The notes beneath the pieces were generated by a model. It had not been told where the DNA came from. It worked only from the letters and a program-made list of their open reading frames with translations, and did not search any database. Positions 1 through 64,000 of a stretch of DNA of 64,000 nt are shown piece by piece. The DNA is from Nautilus pompilius (Eukaryota > Mollusca > Cephalopoda > Nautilida > Nautilidae): positions 47,887 through 111,886 of the forward strand of contig JACATO010001177.1 in assembly GCA_018389105.1 (NCBI GenBank). The letters are read 5' to 3'. Position 1 is the first letter of the stretch; each line of letters starts with the position of its first letter. The translations under genes were made by a program, and so were the position numbers.

Positions 1-1650
1 CAAAAGTTATCGTGGTAAAAGAACCGCTCCCCTGCCTCGCTATTGCTTAAATTACGGATATGTTCAAGGTTCAGAATTGCCTGCCGCTGCGAGTTTTTAT
101 CAGATAATGGGTGTTATTTGTGAATCAGGTTTTCGCAAACATAAATAAAATTCCGAAAATTCTTCTTGTTTGTATCTGTATCCACGCAAGTAGCACGTGG
201 TCTGGGTAGGTGTCCCGGGGCCTGACCCCTGCGCCGGGAAGAGTGGACTTGTCGCGATAATATGTAAGCTGTAAATGCCCCTGAATCGCTGCTGTCGGAT
301 TCTGGATATATAGAAAACGCCAAAAAAAAAAAAAAAAGGAGGAGGAGGAGGAGGAGGAAGGGGGGAGGGGGAGAACGATTTTTTACTTTTAGAATAGGGA
401 AGATGCCAGCAGATCCGGTCGGCAGGGGAGGGTGGAAAGCTGAAAGTCGCAGGGTTTAGGGTTACGTGTCTTTGGGATCCGTTCACGTGCCGTCTGATGG
501 ATCTTCGAACGTTCGGCGACTCCCAACAGCCGAACCATTCTACAGGCAGCCGCGGGAAGATGACTTCCGACTCCGCGGTCCTGAACGAGTCCTCGCCGCA
601 CACGTCGACTCCCCCTTCAGTCGCCCACTTCTTGCCGAAGGCCCTCTCTATTATCAGGGCAGTGGGACTGTTTCCGATCGTCGAAGGTGAACGGCCGGCC
701 GAGGAACTTCCCTCCGCTCCCACCCCAGAGGCAGGCCCACCTCTATATCTTGGTGAAGCTAATAACTCTATTACGTTCCGAATCCGTTGACTCTTATGGG
801 GTTACACGGATGCGTTCGTGTTGGGCGAAGTGGGAGTTGTAGGTTAACCAGAAAATATGGGGGATTGTTCCTTTAAAATGACAGGAAAGAAAGAAAAGTA
901 TACAAAATATTAGAAGCGGGGGGAGAAAAAGTTAATTGAAAATAATTAGTTTTCTTTCACTGTTTTAACACGAGATATATTAGATTTTAATGCATTTAAA
1001 TTATTACTAAAAATTAAACTATATTAACGTGAATTACTGTTATCTTTAATACATCGCATTTACATTTAATGGAGAAAAAATTGCCAATAGAATGCTTTAA
1101 TTTTAACGGATTTCAACTATTTTAATGTATACAACTTATTTTATATTAAACTAAATTATTTTAATGTAGTACAGTTACTCTCGAACCGCAAAACTGATTT
1201 GTTATATGACTTGTATTATTTTAATATTTTAAGATTACTTCTAACCAATTAAAAGTATTTTTTATCACATTACAATAATTTTAAGAGCATATTACACATT
1301 TTTGACGGCATTAACATAGTTTTAAATACGATTTTAACCATAAAAGATCAACAGCGGGCAGTTCATTTTAATTTACCAGTGTGAAATCAAAGAAAGGTGT
1401 CCAGATCATCGTATTTAATATTCACAGTTTGCGACATGCGATACTTCGTGTCTGCCTTGGATTCAAATAACACGAGCCTAGATTTTACCAGTATTGTAAA
1501 AAAAAAAAAAAAAATTTAAAAAAAGGTTGGACAGAGAGCACAGATTGTTTTAATCTTGAAAGTTAATACCTGTATTTTCGCTGATTTAGGGCTTTCGACA
1601 GAAACAGTTCATTTTTCAGCGAAAACAACAACCCGGTTTTCGCAACAGAT
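1..1650. other. Unique sequence, no gene recognised
   Basis: No recognisable coding exon or RNA gene was found. The stretch from about 880 to 1340 is very AT-rich, with many short TTTTAA-type words. A poly-A run lies near 1498-1515. Open frames at 100-790 overlap on both strands and have simple-sequence composition, so I treat them as chance. Confidence 0.6.
322..374 (+). repeat. Homopurine tract (A-run, GGA repeats, G-run)
   Basis: An uninterrupted purine tract of about 53 bases runs from an A homopolymer into GGA triplets and then G-rich sequence. Such tracts can form triplex or G-quadruplex structures. It is simple sequence; no function is visible. Confidence 0.85.
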
Positions 1651-2070
1651 CTCGAGCTCTCTCTCTCCTCTCTCTCTCCTATCTCTCTCCATCTTCTCGC
1701 TCCCCATCCCCTCTGCTATCTCTCGCTCTCTACTCTCGCTCTTCTCCTCTCTCTCCCGCCTATTCTCTCTCCATCTCGGTCTCTCCATCTCCCATCTCTC
1801 TCTCTCTCCATCGCTGTCTCCATCTCTCAGATCTCTCTCTCTCTCTCCAGATCTCTCTCCATCTCGCCTCCTCCATCTCTCCCATCTCTCTCTCGACCAT
1901 CTCTCTTCTCTCCATCTCCCCATCTCTCTATCTCTCCTCTCTCTCTCTCTCTCTCTCCGCTCTATCTCCTTCTCATCTCTCTCTCTCCCATCTCCCCATC
2001 TCTCTCTCTCTCTCCAGCTCTCTCGCTCTCTCTCTCATCTCCCCATCTCGCTTCTCTCTCTCTCTCTCTC

Positions 2071-2123
<53 letters not shown>
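1651..2123. repeat. CT-rich microsatellite/minisatellite (CTCTCT with CCATCT interruptions)
   Basis: The sequence is a nearly pure pyrimidine strand built from CT dinucleotides, interrupted by words such as CCATCTC and ending in a clean (CT)n run at about 2061-2120. The open frames here (for example 1556-2302 on the plus strand, serine/leucine rich) only reflect this composition and are not genes. Confidence 0.93.
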
Positions 2124-2608
2124 CTCTGCCTGCAATATTGAATAAAGAAAGAAAGCAAAAAGTCAGGAGTCTTTTAAAGTTCAGATCTTGCAAAATAAAT
2201 ATTCCTGGAAGGCTGTTCAAAATGTACTTTCATCCAGAAAGAAATATCACACTTCTGCGGATAAATATCAATAAAAATATCCATGAAAAAAAAAATCATT
2301 AAGGATATATTATATAATCAAGAGTTGTAACATTACTTCCAAAATAGTGACATGTTTAAATTTCAGATCGAATACAAATTTTTACCATATTAATTTGAAG
2401 ACCCCGGGCTTATATACACCTAAGGTGTGTACGATAGCTGTTCAAAAAATCATTTTCAGTATTTAGTACTACATTTTGCATAGTGTAGAACTTGTAGACA
2501 TCTAGACATGAAATCTATCAGATCATCAGTGGTTAACTAATTCAGGACTTTCCATGAAGTCAGCAGGTGTTCTTCGTTTACTAGTAGAACGTCAGTTTAT
2601 TTTCTCGA
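2124..2608. other. Unique AT-rich sequence, nothing recognised
   Basis: No coding exon, RNA gene or transposon end was recognised. A short palindrome, acacctaaggtgt, lies near 2417. Confidence 0.55.
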
Positions 2609-2887
2609 ATGTTGATTATATATAGACTCAGAGAAGCAACTGGTCCATATCTCGTTCTAAGTTCTCGTGGCTGTGAATGTATGGCCTGTTGCTCCATCAT
2701 CTCGCAGGATGCGGCGATCGTGTTTGAAAATCTCTTGATCAAATACAGACAAGAGGCCAATGCAAACGATGAAATTGTCACCGACGGCATTTACGCTTTT
2801 ATCAATGAATGCAAAATGTTTTGCCCGCGTGTCAATTGCCCGTCCACATCAGTGCTTCAGACTCGCCCGCTTGACAGGCGATTGTAA
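2609..2887 (+). CDS. Possible coding exon, unidentified (92-codon open frame)
   Basis: The frame from about 2609 to 2870 has balanced, non-repetitive amino-acid composition, including CECMACCSIIS and LLIKYRQEANANDEIVTDG, which is unusual among the low-complexity frames of this window. An AG that could serve as a splice acceptor (atatatag) lies at about 2620. I recognise no domain. The ATG at 2609 is only the first in frame and may be intronic. The 3' part, after about residue 70, enters GC-rich sequence and is probably not coding. It could be an exon of a host gene, a transposon fragment or chance. There is no flanking partner exon that I can support. Confidence 0.2.
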   Translation: MLIIYRLREATGPYLVLSSRGCECMACCSIISQDAAIVFENLLIKYRQEANANDEIVTDGIYAFINECKMFCPRVNCPSTSVLQTRPLDRRL

Positions 2888-4403
2888 ACTTACGGGGCCA
2901 AAAGCCATCGCTAACCTGTCGTCTCCAGGCCATCGCGTCCGGGAGGGAGGGAGGGGATGCGAACTGACGTTACTATAGGATCTCGCTAACAGACACGTGG
3001 CCACGAGTCGAAGCGACGGCGGCAGTTAGTCACGGGTTTTCCCGAGTGGCGTCCGTCGACTGCATCTCCCCGTCGCATAGCTGCGCCGAGGTTACGAATC
3101 GTTAGCCGCCCGAGAATTTGGGCAAACGGTTGTCTCCCCTTCCCCCTCCCTCCCCCTCCCCCCCCCCCACTGCCGGCACAGCGCGTGCGGTCGAAGTCGG
3201 GAATGTTGCGGTGAGGTTGTTACGGCTTCTTCTCTAAACAGACGCTGACAAGACATCTAAGGGGAAAGATGAATGAAAATACGAGGTGTGGATATCGGGG
3301 TTGGGGGAGGGGGGGTTGATTAACCAAACCGGAATAGATGCGGAAATATGTCGACGACTGGCTGCTCGCTTCCTGTCTGCGTCAGACGTTCAAGCGAATG
3401 TAGTCGACCTGACTCAGCCACCTATTCGTAGTGGTGATGGCGGTCGGATCTCGTGGACAAGACAGGGTCGCTATATATATATATGTGTTCGAATTATTAT
3501 GGCAGACATTTTAGAGTAAAACAGATAAAGAAGATATCTCAGTGCAACGTGGAATAATCTTGGAGGTGGAAAATCCGAAACAAAGAATCCATCAAAAAAA
3601 AAAAAAGGTTAGAGGTCATCTCCAATCTCTTTCCGCGCATTTCCGGAGGCTGCGTTGGGGCGAGGGTCTCCAGGTATGGAGTTTCGGATTATCAAGGGTA
3701 CTGTTTTTTTTTCTCTCTCTCTCTCTCTCCACGAAGCTTCCGGGTTTTGTTCACTTAGGGGGTCATATCCGGCCCAGAGAAACGACCGCAGTTTTCGTCT
3801 TCCGAGCTGTGGTAGTTTTGGATGGGGTGGAACGTTGCTAGATCTTGGAAGATGCGGCGTTAGGATCAAGCATTCCAAGGATTTCGTGAAGCCGGTCTGC
3901 AAGTTGTAATGGATAAAACGGCGGCTTTATTATTCATATCTGTCAGAAATGGCTTTTCTGTCGAGCAGCCCCCTCGGTGTGCCGCGGCCGGCGTCCGGGG
4001 GATAGATCTACTGTGCCATGCATCAGCTTGACGATTTTTGGTGACTGTCAAGGCTGATGAAAACTGTTTCGCGGCTATTGCGCATTTAACGGACGACAGC
4101 TGGCGACACCTGGCGTGGTTCTCTCTCTCTACTCGTGGCGTAGGAGGCGGAAGATCGGCGATTACACTACGGATAAACAAGTTTGACAGATGAAATTGTT
4201 AAAAAAGAAGCGGGAATTGTGCCGATTCTTTCCAATATCCAGCCGTGCAAGGGGGCGCTTTAGCCACCTGGTGGTTATCACCGGTGAGATTCCTAACTGT
4301 TACATCGCCGGAAGAGCACGTGACTGTCCAGAATTTTAAAACTCTCAATTCTCTTGGGAAACTCTCCTCTGATCTCCTTCAAGCGTCTGTCGATAGTGCT
4401 GTC
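2888..4403. other. Unique sequence; GC/CpG-rich part at about 2990-3250
   Basis: The first part (about 2990-3250) is rich in CpG and ends in C-rich runs near 3143-3168, which would fit a CpG island or promoter-like segment, although no transcript is evident. A short (TC)n run is at about 3711-3729. No gene was recognised. Confidence 0.45.
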
Positions 4404-4523
4404 GTTGTTGTTGTTGTTGTTGAGCGAGACGAGTTGGACTTCCGGACGAGGCTCTTTCAATGGCATTGCATCCCGTGAAGACGGGTGGCCTGTTCTCAGT
4501 CGAGTCCTCCTCGTGATTGAGAG
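4404..4523 (-). repeat. Dispersed repeat with (CAA)n tail, copy 1 (SINE-like)
   Basis: On the minus strand this is about 100 bases of unique-looking sequence ending in an AAC trinucleotide tail, seen as gttgttgtt on the plus strand at 4404-4422. A second copy lies at 54850-54963 in the same orientation. By eye the aligned 85 bases differ at about 8 positions, and there is a 5-base indel beside the tail. Similarity stops abruptly just past GAGAG on the other side. A short body with a simple-repeat 3' tail is typical of a SINE, or of a 5'-truncated LINE end. I see no tRNA-like promoter boxes in this copy, so it may be 5'-truncated. Confidence 0.65.
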
Positions 4524-4988
4524 ACGTTCGTCGAGCCGACAAGCGGCCCGGTCCACCCGACATCGGGCGCCCCCCCCCAAGGACCCGGGAGGTCGCTGTC
4601 CCGTCGGGCTGTTGGTTGTTGTACTTCAGCACGGGCACGATAACCTTATTTAAGAAAACCCTTTCAGTTATTTGCGCTTCTGTCTGTGACGAGTATGGAA
4701 AGTCCGCTTTAACTGTCGTCTCATGACTAACGGTATTGAAATATTGCCACAAACCATTCAACATTTCCATGTTCCTTACATAAAATAATATATTTTACAA
4801 CTAAATATACTTATTAAACAGGTGCTTCATTTTTCGACAGCATCAATTCAGCAACAAATTCAAGATTAAAAACCCCATCTCTGGAGAACGGAATGAAATA
4901 TATTTGCACGCAACTTAGGCACTTATCGCAGAATTAATAGCGATAGTAGGGCGTGACGCGTGCAGCGATGGGCATGCATTACTCTTAA
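4524..4988. other. Unique sequence, nothing recognised
   Basis: No coding motif, RNA or tandem repeat was recognised. The overlapping short frames on both strands are considered chance. Confidence 0.5.
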
Positions 4989-5760
4989 TCAGTATTTGGT
5001 ACCATCGCCTCTTGCATCGTGTTGGCGGACGTTGTCTCTCGGCTTTCCACGCACCTGTTGCTACGGTGACCCCCTGCCCTTGTTAGTTCGGCAGTCGCTC
5101 AATGGGGTTCGCGTTCGGGTTCTATGGAGTCAGTGGAGCCAAATGCAGCCCACTGCGCGTTTTCCACGCCGTAGTTTAACTGGATGTGGCGGTGTTTCTC
5201 CATCTCCTTGCAGGGCTTAATGGTGTGCAGTCCTGACAGGAAAGGGTTTATTTCGAAAGATGGGCGCGCAAACAGCGGAATTCCTCTAACCCCTACACCT
5301 GGTCAGGGGGACGTCTAAACTTTTCCTCGTGCCAAGCTGCGCTTCGAATGACATAAAATGGTGAAAGTTCAAGTCATCCGGGAAGACTTTGGTCGATTCG
5401 GTAGGTGCGCATCACCAGGTGAAACGACGGGCTTCATTCATAGGTGTGATTGATGGCTTTCGCTCGAGTAACCCGCTCCGGCAGATTCGGGTCTACGCAG
5501 GCGCAGTGCGATGACTAACCAGCGCTGACCTTAGAACGGGTTGGGGAGGGGGGAGGAAACTGCTATAGGTAAAATTAACGGACAGGTGTGCGGCGGTTAT
5601 ACCGATACACGACCGACCATCTTACAGCGACATGACGACGGTCGGACATCCTGAACCCTACTCGATTATCCTGGCCTGGCACGGGAATGTTGTACCGGAA
5701 GCGGTGCCAGTCTCGTGTTTCGCTGGAGACAAAGACTCACCAAGTGCAGATTTTAAACCA
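4989..5760 (-). pseudogene. Tc1-like transposase relic, heavily decayed
   Basis: Reading the minus strand, scattered frames resemble successive blocks of a Tc1-family DDE transposase. A GES-LCLQR segment at about 5745-5715 matches the family's first catalytic block (SDESRFxLQR type). A YNRRTPV block lies at about 5600. NPNANPIERL at about 5140-5110 matches the DLNPIEHLW block with the final glutamate. RQHDARGDGTKY and a stop at 4989 match the usual C-terminal ARGGHTRY. The order and spacing suit one transposase read right to left. There are many frameshifts and stops, and the first Asp is Gly, so it cannot be active. I could not find terminal inverted repeats or the N-terminal helix-turn-helix. 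The minisatellite that follows may have replaced the 5' end. Confidence 0.5.
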
Positions 5761-5872
5761 AATGTTACGCCCGCGCAATCTCTCGTGGGGGGGGGTTGTT
5801 TTAGTGTCTATGCCGCTGATCCGACACGTGATGTACCCTGAACTACTGCAGACTCGAGTAGAAGTTTCTTCC

Positions 5873-6463
5873 ATTCTCGCCAATTCTCGACCACTCACCC
5901 ATTCTCGCCAATTCTCGACCACTCGACCATTCTTGACCATTCTCGCCCATTCTCGACCACTCACCCATTCTCGCCAATTCTCGACCACTCGACCATTCTC
6001 GCCAATTCTCGACCACTCACCCATTCTCGCCAATTCTTGACCACTCGACCATTCTCGACCAGTCTTGACCACTCGCCAATTCTCGACCACTCACCCATTC
6101 TCGACAATTCTCGACCCCACCCATTCTCGCCAATTCTCGACCATTCTCGCCAATTCTCGACCATTCTCGACCACTCACCCATTCTCGCCAATTCTCGACC
6201 ATTCTTGACCATTCTCGCCCATTCTCGCCAATTCTCGACCATTCTCCCCCATTCTCGACCCCACCCATTCTCGCCAATTCTCGACCATTCTCACCCATTC
6301 TCGACCATTCTTGACCACTCGCCAATTCTCGACCATTCTTGACCACCCGCCCATTCTCGACCATTCTCGCCAATTCTCGACCACTCACCCATTCTCGCCA
6401 ATTCTCGACCATTCTCCCCCATTCTCGACCTCACCCATTCTCGACCACTCACCCATTCTCGCC
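5873..6463. repeat. Minisatellite of ATTCTCGACC / ATTCTCGCCA / ACTCACCC modules
   Basis: About 590 bp are built from 10-bp modules (ATTCTCGACC, ATTCTCGCCA) and an 8-bp module (ACTCACCC or ACTCGACC) in varying order. The commonest composite is a 28-bp unit of all three. Because the array has few stop codons, it opens long frames on both strands (the minus frames read ENWREWxxGRE). These are repeat artefacts. It starts abruptly after gtttcttcc and ends at the GC-rich cgcgcacccgcc. Confidence 0.93.
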
Positions 6464-8577
6464 GCGCACCCGCCAGCCAGCCGGTGAGTTGGATGGGGAG
6501 ACTCAGATGGCGAGGAAAGCCTTTGAGTGCAAAAAACAAAAAAAAAACACAAACAGACAAAGTAGACAAATTAGGTTCACACTGCGAAGAATCTCCGTTT
6601 TGCGTTCGCTATTGTCGTCGTTCATTGCCGGCCGGTACAATGGAACTATTATTTTTAAGTAACTGAGTCGGGAAAGGAATACCAGAAATCTCGATATGGG
6701 CATGCGCTTTCAAATTAATTATGTTGCGGACGGCCACAATGATTTAACTCGCGATTCTAGCCTTTGATCTACGTCGAGAAACCGTGTATCCATTCACGCC
6801 TTATCCTGCAGGAAACTTGAGAGTTTTTCATCGTTCATGCGTAACCGTTATTTGCCTTGAGTAGAATAAATCTCTGAGAGTACTATATACACAATCCATC
6901 TATTGTTTTCTTTTATTCCCTTAGCCTATACTTTACACCGAATACTGTTGCGACAACAGATCTCGTGGAAACCCATCTGAAAGCAGTCAGACATCTGTAG
7001 CTGTGTCCGATTCGCCGATTGGATGCGTGAATCCGGAAGGCAGTTGAGAGACTTTTTTTTTTTTTTTTTTGGAAAACTTAAGTCCGGTGTTGCGGCCGGA
7101 AACAGGTTCACTTCCGACTGGGTATTTTTGGTCACGTGCCGCATGGGCGGGCCATCGAACAACACGACTGTGTCCGGCTCTCAATACAATTATCACCTGT
7201 TCTTCATTGCAAGAGAAAATTGAAATTTGTTTGCTTTCTTAAAAAAATTCATACTAAAATATTTCAATTTAAATTAGTTTTGGCAGTTTTCACTCGTTAG
7301 GATAAGAAAGGAATAGAAGAACCATGTATAATAACACGACTTTGCTCACAATAATTGTCGTCTATATATATATGGACGGCTGTCGGCGAATCCATTGGGC
7401 GGAAGCGTTAATGGCTGTGTTTCGACCAGAGCTGCCATGTGCGCGCGTCACCGCCAATCTGCTGGCTATCGGATCAAAAGATTAACTCGGAAAGAGCAAC
7501 TTCCTTTTGTCGTCTGTATTTAATAACTATAGGTTCAGCTAATCGCCCTCCCTACATGTCTTCGCGTTCCTCCTTCCGGCGCGGCCGTTGGCCCGAGAAG
7601 GAGGGACGAGGTTTGCGTAACTCTTTTATGTCGGAGTTCACCAAGTACGACTGGCTCTCCTGCTTAGTCCGGTCCGTTCCGCGCCCAGGTGCGTCCGAGG
7701 TCGCTTTGGCGGGCGGAAGACTTACGTCGCACATTTCTCGGACCATCCGTCGTTTCCACGCCCCGCTGAAGCCTCCTCGAGCCATAGTTCAGTATACCGA
7801 TCAAACTCGTCAATTCCGTCGCTTATCTTAGTTATCACTGACACCTGAAGTTCATTCCAAAACCAACCCCTCCCCCCCCCGAACTTCGTGTCCCCTAGTG
7901 CGCGCACGTGCATTACCACTTTCTCGGCCCGGGGTACGAACACACCCGAAACTGGGCGACATTCCAAGAAAAGGGGGGCGTGGCCCTGTTGCATTCGGTT
8001 CCTCTCCATATTTTTACAACATTACCAAGTAAATCTAGCGGCATTTAATTTCTTCCACGTGCACGTGTTTGTTTGCTTTTAATTAAAATAGCATAAGACG
8101 TACAACGGCAGGGAATTAGGAAACATTTGTTTCGAATTTGCCTTATAATCCGTTCAGATACTTATGTGGGCCATCTGACGTGATCCTATATCTACCGAAC
8201 ACCGTTGGATTTTGCGTGGCGACCGGGAGTCAGTAGTGAGCTACACGGGCTTCCTTCGAACACCAGTCCGCCGACTCCCGCCCGGGCTGCCTTTTGGACG
8301 GAGAAAGGAATTCCCTTTCGCTATTTATCCCTTTGTCACGCGGTGCGTTGAAACTTATTTATTTTTTTTGAAGTTAGTTCTGAACACGCCCCTGCCCCCC
8401 CCTCACACGCGTCGTTTTCCGGTTGAATAGAATGGTTCACTAGTCCCCTTTGTGTGTCGTACGTGTAGGTGTTCATGCTTGTTTGTTGTACACTATCTGT
8501 AGGTGTTGCTTATATGTCATATCGTGTTGTAATTCTGTGTCCTTTATGTGTGTGTGCGTGTGTGCGTGTGCATATAT
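6464..8577. other. Unique sequence, no gene recognised
   Basis: It contains a T-run at 7053-7070, a GC-rich segment at about 7560-7990 with a C-run near 7871, and several CACGTG words (for example near 7133). The open frames here overlap on opposite strands and match no family I know. Confidence 0.5.
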
Positions 8578-10286
8578 ATGTACGTATGTATGTATGTACG
8601 TATGCATGTATGCATGTACGTATGTATGCATGTACGTATGCATGTACGTATGTATGCATGTACGTATGTATGTATGCATGTACGTATGTATGTATGCATG
8701 TACGTATGTACGTATGTATGTATGTACGTATGCATGTATGCATGTATGTATGTATGCATGTACGTATGCATGTACGTATGTATGCATGTACGTATGTATG
8801 TATGTATGTATGTACGTATGTATGTATGCATGTATGTATGCATGTATGTATGTACGTATGTATGTATGCATGCATGTATGTATGTATGTATGTATGTACG
8901 TATGTATGTACGTATGTACGTATGTATGTATGTACGTATGCATGTATGCATGTATGTATGTATGCATGTACGTATGCATGTACGTATGTATGCATGTACG
9001 TATGTATGTATGTATGTATGTACGTATGTATGTATGCATGTATGTATGCGTATGTATATGTACGTATGTATGTATGCATGCATGTATGTACGTATGCATG
9101 TATGTACGTATGCATGTACGTATGTATGTACGTATGTATGTACGTATGCATGTACGTATGTATGTATGTACATATGCATGTACGTATGTATGTACGTATG
9201 TATGCATGTACGTATGTATGTACGTATGTATGTATGTATGCATGTATGCATGCATGTATATGCATGCATGTACGTATGCATGTACGTACGTATGCATGTA
9301 CGTATGCATGTATGTACGTATGCATGTACGTATGCATGCATGTACGTATGCATGTACGTACGTATGCATGTACGTATGCATGTACGTATGTATGTATGTA
9401 CGTATGTATGTATGTACGTATGCATGTATGTACGTATGTACGTATGTATGTATGTACGTATGTATGTATGTACGTATGCATGCATGTACGTATGTATGTA
9501 TGCATGTACGTATGTATGTATGCATGTACGTATGTACGTATGTATGTATGTACGTATGCATGTATGCATGTATGTATGTATGCATGTACGTATGCATGTA
9601 CGTATGTATGCATGTACGTATGTATGTATGTATGTATGTACGTATGTATGTATGCATGTATGTATGCATGTATGTATGTACGTATGTATGTATGCATGCA
9701 TGTATGTACGTACATGTATGTACGTATGCATGTATGTATGTATGTACGTATGTATGTACGTATGCATGTACGTATGTATGTATGTACATATGCATGTACG
9801 TATGTATGTACGTATGTATGCATGTACGTATGTATGTACGTATGTATGTATGTATGCATGTATGCATGCATGTACGTATGCATGCATGTACGTATGCATG
9901 TACGTACGTATGCATGTACGTATGCATGTATGTACGTATGCATGTACGTATGCATGCATGTACGTATGCATGTACGTACGCATGTATGTACGTATGCATG
10001 TACGTATGTATGTATGTACGTATGTATGTATGTACGTATGCATGTATGTACGTATGTATGTACGTACGTATGTACGTATGTATGTATGTACGTATGCATG
10101 TATGTACGTACGTATGCATGTATGTACGTATGCATGTATGTACGTATGCATGTATGTATGTACGTATGTATGTATGTACGTATGCATGTATGTATGTATG
10201 TATGTATGTATGTATGCATGTATGTATGTATGCACGTTGCATGTATGTATGTATGTATGTACGTACGTACGTATGTATGTATGTAT
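8578..10286. repeat. 1.7-kb tetranucleotide array (TATG/TACG/CATG), with 618-bp higher-order duplication
   Basis: The array is made almost wholly of the tetramers TATG, TACG and CATG, so it alternates pyrimidine and purine throughout. None of the tetramer phases contains a stop on either strand, which explains the roughly 580-630 codon frames (CMYVCMYV on plus, HTYIHTYI on minus) in multiple frames of both strands; none is a gene. The order of variants is not random. The block starting at 8701 recurs at 8909 and 9527. The rare word catatgcatg at 9171 recurs at 9787, and the block at 9301 recurs at 9919. This shows an internal tandem duplication with an offset of 616-618 bp. Confidence 0.96.
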
Positions 10287-11061
10287 AATAGACACCTCCC
10301 CTGTGGCTGTAACTGTAACACTTCTCTAAACGTGGCAAACCACATGTACCGTGTCAACCCATAAGGGTTTACTTCGTTTCTCAATCGAGCTTAGTTTTAC
10401 CTACTGTTTATACATATGTTCCTACAAGGTGCGTCCGTGAAATCACTGGTTGACGGGATATTTACTGGCATTTATTTATAGGGGTAATCTTCGTATTGAG
10501 AATGTTTGTGACACTGTCTCTCGGTTTGTTTGTCAACGGATGGCGGATGGATACCCCAAGACTTCGGCGAAGGACGAGCCACCGACCGAAATCCCGCGTT
10601 CTCCGACCCCTTTTCCTCCTTTCTTTGCGCATCAGATGACCACGTAAATTTCACGAAGGCGAGGAGTCGCCTTAAGAGGAAGATGCTCTCCGCGTTAGCC
10701 CGCCACGCCCGAATTCCGTGGGTCGAGGCGTGGGGAGGCTCTGTTGTTGGTGAACGCCGGGACCGGGTTTTTAATCTGGAAAAAGTGTCGTTGACACCTT
10801 AGCAGTGGACAGGTCATCCTTAATGACTGGCACAAAGAAACGAGACCAGAAAACCAACTCTGCATGGTACTTCTACATACGTAACATTAAATGTGACAGA
10901 CGGTGGACATCGTGTAAACGCCACCTAGCGACAGTCATTAAAGATGTAGTAAAGACGTCGTCCACTGACACCATGCTGCAGAGGCGAGCGATCGGACCAT
11001 CTGAGAAGATGCACGGTTCAGATCCAATAAATACATCCAGCGGTACTAATGAATTATCGCC
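10287..11061. other. Unique sequence, no gene recognised
   Basis: A GC-richer stretch at about 10540-10770 is flanked by AT-richer sequence. Short frames on both strands have no recognised domain. Confidence 0.5.
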
Positions 11062-11126
<65 letters not shown>

Positions 11127-11137
11127 TATTATTATTA
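11062..11137. repeat. (ATT)n microsatellite
   Basis: About 24 ATT triplets with a single missing T near 11125. It encodes only an isoleucine run in one frame. Confidence 0.95.
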
Positions 11138-11693
11138 AAAACACAGAAAAGTCTCTTTGGTTATTGAAGAAGTACTTAGAGACTAAAGAGAAGGAAGGAA
11201 AGTAACGTAAAAGCATACAGATCAAAATGCAGGTGTTGCAATACTTTTGTCATCGCCGTGTAATTGAGTCTATTTTATTACTAAAGAAAACTTAAGGTCG
11301 ATAGCATCTAATAAATATCGGCGACTTTAGCTCGCGGGTGCAGATCAAAACAGCCTGTCATGTCTCATCCACGAGTCTTTGTTGGAAAGAAAAACTTCGC
11401 TTCCTCTGGTCTTAATAACAACTTTTCTGGCTAGAGGGCCTGTGTACCCTGGACAGGCAGCGTACAGCAGATCGATCAAACAGCTCGACAACTGAGCATG
11501 TGAAGCCATCTGAATATTTTGGCACATTGAGCGTGGGAAAATGTGTTAGTGTAGCGTTCACATGCTTGTGTATGCATTTCGAAAATAATCCAGTGTTTTT
11601 TTTCTTTTTGTTTGTTTTTTTTTTTTTTGTTTTTTTGCATAGCCCACGTAAGCAAATAACAAGAAACCTGCCACTGTAGGTATTATTTATGTA
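11138..11693. other. Unique sequence, nothing recognised
   Basis: It includes an interrupted T-run at about 11597-11635. I see no coding or transposon motif. Confidence 0.5.
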
Positions 11694-13073
11694 TACCGGC
11701 ACTCAGAATTATGAGACCACCGCGCAAAAGAGCAAAACTTCATTGTTAACGAAAATCCATTATCCTAGCAGAAAAGGGAATTGGTCGAACCGCGTTTCAG
11801 AGAATATAAATCATTAATTGCGGGCGTTGTTATCACTTGAAGCATCTTGCATAATCACGGGCATAGCTAGTTATTCGCGAATGTCGGATTTAGTTCACAC
11901 GGAAGAAGAAGCACGATGTTATCGTCTTATTTACTACTGCTAATTTGAATAACTGTTAATTCCTGCTAGATGTTAATGGCGCTGATTACTCATGACGTCT
12001 ATTGCTTGGCGGGCGAATATTAGCTGGCACCTAAAAACAGAATTCGATATGAGACATAGTTATACTTATTAATTCTCTTCGTAAAGCTGGCTAATCCATG
12101 AATTTATACGACCGGGACAACCTACGGGAAGGGGAGATAAGTCGATGGTTCGAGAGTCTTAATCTTTTTTTTCTTGACAAGTGTCCAATTAACTTCTGAT
12201 CGTAGCTTCTCTGCAAGAGTCAGTGTTTCGACCAATTTTAACAAAAGACGGTTAGGGGAGTTTGGATTGATTGGGTGACATTCAAAACCCTTAATTAGAC
12301 GTGGTAACCAGAAAATACCTGGCTGTACTAAACAGGATTAGGGATACACCTCGGAGAAATCTGGGCTTGCTGATGGTTGGATGCGTGCAGATTTAAAATA
12401 TATGGTTCTAGGTGACGACACCAATTTAGAAGAAAAGGCCGCATAAAGGGTTAAAAGGGGGCGCGTTTGCTCTACAATCGAGCATGATGTTAAGAGTTGA
12501 AAGCAAGTTGTTGTTTTACTCGTTATTCGGTTGGTGATGATACAAATAAATGGATGGGTGTCTCGCAAGAGAGATATATATATATGCCACAGTATTCCGC
12601 AGTGCCGTGCGATTCCACTAATTTAGCAGGTAATAGTATTTTACTGCAGTTAGATAGAAGTACCGAAGCAGACTGCACATCTCAGTAGGTGACAACTCGT
12701 TATTCAGATCTGAACCCAATTAAATTGTTGTGAGTTAAACTGGTCTGAAGGTTCAAGGCAAAAGGTCTAACCAATGTCAATCAGCTATGGAACTACTTGC
12801 AAGAAGAATAAAGGAATACTTGAAGGATGATATATATGGAAAGGGTTTCGAACAGAATGGCAATTAATATTTACGGTACTTGTTCATACGAAAAGTGGTT
12901 ATTTTGATTTTTAAAAAAAAAAAACTTTAAATACCAACATCACGTGTAATGGTTTATATGCTCTGATGCATGGTTCATCTGATATTTTGCGTTGGTTTTT
13001 TTTTTTGTGCTAAATTAACCAATTTTAATTAACGACAGATAACAGAGTTTTAACAATTTTGAACGCCAGTGTA
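11694..13073 (+). mobile_element. Tc1-like DNA transposon with terminal inverted repeats
   Basis: The left end (ccggcactcagaattat, about 11696) and the right end (aattttgaacgccagtg, about 13054-13071) are imperfect inverted repeats. Both resemble the ends of the element at 50617-51680 (cactggcgctcaaaattatt). TA dinucleotides flank both ends, as expected for Tc1/mariner target duplication. The length, about 1.38 kb, is right for a Tc1 element, and the interior holds a decayed transposase in plus orientation. The element is ancient: its ends have drifted and the ORF is destroyed. Confidence 0.65.
12330..12895 (+). pseudogene. Tc1-like transposase relic inside the 11694-13073 element
   Basis: Blocks in plus-strand order match a Tc1 transposase. 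FKIYGS followed by RRKAA (about 12390-12440) resembles the post-D1 segment with YxRR. A TIEHDV segment (about 12475) resembles the TxKHGGGS block. LLQLDRSTEADCTSQ (about 12643-12685) resembles the D2 block, LQxDNDPKHTxx. DLNPIKLL (about 12711-12735) resembles the D3 block, DLNPIENLW, with the final catalytic Glu replaced by Lys. QLWNYLQEE and the C-terminal helix follow to about 12890. Several in-frame stops and frameshifts interrupt it. It would have cut and pasted its host element at TA sites; it is now inactive. Confidence 0.6.
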
Positions 13074-13226
13074 TGTCAAGTGAAAGCGACATCATTATAG
13101 AAGTGTCGGTATTTGCGGTGGTTTCCGTATAGAGTATAGGTTATTAGTCATAAACGAAAGAAACCTAATTAGTCAGTCGGTCTGACTCAAGCAAGGTGTT
13201 CTTTTTAATTACCCTGCTCTTTCTCA

Positions 13227-13403
13227 TTTTAAAGTCTCTCTCTGTGCTGACGTCATCTCTCTCTGTGTACTGACGTCATCTCTCTGTTCTAACGTCATCT
13301 CTCTCTGTGTACTGACGTCATCTCTCTCTATCTATCTATCTTCAGGACTCTTTTCATATCTCTCTCTCTCTCCTCTCTCTGCATCATTCTATCTCTGGCA
13401 CAC

Positions 13404-13460
<57 letters not shown>

Positions 13461-13487
13461 TCTCTCTCTCCCTCCCTCTCTCTTTAT
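13227..13487. repeat. CT/TGACGTCA minisatellite followed by (TG)n
   Basis: CT-rich units of about 19-23 bp carry the palindrome TGACGTCA at 13248, 13271 and 13313, and TAACGTCA at 13290. Then come (TCTA)n and CT runs, and a clean (TG)n run from about 13407 to 13459. TGACGTCA is the consensus full CRE/ATF site (established knowledge). Whether it binds anything here is unknown. Confidence 0.92.
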
Positions 13488-14257
13488 CTAAAATTCGCAT
13501 CTTGTCATTGATTTTCTCAAAATAATTAACTGTTCATTGAAGGAAAAACAAAACATCTTAGATCCAGATCGATTTAGAAAATAGATTGATGTTTACAGAA
13601 ATATCGCGAAATTCAGTCTGAAAATTAAACTCACCAATACACGCTTCGATCGACACGCAAGGGCAAGCAACTCCTTCTCGGGTAGTGGACGAAGAACATT
13701 TCCAAAAGATTGGGAGTACATTATGGTTGAGTGTTCACGCGTCCATCATAAGTCCCCCTGCATCCCATCACGAGGCTAGGAGCAGCATTAGAGGTAAGAA
13801 TGGGCCCAGCCACGCAGCATCAGGACCGACGGAGCCTACGGCGACTCGGATTGCTCCAGTGACGGCATGAACAGGAAATAGCGCAACAGCATATACAGCC
13901 AAAGTCATCAAGAAGCTGAGGTTCCTTGACTTATAGTACCGAAAAGTGTCCAATGGAGACAGCATTTTGCGCCGGCTCCTCCTTCCTCTGGACGGCACCC
14001 GGTATCTTTCTTAAGGCGGAGAGACGTCGTCACGCCTGACTGACAACGCCCGAAGTCTCCCGATCCCAACTCCGCAAACACCTTTTCTTTTGGATGAGCT
14101 TGGGCTGGGTGACACCTTCGCCAGTGAGATAGCATCAGAATTCCGGTGAACTAAACTGCTGCTAATACGGTTGAAGGGAAACACACCATCACTCCATCTC
14201 AGTGTAAAACCAATGCTTTCCGGAAATGGCAACGCGTCTTAAATATTCTTCGTGCCG
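13488..14257. other. Unique sequence, no gene recognised
   Basis: Overlapping short frames occur on both strands with no recognised domain. It precedes the SINE/Penelope/mariner cluster. Confidence 0.45.
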
Positions 14258-14400
14258 GAATAAAACGACTGGTCTGGTAAGATTGAGAGATTCCAGTTCG
14301 AATCCCCATCGTGATCCACTCGGTTTGGCGTTCACCGTGTAGTTTTCCTCTCGCACCTGAAAACTGATGCCCTTCCAAAAGTTCATAAACAAGATCGTCC
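14258..14400 (+). repeat. tRNA-derived SINE fragment
   Basis: CTGGTCTGGTAAGATTGAGA followed by CAGTTCGAATCC (14295-14306) resembles polymerase III A and B boxes, with B consensus GGTTCGANNCC. The same head, in which CTGGTCT or TGGTCTA leads to CAGTTCGAATCC, occurs inverted at 57229-57270. Downstream, TTTGGCGTT, CCGTGTAG and TTTCCTCTCGCACCTG at about 14325-14370 align with segments at 27161-27215 (minus) and 40015-40066 (plus). This suggests one SINE family with a conserved central core. The 3' end is not clear. Confidence 0.55.
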
Positions 14401-14555
14401 TGTTTCACCAATGTGGTAACCCTAACTCTAACCCTGCTTCTTTTCGCTGATGTCAAATTGTTGCAAAGTTTTTCTATTGATGCCGACACTCTTAAAGTTT
14501 CCTGACATTTTCGTTCGCTTTTGTGTGATGCCACCATTTTCGGTAATCAGATAGA

Positions 14556-15170
14556 ATGTAACTTTGAGACTACATAATTATTTATTAACATTCCTCTTGG
14601 TTATACCATTGATGCTTGTATTAACAGATGGCATACCTGAGTCATTGATGCGTGAATTGTTAATTTTGAACAGATCCGATGTCCGTGTCATTATTAATAA
14701 CGAACTGTATACGTAAGATGGCTGTGCTGCCATGAGTTTTCACCTTGACCCAGTCTTAGCAAATATTTTTGAATGTTTTATTTACGATCCAGTTTTGTGA
14801 ATAATCGGGTCAATTACCTACATTTATTGTAGGTATGCTGATGATATACTTGCATTGTTTCCTTCACTTTCCGCGGCTAATAACTTTTTACAGTGGATTA
14901 ACACTCAGAATCGTCAGTTGATAGCTGATTATAGAGGTTCAGAATGATGGGAAACCGTCTTTCGGTGAGGCCCCTTGTAATGACTTAGTCATGTATGTGT
15001 ACACCTGCATTTACGGGGCTTACTGGGAAAAGTTGTTTTTGTATAATGCCACTTTGGCTTGTATTCCAACTTAATGACTTTCCAAACCATATGATGGATT
15101 CCATGTGCGTAGATTTCTCAAAGAACTGTATTTACATTGGCTGACTAAATATGCTGCATCTAAACAGGTT
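14556..15170 (+). pseudogene. Penelope-like element reverse transcriptase relic
   Basis: Plus-strand frames give a run of reverse-transcriptase blocks in the right order. LFINIPLGYTIDAC (about 14577-14620) matches the LFTNVPLxxTID block. DGIPESLMRELLILNRSDV (about 14627-14685) is followed by INNELYT and then a DGCAAMSFHLDPVLANIFEC segment (about 14718-14775), matching DGVAMGSPLGPVLANIFx, the Penelope-type signature. RYADDILALFPSLSAANNFL (about 14831-14890) contains the YxDD catalytic motif. At least one stop and several frameshifts separate the blocks. No GIY-YIG endonuclease domain was found; similarity fades by about 15170, just before the mariner at 15175. The element would have copied RNA into DNA; it is dead and 5'- and 3'-incomplete. 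Confidence 0.7.
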
Positions 15171-15174
15171 ATTA

Positions 15175-16461
15175 GTTACGAGGGAAGGCTGAAAAGTTCA
15201 TAGGCTGAACATGATGCAAAAGTCATATTTGATCAGATGTGGTTTATTTTTCAACATAGTCTCCTCTGAGGTCCACACACTTCTTCCATCGGTGTTGTAG
15301 CGCTTGGATTCCCGTGTTATAGAAGCTCTCATCCTGATCCTCAAAAAAGTCCTCAACAGCAGATATGACCTCATCATCGGTCCGATACTGCTTCCCAGCC
15401 AAATGTTTTCTTCATGTTGGGGAACAGAAAATAGTCAGATGGTGCCAAATCAGGAGAATATGGAGGGTGACCAACCAGTTCAAAACCACAGTCACGCACA
15501 GCAGCCATTGCAACCACAGACTTGTGTGCAAGAGAATTGTCCTGGTGAAGCAAGACTTCTTTCGTCAGTTTTCCAGGCCGTTTTGACTCGATTGCTTTTT
15601 GCAGCTGCCTCAATAGGTTGGCATAGTATTCTCCATTGATAGTTTGGCCTTTCTGAAGATAGTCAATGAACACAATGCCCTTTGCATCTCAGAAGACGGA
15701 GGCCATCACCTTTCCTGCTGATGGCGCCACCTTGGCCTTCTTTGGATGGGGGGGGAGATGGGTGTTTCCACTGCATGGAATGCCGTTTGGTCTCTGGCTC
15801 GAAGTGGTGGACCCAACATTCATCTTGGGGGAGGAAACGTTCAAGAAATCCGGTTGGATCCGTTTCAAAAAGTGCCAAGTTTGCCTGCGACATGACCAGC
15901 CTGGCGTGCCTTTGATCAGGCGTCAAAAACCGTGGCACCCACCGAGCGGAAACCTTCGACGTGCCAAGTTCGTTGTGTAAGATGTCCTCGACTCGTTCAC
16001 GGGAGATGCCTACAGCATTAGCTATCTGATTAACAGTTAAACGTCTGTCATCCATCACCATGCGGTGAACACGGTCCATGTTTTCTTGGGTGGTAGCCGT
16101 GGCAGGACGTCCGGACCTTGGGTCATCTTCAAGGCTCTCCCTACCCCTCTTGAATTCAGCCGCCCACTTTTGCACAGTTGATAAAGCAGGAGTATCGTCC
16201 CCTAATGAAGCAACCATGTCGGCATGAATGTCCTTGGGGGGGGGCTAACCCCTTTTTCTGCAGATATTTGATAACACCACGGTGCCAAATTTTATCCATA
16301 TTCTCGAAATGTCTCCAGTACAACTTTTCCCAGTCCTGAATTACTTATCCGATGTGGATTTATCTGGAAGGAAACAATGCAGTTAGTATCAGAAAAGGTT
16401 TAATTTAATGCATGCCCTCCTCCTCAGTCAGCCTATGAGCTTTTCAACTTACCCTCGTAAC
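15175..16461 (-). mobile_element. Mariner transposon with 34-bp terminal inverted repeats
   Basis: The left end (15175-15208, starting gttacgaggg) and the right end (16428-16461, ending accctcgtaac) are inverted repeats matching at 30 of 34 positions. Between them lies a full-length mariner transposase on the minus strand. The total, about 1.29 kb, is normal for mariner. The right end is the first unit of a 15-copy tandem array (16426-17120), so the outer boundary of the original insertion, including its TA duplication, cannot be fixed by eye. Confidence 0.9.
15244..16299 (-). pseudogene. Mariner transposase, full length, broken by 3 frameshifts and a stop
   Basis: The start MDKIWHRGVIKYLQKKGL is at 16299 and the stop TAA at 15244-15246, about 352 codons, the usual size. 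Features in order: N-terminal helix-turn-helix region with VQKWAAEFKRG and EDDPRSGRP; WVPRFLTPDQRHAR linker; first catalytic Asp in QDECWVHHF; second in LLHQDNSLAHKS; third in YSPDLAPSDYFLF. There are 34 residues between the last two Asp, which makes it DD34D. The C-terminus ends ...ALQHRWKKCVDLRGDYVEK. Breaks: a shift in the G8 run near 16235-16242; a shift in the G run near 15749-15756; a TGA in place of Trp in the SVFWDAKGI block near 15690; and one extra A near 15405 (AAGAAAACATTT). All three catalytic Asp codons survive, but the gene is inactive. Confidence 0.92.
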
Positions 16462-17120
16462 TGCTCCCTTTTAGTCAGCCTATGAGCTTTTCAGCCTACC
16501 CTCGTAACTGCTCCCTTTTAGTCAGCCTGAGCTTTTCAGCCCACCCTCGTAACTGCTAAATTTTAGTCAGCCTATGAGCTTTTCAGCCTACCCTCGTAAC
16601 TGCTCCCTTTTAGTCAGCCTATGAGCTTTTCAGCCTACCCTCGTAACTGCTCCCTTTTAGTCAGCCTGAGTTTTTCAGCCCACCCTCGTAACTGCTAAAT
16701 TTTAGTCAGCCTGAGCTTTTCAACCTACCCTCGTAACTGCTCCCTTTTAGTCAGCCTATGAGCTTTTCAGCCTACCAACGTAACTGCTCCCTTTTAGTCA
16801 GCCTATGAGCTTTTCAGCCTACCCTCGTAACTGCTCCCTTTTAGTCAGCCTGAGCTTTTCAGCCCACCCTCGTAACTGCTCCCTTTTGGTCAGCCTATGA
16901 GCTTTTCAGCCCACCCTCGTAACTGCTCCCTTTTGGTCAGCCTATGAGCTTTTCAGCCTACCCTCGTAACTGCTCCCTTTTGGTCAGCCTGAGCTTTTCA
17001 GCCCACCCTCGTAACTGCTCCCTTTTGGTCAGCCTATGAGCTTTTCAGCCCACCCTCGTAACTGCTCCCTTTTGGTCAGCCTATGAGCTTTTCAGCCCAC
17101 CCTCGTAACTGCTCCCTTCT
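16426..17120. repeat. 15-copy tandem array derived from a mariner terminal inverted repeat
   Basis: The unit is 47 bp (agtcagcctatgagctttt...) or 45 bp when 'at' is missing (agtcagcctgagctttt...). There are ten 47-bp and five 45-bp copies, summing to exactly 695 bp. The first 36 bases of each unit are the mariner terminal repeat of the element at 15175-16461; the rest (tgctccctttt or tgctaaatttt) is its flank. Copies follow a long-long-short order (LLS LLS S LLS LLS LL), with 'cctaccc' usually in long and 'cccaccc' in short units. This indicates a trimer of about 139 bp as the amplifying unit. The last five copies start with 'ggtcagcc', which suggests local homogenisation. Confidence 0.95.
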
Positions 17121-20100
17121 AGAATTTTCTTTTTTTTTTCAATTTAAATAAAGCCTTAAGTTTTGTTCTACAGTTTTCCTTATTTTTCGAAACATAAAGT
17201 TTAAATTTCAAGGGTTCTTTTTTTTGTTCTTTGCTCAGTTTAAGGGCTGTACTCCTCTCCCGGAGAAGGGCCGCATACGTCAGTAAAAAAATCCATTGCG
17301 TCCACGAGACCTTCGGTTTGGCAGAGAAAATCCAGTTCCTTGTCTTTAAATTTAAGTGACAAATTTTCTTTGGATGACACATTCTGGTCACATGCTGTCC
17401 CGATCTCAAACTCCAGATACAGGAATCCCTTCTTACCGGTACAGATAAAAGCCTTCCTACATTATCTCCTATTTGGAATTTCCTTAAATCATCTCTAGAT
17501 CTGTTTGTTTTCTTTGCGGAATTCTGCTATTTCTCATCAGTCCGTCTTTTACGTTGGCAATGAGTTAAAGCAGAGTTTTAGGTATTCGCTCAGTCGTATT
17601 GGATGCTGTTTTCTTTTCCCCCCTCTTTGTCAGAAGTTGAACAGGTCGTTCCGTCGATTGTTCGACTTCTAAGGAACGGCTTAATTACCAAGAGGGAAAT
17701 ATCGCCCGGAGGTGGAGCAGTAATTTGTAGGCGATGAAGGGAGAGAAGTTGCGGACAGTCTCTTCTGCTATTATCTTAATTCACAGATCTTTCTATACGA
17801 TGACCCTCGGGGCCATTTCTTTGACTTACGGGTACGGGTATAATGGCACAATTGAAGCGGTGCGCTTGAGAAAGTACTCAAATCACATTTAATAGATATT
17901 AATTGGCTTTGATAAAGCAGCTAATAGACTGTGAAATCCATTAGATCGTCCCCATTTTCAGAAGGGAGGACGGGGGTGGCTCGTTTGGTGGCTTTACTGT
18001 TTTATAATCTAATAGGGGCCGCCAGTGCTATATTATTTCCTGACCTTAACTAGCGCTATGGATAAAAGAAGACCCTGTAAAGCCCTGGTAACACTTAAAG
18101 AGCACAGACAGGCCCCCGACCAGCCAACCGACGCCACGTTCACTGAATCTGTAGCAACTAAACTAGAAACGGCGGGAGGGCGAATGGCTGTGGATGGGAA
18201 GGATCCCGGTCGGGTTCCCATCAGAATCCCGTTGACGTGTCCTCCGCGAAGCAAGCACGGTTTCTTCGCGATCTTCTGTACCGCGCCCGAGTTTCCTCCC
18301 ACCGGCCGAGAGAGGGAGTCGGGGCAGAGGGCTCCGCGGGAAGTCCCTGGCCGGCTAATGCCACTGCTCGCTCCGAGGAACTCTCTTCTCGCGTGATGAC
18401 GGCCGAGACGACTTCCCGTGACCAGCTCCGAGAGAGAGAGAGAGAGAGTGGGGGGGGAGTGAGATCTCGCCGCTATCGTATATAACGATATCTTGGTGCA
18501 TTCCCCTCCCCCCACTAACCACCCAACTTTTAAATGCCGATTACTTTCGGCCGGGCACCGTAGGAAGCAAATACTCCCCTCGCTCGCGTCGAGGCTGCGA
18601 CGCGCTGACTGCATCCAGGATTCGACGATACGACGCCGTTTTCCGCAAATAATTTCCAGATGTCTGAGCCAGATATTGTTTGGACTAGACGGGCGGAAGA
18701 AAACCCCGGAAATGGTTAGACGTGTAACGTGATTTCGGTTGTTGTTGTTGTTGTTGCTCTCACGGCTTCCCCCTCCTCGGCTCCAGCCAGCCGCCATGTT
18801 TCTGTTTGTCTTTGGCTTTAACCCTTGCTCCGGCGTCCGTCGCCTCGAGGACGACGCGGATCAAGTTGCGCAATCAGTCTCGGCGAATCCGTCTGTACGC
18901 GATGACTCCGGTTCAGAAGGGGACAAACGTTCGGTTTAGCGCGTGCAGCAGTAGTTAGGTGCAGACAGAAAAACCATCATGGCGCTTGGCGCGCGTCCGA
19001 GAAGAACAGTCAGCCCCAAACTGATTAACCCCTTCGCCACCAGCCACACTCCACTCCACTCCACCCGTTAGCAGTTTCCGAACGTCCTAACCGCGCCCTG
19101 TTCTCAGCTACCCTTCAGTGAGTGGAGACCCGCAGCATGGTAACAGAGGGACTCCCCCCAGTACTGAAGTTAACAACAGAGGCGTTTCTATCTTGATTTT
19201 ACGCTCGGCTCTGACTGAACACCTCATTAGCCGTTGCGGTCCGTCCTTCTCGTTCGCGACCGACAGATTTCCAGCTAATTCGCCTTTCCGCTGATATCCG
19301 TTTCGCTCCCCTGCCTGATGAGGCGAGACCGAACCCCTTCCCCCCCACCAAAGTAAAGAGACATTTACTAAAGAGGTGATAAAGGTGTCATAGATTTAAA
19401 GAATGCACGTCTGAAATATTCCCAGTGCTTCTCTCTGTAGTAGGTGGCCTAACCGATTCTAAAACAAACCCTTAACTTTCGATTTAGTTATCCCTACATT
19501 GCTACCTTAATTCGGCTTATCCCTGTTCTATATTGTCTGCGTTACGGTTACGTATTAACGACGCTTGCCTAACCCTGCTCCGCATATTTTCCACGTCACT
19601 GCTGAAACCAGTCACGTGACAAGATATATAGTTCTGTGTACAATCAATGAGACAGCAATATTTAAGGATACGGCGTATAGTTAAGTAGACAGAAATGGCG
19701 CTGTCTCATAGTCCGGATTGGTTTCATTCTTCTTAAATATAATATCGACTTATTCGATTTTAATTAACAGAACTGAAGGTTGTCAGTCCTCACGTACGGG
19801 GGTCGTCGCCATCTTGTTCGGGAGTTCTAAACACCGCGCCCTCCGATCCGACCCTTCGAGGGCGCTGCCACGAGGTTGGCAATGGCGACAGCCGGCTTAC
19901 ATGGGAGAATGGTGAAGGTGAGCGCGGACGATTGATTGGGTGCAGATTCACGAACGAACCCCCCCCCCAAAAAAGGGGGGCTTATGTCGCACGTTCAAGC
20001 CCGGAAACCTCCTTTACGGAGATTGCCGAATGGATACAAAATGGCGCCGAAGAACCCCCCCCCCCATAGTTCCACAGCCAACGATGGCTTTTCCGACTGT

Positions 20101-20728
20101 AGAAGATACGCGGCGAACGAGATAACAATCAGGTGGTAAATTCCGCTCATATTTTCTGCCGCTGCAACAAGCATTTTCGTCTGGCATGGCCAACAACAAC
20201 AACAACGTTATTCCGAGTATCCCGCGCTCGAAAGGCGGCCATTTTCAAACAAACAAAAAGAAAAAGTCAAAACAAACGCCGTCTGCGAGCGGCGATACAC
20301 ACTTCTTATCGCGTGTCTGGATATTTTCCATATCTGCGGTTGTAAGTGTGTCTGCACGGTAAACCACCAGCCCCCCCCGACTGGCTCCCGGCCAACTCAT
20401 GCCGCCTTTGTCCGCCTGTTCACCACCCCACCCCACGAACGCGAGGCGCTGGAGCGAAGAACGGGTTGTGTTGCACACGTACAAGTCGAGACATGTCTTC
20501 GGTCTGTCATTCGCTTTATTCTCATTTTATATAAGGACAACCAGGGAAAAGGCAAAGTCCACGTCTGACGTGTTCCAGCACGTTATTCTTCGCCGACAAA
20601 AGAAACGGTTAAAAGGCTTTAAACTTCTTTTTAAAAAAAAAAAAAAAAAAATTATAACACAAGATCTGCCAAATACAATGGCAGGATTAAAGTTTTCAGT
20701 TATACATATTTTGACATTATGTATATAT
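17121..20728. other. Unique sequence; CpG-rich stretch at about 18.1-20.3 kb
   Basis: 17119-17409 (minus) is an open frame rich in Lys with no recognised domain. From about 18130 to 20300 the sequence is rich in CpG and has several (A)ATGGCG / CGCCAT(CTT) words (near 18794, 18979, 19695, 19808, 20040), which resemble YY1-type promoter motifs. A (TTG)n run is at about 18737-18755, (GA)n at about 18429-18448, and C-runs are near 19959 and 20056. This could be a promoter/CpG island of an unseen gene. A 254-codon minus frame (18033-18797) overlaps other frames and is not convincing. Confidence 0.4.
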
Positions 20729-22125
20729 GAGTGTGTGAGATAGAAAAGGAGAGTGTGTGATAGAAAGAAAGACTGGAGAGAGAGAGAGAGAGAGAGTGTG
20801 TGTGTGTGTGTGGGGGTGTAATACAAAGATGGAGAGACCGAGGAGTGTGGAGATAGAGATGGAGAGAGAGGAGAGTGTGTGAGGTGTGAGGTGTAAGGTA
20901 GAAAGATGGTGAGGAGACCGAGGAGTGTGAGATAGAGATGGAGAGAGAGAGAGAGAGTGTGTGTGTGTGTGTTAATAGAAAGATGGAGAGACCGAGGAGT
21001 GTGAGATAGAGATGGAGAGAGAGAGAGAGAGTGTGAGTGTGTGTGGTGTAATAGAAAGATGGATGGGAGAGACCGAGGAGTGTGAGATAGGATGGAAGAG
21101 AGAGAGAGAGAGTGAGTGTGTGTGGTGTAATAGAGTGTGTGTGTGGGTTGTGGAGAGACCGAGGAGTGGTGAGATAGAGGGAGAGAGAAGAGAGAGTTGT
21201 GTGTGTGGGTGTGTGTGTGTAATAGAAAGATGGAGACCGAGGAGTGTGGAGATAGAGATGGAGAGAGAGTGAGAGAGAGTGTTGTGGTGTGTGTGTAAAG
21301 AAAGATGGAGAGACCGAGGGAAGTGTGAGATAGAGATGGAGAGAAAGAGAGTGTGAGAGTGTGTGTGATGAAAGAAAGATGAAGAGTGATAGCCAAATGA
21401 TAGAGAGTGTGTGTATGTGGTGAAAGAAAGAGGAGAGACAGAAGAGTGTGCGTGTGATAAGAGAAGAGATGGAGAAAAGGAGAGAGATAGAGAGAAGAGT
21501 GTGTTTGTGTGGTGTGGTGAAAAGAAGAGGAGAGACGGAAGAGTGTGCGTGTGATAGAGAGAGAGAGGTGTGTGTGTGTGCGTGTGTGTGATGGTGAAAG
21601 AAAGAGGAGAGACAGAAGAGTGTGGCGTGTGATAGAGAGAGAGAGAGAGTGTGTGTGTTGTGTGTGTGGTGATAGAAAGAGAGAGCGTTATAGAGAGAGA
21701 GTGGTGTGTGTGTGTGTGTGGTGTTGTGTGTTGTGAAAGAAAGAGGAGACAGAGTGTGTGCGTTGATAGAGAGAGAGAGTGGTGTGTGTGTGTGTGTGGT
21801 GAAAGAAAGAGGAGAGACAGAAGAGTGTGCGCGTGATAGAGAGAGAGAGAGTGTGTGTGTGGTGTGTGGTGTGGTGAAAGAAAGAGGAGAGACGAAGAGT
21901 GTGCGTGTGATAGAGAGAGAGAGAGATGGAGAAAAGGAGAGAGAAGAGAGAGAGTGTGTGTGTGTGATAGAAAGAGAGAGCGTTATAGAGAGAGTGTGTG
22001 TGTGTGGTGTATGTGTGTGTGGTGAAAGAAAGAGGAGAGACAAGAGTGTGCGTGTGATAGAGATGGAGGAAGGAGAGAGAGAGAGAGAGAGTGTGTGTGG
22101 TGTGTGATAGAAAGAGAGAGCGTTA
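20729..22125. repeat. GA/GT minisatellite with two subfamilies
   Basis: About 1.4 kb. From 20760 to about 21360 the unit contains 'gagaccgaggagtgtgagat', then GAGAGA and GTGTGT runs and 'aatagaaagatgg', repeating about every 75-110 bp. From about 21420 to 22110 a related unit, 'gaaagaaagaggagagac' followed by 'agagtgtgcgtgtgatag' and GA/GT runs, takes over. The long minus-strand frames (up to 481 codons, Ser/Leu/His/Thr) are repeat artefacts. Confidence 0.92.
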
Positions 22126-23598
22126 TTTCTGTTATTTACAAGCAAAGTATATATATATTATATATATTTATATTTTTTTTTAAAGTCTTTGTTCTTGCAA
22201 TCAGTTAAGACAATTTAAATAAATGAAATGCGAATATTCTTAAAGTTTGTGCTGCAGAATATCTAAAAAATTCACAAAAGTTTCACTTTTATATTAATAC
22301 TTGACAAGTGATATTATTAATACTTGACAACTTGCAAATTATACAAATATGAAAAATATAATAAAATTAACATTTCTTTAAAAAAATATATAACAAACAG
22401 TTATTTCTTAAACCAATCAGAAGGTGTTCGCCTGTATATAGCGGCAAAAGACCCATCGTTATAACTGGTGAAATAACTTTCTTTACTTAGAAAATAAAAG
22501 GCTCGCATTTATTATAAAACAGGAAATAATATTTGCTGTTTCAGTCAAATCTCCAAGTATCACCACCTTCAATTTATTCAGGATATCGCCAGATCTCCGC
22601 TTTCCTCTAGCGGTGTTTGCAGCCTAGGCCTTATGGTGAGTGCATAATGCCAGCCAATTTCTTCCTGTTTTTTTTTTGTTTTTTTTTTTAAAAAAAACGA
22701 TTGCCATCGTTTGCACTGTCGGTGGGAGGCTGATTCTTACCTCAACCGTTCCGTTAGACCAAAGCGTCGCCCATTCTCGAAACGTGCCAGATTTCCCATG
22801 ATTCCACGCTTGATCTTCCGGCGTAGCCGAGTGAATCTATCGTTCGTTACGTCATATCGTACGTTAGTTGGTCAGTTACACAGCACAGAAGGGCAAGATT
22901 CCGTAGAAGCAGAAGAAAGTACACACCTCTCCCCCTCCTCCCATGTAACGAATAAAGCAGGTTTTTTTTGTCCCATAATTACTGGTCTTTATATCAGCGG
23001 TCCATACTCTGAAGAATTCAGTCTCACCGATCTGCTAGGGACGCCTCTGGCATCGTGGGAGACAACAATCGAGTAATATCATTCCGAGTCGTCTGATTAT
23101 AGTTTGTTTCCTTCACTGTCGCCCCCTGGTGTGCGACCTTTGCTTGCATGATTGTCTGCCGCCACAAAGAATAATGAGAAGAAGAAGAAATGCGGTAGCT
23201 AGCGAACTTTGTCACCTCTAAATGGTTCATGCAATCTACCTAGCGGTGGGAGTACAAAACTTCCGTTACAGTAATGTATTATAAATAATAATAATAATCA
23301 TAAGATTTTTCTAAAAAAATAGAACTTCTTTGTAAAGCGAACGTATATTTACTGGATTTCAGTCTCTGTCTCTGATAGATGATGAGTTATATCTAAAAAA
23401 CAAAGACGGTTTTCTCCTTTATTTGTTTTCTTTAATCATATGCGCCTATGGTGATACAAAACAGCTGTTGTAGATTTATGGACAGAGATACCGACTCCTA
23501 CCTAATTCAGTACGTCTCGGGTGCAACGAGACTTGGAAATAGCGCGTCCCTCTGGTGGCGAGCTCAGCGCCGAGTGAAGGTAATCTCTCAGCGCTGCC
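22126..23598. other. Unique AT-rich sequence; poly-T/poly-A junction at 22669-22698
   Basis: It holds a T-run followed directly by an A-run near 22679-22698, and a 15-bp direct repeat (attaatacttgacaa) near 22294 and 22317. No gene was recognised. Confidence 0.5.
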
Positions 23599-23838
23599 AT
23601 GAAGCCGTCACCCACAAGAGGGCGCACACAGCGCCTGCTGGAGGTCTATCTCACCGACCACCTCGACGCGTTAAACGTGCTGGCCCGTCAGGTCATTGTT
23701 GTGGGCAGTTATATCCCCTACTTCACCCGACAGCTCAGGTCGAGGCCCGCAACACCAGCCGAGCTGGGGGTGGGGTGGGGTGGGGAAAGCACGTGGCAAC
23801 GGAAACATTGTGGCACGAAAACACCTGATGCACTCTGA
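23599..23838 (+). CDS. Possible coding exon, unidentified (79-codon open frame)
   Basis: The frame starts at an ATG in a good context (ctgccATGaag) and reads RLLEVYLTDHLDALNVLARQ then VIVVGSYIPYFTRQL. The composition is protein-like, with third codon positions strongly G/C (for example CTG, GTC, CTC, ACC, GAC). The likely coding part ends near 23733; the rest is low-complexity Gly/Trp from a GGGGT run. A weak donor-like AG/GT lies at about 23734. I recognise no family, and no second exon could be linked. It sits in a locally GC-rich, CpG-containing segment, so it may be a first exon; it may also be chance. Confidence 0.27.
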   Translation: MKPSPTRGRTQRLLEVYLTDHLDALNVLARQVIVVGSYIPYFTRQLRSRPATPAELGVGWGGESTWQRKHCGTKTPDAL

Positions 23839-25717
23839 CTAACCTAACGAAGGTCCCGAAAGTTTACCCTACGAAGAGTCCGCTTTAAATGTATAAGGCG
23901 ACCGTGGTAAACTCACGCCGACGGACTAAGTCAGGCCCTCAGAACGCAGGGTCCGCGCCTCAAACAAGAGGCCGTACTTCTATTTATAATAACATTAAGT
24001 GAACCCCACCCCCTATTTTAGCCTTGGGTAAGTGCACGGGTTTTAAAGGGAAATAATGTTAAAAAGGGGAAATAAAAGATATCGAATGGGATAAACACGG
24101 TAACATGGATGCCGGTGTCAGGGAATCAATTAGGTCTTTTAAAAGAGCCCGAGTGAAATAATTAAATTAAATATCCTGACGTTCAAAATTAGAATGAGGC
24201 TAATAGGATTAGGAAGTAGGTGTTTACTCTGAACACAAGTGGATTTTTTTTAACTTAATGTCTTCGTAAGATATTTTTAATTATTGTTTTTGTTTTGTTT
24301 TGCTGGCTGTTTTTGTTGCCATGTGTCACGAAACGTACAGAGTCAGACACGCCGGAAATAGCTGAGGCCGGTACCCGACCAGCCGCCCGGCACTCCGCTC
24401 GTGGCTCGGCAGTTCTATCAGGGCCCCGTTCCAATAAACACCGTAATAATCTGAACCGAAAGTTTACAGACACTCTCTTTAAGAGGGGGCTGACTTGAGC
24501 TACATCGCGCTGTCAGTCCTGCTGGACTGGGGGTGGCAGAAAAGAAAAAAAAACGAGGTCTGACATGTCATGACAAGTCTGACAAACCGCGGAGAGTCGG
24601 CCACACGTCGAGCTGACAAGAGCTACAATTGGCGCACCTGTTCACCGGGGGGTCAAGAATAGACACCGGACTCTAGAAACAGTAAAGCGAAAGTGCTGCT
24701 GCTGCTGTTGTTGTTGTTGTTTTGTTTTATTTTAAATTCTCCCCTCATTCAACAATCTGAATATTCTCAGATAGATCCGCGTCGGGTTCAATTATATAAT
24801 TATATGAGAGAGAGGTGACGTCAATAGAGAAAGAAAGGGACTACTAGTCTTTTTTAGTATGCGATAATATACTCTCGTTTTTTCTCACTCTTGGCGAGCC
24901 GGTTGCCCCCTTTGCAGTTGGGAACAGTTTCTGTTTTATTAGCCCAACTGATGGCACAATTCCTCTCATGTGTACCGTTGTTACTCCCTGTTCCTCCCCC
25001 TTTCCTTCTTTCTCGCTGTTGGAGACCTTCTCTGCAGAATCTGAATAAAGTTGGACGTTTATTCCCACGACGAACTTTTGAATCTCTTTTACGTTCCAGA
25101 AAACTCCTAAAAATATTCGAATTTCAACGTCTGTGCTCAGGTTAACGTCAAGCCTTAAGTCGGTGTCACATGATCTTCACTGTTAACCAATCAGGCGGAG
25201 GATGACTTCTTTAGTTGGGCTTTAGGAAGTATTCTTACTGTTAAAACGGTAGTCGGATTTATGTGGTTCGGCGTACAGTTTACTCGAGATAAGATGTTAG
25301 GGAACGCGAAAATAAGTAAGCGATTCGAACGTTTAGGCGATAAGAAGCGAATTCGCTAGGGAAGTCAATGAACTCCAGTAAACAAGGTCGCCACTCTAAA
25401 GTGAAGAGCCTAGCTAACATAACGAACTAATTTACTGGCTGCGGGGGAAATACACGACAAAGTAACACTACTCCAGCTAAGAACTAGTTCACCTCGCGAT
25501 TCTGACACCTCGCATGTGTTTCTGCCAGGCGTAGTTAGGTCAAATCTTTCTGCTACGAAGATTTCTTTCTGTCATCGTCTCTTTGTTTGTCCCGGGCTTC
25601 CTTTTGCTAAGTTACTTTCGTTTTGTCGCTAGCCCTTGTGTTGGATGCGGATGGGCGACACTTCAAACGTTCAGTTCGACCATCTCGTTTTGCATCGATA
25701 TAACTAGCCAACCGGCT
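23839..25717. other. Unique sequence, no gene recognised
   Basis: A (TGC/TGT)n run is at about 24694-24722, with a perfect TGACGTCA at 24816-24823. Short frames on both strands have no recognised domain. Confidence 0.45.
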
Positions 25718-25760
25718 CACGTTTCGGCGACCCCTCTCTGTCGCCATCAGCAGTCAGGAT
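25718..25760 (-). other. Hairpin motif resembling a Penelope-like element terminal/UTR motif
   Basis: On the minus strand: tgctgatggcgac, a short loop, gtcgccgaaacgtgag. GGCGAC (25726-25731) pairs perfectly with GTCGCC (25740-25745) across an 8-base loop. The pattern 'CTGATGatggcgac...gtcgccGAAACGT' is one I associate with the untranslated ends of Penelope-like elements. No GIY-YIG or reverse-transcriptase block was found beside it, so the link to such an element is inference. Confidence 0.35.
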
Positions 25761-27160
25761 CTGACCCGTGTGGGAATATGCTGATGTCGGATTTATTTAC
25801 GACAGATACTTTCAGGCTGTCACATACACACGGGAGGCCGGGGACGGCAGGTTATTAGATGCTCGGCTTTTTCTCTGCAGAGACGCAGGCAATCAGCCTG
25901 ACGTGTACCACTCGGTCATCAGTCGCGCTGCTCTCATACACTGCGATCAGGATGACGCGCCATAATCCTTTTGCCAATGCAGCAGCTGTCTCGAAGAATC
26001 TCCGGAGAACCAACTAGGGAGTATCCATTGGAACAATGACAGGGGGAGGGGACTGAGCTTTCCTCACAGACGTCTGTCACCACGTGAAATGTCCACCGTT
26101 GCCAGATTGGCGCAAGAAAACTACACGTAAGCCAATAAACCTTTCTAGTGAAACCCTAGAACCTTGGAGGGCGCATTAGTCCGATGAGAGTCGTCTTCGC
26201 CGTGTTGATGGTCGGAGGAGAGGACACGTATTTTATGACTGTAAAAGCTCGATCTTGTTTGTATGTCGAACCCTAAATGCCAATAGCAATGGTGAAGTTG
26301 GCTGTTTATCCGCCATTAGTTTAACACCCACAAACTTGGAATAATGATCGATCCCCCACCAAAAAAATAACAACAAAAAGAAAAGCCGATATAGTAAAAC
26401 CTTTGAGAAGTTGATAAAATAAACTTTTGGGAATATGACACAGACTACATCAGAGACTGGGGAAGCCTGATATTTAAAATTACGGATTCACAAAAGGTCC
26501 CCGTTATTCAATAAAAGAAACCTTCTAGAAAGTTTCCAAACGCATCTAACTAAAAACCGAAAACATTAGTATCGCAAAATCGGGCTACAGTTACTTCTTT
26601 CTGCAAAGAAACAATAAAATCTGAAAAATCTCTTAAAAACAACTTAAATTTTGAAATGACAAGCAGAAAGCATGTAAAATGAAACGTGGATATTAGAAAC
26701 ATTGTTTGGTTTTTAGTTGATTATATTATCGCCGTAATATGGCTTTAGATGGTTTAATGTGAGATGCACTTGAAGAACCGTATGATGAAACATCGTTTGT
26801 GATTAGAACGGTAACATAGCAAATTCTTGCAAAAATTACAACTAAGGCTGTACATTTCCTCAAATCTTTTAAAACAGAATTTAACTATTAGTATAAAAGG
26901 CCCCTTTTTTATAACAACATCGATCTTTATGGCCCCACAAATGTTGAATATTTTGTAAATCCCCTTTAAACGTATGTATGCATTGAACCTGTTTCTGTTC
27001 TTTTTGTCTAACCCCTTTTCTGATTTTGAGGTCTACGGATATATTATAGTAGTGAGCCGAGGTGGGTTAGATGAGGTGATATTGCGCTCGGCGACCCAAG
27101 CGAGTTACCCTCACACGGCTGAGAGGCTTTTGTGCGGAATACCCTGCAAGAACTCTTCGT
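25761..27160. other. Unique sequence, no gene recognised
   Basis: AT-rich from about 26240 to 26990. A short plus-strand frame at 25768-25965 has an internal polypyrimidine-AG (ctttttctctgcag), but no domain is recognised. Confidence 0.45.
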
Positions 27161-27215
27161 GTTTTAGATGTGAGAGGAAACCAGAGTATCCGGAAAAAAC
27201 AACGCAAACGGGCGG
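27161..27215 (-). repeat. SINE core fragment
   Basis: On the minus strand it reads tttgcgttgttttttccgga, then tactctggtttcctctcaca, then tctaaaac. It aligns with 14325-14370 (TTTGGCGTT ... CCG ... TTTCCTCTCGCACCTGAAAAC) and with 40015-40066. The 'tccgggtactccggtttcctcccac' theme is common in metazoan SINE-like repeats (from memory). The head and tail of this copy are not resolved. Confidence 0.45.
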
Positions 27216-30200
27216 ATACAGAAGTGAAAAGAGAAAGAGAGGATTTCCGTACGTAGCTGGCGGCATATGCCCATAGTTCTTGTTGAAATTTGAAAACTTC
27301 CCGTAAGTACAAGTTTACCGTTTTATAAAACAAAAAAGATAATTTATTCTTGGGATGAAAGTTTTTTTTTAATGTTTATTTAGCCGGACGTTTACACCTG
27401 ACAGGTTAGCGTACCGCCACGGTGACATTTCTTCACAAATGGTCAGCGTGGAGATCCAGAGGAATGTATTGTTAATATTAGACTCTCCGATCTTCAGATC
27501 CGAAGATTTCCCAGATATTGTTTCTTGCATTGGCCATGTTTACTTTAAATCCGCACACTTAATAACCCTCTTTACAAACTTAGGCGGGTAACAATTCTTT
27601 TAGATGGTGATATTGCAGATCAGCCGTTCTTGTCTCCACAGCGTTAAGAACGAGTTCGTCTTTCTAAAACAATCCATCGATCCTGCAGGAGGCTGTCCAG
27701 TACATAGGTACTTGTTAAAGGAATACATCTTATCGGTACATGGTACTATTTACCCGTCGTTATTCCAACCCGACCGTTAAAGCTGCAAAATGTCCTTTAA
27801 TTGTCTTTTTCGTTCTGGCGTAGATTCTCATAGTAGACTTGTTTCTGGTCTGCAGCATCATTTCCTCTACCACCGATTCTCAATGCAACTTTGACAGTAC
27901 GCTTCTTGCTTTTCTTTAGAACACCGAACAAAGCTGCTCACCCTGTTGTCGTCTCGCGCGCACCCCCACACACTCCATATTTTAATTCAGATCTACAATA
28001 ATACATATTTCAAAAGCAAACAATCAACTTCTACTCCCTTCTTTAAGATCTGTGAACCCGTTTATATGCCTTTCAATGAAATATGGAACAATGTAATACA
28101 AATCTCTTACTCCTTTCTTCGTTTGCCTTGAAGTACACACAGGTACGCATAAGGACACGGACAGTCTAGCGTTGAAAGAATAAATCAGCCAGGCGGATGC
28201 TTTGGTTCCCGGTGCGAAGAACAAGCCTAAATGTATCAGCGTGTCCATTCATCGCTGCAAAGTCATCAATAGGGCAGAGATCTGAAAGACGTTACTTTCA
28301 CGGTTTGTACACCGGCCACAAAGCGGATCTATGAGGATAATTGAAAACATGCATGCTTTCATCAGGTGAACTAGGATCGACCATACATAGTCGATCACGT
28401 GTCGAGGGTATTGCGTTACACCACGACCGAAGATGTTTCGATCTATTTTAAGGTATGACTTAGTGGGGTTTTTTTTATTTTTTATTTTTTTTTTAAATTT
28501 GACAGGGTCGAGGGGGGAAAACCAACATTCGCCACAAGAGGACGACGACGACGAGGGATTTGCGATCTCACGTGACACGGGAACCGCCGAAAGTCGGGCG
28601 TCCGCGTCTCCGCGGAGAATTCGGCATCGAAGTCCTTCGCAGAAACATTGCGACATTTGGAGATCGGTTGGCAACCCCCCCCCCTTAAAAATCGCGCGAC
28701 CCCCCCCCCCATTATCCGCCAAAGGGTTCGGTTCGCTCCATCGCCTGTGGCTGTGGTGGTGAGAGACACACTGGCGGAACAATGGGCACGGACCTACCAA
28801 CCTACCTAAACTAGAAAGGAAGTGAAAAGACCGGGCCCCCCTCCTCACCCAGGCTCGGTCAGCTAGAAAAGCCGTCATTGGCGGATCGTGGATGATCATG
28901 GGATTTTTCTTCCAGGTGCGCGATGCGCCGTCCTCGACCGTGTGCAACGCGACTATGCAAAGAGAGCAAGAAAGGCGATCGGTGCGGACGGTGTCGAGGC
29001 CAGCAGAATCTCGGTATCTTTCACTAACCGAGACATGCTATCTGATTTCGCAGGTGACTCGACGGCGCAGTGGGATGACGCGCTAATCTGGAGACCAACT
29101 CCTCCAGCCCTTTGTACTGTCCAAAAAAAACAGATATGCCCCCCTCCTCCTCTTACTCTGCAAATTAACGTTAATGCACATCAAAACAGTTCTCCTCAGG
29201 ACCACACCAAAGTAGTGGGGGACAGAGAACGTGGATCCCCTGGCTCGTCTACTTAGCGCGTCGCCGTGACAGTCGTGGTCTGGACGAGGGAAATCGAGCA
29301 ACTGAATGGGGCGATTCGCCGCGAGTTTGCTTGACCCGGATGTGATGGGTGTGGACTTAGAGCGAAAGACAATGGACAATGGGGAGTAAATTAAGTGAGA
29401 GAGAGAATACGGAAGTTGAACATTCCGACCCGCGCAACTATTATTTTCACAGCTACACGTCAGATTTGCAGAAAGATTTGGTGTTCATCCAGTATTTTAC
29501 GCTCTGCTACCTACCAAGCGAAGGAATGCATATGAAAGGCTCTTCCAAATTGTTAAACTGGCTGGAACAGAAGTTTCCCCAGAATCTGTATCGTGTGAAT
29601 GGAAATGCATCATCCACTGCGATAAAGAATGTTTCACAGTTCAGGACCCAGGAAGAGAAGAGAGCTATCCACCTACCCTAAGAAATCTCCCTTTATTTCC
29701 TTAAGACACGGGAAGAGCTCGCCTTCGTTCGCGCACAGCACCAACAAAGAAGGCACTGGGGTACGTACCCCTGATGGCGAGAGAAGTCGAGAATTGTATG
29801 GCTGAAGTTAACTACTTCGATATCAGCGGTTACGTGAAGTTAACGTAAACCTCGAATACCAGATATGCATCAGACCGGGTACTTTCTTCATACCGCTTAT
29901 TTTAAAAAAAAAAAATGAATAATTAAGAACAATTTTTAGCAGTCAGCGCACGAGCCAGGCCGGGAAGTCTAGAGGCACGATCTGAAACTGCATAAAATGC
30001 CTTGTTTAGTGGTTTAAACGGAAGCAGTGACCATTCTGATCACGCAGATACTTTCATTTTCTCCAGGAACATCCTAGTTAAGTAGATTTATATTAATTGT
30101 CATCCGTCAAGTAACTTATGGCAAAGGAACGCCTTTAACGCCTTCTCATGACCGGTAGTTCACCTTGTTTTCTTGAATGAGTTTATTTTGGACGTAACAT

Positions 30201-31922
30201 GGCTTTTTGAGGGATAGTTTGCTTCCTCTGAAGACGGGTGAGCTTTTTGAAATTCACTCCAGGCTGCATTCCCCGCTATGGCTCCATTAGACTCCACAAA
30301 TATATGCAGCACAGTGCAGGTGTAAGGCTCTTTCAATCTCCTTGTACTTGATTGCAATGTCACTGCCTATCCTCGTTTGTTTATTGAAAAGCATTTGAAT
30401 TGCTGCTCTAATTTCAGTTTCCAAACGTATCCTCGTCACCACGATAACCATTTGCAATAGTTTCTCTCGCATTCAACCAGGTCCCATTTTCAGTGACTTG
30501 TCTCGAAACCCCATCCAAGAACATCTTCTCAACATCAGCCTTGAAATCTATCAGGATTCACATCAACGTATTCATCTTGGTGTTGATGGATCTAAACGGC
30601 TAAATATGTCCTTTTTTTACGTTGCCGTTCAGTCTCTTCGTCGTCATCAGTTTCTCTGTAACTTGGTTCGGAGTCTGATGAGAACTCCCCGGGACCGGCT
30701 CGCGCGACCAGGGTTAAATATAACTTATTGCAATGGTTAACAGCAGGATTTAGGAAGCTGTAGCTGTCATGTCAGTCCTAGTAATCTGACAGAATTTAGG
30801 ACGAATTATTTAATTTTTCTAACCATTTATACCTTGGTCTTGGATCGCATGAATTTTACACCGAATTTAAACTACCCGTCTCAGCTAAACTGCGATAGAG
30901 TTATTGTACAGTAAGTGCTACGTCAGCGTGACTGACGAAGGCTTTGGTTCTCGGCCGATAATAGCACTTCCTGGTTCTTTCAAGACGGAGAAGTGGGAGG
31001 AAACTACAGTTTTCCGAAGAGAAGCACCACGTAGCCGGATGGTGAAAGGGAAGAAAAGAAGCAAGAAAGGACTCAGGAAAGTACAGCAAACCGAGGCAGT
31101 ACCGCCCGGGACTCGAAAATGGGTTTACGCAATTTGACCTTTGTAGCTGATATAGTGAAAATAGGGAGCGCAAATTTGCCATTTTGCCTTTTAATTTTAT
31201 TCTCTTATGACCTGCGATGGGAGACCTCTTCACGATCTAGGTCCAAAGAGCCTTTGAAACCTTACATTCTTTTTCTCAGTCTAGTCTTGAAAAAACGACT
31301 CGATCAGCCAAATAAGTATCTGCTGGTTCAAAAGAAGAATAGAAGAAAGCTCGGGATCTGTTGTTTCCCGGCCAGTTTGTTAAAAAAAAAATCAGCCCTC
31401 TCTTTTATTTCAGTTCCTTTTGTATTTTCCTCTGTAGTCCTGTCTTGGGATTAGACTAACATCTGCGTATTGTAACAGAATGCGACAGGGGGCGAGGTTT
31501 GTTCTAATATTCTTACTTGGAGAAAATCGCGAATGAATATAATAGGAATTCCGCCTGTTCGACTTACCTCTGGCGGTAATCAAAACAGTTTTTTTAAAAA
31601 TGTATTTCGGTATTCAACTTTTTAGGATAATACAAGATTAGTTCTGGTGGTTGGTCTCAGGAGTGTTGCTTGGTGTTCGCTTTTGGCTGCTATTCACCGC
31701 GGGGTCCGAGACCCGGCTTCGCCCTCCAATGAGGAACGTGTCGCTGATGGTAGGAGGGCGGGTGAGTGCCCAGTCGATGTGTCTGAGAATTAGAGGACAA
31801 AGCAACTAACAAGTCCGGCTTACGCGAAGTCAATAAAAAAACACCGACGCTTTCACGGATGAAATGTTTTGGAACTGTAAAGAATAAAATGAAATAAAAA
31901 ATAAAAGAATTCCCTTACAACG
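27216..31922. other. Unique sequence, no gene recognised
   Basis: It contains GC-rich patches (about 28500-29350) with two C-runs near 28675 and 28701, and a T-run at about 28470-28494. The frame at 29379-29681 starts MGSKLS, a pattern compatible with N-myristoylation, but it shows no domain and no partner exon. I do not call a gene. Overlapping frames at 28249-28947 are chance. Confidence 0.4.
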
Positions 31923-32065
31923 ACAGAGAGAGAGAGAGAGAGAGGGGAGGGAGGGAGAGAAGAGGGAGAGGGATATATGAGGAGATATGTGAGAGAGAGA
32001 GAGAGGAGGAGAGGAGAGAGATGAGAGAGGGAGACCGAGAGAGAGATAGCTGAGAGGGGATGGGA

Positions 32066-32101
<36 letters not shown>

Positions 32102-32886
32102 TTGAGGAGAGAGGCGAGCTGATGAGAGAGAGTGCCGAGAGAGAGGAGAGAGCGAGGAGAGAGAGAGGAGATGGAGAGGTGAAGATTGAGACGAGAGAGA
32201 GAGATTGAGAGAGAGAGAGCGAGTTGAGAGAGATGAGAGAGAGAGGCGAGATGGAGAGAGAGAGGCTATTGAGGAGAGAGATTGAGAGGACGAGAGAGAG
32301 GATGAGAGAGGAGAGATTGAGATTGAGAGAGAGAGAAAGGGAGAGAGAGGAGAGAGGGAGAGAGAGAGTATTGAGAGATTGAGAGGGAGAGAGAGATGAG
32401 GAGAGGAGAGGGAGAGAGAGAGATATTGAGAGGAAGAGAGCGATTGAGAGAGAGATTGTTGAGAGTGACGAGAGGAGAGAGAGAGTTGAGAGAGAGAGAG
32501 CGGGAGATGCGGAGAGAGAGAGATTGGAGGCGAGAGATATTGAGAGAGAGAGAATTGAGAGAGAGAGAGATTGAGAGGAGGAGAGAGAGAGATTGAGAGG
32601 AGAGAGAGAGATGAGAGAGAGGTTGAGAGCGGAGAGATTGAGTTGAGAGAGAGAGAGATTGAGATGAGAGAGAGGAGAGATTTGAGAGAGAGAGAGATTG
32701 AGATTGCGAGAGAGAGATTGAGATTGAGAGAGAGAGATGAGAGAGAGAGAGATTGAGAGAGAGAGAGAGAGGAGAGATGAGAGAGAGATGAGAGAGAGGG
32801 AGAGAGAGAGATTGAGGAGAGATGGAGAGAGAGAGAGAGAGAGATGGAGAGGAGAGAGAGAGAGATGGAAGAGAGAGAGAGAGAGA
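31923..32886. repeat. GA-rich minisatellite (GAGAGAGATTGA units)
   Basis: A 964-bp purine-rich array, GAGAGA interrupted mainly by TTGA and TGA words. The 348-codon minus-strand frame (Ser/Leu) is a composition artefact. No higher-order period was resolved by eye. Confidence 0.94.
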
Positions 32887-35798
32887 ACCCCGGGTTCACT
32901 GTATGTTAAATTACGATCCGATGTAAAATCTCGCCGGACTCACCTGGATATTGACGGCTTTTAAATCCTTACCAGGGATTACAGAAATAATACACCCACT
33001 TCTCGCTGCTGGTCTGTCGTCAGAGAAACCAGCCGCATGGCTGGAACAGTGTTCCTCGTATGTTCAAGGTTCTGTGCTGCATTTGGCGGAGTTCTTTCGC
33101 TACTGGAGATTTCCACGCGTGTCTGGGGTAGGCTGTTCCACCTTTTAACCACTTTCGTACCAGTCGTAGTACTAAAAATGCTTGTGACGAGAACAGTCCG
33201 ACGTCATAAACTCTTATCTCCCGCAATATGGCCGCTGCGCATTTATTCCGCTAACTATCGCATCCGCCGCCACGTAATATCCGGTCCCTGTAACGCTGGA
33301 AAGAGTTAGGAGCCAGGTCAGACTTCTGACCTCGTAAAATGGCCGTTAGTCACGGGATCTTCCAATTTGCGCAGCACCTCGGGTGTCGCTAGGAAGAAGA
33401 AAAAGAACATAAAACATTATGCGAACAACAAAAACCACCACTAACCGCCCGTTTTCTTTCCCTACAGGAAAATCTCTATTTCTGTCCTTCAGGAGGACCC
33501 TATTTGATAAAAAGATGTTGAATTAATGCAAAGAGCTCAACAGAGATTCATTCTATCATTTAAAAGATGCTAAAGGACAATAAAATATTAGAGTTTCCCA
33601 GTTTGGACACTAAATTGTTAGAAGACCTGAAAGTAATTGACCGGACGTGGAATAACAATTGTTTAGAGTTCTTAGTGGCATCTTGGCCACGATTTCCGGA
33701 CACTGTTCGATATTAGAAAAGATTTCTGTTTTTTAGTAATGAAGTTGTTAAGAAATGCAATAGATGCCCGGTGAATGTAACCTGTAGTGATAACGTAAAC
33801 ACCTTTTTTAAAAAAAAATAAAAAATGGCGTTGATAGATACTTCCTTTTCCGTTGGGGCTTTGCGTTAATGATAATAACTTCCTATTTCTTTCTAACCAC
33901 TACATTCTATGCTAGTGTTCGGAAACCAATACTTTTGGTAATTCTGGCAATCGTGACTCTGTGCGGCTTTAGAAAAGCTGGGATATCACCAGTGATAAAA
34001 GTGAAGGATTTTCATTCTTACTGTTACAATAGATTAAAAGTTTTCAGGAGGAATCTAGCCCTAAAACAAGCCACTAGCCAAGACTGCAGATTAATCTGTT
34101 CGTTATGGCTTTGGTAAGATATGCACTGGGAAGGCAAAGAGATCCACAAACCGGAATACACGTGCACAGTAGATAAGCTAAGGGTGCCCATCTAGAAAAT
34201 GTCATTATTAGCAGCTCGTGCATCATGTGATCGCCGAGTCACGTGAGCCGTACTGGTCGAGCAAGTAGCACGACATTGGAAAAAAGAATGGCTCTGGCAC
34301 TCAACACTCAAAGACTAACACTGGAATGCGCGGTTGTCCAGTTTCTGGTCTACAAGTTGGGCGGCACAAAACTAGTTTTATTTACGTATTAACATGTCAC
34401 TGGCTTGAGATTAGTCCAAATTTAGAGCCTTTTAAAATAATTTATTGCGCAGATTACAAAACGGAATTCCTTCTCCTTTTATAGCAAGAACGGCGGCAGG
34501 TGTGGAGCTCTTCTCTCCCTTTGGGTTCACCCCCCCTCCCTTTTTCCTCGCCCGCCGATCTTTTCAAGTCGAATCGTGCTGGCATTTACGGCCCCAACTG
34601 GTGAAATCCGAACGGTACCGCAAAAATAACCGTAGTGGATCTCTCTCAATTAAAGAAAAAAAAATTAACCAGATCTATTTAAAGAAACTTTTAATGAAAT
34701 TACTGTTTCTTTTCTTTTCCCTCTCCGGTTAGGAAATTGTGCTTCTATTCCATAGATGCGACTGACATCAAAAGCCAGGTAAATCTTGTTAATTAACAAC
34801 ACCGCAGACAGCACACACTCGTATTGGTTTCTTACCTGTTAATGGAAGTCATGCAATTCATACACGTTACGCATATATATTGTTATCCTTGCCGCTATTG
34901 TCATTTATCTCTTGTCACCATGGTTTCGGTTATTGCCATTGTTGTTTTCATATCTGTTTATTTATCCTTGGCTTAGTTTCTACACAGGAAGCCCACCGCA
35001 GCTGAACAAAATTGTTCTTTGAACGTCGACGTGTTCTGCCCATCCTTTCCTGTTTATTTAGAGTTTTGACTTTTCGAAAATATCCAGCCACCCTGAAGAT
35101 GCCCCACCCCTCAGTCGGTCCATGGGTATGACCCTATCATTTCTAACAGCGGAGAACCATCTCTTGAAAGTATTTAACACGCGATCCAGGCCAAATGAAT
35201 GCATTTAATCCAAATGGCTACAACCTGGAAACAATCTGAACGTTGAGCTCTCTTTAGTTTTTTTGCTTATTTTAAAATTAAATATGAATTTGACGCCTGC
35301 GCGGTGTAGCCAAGATGAGGACCTACTAACCAAACCTACTCTGGATTTTAGCTTGTAACTTTGGTCCGCTCACTTGTTTGTTTGTAGATAGTGACAACTG
35401 TTGCTCTAAGCGTGTTTGTTCTACACTACGAACGGTAGAAAATAAGCCATAATTTAAAAATCTGACATCATATGTTCTTTGAAAAGACAATGAGATCTGA
35501 AGTCATAGAAAACACTTCACTGACGTTTGATTCAGATATTTATCTTATCTACGCTCGACACTGTACCATTCTGACCGAGTCGCACTTGTCAATGATTTAT
35601 AAAGTCCCTTCGGAGATCACGTGTCCACGTGATCGGTTTCAAATTGTCACAGTTATCAGTTTCGTCCATTAAGTATGGGGGGATTTACAAAGCGGTACGC
35701 ACTTCAATACGTTAATGTAACATTATTATGCAAATTCAGCGGGGTATAATTCGAATTTATGAAGCAAAATGGAAAACGTTTGGCCATGGTTGTATATA
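32887..35798. other. Unique sequence, no gene recognised
   Basis: A T-run followed directly by an A-run is at about 33803-33818. Frames at 33037-33309 and 33869-34117 have no recognised domain. Confidence 0.45.
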
Positions 35799-36817
35799 CA
35801 CTGGTTGACCACTTCAAAGAAACCTATGTACCCTTTCACATTTGGGCCTAACCTGAGCTAATATGCAAATGAGGTTAATCACATAATATGACAAGTGACC
35901 CCTGCAGCGTTATATAACTCAGACGGACTAGCAGATATGTGGGGATAGTGGATGCTCTTCTAGCAGTAGCCAAGACAATTCGTTGGTGGGCTGCTCCATG
36001 ACATCGGTCATAGTGACAAAAAACGAAAGCGATGTCTGCTAACGAAAGAGAATTGTGGCCGCGTAGTCGAGGAAGAGAGATAACCGCGGTTCGTCGGAAT
36101 AATAAAGCGTGACTGTCATCGCCATCAAATGGTAAACCAACCAAGACGTTCAACTCCCAGCCGTATTTCGGGAACGACGAAACGTATATACTGCGGTAGT
36201 AGTAGTGAACAATCGCGTGAATCGGTGGTCACAGTTACCGACACGAAATGGCGCCTTGTGTACGAGGAAAACCTGACGAGAAATGATGGGATCTGCTGAC
36301 GAGTCACGCACGCTTCGCCCGTTCTTGCCCAGATGGGAGAAAACCACAAATCGTTTGTGTGGTCCCAACTTTTCCGGGTCCTGGTGGTAGCATCGAGGTC
36401 TTCGGGGGCATATTTCGCGGCCATAGCCTAGGAAAATGAGTGCCGAGGCTTATCTCGGCACCATTTTCGAGCAAGTGCATCCAGCGAGGCTTCAGGCAGG
36501 CGATGGCTACTTGCAACACGAAAAGGCTCCCTCGGAGGCGGTGAATGGAACTAGACGGGGATTTAAAGCACCTTGTGACCGGAACTCCCACCCCGATCTC
36601 GATCCATTTAAGCATCTGCGAGTTAAAACTGAAAGACTTATTTGCCATCGCTATTCTCTGCTCACCTTGCTCCACACATATCATACGATGTATTAATGAC
36701 TGAATGCGGAAGTATTCCTCGGGACATCTACCAGCATCTTGTGGATTTCATGACATGACGACGTGGTATGACTGATAACTACTAGTTGTAGGTCCCAACG
36801 AACTGGCCAACCAGTGT
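35799..36817 (+). mobile_element. Compact Tc1-like transposon with terminal inverted repeats
   Basis: The left end cactggttgaccacttc (35799) and the right end gaactggccaaccagtg (ending 36817) are inverted repeats differing at a few positions, with TA just outside the left end (tata|cactgg). The length is about 1.02 kb. The interior carries a Tc1-type transposase in the same orientation. Its ends are unlike those of the elements at 11694 and 50617, so it is a separate Tc1 lineage. It is shorter than a typical 1.3-1.6 kb element, so part of the 5' region has probably been lost. Confidence 0.75.
36290..36770 (+). pseudogene. Tc1-like transposase, broken, final catalytic Glu lost
   Basis: Blocks in order: ADESRTL at 36295 matches the first catalytic Asp block (SDESxF). 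VVPTFPGPGGSIEVFGGIF at about 36354-36412 matches PTxKxGGGSVMVWGxF, followed by RGHSLGK. After a frameshift, SAEAYLGTIFEQVHPARL at about 36439-36492 matches the MNAxxYxDILxxxxLP block. GDGYLQHEKAPSEA at about 36499-36540 matches the second-Asp block (FQxDNAPxHxA), with Asp replaced by His-Glu. NSHPDLDPFKHL at about 36583-36618 matches NSPDLNPIEHLW, with the third catalytic Glu replaced by Lys. SIPRDIYQHLVDFM at about 36710-36752 matches the C-terminal IPxxxxxxLVxSMPRR. The gene is inactive, but the order and spacing are convincing. Confidence 0.78.
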
Positions 36818-39800
36818 GAATGTGTGTGTGTGTGACGACGTGAGACTTTACAAAAGTTTGCTTGCCCGCGGAATGACTAAAATTAAAAAAAGTGAACATT
36901 GTCAGAGATCGTATTTTAGAGGAGTTAACACCCATCTTCTGTGATTCGCAGACTCGTGTGTAAAAAAAAGAGAGAAAAGGGGGCGTCCAGTTAATGAGTT
37001 CCGTGCATGTCTGCGATATACGAACGAAGGAAGAACCGAGTAGATATTGTAATGCACACCTGGGGTTTTAAAGAAAGGAAATTACGTACTTTTTCCGTAC
37101 CTTCCTTCCTTAAACAGAAGCACAGCGATAAACTACAAGTGATCTACGTGCAAATCGCAAGCGATAATTAATAATAAATTTCTGACCGGATCATGGTTCG
37201 CAGGGTGGGTAGGTGGGTCTTGTTCTCACGAATAATCTCTTTGGGGCTCTGTTGTTCGTCGTTTTGAGCAGTAGGCGGAGTTTCCAGTAAATCTGAGACA
37301 TTCACTCCCTACACAGGGAGAGTGGAGGGGTAAGTAGTACCTGTTAATTTAGAAGGCCGCCTGTAGCTACGTCACTGGAACCAGAGATCTATCTACTTAA
37401 TAAACTGAAAGTACTAACTCTACCTGGCATATACGGCTAGCGGCCCAAAATTACTGCGCCGCCCAAAATAATTCTCAGGTTTTTAATCTAAATGTAATCA
37501 ATGTTACCGCGTTTCTCGTGTTCAACTATTGTTCTGCAGCCTGAACAGCGCTGCGCTACCGTTAAGGGCATTTAGTGTGTAGAGACCCTGCGAATATCGG
37601 CAAGGGGTTTAATTGTCTTTGTTGTGCTAGAAGTGCATCTTTAAACTGCATTATCACACTCACTGCGATTAAAACGACAAGAGGCGACGCTATCCACAAT
37701 CTACGGTATGTATGACTTTGCAGATATCTGGTTATTGTCCCTTTAAAACTAACAGGAAAAAAGCTCTATTTTTATCTTACCATGGAAACCTCCTTCGAAA
37801 ACCAGAAGAGAATTTATAACGTTCAACGTTTAAAATAACGCAGAATCTGCTCATCATTTATACAAGGATGGTGGCGTTTGTTGTATTGTCTTCAAGTTAA
37901 CTAGTATTAGTTGTTTTAGGGCTTCTAGATGGACGAAAAAGTATTTTGAGTGTTAATCAATTAAGAATTAAAGGTCAAACTGCGATTAAATACTGGAACT
38001 GTTTTCTAGACGAGTTATTCCAGGTTTTGGGACTTTCGATGTGAGGATTATCATCTTTTAAATAACTTAATTACAAAGATCCTGGTATTGAATAAGTTTA
38101 TTTTGTTAGGCGAATCCAAATTCTAGTCCTACTTTCTGTAATTCGCTAGACCGGTAACTATTGTGCTAATTCCTGCGCGGAATGTTTCAAGTCTTAAGCG
38201 GCTTAGGACGACAGCTCAAGGCCACGTGATTTATGACGTCATCGTAATCCTGTACCTGACAGAAAAAACACGACGAGGGTCTTAGATGTAGGTGCCCGTC
38301 GATACAAAAGGCGCAATTTGTGCCCAGACACACACACCTCCATAGTTCAGATCACAAGCGCTTTGGACAGACAATTCCTTTTTGGTATTTATTCTTTTTT
38401 TAAAAAAAAAAAATAGGTAATAAAAAATGTTCTACAGTCTTTGTAATGATATTTCGTAGCATGTCAGTCGTTGGAATAAAAGTCTCCTTATTTATAAATA
38501 ACGATATTAGATACCGAAAATAGGCATGCCCTTTTTATCGATATCTATACTAACAAACAAGAATTATCTCCCTTCCATCATAGAGTCATCTAAGTATATT
38601 ATTTAGAATATCTAGAAATGAAAACGATGGGCAGTAGCATATGCGTCAACAGTAGCTAAGTTCCGATACCCGCTCGGTCTTAAGTAAGCTTCGCTCCACG
38701 GACACGTGTTTAGCGTTAATATCGTCGTTGTGAATGGTTGACGGTGACCTAAGAAGTCCCTACCGAGGAAGTTTCAGTGGGAAATAGTATATAAATATTT
38801 AAAAAAAAACAACAAACCTTTAATGTAGCGGCTAGTCCATCCTAGGGAAAGATGGATAATTCGAACTGTGTTTAACGAACGACTGTCGCCCGTTGCAGAT
38901 GACTGCGATCTCGCTGGAGCTGTTAGTACCTACCGTTATCAGCTGCGGCGAGCCATCATTTATACACTTAAACAGAACTGTCCATCAACTACCGCATTCG
39001 GCAGTCATGCGAGACAACTCTTGATCCACGTCCGGCTTGGGTCTACAGTCATTTACCACAACAATTCAGTACAATCAGTCAAACCGATATTGTCGCCGTC
39101 ATTATTAACAACCCTCTGTGTTGTTGTTGTTGTTTTTCAGCTTAAAAGGTAAAGCTATATCAACAAAATGTAAATTAAATCGAATTAATTAAATATGTGT
39201 CACGTGCATACTCTTAATTTATATACGTATACATGTATATTTCTCGTTTAGAGCGAACTAAGGTAGGCAACTCAGTCAGGACACTGAAAAATGTTGACTT
39301 CACTACTTTGCTTTAATTCTTTATGACGTCGCAGTTCTTGGTAACAAAAAAAAATGTCGTTCGTTTGCTATGATATTGCGCATTCAAGCATGAACTAACT
39401 AGATCTTGCGACCTCTTTTTTCGAGGAAACTAAAAGCAGTCTCGTGTACGTCATGATTGTGCATAGGGCTGAGTAGTGTTCGGTCCGGCGGTATATTTTT
39501 CCCAGATAATGATGGCGTCACTTTACTCTATAACAGGGGAGCTACAAAGTATAACCCTGACGGTTTGTGGATAATAATCTTATCGCTGAAGCTAAATGAA
39601 AAACATCAGTTATGTATTAACAAGGTCGAGTGGCCCAGCGTTTAATTAAACTGAAGCAAATTGAAACAAACGGAAAAATAGCTTTTTTCTCTCACATTAA
39701 TAAACAGTGAAATAATAATAATAATAATAGAAACAAATTGGATCAGATTTGGTCGTCCGCAAAAATATTAAATAAATAAACTTTCTAAATCTGCTTTAAA

Positions 39801-40014
39801 AAATAACACCAGCTCCTTAGATTAATTTCAAACGTTCCCCCTATTTTAATTTTTTTTTTTTTTGGCTTCCTGAAAACGTTTTAATTAGAAGTACGTATCA
39901 GCAATTTAAAGATGTTCGTTCGTGGATACTAAGCGCCTAATCTCGAATCTCGATCGGGACCGACGTACCTCCCTAGCATAGTTATTTTTCTCGCTCATTT
40001 TCACCAGCCGGGCC
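36818..40014. other. Unique sequence, no gene recognised
   Basis: It includes a perfect CRE palindrome TGACGTCA at 38234-38241, a T-run/A-run junction at about 38394-38412, a (TTG)n run at about 39118-39135, and at about 39445-39482 a single segment resembling the 40-bp unit of the array at 41175. 38868-39152 is a frame with ADDCDLAG, which is not enough to call a reverse transcriptase. Confidence 0.42.
39445..39482 (+). repeat. Single copy of the 40-bp unit found tandemly at 41175-41336
   Basis: The sequence gtacgtcatgattgtgcata followed by gggctgagtagtgttcgg closely resembles the array unit tacgtcatagctgtgcttag plus tgctgtgtggtgttctgt. It lies 1.7 kb upstream in the same orientation. Confidence 0.5.
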
Positions 40015-40066
40015 ACGTGAGTTTCTTCTGTGTAGTCCGGTTTCCTCCCACAACTAGAAATGGGGA
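40015..40066 (+). repeat. SINE core fragment
   Basis: The core gtgtagtccggtttcctccc, followed by acaactagaaa, aligns with the copies at 14325-14370 (plus) and 27161-27215 (minus). No A/B box head was found nearby, so the copy is truncated or more diverged upstream. Confidence 0.45.
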
Positions 40067-40614
40067 GTTATGGCGGGGATTTTCCTGTGGTAGACGTGGA
40101 ACTAGCTGTTTCACCGTTGTCCCCTCCGCCCCGGTGGAAGTCTTATAGGCCGTCAAAGAAGAACTGCTGTTTGTTGTCCGTAAATTTAGATCCAAAACCC
40201 GGCCTCGAACATTCCAGACCTTGACCTTCTTGAGTTCTGTAAACTCCGACACTAAAACTATTCAGCTTCGTGTGTTTGTTTGTTTGTTTTTCTTTCTTTT
40301 CCTTTTAAAGATTCAGGCTTTGTTTTGTTTGTTTAACTTTCTTAGCCTAGAAGGTGGCTACCAGTCTCTACCCTGTCATCCCGCGAGCTCGAACAACAGT
40401 CATTTCCTTGTTTCCACTCGACGAATAAATGGCGAGTCGTCGTTCTTTCTTGCGACGTTCTGCGCAAGCCCGCCGACTTCCGCCCGAGCGCCGCCAATCC
40501 GATGCGGGCTGTAAAAATCTTTGAGATAAGGAAAGGTAACTGGCACCGATCCCTCGCCTCCTCCGTGAGGTTGATTTCACCTCCGTAGACAGATTATACC
40601 TTCAAATAATACCA
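40067..40614. other. Unique sequence, nothing recognised
   Basis: Short frames on both strands have no recognised domain. Confidence 0.45.
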
Positions 40615-40615
40615 T

Positions 40616-40683
<68 letters not shown>

Positions 40684-40714
40684 ATAATAATAAATAATAA
40701 TAATAATATGATGT

Positions 40715-40745
<31 letters not shown>

Positions 40746-40747
40746 AA
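40615..40747. repeat. Compound trinucleotide array (CTA)n-(ATA)n-(ATG)n
   Basis: A clean (CTA)n run of about 22 units passes through (ATA) units into (ATG)n. Single-base drift from CTA to ATA to ATG/TGA is typical of compound microsatellites. The Val/Tyr/Ser runs in the minus frame are artefacts. Confidence 0.95.
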
Positions 40748-42466
40748 TACCATTTGTGGGCGACCGCTCAACATCCATCTGGGCGCAAAAGAAGGCGCTG
40801 ACGTTGTTGTCCTCTTCTTCGCTGTCTCGTGTAAGAACCCCGAGAACCGAACGGCCATGTCAGCAATCCTTTATCTGCCTGAAAGGGGCGTGTAATTTAG
40901 TATAGTTGACACAATATGGCAGAAAGAAACACAACAGACACAAAAGCACACTAGCAATTCTTTTTTTTCGACATTTCTAAACCGGTTACACCGGTTCTAG
41001 ATCTTGTAGCAGTTTAATTAACAAGCATAATCAACTTCTATGACTAAGATAAACCATTGCAATACCTTAATTAAATCGTTAAGCAAAGTATTTTCACTAA
41101 ATTTAAACTCTCGATAATTGTCAAACAAGTAGAGAGAAGGTGTTATAGCTCTCTTGCAAAGAAGGCCACAAACAACGTCGCACAATGTTAAAATCGCATT
41201 GTGTACTGTTGGAAATACGTCATAGTTGTGCTTAGTGCTGCTTACTGTTTGGCATTACGTGATAGTTGTACATTGTGCTGTGTAGTACTTAGATATACGT
41301 CATAGCTGTGCTTAGTGCTGTGTGGTGTTCTGTGAAGGTTCCTCTGCAGTTGCGAAAGTTGTTTATTCTGCACGAGTTCTGAAGTCATTTGTGATGTTGG
41401 TAAATTGCAGTCCTCTGAATAACCAAGTAAATTATCAAAATTTTAAAAAAATATTTTAAGTTGATTTTTAAAAGCCAAATTTAAGGGGAAGGAATGGGGG
41501 TGACAGTCTCATGTTATCATTATCGGGTATGGAGGAGAAACTGTTGGACGACACTGGGTGAGCAACGACTTGTCTACATCACTCGCTGTCGAATACGAAC
41601 CGAATGGCGCCTGTAGGCCCCGAAAATGATACGATTTCCGACATTTAAGGCCCGTTGAACCTCCTTATTCAGTGGGCTGACACGCTTCGACTTCAACATT
41701 AGGAACAACGAGTCAGGAAACTGGAAAAGTTGTAGCGAATAAGGGTGTTTCCAAACTGAGAATTAGCTCGCCATTTAAAGTTCTGTCAATGAATACTCTT
41801 TAAAGCGCACGAGCACCTGCTGCAATTATCCCCCCCTTGTGTCGTCCAGTTCTGCTCGTCCATCAATAAGTGAGAATCTAAAGGTAACGAGGCCCTCGTC
41901 GGGTGCGAGTGGAGGTAGACTTGTCGGGCCGAATTTCACGTGAGGAGTGTAAATATCTCGCCGTCCTGACAATCCTATTTTTGAGCTGGGGGCGACCTGT
42001 CCTGCTGGTATCGTCTGTTTACAGGACTGAATCGCAACACTACCGCACCATCTTCTGTGACAGTGGCGGCGTCTTGTGGATACTTATTACACTACATTCG
42101 GCCTTAGAATTAAATAAATATCCCTCGTGTTGCTTCTTTTCCCGTTAGTTTTAAACCATTCTGAAGACCTGCGTTAAGCTCGCTAGTCACGAAAAGGGTA
42201 AAAAAAAAATCTTACAACGCAAGGATTATCTGCCATTGCTTGTTACCGCTTACGTTCATGAACAAAAATGCTTATAGTGTGTTTTTTTTTTCGCCAGCTT
42301 TCTTTGTATTTAGTGATGCTTGAAGGTTTAAAGTGTTTCATTCCTGTCTATTTCACTAACTGGAACCATTCTAATCATGAATGCAGCAGATCTCTGTTTC
42401 TGTCAGTGATTATCGACCTTGGCGCTGAAAGAGACAAACGCCACCTGTTGACTTATTAATTCAAAA
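40748..42466. other. Unique sequence apart from the 40-bp tandem repeat
   Basis: No coding exon or RNA gene was recognised outside the short array at 41175-41336. Confidence 0.45.
41175..41336 (+). repeat. 40-bp minisatellite, about four copies
   Basis: Units begin tacgtcatag (41216), tacgtgatag (41256) and tacgtcatag (41296), exactly 40 bp apart, with a more diverged unit before them starting near 41175 (acgtcgcaca). Units share ttgtgcttagtgctg-type sequence. A lone related segment lies at 39445. Confidence 0.8.
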
Positions 42467-43736
42467 GGTATTAAGTTTTTACAAAAGTTTTGTCGTTTTT
42501 TTTCCCCGCAACAATGAGACTTCATATCGTTGCTGAACGTGAAGTTTATTAATCAGAGTAAGTTCCATTACAATTCGTACACTTCTGCCAACGAGTTACA
42601 AGTGCATTTATACCATTTTTAAATAAAATATGGATTTCTAGAGTCGATAAACAGTTGGAAGGCAGTTTCAATTGCTGCTTGGTTGGAGAAGGATTTATAC
42701 AGAGAAAGCTGTCGAGGTGTTTGAAAAGGTGGTAGTCTGTTGGAGAAAGGTCTGGTGAATGGGCTGGGTGAGGGAGAACTTCGTACCCCAACGTGTTCAG
42801 TTTCTGAGGAGTCCCTTTTGCAACATGAGGACGAGCACTGTCCTGGAGCAGGATTGGGCCATTTCGATTCACCGATGCCGGCTGTCGTTTGGAGAGTTTC
42901 TGATGAACAGCTTTTAATTCACGGCAGTGCCTTTCAGCTGTGATGGTTTCTCCAGGTTGCAAGAAGTTATAGTGGATGACACCAGTTGCAGTCCACCAGA
43001 CAGTGACCATGACTTTCTTTGGGTGGATGCTGGGTTTTGGAGTGTGGTTAGACGCCTTGTCTCTGGCTGATTGCTTGCGATTGTCGTAAAGGATCCGTTT
43101 TTCATCACAAGTAATGATTTGGTCAAGAAATGGGTTGTTTTTGTTTCTTATGACAAGCGAAGAGCAGATCTCCAATCAATGATTTTGTTGCTGTTCATTC
43201 AACTCGCGAGGCACCAATTTGTCAAGTTTTCTCACCTGGCCGATCGCGTCAAGATGCCGGGAAGCAGTTTCAGTGCTTACGTCGAGCTCTCCAGCAATTT
43301 CTCGCAGTTTTTCTTGGATCGGCTTCAACTGAGGCCTTCAGACGGTCGTCATCACAGCTGGAAGGACGTCCGCTGTGTTCCTCATCTTCGAGGCTCACAT
43401 CTCCAGATCTAAACTTTGTAAACCATCGTTGTACTATCCGCTCATTTGCTGTCCTCGCCCCATGCTCAGTTAATGTTACGAGTTGCCTCCCTTACTTTGT
43501 GGCCTGGTTTGAGCTCGTGAAGCAAAATGGAACGATATACTTTTGTATCCCCACTCAGAACCATGAAACGAATATCCATTTTATGATTTTTAAAAAGGCA
43601 GGTTTCGCATAATATGCGCCAAAGAACACGCTACAAAACGATATATAATTTATCTACACGCACCTTCACAAGCAGGCAAAAAGTGAACCTCATATTAACG
43701 TAATACAAGAAACCGCCAACACTTTTGTAACTACCT
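42467..43736 (-). mobile_element. Mariner transposon of SETMAR/Hsmar type
   Basis: The left end (ggtattaagtttttacaaaa, continuing gttttgtcg, 42467-42496) and the right end (accgccaacacttttgtaac, then tacc, about 43712-43735) are imperfect inverted repeats. They share ggt-a-t...acaaaagt-ttg-cg-ttt, which resembles the 'ggttggtgcaaaagta' type ends of Hsmar-like mariners. The interior holds a minus-strand transposase. The length, about 1.27 kb, is normal. Confidence 0.8.
42549..43579 (-). pseudogene. Mariner transposase (SETMAR/Hsmar type), broken
   Basis: The start MDIRFMVLSGDTKVYRS is at 43579, followed by the N-terminal HTH region (LKPGHKVREATRNIN), a TGA stop at Lys/Arg of the 'INxAFGE' block, and a frameshift before NERIVQRWFTKFRSGD and SLEDEEHSGRPS. 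A 208-codon open part from 43175 carries the catalytic domain: first Asp in ITCDEKRI, second in LLQDSARPHV, third in HSPDLSPTDYHLF, with 34 residues between the last two (DD34D). KVMVTVWWTATGVIHYNFL is the usual block before D2. The C-terminus CTNCNGTYSD with a stop at 42549 matches the family's CxxCxGxYxx. The N-terminal third is broken, so the gene is inactive, although the catalytic core is nearly clean. Confidence 0.9.
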
Positions 43737-44134
43737 CACATTTTCTGCCCATTTTCTGTCTGTTTTTCTTGGTCCTCGTTTTTAACTAAATTTTCATGTA
43801 TTTTCCAGATACGCATCAGGCGCCACAACAGTCAGACTTGTTTGTGCTTTTAGGCTCGCGCGAAGGATCAAAAGAAATGGGGAGAGCAAAAAATGGAAAT
43901 TGTTTCCGAAAAGCGCAGCGGCTGATTCTGGGTGAAGTAAATCCGACCCAGTAACAACACGAGTACAACCAGAATGGGAAATTAATTAATTACGGTCCCG
44001 CGGGGCTGAGATGTCTAATCTGCCGTCCTTAGCAGTGGTAAAACCACAACAATTTTCCGACTCTTTGATTTCAGTCATTTTTCATGTCTGGGTTACAGTT
44101 TAAGTGTAGGATCAAAAAGCGGCATGTACCCGCA
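43737..44134. other. Unique sequence, nothing recognised
   Basis: No coding, RNA or repeat motif was recognised between the mariner end and the GT array. Confidence 0.5.
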
Positions 44135-44259
44135 TGTGTGTATGTGTTGTACGTGTACATGTCTGTGTACATGTGTGTACGTGTGTGTGTAGTGTGTAGT
44201 GTGTGTGTGTGGTGTGTGTGTGTGTGTACGTGTACGTGTGTGTGTGTACGTGTCTGTGT

Positions 44260-44317
<58 letters not shown>

Positions 44318-44493
44318 CGCGTGTGTGTGTGTACGTGCACATGTCTGTGTACATGTGTGTACGTGTGTGTGTAGTGTGTAGTGTGTGTACGCGTGTGTAC
44401 GTGTGTGTGTGTGTACGTGTGTGTGTACGTGTGTTTGTGTGTACGTGTGTGTATGTGTGTACGTGTGTGTGTGTACGTGTGTGTGTGTATTTG
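44135..44493. repeat. GT-rich array (GTGTGTACGTGTG units)
   Basis: (GT)n runs are punctuated by TACGTG words, with a clean (GT)n core at about 44264-44314. Two sub-blocks, around acatgtctgtgtacatgtgt at 44157 and 44340, repeat with an offset of about 183 bp. The sequence alternates purine and pyrimidine. Frames reading CVCVCV or THTHTH are artefacts. Confidence 0.93.
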
Positions 44494-47400
44494 TTTGTCG
44501 TAATTATTGCTGAAATATCCCCTGTGTGATTAGATAAAGAGGGCATCGCTAATGTCCCGGGGTGCGATGACATTAACGCTATATAAACATGAAAGCGCTC
44601 TTTGATCTGACAGTAGACTTATTTCCAATAATCGCTCAGCGGTCCGTAAATGCCATCTTAACTACAAGACGAATCCTCCGACGGTGACGTATGTGTCACG
44701 TGAGTATACAGTAACCGGTGTTCGTGTATCGCGAGGTCCACGGTTAATTAAAAGCACGCTGAACGAATGAAAATATTAGATTAGCTCCGCTTATGTTTTT
44801 GTTTTTTTATATAATAGACATTTGAGATGACTACAAAATACCCAAGAATTTAAAAAACGTATTCTTTTTTGTTTATCTAGATTTGCAACTTTTAAAGACT
44901 ATAACTGTAAATTCAGCAGAAGATATACATTAAAGACAAAATTTCAGTAAGGGAGTGTTCGTTTTTTTTTAAAGGTGTCATATTCGGTATGATTTTATCT
45001 AGTGTAAATCATTACACTGCTGGCACAGTGGAATGAATGAAATGGTTTTCCAGCGGTTGGTGTTGATAATGTTAGTGTAAATCTCTTTATACATTTATGG
45101 GTGCTTCGGGAAAACAATAACAGCTCCCTGCCTGCTGGTAATAACTCAGCTAAACTACAGCCCATGCCTTCTTCTTGTTGCATGTTCATTTAGTTGTTTT
45201 TTTTTGTTTGTTTGTTTGTATACGTTGAAGAAAAGTAGTGCTATAATTTTAATGAAAAGGGCTAGGCGGATATCACAGATCTCAGAAGACGCTGAGCGAA
45301 GCAGTCACTATTGTAATACACGTGAAGAAACCGCTCGAACCCACACTCGCATCAGCTCAAAAGACGAAACAAAAACGAGTCCACCTCTGAGTAAACTCCT
45401 ACGCATTGCCAGAGGAGTGCCAATGCGATTTCGAATAGAGCAAGTTGGTAACTAGATCGACCTAACGAAATCGAAGAAAACAATACATAGATTACAGATG
45501 TCAGATGATTTTTAGGTACACTGTATTTTTAAAAAAAAAAACCTTCATGCGGGATATCGTACAAGGTCAAAACCATGATATATGTACGTCTGGCCAGTAT
45601 GACGTCATACCTCATGATACTAATTATGACCGCCGAGACATCCAACGTTCTCACGTATGTGTCCTGTGACCGCCACGCGCGGTATCACCGTGACGTTTTA
45701 CCCGCACCACCATCACAGGTGCGCAGCATCATTTTCACTAGGAACGTACCGTCGTCTTGTTTGTCAGCAGTGTGCACACCTGTCCAAGTGTCTCTGTACA
45801 TCACAAGGGAAAGCTTTCCAATGTACACACAAACACGCAGAGATCTGTTTGCTGAGAACCCGCTGTTTGTTTTTCAGATATTGAACGGGGACAAAAATAT
45901 AGTAAAAACATATTCTGATTTTTTTTGGGGGGGGGGAAGGCAGAGAACAAAAGACGGTGCCTGAGCCTCTAAACCGGAAAACATACGTAGCGCATATGTC
46001 GGCGAGATTCCTTAAGTCAGTGCATTGTGCATTTTTTAAATATATATAAGCTCAGGAAACATCTCCATGGATGCTCACAGCTTTGTGAAAGAAAGAGAAC
46101 TAGGGGTGACTGGGTGCGGTGTGATTAAAGGGCAGTCATGAAGATCCTGTTCTTATTGTGTCCCTCTTCTACCACGTAACGAGAGGGCTTCTGGTTCCTT
46201 TTATATACAGAACGCTGTAATAAAGCTAAAATTTGTTTTCGGTTTTTAAACTGTTACTTAAAAGGTGTAGGTTTTTAAAAAAATATTTACATTAAACCAG
46301 TTTATAAAATAACGTTAAAGGAGCTATTTATAACGATAAGTAGAAACATTTCTGTTATTTGAAAGAAAAAACAAACTGGCCATCATACATTTTGAGAAAA
46401 CGTCAGTAAATTGAAACTGGGTACCATTTAAATGTCTGAGAGATACCACAATTTTGCCAAAAAGACCACACAAAAAAATTTTGTTATGCGTCATAGTCAT
46501 GCAAGTTTGTAAGAATTCTCACGCTACTATTTTTGCTACTCTTACTTCAAAAGAGCTCTAAAGTCAAGATGGCGATCTCCAAAATAATGATATGCAACAT
46601 TTAATTAATCAGTCACTTCATGCACGCATTTGGTAATTCATGATCTTTAGCACTGAAACAGAATCATAAATAGCAGTGTTCTTTTATAGTGATAACAGCA
46701 CCGTCAAGATAGTTCAGGGTAACACGGCCACTGGCTGTCAAACTTCGGTCTGGAGTTAGGTCTTTACTATAGATTTACACGCGCTTTCCCATTTAATTTC
46801 GTTTACAATTAAAAAGGAATAATTACCCTAGACGGAAAAAAAAAAGGACAAATAAAACAATTCGACGAAATAGGATTAAAATCTGGACAATATCTTCTTT
46901 TTAAATTTGTCTTTATCGATCCCTCGCGGATAACCTCCCTTTGCGAGTTACTGAGAAACAGCCAAGACATGTTGGATGAACCCCACACGTCGAAATATCA
47001 GGTAGACATGCGTATATTATAAAACATAAATCCTTATCTAAGTCAGCTAAACCCGAATTTGCAACTTAGAAAAGTTCCCTGTTCTCCTATTGCTTTAGTT
47101 ACGGTGTATGTTCAAGTTAACAGAATAAATATTAAAGCGACACGAAGGCAAAGAGTTCAGGGCGCACAGACTAGTTACGTCATCATCAAAAGCACGACGC
47201 TGAAACACCGGGGCCAAGCTATTTATCTGTAAGTCGTATCTTTAGTTTCAGGCTTGCACCATCGGATCACAGAGATCATCTTACAAACAACGTACATATA
47301 ATGCGACTCCCTGTCGCCAATATATCACAGAGCTAAGTAGGTTAACAAGACGTTCATATCTGACATTATGACAGTTTAATTAATACACTATAAAACAGAA

Positions 47401-50400
47401 ATCGCTTTTTAAATATTTTTTTTTTACGTCTGTCAGCTGCGTGTCCGTTTTCACGTTAAGAATCTATTAATTATCGTAAATAAAAAAAAAAAAAGCATAC
47501 TTAGAACTTTCAACCGCACATACAGATACCTGACATAAGTAAATAGACACCCGGTTTTGTTTTTTTTTTCAAAGAAATACCTGTTTATTCTGGAACCGCG
47601 GATAGGAAAACATAGGAGAGCCACTAACAGCAAGGTATAGCTGCGGTGTGAACGACGACATCAGCGATTCTGGTCATCCACCCCCCCCCCAAGATCGGTC
47701 GGGCATGACCGGTGATTGGACAGGTGACCATTAGCGGTAAACGGGTGACAGACAGTTCCGCCATATCTGCAGCTGAATGTCGAAGTCTCGAGAGACCCGT
47801 CTGCGGCATCGTTCTCCGCCCCTTCCGCGCCCCACTGGCTCTAGTCTTGCAGCTATCACGTGGCTGGAACGGCCTACTGAAGCCTCGAGTTTGTTTACTT
47901 ACTCACGCCGAGTCTCTGTTTAAACGCACAGCTCCACTATGGATAACACAATTAATTACTACCACAGTGTTTAACGACATTCACCGGATGCCGATGCGCC
48001 ATCGATTTCCGCGACCTTCTGCTAGTCGCAAGCCTCGTTGTGGACTGAGACTTTCTCTAGTCCATGCGCACCTGTTCTTACGGCTCGAATCACGTGACTG
48101 GATTGGCCTATTTGAATCTAATTTATAATTACGTTATAAATTCATAGATGTTTTTTTTTTTTAAAAAAAAACCACAGTAAGGTTACATGATCCCTATTTA
48201 ACTAATCTCAAGGGTCGAATGAATCGTAGTTCGGAGTATAGTATGTAAAAGAGTGTACGTAGAGTTTCGTAATTTCCAAAAACAAAAACAAACAACAAAC
48301 AACAAACATGGCGCCTGGCCTCGAATAAAGTTTGATTTAGGGGGTTGAATCTTCCATGAGGAAAAAAACAAAAAAATCACACACACACCTGTCGTGAGTG
48401 TTCAACCGTGAATGTTCGTTCAACCATCCATCACACAAATTAGACGCCGTAAAATACGGTTTACCGCATCGTCTGAATGCCACGACATCTTGTCTTTTAC
48501 AGAATCGCGTATTTGCTTGCTTTGATATGCTGGGGCACCTTCAGATGTGGCGGATTTGATGATTTTTCAAAAAAGTGAACGGAAAGATCAGAGCGTAGTA
48601 GCGCTATCGATCAGGGTACATTTATCGCGAGCACCTCTGCTCCCATCGAACACCGGAACGAGTCGTCTTCTCTTACTAGCCATTTCGTACACCAGGGGGT
48701 GTGTTAGACGTCGCGCCACTAAGCGGCTACTGCTGACTTGGTGATCTCTCACCGCCACTGGAATTAAGCACCGAACGAACCTACGTTTCGACGAACTTTT
48801 CTCTGTCGCCACCTTATCCGTCTTTAGTTTTAGAGAGCAACAGAGTTAAGAGATGTATAATGCAGTAGGCGCTTCTATTTCTCAATAATTGATGTAATTT
48901 TTTTCTTTATTGTACAAATGGAAAAACCGAGTTTTTTTTTAAATGTAAACGCTAATATCTTTTTTAAACAAATCGAAATAAAAAGGAACATTGCTGTAAG
49001 CCGTTATGCTGAAATAAGGTTGGGCCGTCACAGCGTTGACCGCTTAGCCGAATGGTCGCCCTTTGTACCGATTTTCGCCGCTCCACGCTGAAGCCATTCA
49101 GCTTTAATACTCTCGTTATCGTTTTCTCTTTCTCCTTTTCAACTTAAAGCGGCCGCGCGTGTGCGATGGGGATTCGGTTTTCTCCCGTCGATAATTTAAG
49201 AAAAGTATTTTTTTTTCCTTCCCCGCAATAAATCGCTACAAACGGTTCTTTCGATCATCGCCGACTAATCCCAAAGCTTCGGCTATCAAATCAAACGGAC
49301 GTATGTATAGTGTTGCATTGTGGGAAGGTTTAAAAAACAAAAAAAATTATCGGAAGAGAGAGAGAGGGGGGTATAAAGAAGCAGATTCCGGCTGCGTACT
49401 CCGAACAACAGTCGGGAAATAGCGATTTGTTTCCTGCGATTTTAGAGTAACCCAGGAAGCTGGCAGAGCAGTTGAAACCGGATCGGAGAGATTTCCCGTC
49501 GCATCCGGGCTCGCCCGTGAAAACCCGGTCCACGCTCGTTCTCTCGATCTGGCACGGAAGCGGCCGGAGCCACATACGAGTATATATATTTGCCGCGCCT
49601 GATGGCGCAGTAAGAGATTCACCGATGTCTCACCGAAAGCCGAGATACGTATCAACAGCGCCCGCTCCGAGCGCCCTTTGTCCCGGGAAGATAAATCAGA
49701 GACGTTTGATTTCTCATCCGAAGTCGCACGCACCCCTAATACACCCTGGCCGGGCAGAGACGCCTCGTTGTGCTCGACTGCCGGCGCCTCCCTGCATCTC
49801 CCCCGTTCGCTACACGCTAGTGTTCCGCTGGTGTCGGATCGCCATCTACGCTCTAATATCGAGATCGACGACGCCAGGCAGGCATACATCACGGGGCAGC
49901 GAGTGTCCAGCGACACCGTAATGAAGAGGGTGGGCGCAGGAGACCCTCCTCAAAAGAATCAGATCTTGTCCGATTGTTTGAGTTTTTCCCCGACCTCGGA
50001 AGGTAATCAAGCCAGTCGCCATCCCCATGTCGTAAATGAGCACTTTTCCTCAGAAGTATTCTATCGGTTACCAGCGAGAAAAATATCTTCCTTTGTCTCC
50101 CCCCACCCCGCGCCTAACGCCAACAGACCAAAGATTAGATCGGCTAAAGTTTGTTTCATCGATTACGAAAATCAAATTGGACTGGGTTTTGGACATTGGA
50201 TTGGAAGGCCACTGAGCTAAGCGATCGCCACCCCTCCCCCATCAGAGGCTAAACTTTACTTCAAGCCCTTTCTATCAGTCAGATGTCTGTCTTCCAGGTC
50301 TCCCTTTCAGCTCCCGAATAGTGTTGCTTGGAGTGAACGGAGACACGGCAAGCTGTACGAAGGCTGGGCCGGGAAATAGTCCCATCTTAAATCTGTGCGA

Positions 50401-50616
50401 AAGTCTCGGTGCGACAGCAGAATTGAAAGCAAAATGGGCTCTCCGAAATACTTCGATAGATGGCGCTGCTGTAGCGAATGGCAACCAGTTTTGTTAAACT
50501 ATAATTAAAACGTTTTTTTTTTTAAAAAAAAAAAACTCTACCTTGTCATCAGCCTGCGCACATGTAAGGAATCACGAAACCCTAGTCAGATCAAGCAATA
50601 TGAAAAATATGTGCTA
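44494..50616. other. Unique sequence, no gene recognised
   Basis: Six kilobases without a recognised exon. They hold a perfect CRE palindrome TGACGTCA at 45600-45607, T-run/A-run junctions at 45528-45540, 48149-48170 and 50512-50535, a C-run at 47680-47691, and a pair of atcacgtg-ctgga--ggcct elements at about 47856 and 48089. The frames at 49347-50220 overlap on both strands and show no recognised domain. Confidence 0.42.
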
Positions 50617-51680
50617 CACTGGCGCTCAAAATTATTAGCAAACCAGCTAAAGAAATAACAACATTAAAGCGCCAATGGACCACGTGTCAGAACATATAAA
50701 TGACGTTCTCATCGATTCGAGCTTCCGCACTATTACCGAGCCAGCTCCAGTCAGTATAAGTGTTCATTCATAACCTGGATTATCGATGACTTCAAATGAT
50801 TTGTGTGGCAGATAAAATTGGCCCTTAAAAACGAAGTTCTTATCGCCCTTCATAAAGCTGCTTAATGTCAAAGGAAAATTTTAAGGAAGTTGGAGTCGTT
50901 ACAGTGGCCGGTATGGGAGCATTCATTTAGAACGAGTCAGTCAACCCAACCAACTTGGAGAACAAAGAAAGAGAAAAACCATGGAACGAGAGAAGGGGAA
51001 GATAGATCGTTTACTGCTTTGAAACCCCTGAGTAAACCCTTTCCCTACAAGCAGCCAATAAAATGCTAATCGAAATTCCTCTACAAAGTCAGCATCTTAA
51101 CCAATTCCACCGAAGATGGCTAAGAGACATCGGATTGATTGACCGAGGAACAGCTGTAAATAATCTCCTGTGATCGGATGAGCTGGATATAATTACATGG
51201 AAAGCTTAATTTGCCCCTACAAAGCGTAATACTCGGAATTGAAAATATGGGATTGTTTTATTAGTTATTCGCTTGATAACTAAAAAGTAAAATGAATCTA
51301 GAAAAAAAAAAGAGGAAAGAGATATGAAAATATTCTGAAGCATCATGCAATTCCATCAGGGAATCGATTGATAGATGATGGAGAGTTTCTGCAACCGAAG
51401 GGCCAAGAAGAAAGGTCCGGTCATTGTCAGTTAATCGGCTATTAAAGCTGCTAGAAAACAGAATAGGGGCTAGTTTAAAGACAGTATTTTGAAACTTAGA
51501 AAACATGATGCTCAAAATATATGCAGTAATTATCTAAATTAAAGATGGATATCTTAATGAGAAAAAAAGAGTTTCAAGCGCTAACTACATCAGAATTATT
51601 GACTTCTGATACACGGTGCTGAACAAACAGAGAGTGGGTGGTTTCGGATAGTGAGCAGTTCGTAATTTTGAAAGCCAGTG
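50617..51680 (+). mobile_element. Tc1-like transposon, internally deleted
   Basis: The left end cactggcgctcaaaattatt (50617) and the right end aattttgaaagccagtg (ending 51680) are inverted repeats bounded by TA. They belong to the same end family as the 11694-13073 element. From about 50760 to 51170 the plus strand resembles the transposase N-terminal half: KENFKEV, then RKRKTMEREK followed by a KIDRLL block, like the GRPRKTTxREDRxI linker, with stops and frameshifts. I could not find the DDE catalytic blocks in the remaining 500 bp, so the core seems deleted or replaced. At 1.06 kb it is shorter than normal. Confidence 0.6.
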
Positions 51681-52254
51681 TATGTAATAGACCTTAGGAA
51701 GAATTTGAGGTCACCGGTTCATCATTAGAGATCAGGTGGGTGGTATCAGCTCTGTGAGGCCGATATAACTGTCGCGCTCTGCTCCGTTGCTCTTATCACC
51801 GTGGGAATGCTCTCTCTCTCTCTCTCTCTCTCCCCCTTCCCCTAGTCAGTCGTATCATAGTCGTGGAATCAAATTACAGTCATCCACCCAGACCTAATGC
51901 CTACCTGGTAAGGTAAAGAGAATTAACGACTCCTCCCGCCTCCTCCCGCTTTGTCGCGCCGTAGGTCCGCTTGCTATCAGATGCTGCAGAAAGCACAGGT
52001 GCTTTGCTACGCGACCCCCCACCTGAGATACCGTCGCTGTGACGGATCGCATCCGTTCTTCAGCATGACAAATGCGCACCAATAAGCTCACCTGTGACTG
52101 ACCTCTCAACCCGTACATCCTGCTAATTCTGTGTTTTTTTTTTTGTCTTCTTCCGCTAAGGTACAGAACATTTGCTTTCTGAAACATCGCTGATGTCCTA
52201 CCGGTTCTAATCAAGAAGACAAGCGCCATTTATCGCCAGGTGTACTGGACATGG
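51681..52254. other. Unique sequence with a (TC)n run
   Basis: A (TC)n run is at about 51811-51832, and otherwise nothing is recognised. The minus frame 51894-52229 shows no domain. Confidence 0.5.
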
Positions 52255-52680
52255 AAACATCGAGAAAACCAACAACCCCAAACCAAGCAGGAGCCCTGTC
52301 GCTAGTCGGCCGGGTTCTGGGGGCTGAGGGTCCGTAATGGTTTGGGGATGCATCACCTACTATTGAAACCACCGAAATCCGACGCCAGTAACAGCGGTGA
52401 ACCCAGACCCCAACTCAAATGAGCGCGTGAGGAATCAGATCGTGGACACTGGCTTCAGGAAAAAAATTAGGATCTCTAGAAGATGCGAAGCAGTGATGTG
52501 TCAGCAAGGGGCAATAACTCGTTAATAACTATACGGCGAGTGATTCAAATAATGACCTTGGGCAAAGTCTGAAAGCGTTAGTCCACTCAGCACGGAAGAC
52601 ACCGCTGCTACCTTCTTTACAATCCCACAGCACCAGAACTTTATGCTTTTAGATAGAGATTTTTCAAAATTGTAAGCAAT
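52255..52680 (+). pseudogene. Tc1-like transposase fragment (central part)
   Basis: The plus strand at about 52326-52365 reads GPVMVWGCITYY, matching the GGSVMVWGCFSYY block between the first and second catalytic residues of Tc1 transposases. It is followed by a stop and degenerate sequence. No DNAPxH or DLNPIE block and no inverted repeat was confirmed. It lies 0.6 kb beyond the right end of the 50617-51680 element and in the same orientation. It may be the catalytic part separated from that element by rearrangement, or an independent fragment. Confidence 0.5.
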
Positions 52681-52705
52681 TTAACTTCTCAACCACTTTA
52701 GTGAA

Positions 52706-52712
52706 GTTATTA

Positions 52713-52759
<47 letters not shown>

Positions 52760-52769
52760 TTATTATTGT
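52706..52769. repeat. (TTA)n microsatellite
   Basis: About 20 TTA triplets with small interruptions at both ends. Confidence 0.94.
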
Positions 52770-54849
52770 TGTGTTTTTAAGAAACCGTTGTTTTGTCATT
52801 GTTTGTTTTTATACATTAACCTCTGCCAGTCGCCTTGCCACTTCTGCCGTTGGAGTCCAGGGAAGACGGTGTGGATAACGCGAGGAAACCGTCATCACTA
52901 CTATATATCTATTAAATATAAATTTCTTTCTTTTAATGGTTTATTCAAAGTTTACTTAATCCGTAAAGATGGTAGCTCGGACGTTGACAGTTTTATGGTG
53001 CATTACAGACACCATATTTAAACCTGAATTATTCCCCTTCGATACCGTGGTATTTTAAATGGAAACAAAACAGCTTATACAACTTTTGTAAAGAGATCAT
53101 CGACAAACTTCATAAGAGCAATGATATCAAGGTTCGATAAACTTAGACAATCGATGCCCACGAGAATAATTTGAATTGGAACAACCAAACACTATTACAT
53201 GTACAAGTGCACTCTGGAGAGTTTTTTCTTTTACTTTAAAAAATACTTGGCAATTAGATATCGAATCCTGAAAAATAAAAATTATTCCTGCAGTTTTCTG
53301 TCTTGTTTTTGCTATCCTATTTATATACAATAAAATTATTTCAGTAAAAAAACAAAGTATTATCTTTAAAAATAACTACTGAGTTTCGTCCCTTAGATTA
53401 TATCTTTTTTTTTAATTTCCTAAAATGAATCTGTAGAATTAAAATATAAACTTAATCAGGTAATTTTAAATAAAGGATTATCCCTCAAGACACAACAACA
53501 AGGTTATTATATAAAAAAATGCATTTATTTTATTTTAAAATATTTGCATTAAAAATGTTTTCCAATCAGCATTTATTTCTAATACAAGAGAGCAGATGAA
53601 TCCACATCAACCAAATTGGAATTACAAGGGAGATAACGCAAGCAAAGGGAAATAACGAAACCGATCTAAAGATTTAAATGTCTAGCATATATAAATACAT
53701 ATTTCAGGATTTTGTTGTGAAATTATCTTTAACATTGATAAATAATTTCCCTAGCACGTTTTTTTTTCTTTTTTTTTTCAGGCTGTCCTGTTTACTATCA
53801 CATTTAGAAATCATGTTTTGGTAAGGATTTTCCGGGTACTCGTGGTAGCTTGACCTTGACCGCTTCTTAAGGAGCCCCAAAAACGTGACTTGTTTTCGTG
53901 ACCAAGGCGGACACCGCCCCACGTATTACCCTTGTAGCTAATCGCGGTGAGGTGTCCTTTAGAACTTTACATAATACTGAATAAGAGGAAAGGGTTTTGT
54001 GATTCGTATGCGCAAATAACAAAACAAAACACGAATTCTATAAATCGAATACGTAGGCTATTCTCAGATTTCGCGTTCCATTATCTCCATGGAGAAACGT
54101 TTATCTGATTCCGTGAGGAAGACATTTATAAACTAAACAAACACAATAAAATCTAAGACCTTTCAAAGAGTATTAACAGGGAGGGAGGGAGGGAAAGGTT
54201 TGGTTAAGCAACAAAAGGGAAACTGGTAATGTAGATAATTAAGAAAATCGATCCTCACGGGAAAATGGGCGAGTTCTGGCCACGAAGGAAGTCAAGATCA
54301 GCCATTTTGTGGGTGACACCGTCTCGATTATTTGCAAGTTCGCGCCACAGAACAACGAGGTTTCTCAGGGCACACTGAGAGGGTTAAAGGACTTCAATAA
54401 TATTTAAGCTTCTGTTTTACAAAATTTACCCCCTGAAAGATTCGGAGACGAGCGAATGTCTCTCGGGATCACGAAACAACGCATCTCTCCTTTATTATTA
54501 TTGTTTTAAATATTAATTGTTCGTCTTAAAAAAAACAACAAAAAACCCCTAGTCTCTAGCACATGGCCCCTGTGGTAAAATGAGAGAGAGAGAGAGCATC
54601 AGTTTCTCACCTGAATATTTCTTCTCATTAAGCCATTACGCAGCATCAGGTATTCTTCCTCTAACGGACCCGAGGACTCACGGTCTATCCGGTCACTCGC
54701 TCTATCTTCGCGGCCCCTTCTTACATTTTGTTATCCGCTACCGTTCCAAGTTTTACTCACGTCGTCGACCCGAAGCCTTGTACTCTCCTCCCGCTCTCGG
54801 CAGCAAGTCGTCTGCTCGTTCTTCTCTCGGCTTCGAGGATACATTTCTT
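52770..54849. other. Unique AT-rich sequence, no gene recognised
   Basis: It includes a T-run at 53759-53779 and ttttccgggtactcgtggta near 53828, which weakly resembles the SINE core seen elsewhere. No exon was recognised. Confidence 0.45.
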
Positions 54850-54963
54850 TGTTGTTGTTGTTGTTGAGCGAGTTGGACTTCCGAACGAGGCTCTGTCAAT
54901 GGAATTGCATCCCGTGAAGACAAGTGGCCTGCTCTCAGTCGAGTCCTCCTCGTTACTGAGAGT
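54850..54963 (-). repeat. Dispersed repeat with (CAA)n tail, copy 2 (SINE-like)
   Basis: This is the same element and orientation as 4404-4523: a gttgttgtt tail, then agcgagttggacttccgaac, gaggctctgtcaatgg, ttgcatcccgtgaagac and gtcgagtcctcctcgt. About 90% of the 85 ungapped aligned bases match. Both copies end at the same gagag boundary, which suggests a defined 5' truncation point or element start. Confidence 0.65.
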
Positions 54964-55579
54964 TGTACTATTTTTTAAATATATAAATATTTCAGTCAGG
55001 TCTGGTTTTTGTGTGATTTTTCTATAGGATAGGATTTCTGGAAATTATTAGATGATTTATATAACGAGTGTTCACCAAAACGGTAGAGAGTTTAGCCCCC
55101 TTGGCATGCTGCTCTCTAAACTTTTACGACTGCCGTCCCTTGGACTATCGCCGTTTTGACAACTGAGAACAAGTCGTACATCTAATCCTCCATCAGAGCT
55201 GTTGTTCTTTTGACTGAAGTTTCTGCGCTGCTTCCACTCTGGATTCAGATCTAACTAACCATTAAGAAAGTGTTTACGCCAGCAAGGACCTTTCCCATAA
55301 AAAAAAAAGGGGGGGAGAGAGAGAGGCTGGTTTCAAGATGTGTTTGTTTGCCGCGGATGATATATAGCCAAGAACATCCAGACCTATCTCACTGAGAAAC
55401 AGGGCTATTCGCATCGAGTCGCATACTTTCGCTTTAGATGAACGCATCGGTGCCACCACGCCGTTTTTACTCGTGGAATTACGAAGAATTCGAAATAATA
55501 GAAGAAATGGTATTCTTGCAATCTCTGAAGACAGCTGGAGGTTTACTGGTCGAAACCAAGTTGCTGGTAGATACAAATA
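54964..55579. other. Unique sequence, nothing recognised
   Basis: It may contain further decayed 5' sequence of the hAT-type relic that follows, but no block was clear enough to call. Confidence 0.45.
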
Positions 55580-56640
55580 CAAATTAGAAATCTGAAAGGT
55601 TGATTGATGCCGCCACCAAATGGGGCTCCAGCAGCAAAAAGGGTCGGGGAGGGAGGGAAGTGGACTGCTTGGATTGATGAAGAAAGGAACGAGTAAATCG
55701 ACCGTGCCCACATTATCCACCAACAAAACGTTGTGGGCAAAGTCAATTCGCTTTTCTGAAATGGTGTCTGCTGTCCTTTCAACTTGTAAACTTCGGTAAA
55801 GAGCAAGTGGTGAATAAGCGACAGTTCCAGGAACTGCCAAATGACGTTGTATCAGAGAATGGTGGCGGCTGGTGCATTACTACAAAACACCATTTGTCAA
55901 GTCGTGCAGGAAGGCCTCTTATGAGCTCTAAGATGAAATAACGGTACTCGCGCAGTGAACAGGCAAACCAGTACCGCAATTCATCGACGAGAATTGGATC
56001 ATAGATTTGGGGCTGTCTTGCGGATATAACGATTACATTTCCCAGATCTACAGGTTAAAGCTTCAGGGAGGAGGAGAATCAGTTTGTGAATGCAATGTTT
56101 TCTTACGTGAACAAAGTTCTGACTATGAGAAATTCGACTTTGAAAGAGAAATACGATGCATTTTCGAACACTTTGCAGATGGGCCCCCCCTTTTTTTCTT
56201 CTCTTCTTCCATAAAAGACTCACAATTTAAGAAAAATATAATTTCTATATTTTCTTCTCCATTCGAAATTGATATTGATACCGCTCCTACGAATGTCCAT
56301 TTGGAGTTAATAGAGCTAAAAGGTAACTCTTTAATAAAGCAGTATGGCTTTGTGAGAGTTCTACAAGAAACATGTCGACGAACAAACGATGTTCCAAACA
56401 TTAGGACGCACGCTATTAGAATGACACCAATATCTGAAAGCCGTCGTTCGCATGAGAAACTTTTCTCTAAGATGAAAAAAAAAGAAAAGAAAAATGGGAA
56501 CTCGACCAGCAGATGTAAAGTAGAAAGGATGAACTTCGAGTTGCAGCATCAGAGAACGATGCTGATATTAAGTTATTGGTAAAAGCAAAAGGATTTCTCA
56601 TTAATGGTCAGCAGACACTAAAAACGGTCAGACGAAAACC
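55580..56640 (+). pseudogene. ZBED/hAT-type transposase relic
   Basis: Plus-strand frames reproduce blocks of the ZBED5/GTF2IRD2/SCAND3-like hAT transposases in order. NGAPAAKRVG at about 55619-55648 matches TDGAPAMxGxxxG. AHIIHQQNVVGKV at about 55709-55747 matches HCIIHQQxLCxK. NKRQFQELPNDVVSEN at about 55814-55861 matches LNxRxFxxLxxDxxSEH. A YEL-DEITVLAQ block and VPQFIDENWIIDLG (about 55973-56014) match FELRxEIxxFL and the following NEEWxxxL. ISQIYRLKLQG (about 56037-56069) matches LxxLNLxLQGK. IFSSPFEIDIDTAP then HLELIELKGNSLIKQ (about 56248-56343) match NPFxVDxxxxPxxLQMELIELQxN. A FSL-KKKKRKMGTRPADVK region near 56463-56520 matches the C-terminal dimerisation block. There are many frameshifts and stops; no BED finger or inverted repeats were found. 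Some members of this family were domesticated in other animals; this copy is dead. Confidence 0.72.
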
Positions 56641-57149
56641 GGCCATTTACCATTTCGGCGATGCTTTCTCAACCGGTTTCCAATTGACCGTCTCTAGTGT
56701 AAGAATAGTTCTTCTAACAAAGCAATCTCAGTACTAATAGTTATTTGTATTTAAAAAGGAAACATTCTTTTTACATATTTTTTGTCATGTAAAACAAAAT
56801 CGTTATATTTTCTTTGTCTTGCCCTGTAAATGACGTACTGACCACGTGACGTACACGCACGCTTGCTACACGGTGGCAGTTATTATCTTTGTGTGCGTGT
56901 GAGAGGTATTCGTTCATATCGGATATAGTATATCAAAATATTTACATTATTTATAATCTCTCTGAAAATAATCAGAATTTATTATGTACAGTAGATGTTT
57001 TGTTTGTATGTATTTATTTATTTTGTGAACAAATCTGACAGTAACATGTTGCAATGGAGGAAAGACATAAATACTGCACCCAAAACAAAAGGGTGTCGAG
57101 AGAGGAGCCGTCCATAAATGACGTTTTCTTCTTGTCGAGCCCCCCAACA
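56641..57149. other. Unique sequence, nothing recognised
   Basis: AT-rich, with no coding or repeat motif recognised. Confidence 0.5.
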
Positions 57150-57290
57150 AGTCCCAGCTTTCGAGCTGTTAAGGACATTGCACGGAAGGGAACATGGTGG
57201 GATACGACGGAGGAAGGTCAAAGCAGCTGGATTCGAACTGCAGTTCTCCACTAATAGACCACTGGCCGTAACGGATGGTCTGCCCTGAAG
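57150..57290 (-). repeat. tRNA-derived SINE head with A- and B-box-like sites
   Basis: On the minus strand, GGCCAGTGGTCTATTAGTGG leads to GAACTGCAGTTCGAATCC (57229-57246). This gives an A-box-like TGGTCTATTAGTGG and a B box GTTCGAATCC at a tRNA-like spacing. It matches the head at 14268-14306, with CTGGTCT, then GAGA, then CAGTTCGAATCC. No complete cloverleaf can be drawn, so I call a SINE rather than a tRNA gene. The body downstream on the minus strand is not resolved. Confidence 0.55.
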
Positions 57291-60200
57291 ACGGCGAGTG
57301 ATGGAAACTGGCGGGGAGAATTCTGACCGAATCACGGAGTTTTTTGAGAAACCTTAAATTAATTTAAGAGGATGGAGGAGGAGGAAAGGTGGTTGCTCAC
57401 GAACGATAAAGTTTCAGCCCACGAGGTTTCTACCGGAGCATTTATCAAATTGAGAGACAATCCTCGGAAAAGGATGCGACTCGACCTAAGTGCTCAAACT
57501 TCGTGTCCGTCTCCGCTGTAGCACAGGTATTTACAATGGGCGAAACGAAAACCGTCACGGATTTCCTTTATTTCATTCCATGGATGCTATTATATTGATT
57601 TTTTTCCCTCTCCCAATCCTAAAAATTAATACTATACCACTGTAATTATGACCCGCTTTTTCTTCTTCTTTTTAACCCTTAATCGTCCATTTACAGTAAG
57701 GGCAAACGTCGTTGTTAGTCGTTCGTTCCTCAGCCAGCGAAGTTCCAGATTTTAAAAATCACCGCTCAGAATTACATTTTCTATCGCCCCCCCCCTCTCG
57801 TTGTCTGACAGCTGCCTAACTCTGGTAACATTACATTACACTGCAGAGTTGCAAACAATTGTTACCGTCCCATATGGTAATCGAACACTACATCAAGCAG
57901 GCAGAATATATATATACAGTAAACATTTTAAAAAAAACCCACAGCTCACTTCCACAAAAAAGCACGTTTTTGGCTAATTCATTACGCGTTTATTTTACCT
58001 TAATCGAGAAAACAAAATATTCTAAAAAAACCATAGTTCGGAGCTAATTACTTTGCAGTGACAATCAAAGGGAGGTAAGTTACGCTACTTCTTGATGTCT
58101 TGTCAACTCCATTAAGATTGTTTTTTTTTTTAAATTAGTGATTTTTAAATAAAAATTTTAAAAAAATATTTGAATCACTATTCATAAAGTGCAAACACAA
58201 ATCGGAATGGAGCTCGTAAGTCTCTTTCAATGCTGAAAGGCGGGGCCCAGACTCAGGCAATAAAAGTTGATTAAAAATAGAAGTTTTTTTCTCTCTCTCC
58301 CTATGTTAAAAAACAAAAAAAACAACTCGTTAAATGCTTTCGAAGGAAATTAAAAAAATATTATTACATTTTTTTTTATATTTTAAATTTAAAATTGGGA
58401 GAACGTGGATGAATCGAAAGCGAACTTAAGTAATAACAGCCGAAGGCTTACAAAATATCTTAAACGCCGAGTCTGGGTAGTTTATCGTCGTCACCCGTGG
58501 TGTAGAATAGTAATTACGCGAGACTGAAGCCGGGCTTGCTAGATTTTCAGTTAACTATTTATTAAATTCAGATTCTCATACAACGAAAAAACCCGCTCTC
58601 CAGTAAATTTCGATATATTACGCCTTAACGCCGGGAGCATATCATCAGCACGACCGCATCCCCTACCCACCTAACGCTTTCCAATTATCTTTTTCTCTTC
58701 TAAAGGGTCGAGATTCGTTTGACAAGGAGCTTGCCTCCCCCTCCCCCCCCCGGGATTCCAAGCGACAGATAATGAGAGAGCGTTATTCAGGGCTAAGCTA
58801 CCCTCACACCTTCTATTAATCAAATTATTTACGCTTCACTTCCAGTTCGCAAACAGAACTCTCACAGTAGTCAATAAGTGACGTCACAACTTTTCTTTTC
58901 TTTCCTTAAATGGCAGAGGGCGGATCGCAGTCGTCTGGTGATCAAACTACTGAACAGCTAAAAGCCCGAGGTCGGTTTTGGTGTACCACCTTTCTCGCTC
59001 CCTCCGCCCAGTTTAAAAGGTGAAGAGCTCGGGTGGCTCCCCCTTTACACACACGTGACGCTCTCCAGCGGCCATTTGCAGTACTGCTGCTCCCTCCAGG
59101 GTTTGTCTTCCTTGTAAGCATCAGCCAAACAAAAGGAAAAGGGTTTGTTGCTTTTGGTTGTAGAAGAGCTGATGTGGTACTTACTACCACACACTGCCCA
59201 GACGGCCAAATTACACCCCCTCCCCTCGTGTTCAGCCCAAGAAGTATTTGATGCCGCCAGCAATAAAAACAAACGAAACATTTCCGACTCAAATCAAAAA
59301 CAACTTGTATTGATACATTTAATACTCATCAAAATATTTATTCCATTTTCAATCAACCGTTGTTCAAAATAGTTACAATCGGGCTTCGCCCGCTCATCCA
59401 ATTTAAAAGATAAAAATAAATAAGTATTCTGAAACATGGCGACTGCATCATCAGAAGACAATTAAAACCGGAAGTTAGGATATCCCATACGTCCATCGCA
59501 CGGTCATGCCGACTAAGTGTTTGCGGTGTTAGATAAAAGTGCTGGGCAGCAGGGTTAGAGCCACCGTTGCCATGGGTTTGGCGAAAATCCTTTACTTGGA
59601 ACCCGTCGCCTCGATAGGAAAGTCGAAAGAGAATGGCGACTTCCGCGGTAAAGGGCTGGGCGGGAGCGGATTGGACGAAGGCTGACACTGGTTTCCAGGC
59701 TTCCTGTTAAGAGGAGAAAAAAATGATAATGCAAAATTAGAAATTCTTTTAAGTAGTTTTAAAAACTAAGATAAATTATTCCCAAACACTTCAAGGCAAC
59801 GAGTAATTTACGAGTGACATCAGCTATGCGTTTAATCACCTCATTAGTTTATCGATATTTTGAAAAAGTATTCTCTTAGACAAACCGGCAGAAAGATTTA
59901 TTACTAAACGATTCCCCCTCCTACTCTTCCTCCAATAAATTCAGATTCCTATTAAACCCGGTCAATTTGAGCGCAGCCTTTTCGGTTGCTAAATTAAAGC
60001 TTTAACTTCTCCGGATGTTGGGGTGGGGTGGGACAAGCGATTTGAGCTACTACTGGAAACGGAATGGGAGAGATGGAGAGGAAAGATGAGGAGGAGGAGG
60101 AGAGAGCCCGACTTTATCTTCCTCGACGAGAAATGTCTCTCTTGGGGAGGTAGAGAGAAAGCAGAATAAGAGGGGGGGGGCAGAGAAATAAATAGCCAAC

Positions 60201-60798
60201 AAACAGACGATGAGGCGGGCGAATCTCTCCAAAGTGAAAGTTCCCGCCATCGGCAGAGGATGAATCGGTCACGAGTTTCGCTGATGTAGCGCCACAGGTC
60301 TTCCGGTGCGAGCGCCAACGTTGATCTCGGAACAACTCTCGCGACGCCGACTCGTTTCGTTTTTGCCCGAGACGAAAAGACGGAAAACCAAAAAAAAAAA
60401 AAAAAAAATCCCACCAACTTACGAAAGACTGGAATCTTCTTGATTGTTTTTCGACTGGAGATCAACAGGAACTATTTTCAAAGGAGACGGTTTTCGCTGG
60501 CGGTAGCGATTCGCTTGCTCCATATTGGTGCCCTTCTTGTCTGAAACACATTTAAACAAGGCTAGAGCCGCCGTTTCCTTCAGGTCTTGTAATCAGTACA
60601 CAAGGCTAATAATACAAAATCCGAAACCGAGGGAGGGACTTCCGAGGTCTCAGATCATCGTGCATCGGTGACAGAGAAATTTACCGATCGCCGGCCACCC
60701 GACATCTCCTTGGACTGGGTGCAAACCCCCAAGACCACAGACTTACGGCTTCAGTACCTCGGTTTTTTAAAAAATATATATATATATAAATTTATATA
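57291..60798. other. Unique sequence; possible further diverged repeat at about 59350-59690
   Basis: It includes a C-run at 57787-57795, a T-run at about 58120-58131, a perfect CRE palindrome at 58879-58886, and an A-run at 60390-60409. On the minus strand at about 59690-59390, a segment with gatgggcttcgcc-like and GGGCGAAGCCCG hairpin (about 59380-59393) features looks repeat-derived, but I could not assign it. No gene was recognised. Confidence 0.42.
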
Positions 60799-60830
60799 CA
60801 GCGTCCTGCCATAATAATTAGGCAACCTGT
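60799..60830 (+). other. Solitary Tc1-like terminal-repeat-like sequence
   Basis: cagcgtcctgccataataat followed by taggcaacctgt, just after a TA, resembles the 'ccataataattaggcaac' type ends seen on some Tc1-like elements (from memory). I found no inverted partner or transposase block nearby. It may be a solo end or chance. Confidence 0.3.
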
Positions 60831-63800
60831 TATTGCCTTCTATTTCGTCAGGGTCTCTACTCGGTCGGGACAGTAAATACAGCACACAAAAAAGCAGTTA
60901 CTTTGCTCGGTATTAGAATCAACGGGGTTTTGTATCACGGTCCGGTGCAGATTTTCCCCTCCCGCACCAACATCTTTGCGAGTACTTCCTTTAATTTCAT
61001 CCTGCTGACGGGACGCGGACGGACGACTTCTTTCGACCGACGATCCAGATGTTCCCCTCCACGGGCGCTCGATCGGATCATGTCAGAGCTTTCCGAGTAC
61101 CCATGAGAGCGCGCCATCCTCCTGAAGAATGGGGGGGGGACATCGGATGTCACGTTACCTCGTCAGTACAATGCTAAGGTGGCAATGTACCCGGCGGAAT
61201 TCAGACGTCCTTCGACAAACACCGGTTCGGCCTCCCTACTACGAATCCAGTCCTCACCACCACGCCCCTCCACCGTCTTCTTAACCCTCTCCCGATCGTC
61301 AGACGTGTACACGTCACGCGTTCATTGATGGCAAGACGCTATGAAACAGCAGTTTAATGTCTTCCAGGGCGTCGGATTATGGGGAAAGGTTTGTTTGTTG
61401 TGTTTTTCCCCACCTTCAGTGGAATTTTAAAAAAGATTTTTTTAGTTTCCATACAATGCCAGTTTAATAAATAAGGTTTAACCGTATTTCCCCTCCCTCC
61501 CCCCGCACCTCTATCGCGTCATGTGACCAGTTGGCTAACAGGTTTCGCTGTTATTTTCCGCCACGGCAACCAATGGCTGATCTAGTTACTCTCTAACCCC
61601 GTCACGTTTCTCAAGTGAGCGACTTCCGTCGGACCTACAGACAGACTGTCATCATTTTTAAATAATCCCCCCTTTTTTTAAACATAATTTGTTCTAAGAA
61701 AGTTAATTGCTAGGAGAAAAATATAAAACGAATAAGCAGAGACGCGGTTAAGGTAAAGACGGCAATACGGTGGCTCCGCACCCGTTCACCAACCGAACAA
61801 AGAAACCCAGACCGACGCATCTGCGTAAAGATTGCATTACCTCCCCCTTCTCCGATTTCCCCCTTCATCAACACAGAATTTGCTCGAAGACAACGGTAAT
61901 TAGTCCGTTCTTTTGAAGAAGTTTGATTTACTGGAAGAGAGCGGTTAGTCGTTAATTTATATATTTTCTCGCTCTCTTTCTCAGGAGAGCGACCTCCGGT
62001 GTAGCCAATCAGCGCCGCAACACTTCAGGAGAACCGCTCTTCGGTGACAGCGGCATATGTATGTTCTTTTAATTTGCTGCCGCCAGTCGGTCGATCCTTT
62101 TTTGTCTATCAAGAAACCAGGTGTTCGAGACGATAGGGCTTTTACACCTGTGGTACCCATAGAAACTACAGTTGGTTTCCAACCTAAATACATAGATACT
62201 TGGCACATCGTTCCATTTTCTTGAAAGAGCATCCCTTAATCGCAAAATATAGTCACAGTCAAAATCTATACTGTTTTTGCCTCTTATCAATTCTTCCGCA
62301 ACATTGCAGGCTGGGTAAAACCCTCTTACGCCCCCTTTCCCCTATCCAAATTGTGCGAACTGGATTTACTTGCGGAGGATATACAGCCCGACAATATACA
62401 GGGTATCTGCCCTCAAAAGGCTTCCCTGAAGGAACTATTCAATATCGGCGTATGGACCCCGGCCAGCTTACCTGGCCCAGGTGAATGACTTCGCTAACCA
62501 CGCCCTTTCCACATTACAAATTCTTGGGGAAATCAGTCCGCTCGCCTCGGCGACCCATTTTATAGAAGGGACGATGACCAGGTGCATAAATTATTTTTGA
62601 GGGGGAGGACAGATTTATTACGACAGGGATGATGTAGACCATTTAAGAACACGTTGAGGGGGGGAATAATCTCGTGTCCAGGAAAGAGAGCACGGAAATG
62701 TACCAGGGACGTTCAAATAAAACCCGGCCGGTTGCTATTTCAGGTGGATCCCATCTGAATATCTACAGTAATCAAACCTCGCAGACGAGCGCTGCACGAA
62801 CTCCTGTCTCATGACCCCCGGGTGCGTCGATTCCGTAACACCGGTCGCCTACTTTCGTTTTGCCCGAGAACGAACTTCTGACGCCATAGCGGTGAACGCC
62901 ACGAATACCGCGCTGCAAGAACAGATCCGAGCGAAACAAGCTGAAGAACGGACCTTAGGTTTTGAAGAACTACAACGATCAGCCAGCCTGGGCCTACTAC
63001 GTTATTATTCGTTCCCCGCCTCCAACTAATAATTTATCGAAAAAAAAAAAACAAACAGAGCTACTTCCGACATATTAAAAACACAATAATAATAAAATGG
63101 TTTCGTCGTCTCGGGCGGATCACTGGCTGGTTACAATAACCCTCTCCCCCCCAACCCTAACTCGATTTTAGTTACTATTTCCCTCGTACGCGGCACTGCG
63201 GGCGTTAGCTTCATTATGACACGCACCTTACGGGTTTGGCCGCCCTAAAGAACCTTCACTTATGACGTTGTTCAGCGTTTGGTCGTTTGATATAAAATAC
63301 ACATTCACATCGACCTCCTAAGTATGTATATATATATATTGCTTTTACATTTTCTAACACGGTATTGAATTAGCATCGTTAGTGGGCAAAAATAGCCATC
63401 CACCAAGGAAGATGAGACCGTGTAATTTAGCCTGTGGAAACACGTAACGCAGGTATACGCGAAGCAGCAAGTCTCATTTACATCCCCATCAACCGGTTCA
63501 GCGGGGTTCTCTCTTTAAAAAAATCCTCCTCTTAATTGCCGCCACGGAAAATACAGTATGAGGTCATAAGAACAAATACACCTCGAATTATAAAACGGCT
63601 TCCGTGGGGATCTTTTTGGAAGGGAGTGGTTCGATTTGTCGTCTTCGGTCTCGATCTTAGCGAGCGTGCTCATACACAGGGTTGAGAACAGAACTCGCCA
63701 ACATCTGAAATGGAACTACGGCTACACGGCTATTTCCACCTATTGGACTACGCCGTGGAAATTTAAGCGAATCTACCGCCGTTACTCTTATATAAGTGTA

Positions 63801-64000
63801 GCGCGTGACTGCACGCGTCGTTTCTAAGGGAAAAATATATATATATATATATATATGAAGTTTCCCACAATGCAGTTTTGTGAAAGCCAAACCTCCGCCG
63901 ACTTAACCGAATGGGACGACAATGGGCTTACTTTCCTGCTTCCGTCCGGTATTAACTGCAAGGCCGCGAAGTCGGGAAGTCTGCGTAGTCGACGACAACA
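60831..64000. other. Unique sequence, no gene recognised
   Basis: GC-rich patches lie at about 60950-61320 and 62760-63030. The minus frame 62069-62290 has protein-like composition (DYILRLRDALSRKWNDVPSI) but no recognised domain. A sequence near 62706 (gacgttcaaataaaacc) weakly resembles a mariner end. (TA)n runs are at about 63325-63339 and 63834-63856. Confidence 0.42.

Follow-up and report, generated by a model that had tools for sequence, protein, structure and literature searches.

The window analysed here (the whole 64,000-nucleotide stretch of DNA) contains a decayed copy of a mariner transposon whose right terminal inverted repeat forms the first unit of a tandem array. The features of this locus are listed below with their coordinates in the window and strand.

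15177..16459, minus strand: mariner (Tc1/mariner) copy, from TA to TA, with its transposase on the minus strand interrupted by frameshifts and stops
15177..15208, minus strand: left terminal inverted repeat with its TA
16416..16417, no strand: site of a 22-bp deletion on the inner side of the right end, where other copies show AAGTTGCATTGCTGTGGCATAA or similar
16417..16427, plus strand: remnant of the mariner's own subterminal stretch, CTCCTCCTCAG, beside the right terminal repeat
16426..16472, plus strand: unit 1 of the array, consisting of the mariner right terminal repeat (16428-16459) and the first spacer (16460-16472)
16426..17120, plus strand: array of 15 units, with a similarity peak at three units (139 bp)
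17108..17122, plus strand: last spacer, ACTGCTCCCTTCT, with AG, continuous with unique DNA and the strongest candidate for what was originally the right flank

Two separate minus-strand frames of the element matched the Pfam families HTH_32 (E 1.3e-8) and Transposase_1 (E 3e-9), and these domains, together with the alignment of a sister copy (L045, see below) with Mos1, identify the HTH and DDE transposase of a mariner. Terminal inverted repeats of about 30 bp with a TA site are likewise present, TA being found at both ends. The left end (15176-15208) matches the 33-base terminal-repeat query with 2 mismatches and is, outside the array, the only match at up to 10 of 33 mismatches on either strand of the window. 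As the window shows no additional terminal repeat at this threshold, we rejected a larger composite element bearing another, outer end. The preliminary description placed the mariner at 15175-16461, which locates the element but includes two bases too many on each side; its proposal that unit 1 is the actual right end of the mariner agrees with the position of the right terminal inverted repeat. The reading frame of this copy is split and its longest stop-free stretch is 193 aa, indicating that it does not encode a working transposase. The 22-bp deletion was recognized by a by-eye comparison with the right ends of L003-L024 and by 22 gap columns in the window copy, and the subterminal remnant beside it is identical in three other copies (L015, L016, and L023). 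A second mariner-type transposase fragment is located at 42552-43175 on the minus strand (Transposase_1, E 2.5e-21), which was the sole Pfam match among 10 long frames of the window; a search of the window against Rfam returned nothing at gathering score.

Fifteen head-to-tail units fill positions 16426-17120 on the plus strand. Ten of them are 47 bp and five are 45 bp in length, giving a total of 695 bp, and they follow one another in the order 47, 47, 45, 47, 47, 45, 45, 47, 47, 45, 47, 47, 45, 47, and 47 bp, with unit borders set by a script that split the array. Tandem Repeats Finder recovered the array at 16426-17122 with a period of 47 and 15.0 copies (92% matches, score 1149), and again with a period of 139 (95% matches, score 1162). 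Both the copy number and the composition of 10 × 47 + 5 × 45 bp given in the preliminary description are therefore exact. A chance origin of a 15-copy array at such identity is ruled out. In each unit, the terminal repeat with its TA accounts for 32 bp, an AG or GG for 2 bp, and a spacer for 13 bp. The five 45-bp units (numbers 3, 6, 7, 10, and 13) lack two bases after GCCT, identically in all five, and the first base is A in units 1-10 and G in units 11-15. The spacer, which lies between TA and the next AG or GG, reads ACTGCTCCCTTTT in 12 of the 15 units; its variants carry AAA for CCC (units 3 and 6) or end in TTCT (unit 15). A spacer had been described before as about 11 bp of flank per unit; its presence stands, but it is 13 bp long, and its origin from the genomic flank is less plain than that wording implies.

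Further tandem repeats are present in the window. A 1.7-kb TATG-type array at 8573-10286 is open in several frames on both strands, an array based on CCATTCTCGA at 5871-6461 shows longer periods of 28 and 56 bp, and 20776-21816 is occupied by arrays rich in AG and GT tracts, with units of 74-134 bp, the majority close to 78 bp.

The genome assembly (727.6 Mb, 2558 contigs) was searched with the element, which returned 71 matching pieces at 35 candidate places; only the best candidates were scored, so that all counts from the assembly are lower bounds. Thirty other copies match the element nearly end to end or over most of its length at 82-94% identity, mostly 89-93%. Against the family majority, the window copy has 44 differences in 1277 compared positions (3.4%), and the other compared copies differ at 2.0-3.5%, where the majority derives from 26 rows besides the window entry, one of them being the window copy again (L025), and omits L047, L048, and L051-L053, which yielded no pair of ends. 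No clearly active copy was seen among the copies compared with this majority. L045 contains an uninterrupted 349-aa transposase frame (1657-2706) that aligns with residues 31-346 of Mos1 (E 4.5e-35), in which the position aligned to what we take to be the third catalytic aspartate of Mos1 is a tyrosine. L004 and L005 have the same flanks and are located approximately 1.1 Mb apart on contig C2074; they probably represent one insertion that was duplicated with its surroundings by segmental duplication.

The mariner right end is prone to repeat-mediated change elsewhere in the genome too. In 25 of 29 other copies the right repeat has kept its length and shows few mismatches, and in the remaining four (L047, L051, L052, and L053) an identical stretch of 16 bp is missing between 8-bp direct repeats (TCAGCCTA) within the right terminal repeat. 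Because these losses sit on three different subterminal backgrounds, the 16-bp deletion probably arose more than once. The CTCC stretch at the right end varies in length among copies, and the right end of L048 has been lost.

The unit consensus of the array is identical to the commonest terminal repeat of the family at 33 of the first 34 positions. The sole difference, GAG for GAA, occurs in all 15 units, including unit 1, and GAA is found in all 25 other copies that keep this segment (four more have lost it). Because this base, which is a single diagnostic position, is common to 15/15 units and absent in 25/25 other copies, comparison of the sequences indicates that the array descends from the right end of the window mariner copy, in agreement with the earlier proposal that it was born from the terminal end of the mariner. 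Unit 1 itself is no longer an exact parent of the other units, later change having set it apart: it departs from the unit consensus at two positions, of which one is also changed in unit 7 alone and the other is private.

A 475-bp array query produced at least 24 matches in the genome, two at its own locus and 22 elsewhere, and a single mariner right end is present at each of the 22 other places, all of which were fetched. No second array was found in the genome with this query in the lower-bound search or among the 56 fetched loci: tandem right ends occur in none of the 29 distinct other copies with a readable right end, and repeated terminal cores were detected in these loci only at the four that cover the window array. 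The table of right ends omits L001, L002, and L055 (window array) and L056 (weak right-flank match), the right-end motif did not fit L025 (the window's own copy) or L048, and one mariner match, at C2010, lies outside the fetched loci. An array widespread without mariner, which would speak against an origin from the transposon end, was thus not seen at this lower-bound sensitivity. Satellite DNA in the strict sense forms long arrays at many loci or in heterochromatic blocks, and the assembly contains one 695-bp array as far as this search reaches. The term satellite used previously is too strong for such a lone locus, which is a single-locus minisatellite.

We consider it probable (roughly 0.7) that the right end of a single decayed mariner gave rise to this local minisatellite through a duplication spanning the flank and later exchanges. 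Insertion at a TA would have left the right terminal repeat between two imperfect direct repeats, the inner one being the element's own subterminal stretch (in its common family form, TAACTCCTCCTTAG) and the outer one the flank TAACTGCTCCCTTCTAG. Slippage, unequal exchange, or microhomology repair could then have joined the AG of the flank to the subterminal AG, which would have duplicated one terminal repeat with a spacer; further exchanges, in part of blocks of about three units, may then have raised the copy number to 15. Such a flank-spanning step implies that the sequence after the TA before insertion was ACTGCTCCCTTCTAGAATT, and that an empty site would read TAACTGCTCCCTTCTAGAATT beside ...GGTTATTAGT, without mariner. 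A genome search with the right flank (17108-18400) identified no empty site and no second full copy of this flank, returning one weak match (75% over 83 query bases). The array starts in the element and ends in unique DNA, the last spacer running on into AGAATTTTC, a layout expected if the duplication spans the outer border of the element.

The proposed seed depends on the resemblance between the spacer and the subterminal stretch. Just inside the right terminal repeat, other copies carry the stretch TAACTCCTCCTTAG, the commonest family form, or close variants of it, and this form and the spacer agree at seven of the first eight bases after the TA. Once mariner and array are masked, the window has 8164 TA sites, and at 8 of them the stretch up to an AG scores against the commonest long family form at least as high as the last spacer does. 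When any of four family forms may be matched, the count is 17 of 5957 TA-to-AG stretches, and with fixed 13-mers it is 11 of 8164. Among 24 right flanks of other copies, the best score is -0.5, whereas the last spacer scores 3.5 and the common spacer 5.0. By these measures the resemblance, which was noticed before testing, is unlikely to be due to chance (1 in 350 to 1 in 1000), and the imperfect direct repeats bracketing the terminal repeat are the likely seed of the array.

The same resemblance could be taken to mean that the unit lies wholly within the mariner, the spacer being a mutated subterminal stretch and the repeated piece being the 46-47 bp between an internal TA and the terminal one; an array built in this way, which we regard as unlikely but worth weighing, would be expected to end in a cut-off unit. 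The spacer ACTGCTCC and the family sequence ACTCCTCC agree at 7/8 bases after the TA and then show TT and AG in the same order, an agreement of 7/8 occurs at only 2 of 8253 TA sites of the window with the array masked, and at 11 of the 22 other genomic places the BLAST alignment extended through the spacer at 86-90% identity (query 33-81 or 356-404 and similar). However, the mariner's own stretch, shortened by the 22-bp deletion that is private to this copy, still stands before unit 1 as CTCCTCCTCAG, unlike the array spacers, and the GCTCCC form is found in none of the 29 other copies. Furthermore, the array finishes in spacer and not in a terminal repeat, at the very AG that a flank-spanning duplication predicts. 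Because the array starts within the element and the last spacer continues into unique DNA, we infer that the spacer is flank and that its resemblance to the subterminal stretch caused the duplication, in preference to a spacer made of mariner DNA.

Later growth of the array has left a pattern among its units. Units three apart are most alike, with a mean of 1.92 differences compared with 2.79-4.00 at lags 1, 2, and 4-11 (2.79 for adjacent units, 3.31 for units two apart). Of 20,000 shuffles of unit order, a fraction of 0.0017 did equally well at lag 3. Lags 6 and 9, which would be expected to gain in a regular trimer pattern, show no excess (3.33 and 4.00), and the three-unit pattern is therefore local. 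Together with the positions of the 45-bp units and the change of the first base after unit 10, this pattern fits exchange of blocks of about three units combined with local homogenization, and small-block exchange is likely.

An origin by nested or repeated insertion, in which transposase added ends serially at TA sites or one mariner entered the right end of another, is highly improbable. A TA bounds each unit at the end of its terminal repeat, as mariner insertion requires; nevertheless, the private base is not expected in two separate insertions, and comparison of the window with L016, an ordinary copy, gave only a 25-base match (E 0.24) on the left of the element and only a 17-base match (E 0.85) beyond the array. 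Insertion of mariner into mariner was rejected on the left-hand comparison. To our knowledge, mariner transposition has no established reaction that inserts 47-bp pieces by one end only. It is harder still to credit that a minisatellite was present first and the mariner inserted beside it. Adjacency is what speaks for such an order, against which each unit is a mariner terminal repeat (at the 33 of 34 positions given above), the array was found only beside the window copy in the lower-bound genome search, and the diagnostic base is also present in unit 1, the element's own end; a pre-existing satellite with later insertion was rejected on this single location and on the private base common to the element's end. 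Misassembly is common in tandem arrays and this one is known from the assembly alone, but the differences between its units are ordered and its 695 bp sit inside a 111,886-bp contig, making it scarcely believable that the copy number or the entire array is an assembly artefact.

Decay and expansion alone explain the data, and no function is indicated. The transposases of Mos1 and Mboumar-9 bind their terminal repeats with an affinity that is unequal between the two ends, according to the available portion of the source (PMC4505599), and by analogy the 15 near-perfect ends of the array might bind transposase, if any is made. A cluster of transposase-binding sites, as suggested in the preliminary description, is a putative role, the transposase frame of this copy being broken. 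It is very improbable that the locus behaves as a mariner with fifteen right ends, serving as a multi-site transposase sink or giving graded excision products and perhaps growing by transposase cuts at successive TAs, one per unit; if it did, any transposase still produced in the genome could bring the left end together with any of the units. A possible model for such a cluster of binding sites is Galileo, whose ends contain tandem repeats with further transposase-binding sites (PMC3688188). There, footprinting covered the nearest site, whose sequence subsequently served to recognize those within the tandem repeats; Galileo belongs to the P superfamily, and its tandem repeats are a normal part of the element, unlike the window array (PMC3688188).

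Tandem repeats derived from transposon ends are a known kind of sequence, to which the window locus belongs at a very early stage. Reviews, in the parts available, list satellites from terminal inverted repeats, including Tetris TIR-220 and Xstir (PMC9659126, PMC4079207). TIR-220 of Drosophila virilis resembles the present case in that its tandem repeats lie within the terminal inverted repeats of a DNA transposon, and its variable copy number and further growth into arrays are described in the excerpted text (PMC4079207). As in repeats of the Tetris kind, the monomer found here is homologous to part of a transposon and the head-to-tail array is attached to its source element. Tetris is, however, a foldback element with 220-bp repeats inside long terminal repeats, for which 610 repeats in 69 contigs and arrays of up to 66 units are reported in the same excerpts (PMC4079207), whereas the window unit is a 32-bp mariner end with a spacer, at one locus and in one copy of the element.

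Other systems share fewer characters with the window array, as far as the excerpts of the cited papers go. Xstir of Xenopus MITEs (Hikosaka and Kawahara 2004) is given a terminal inverted repeat as its source (PMC9659126), although internal MITE sequence is a possible source according to PMC12628747, and forms both with and without an attached element are known (PMC9659126, PMC12628747). Xstir concerns a MITE family in several species, whereas the window array concerns one full-length mariner copy. The Xenopus tropicalis element miDNA4 is a Tc1/mariner MITE carrying a satellite, and hence of the same superfamily (PMC9659126, PMC12628747); growth there is ascribed to short direct repeats flanking the monomer (PMC12628747), but its repeat is internal to the element and was reportedly captured by the MITE, whereas the window repeat is the end of the element (PMC9659126, PMC12628747). 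In Messor ants (Palomeque et al. 2006), mariner and satellite also occur together, with the mariner lying inside the satellite (PMC9659126); the window repeat, by contrast, is built from the mariner end. Among open-access titles and abstract openings, a set with subscription papers mostly outside it, none mentions a mariner terminal repeat that has expanded into an array, and the literature examined showed no monomer made of a mariner end for which both the exact source copy and a candidate seed are given.

The process is already known, and the gain from this locus is an unusually clean, though small, example and not a new principle. It suggests a concrete seed, namely a transposon end lying between chance direct repeats formed by its own subterminal stretch and a similar flank. 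The beginnings of satellites are usually inferred from families that have already spread; in the window, a single locus shows the source element, the copy, the border, and the early growth, and about 30 unexpanded sister copies serve as controls.
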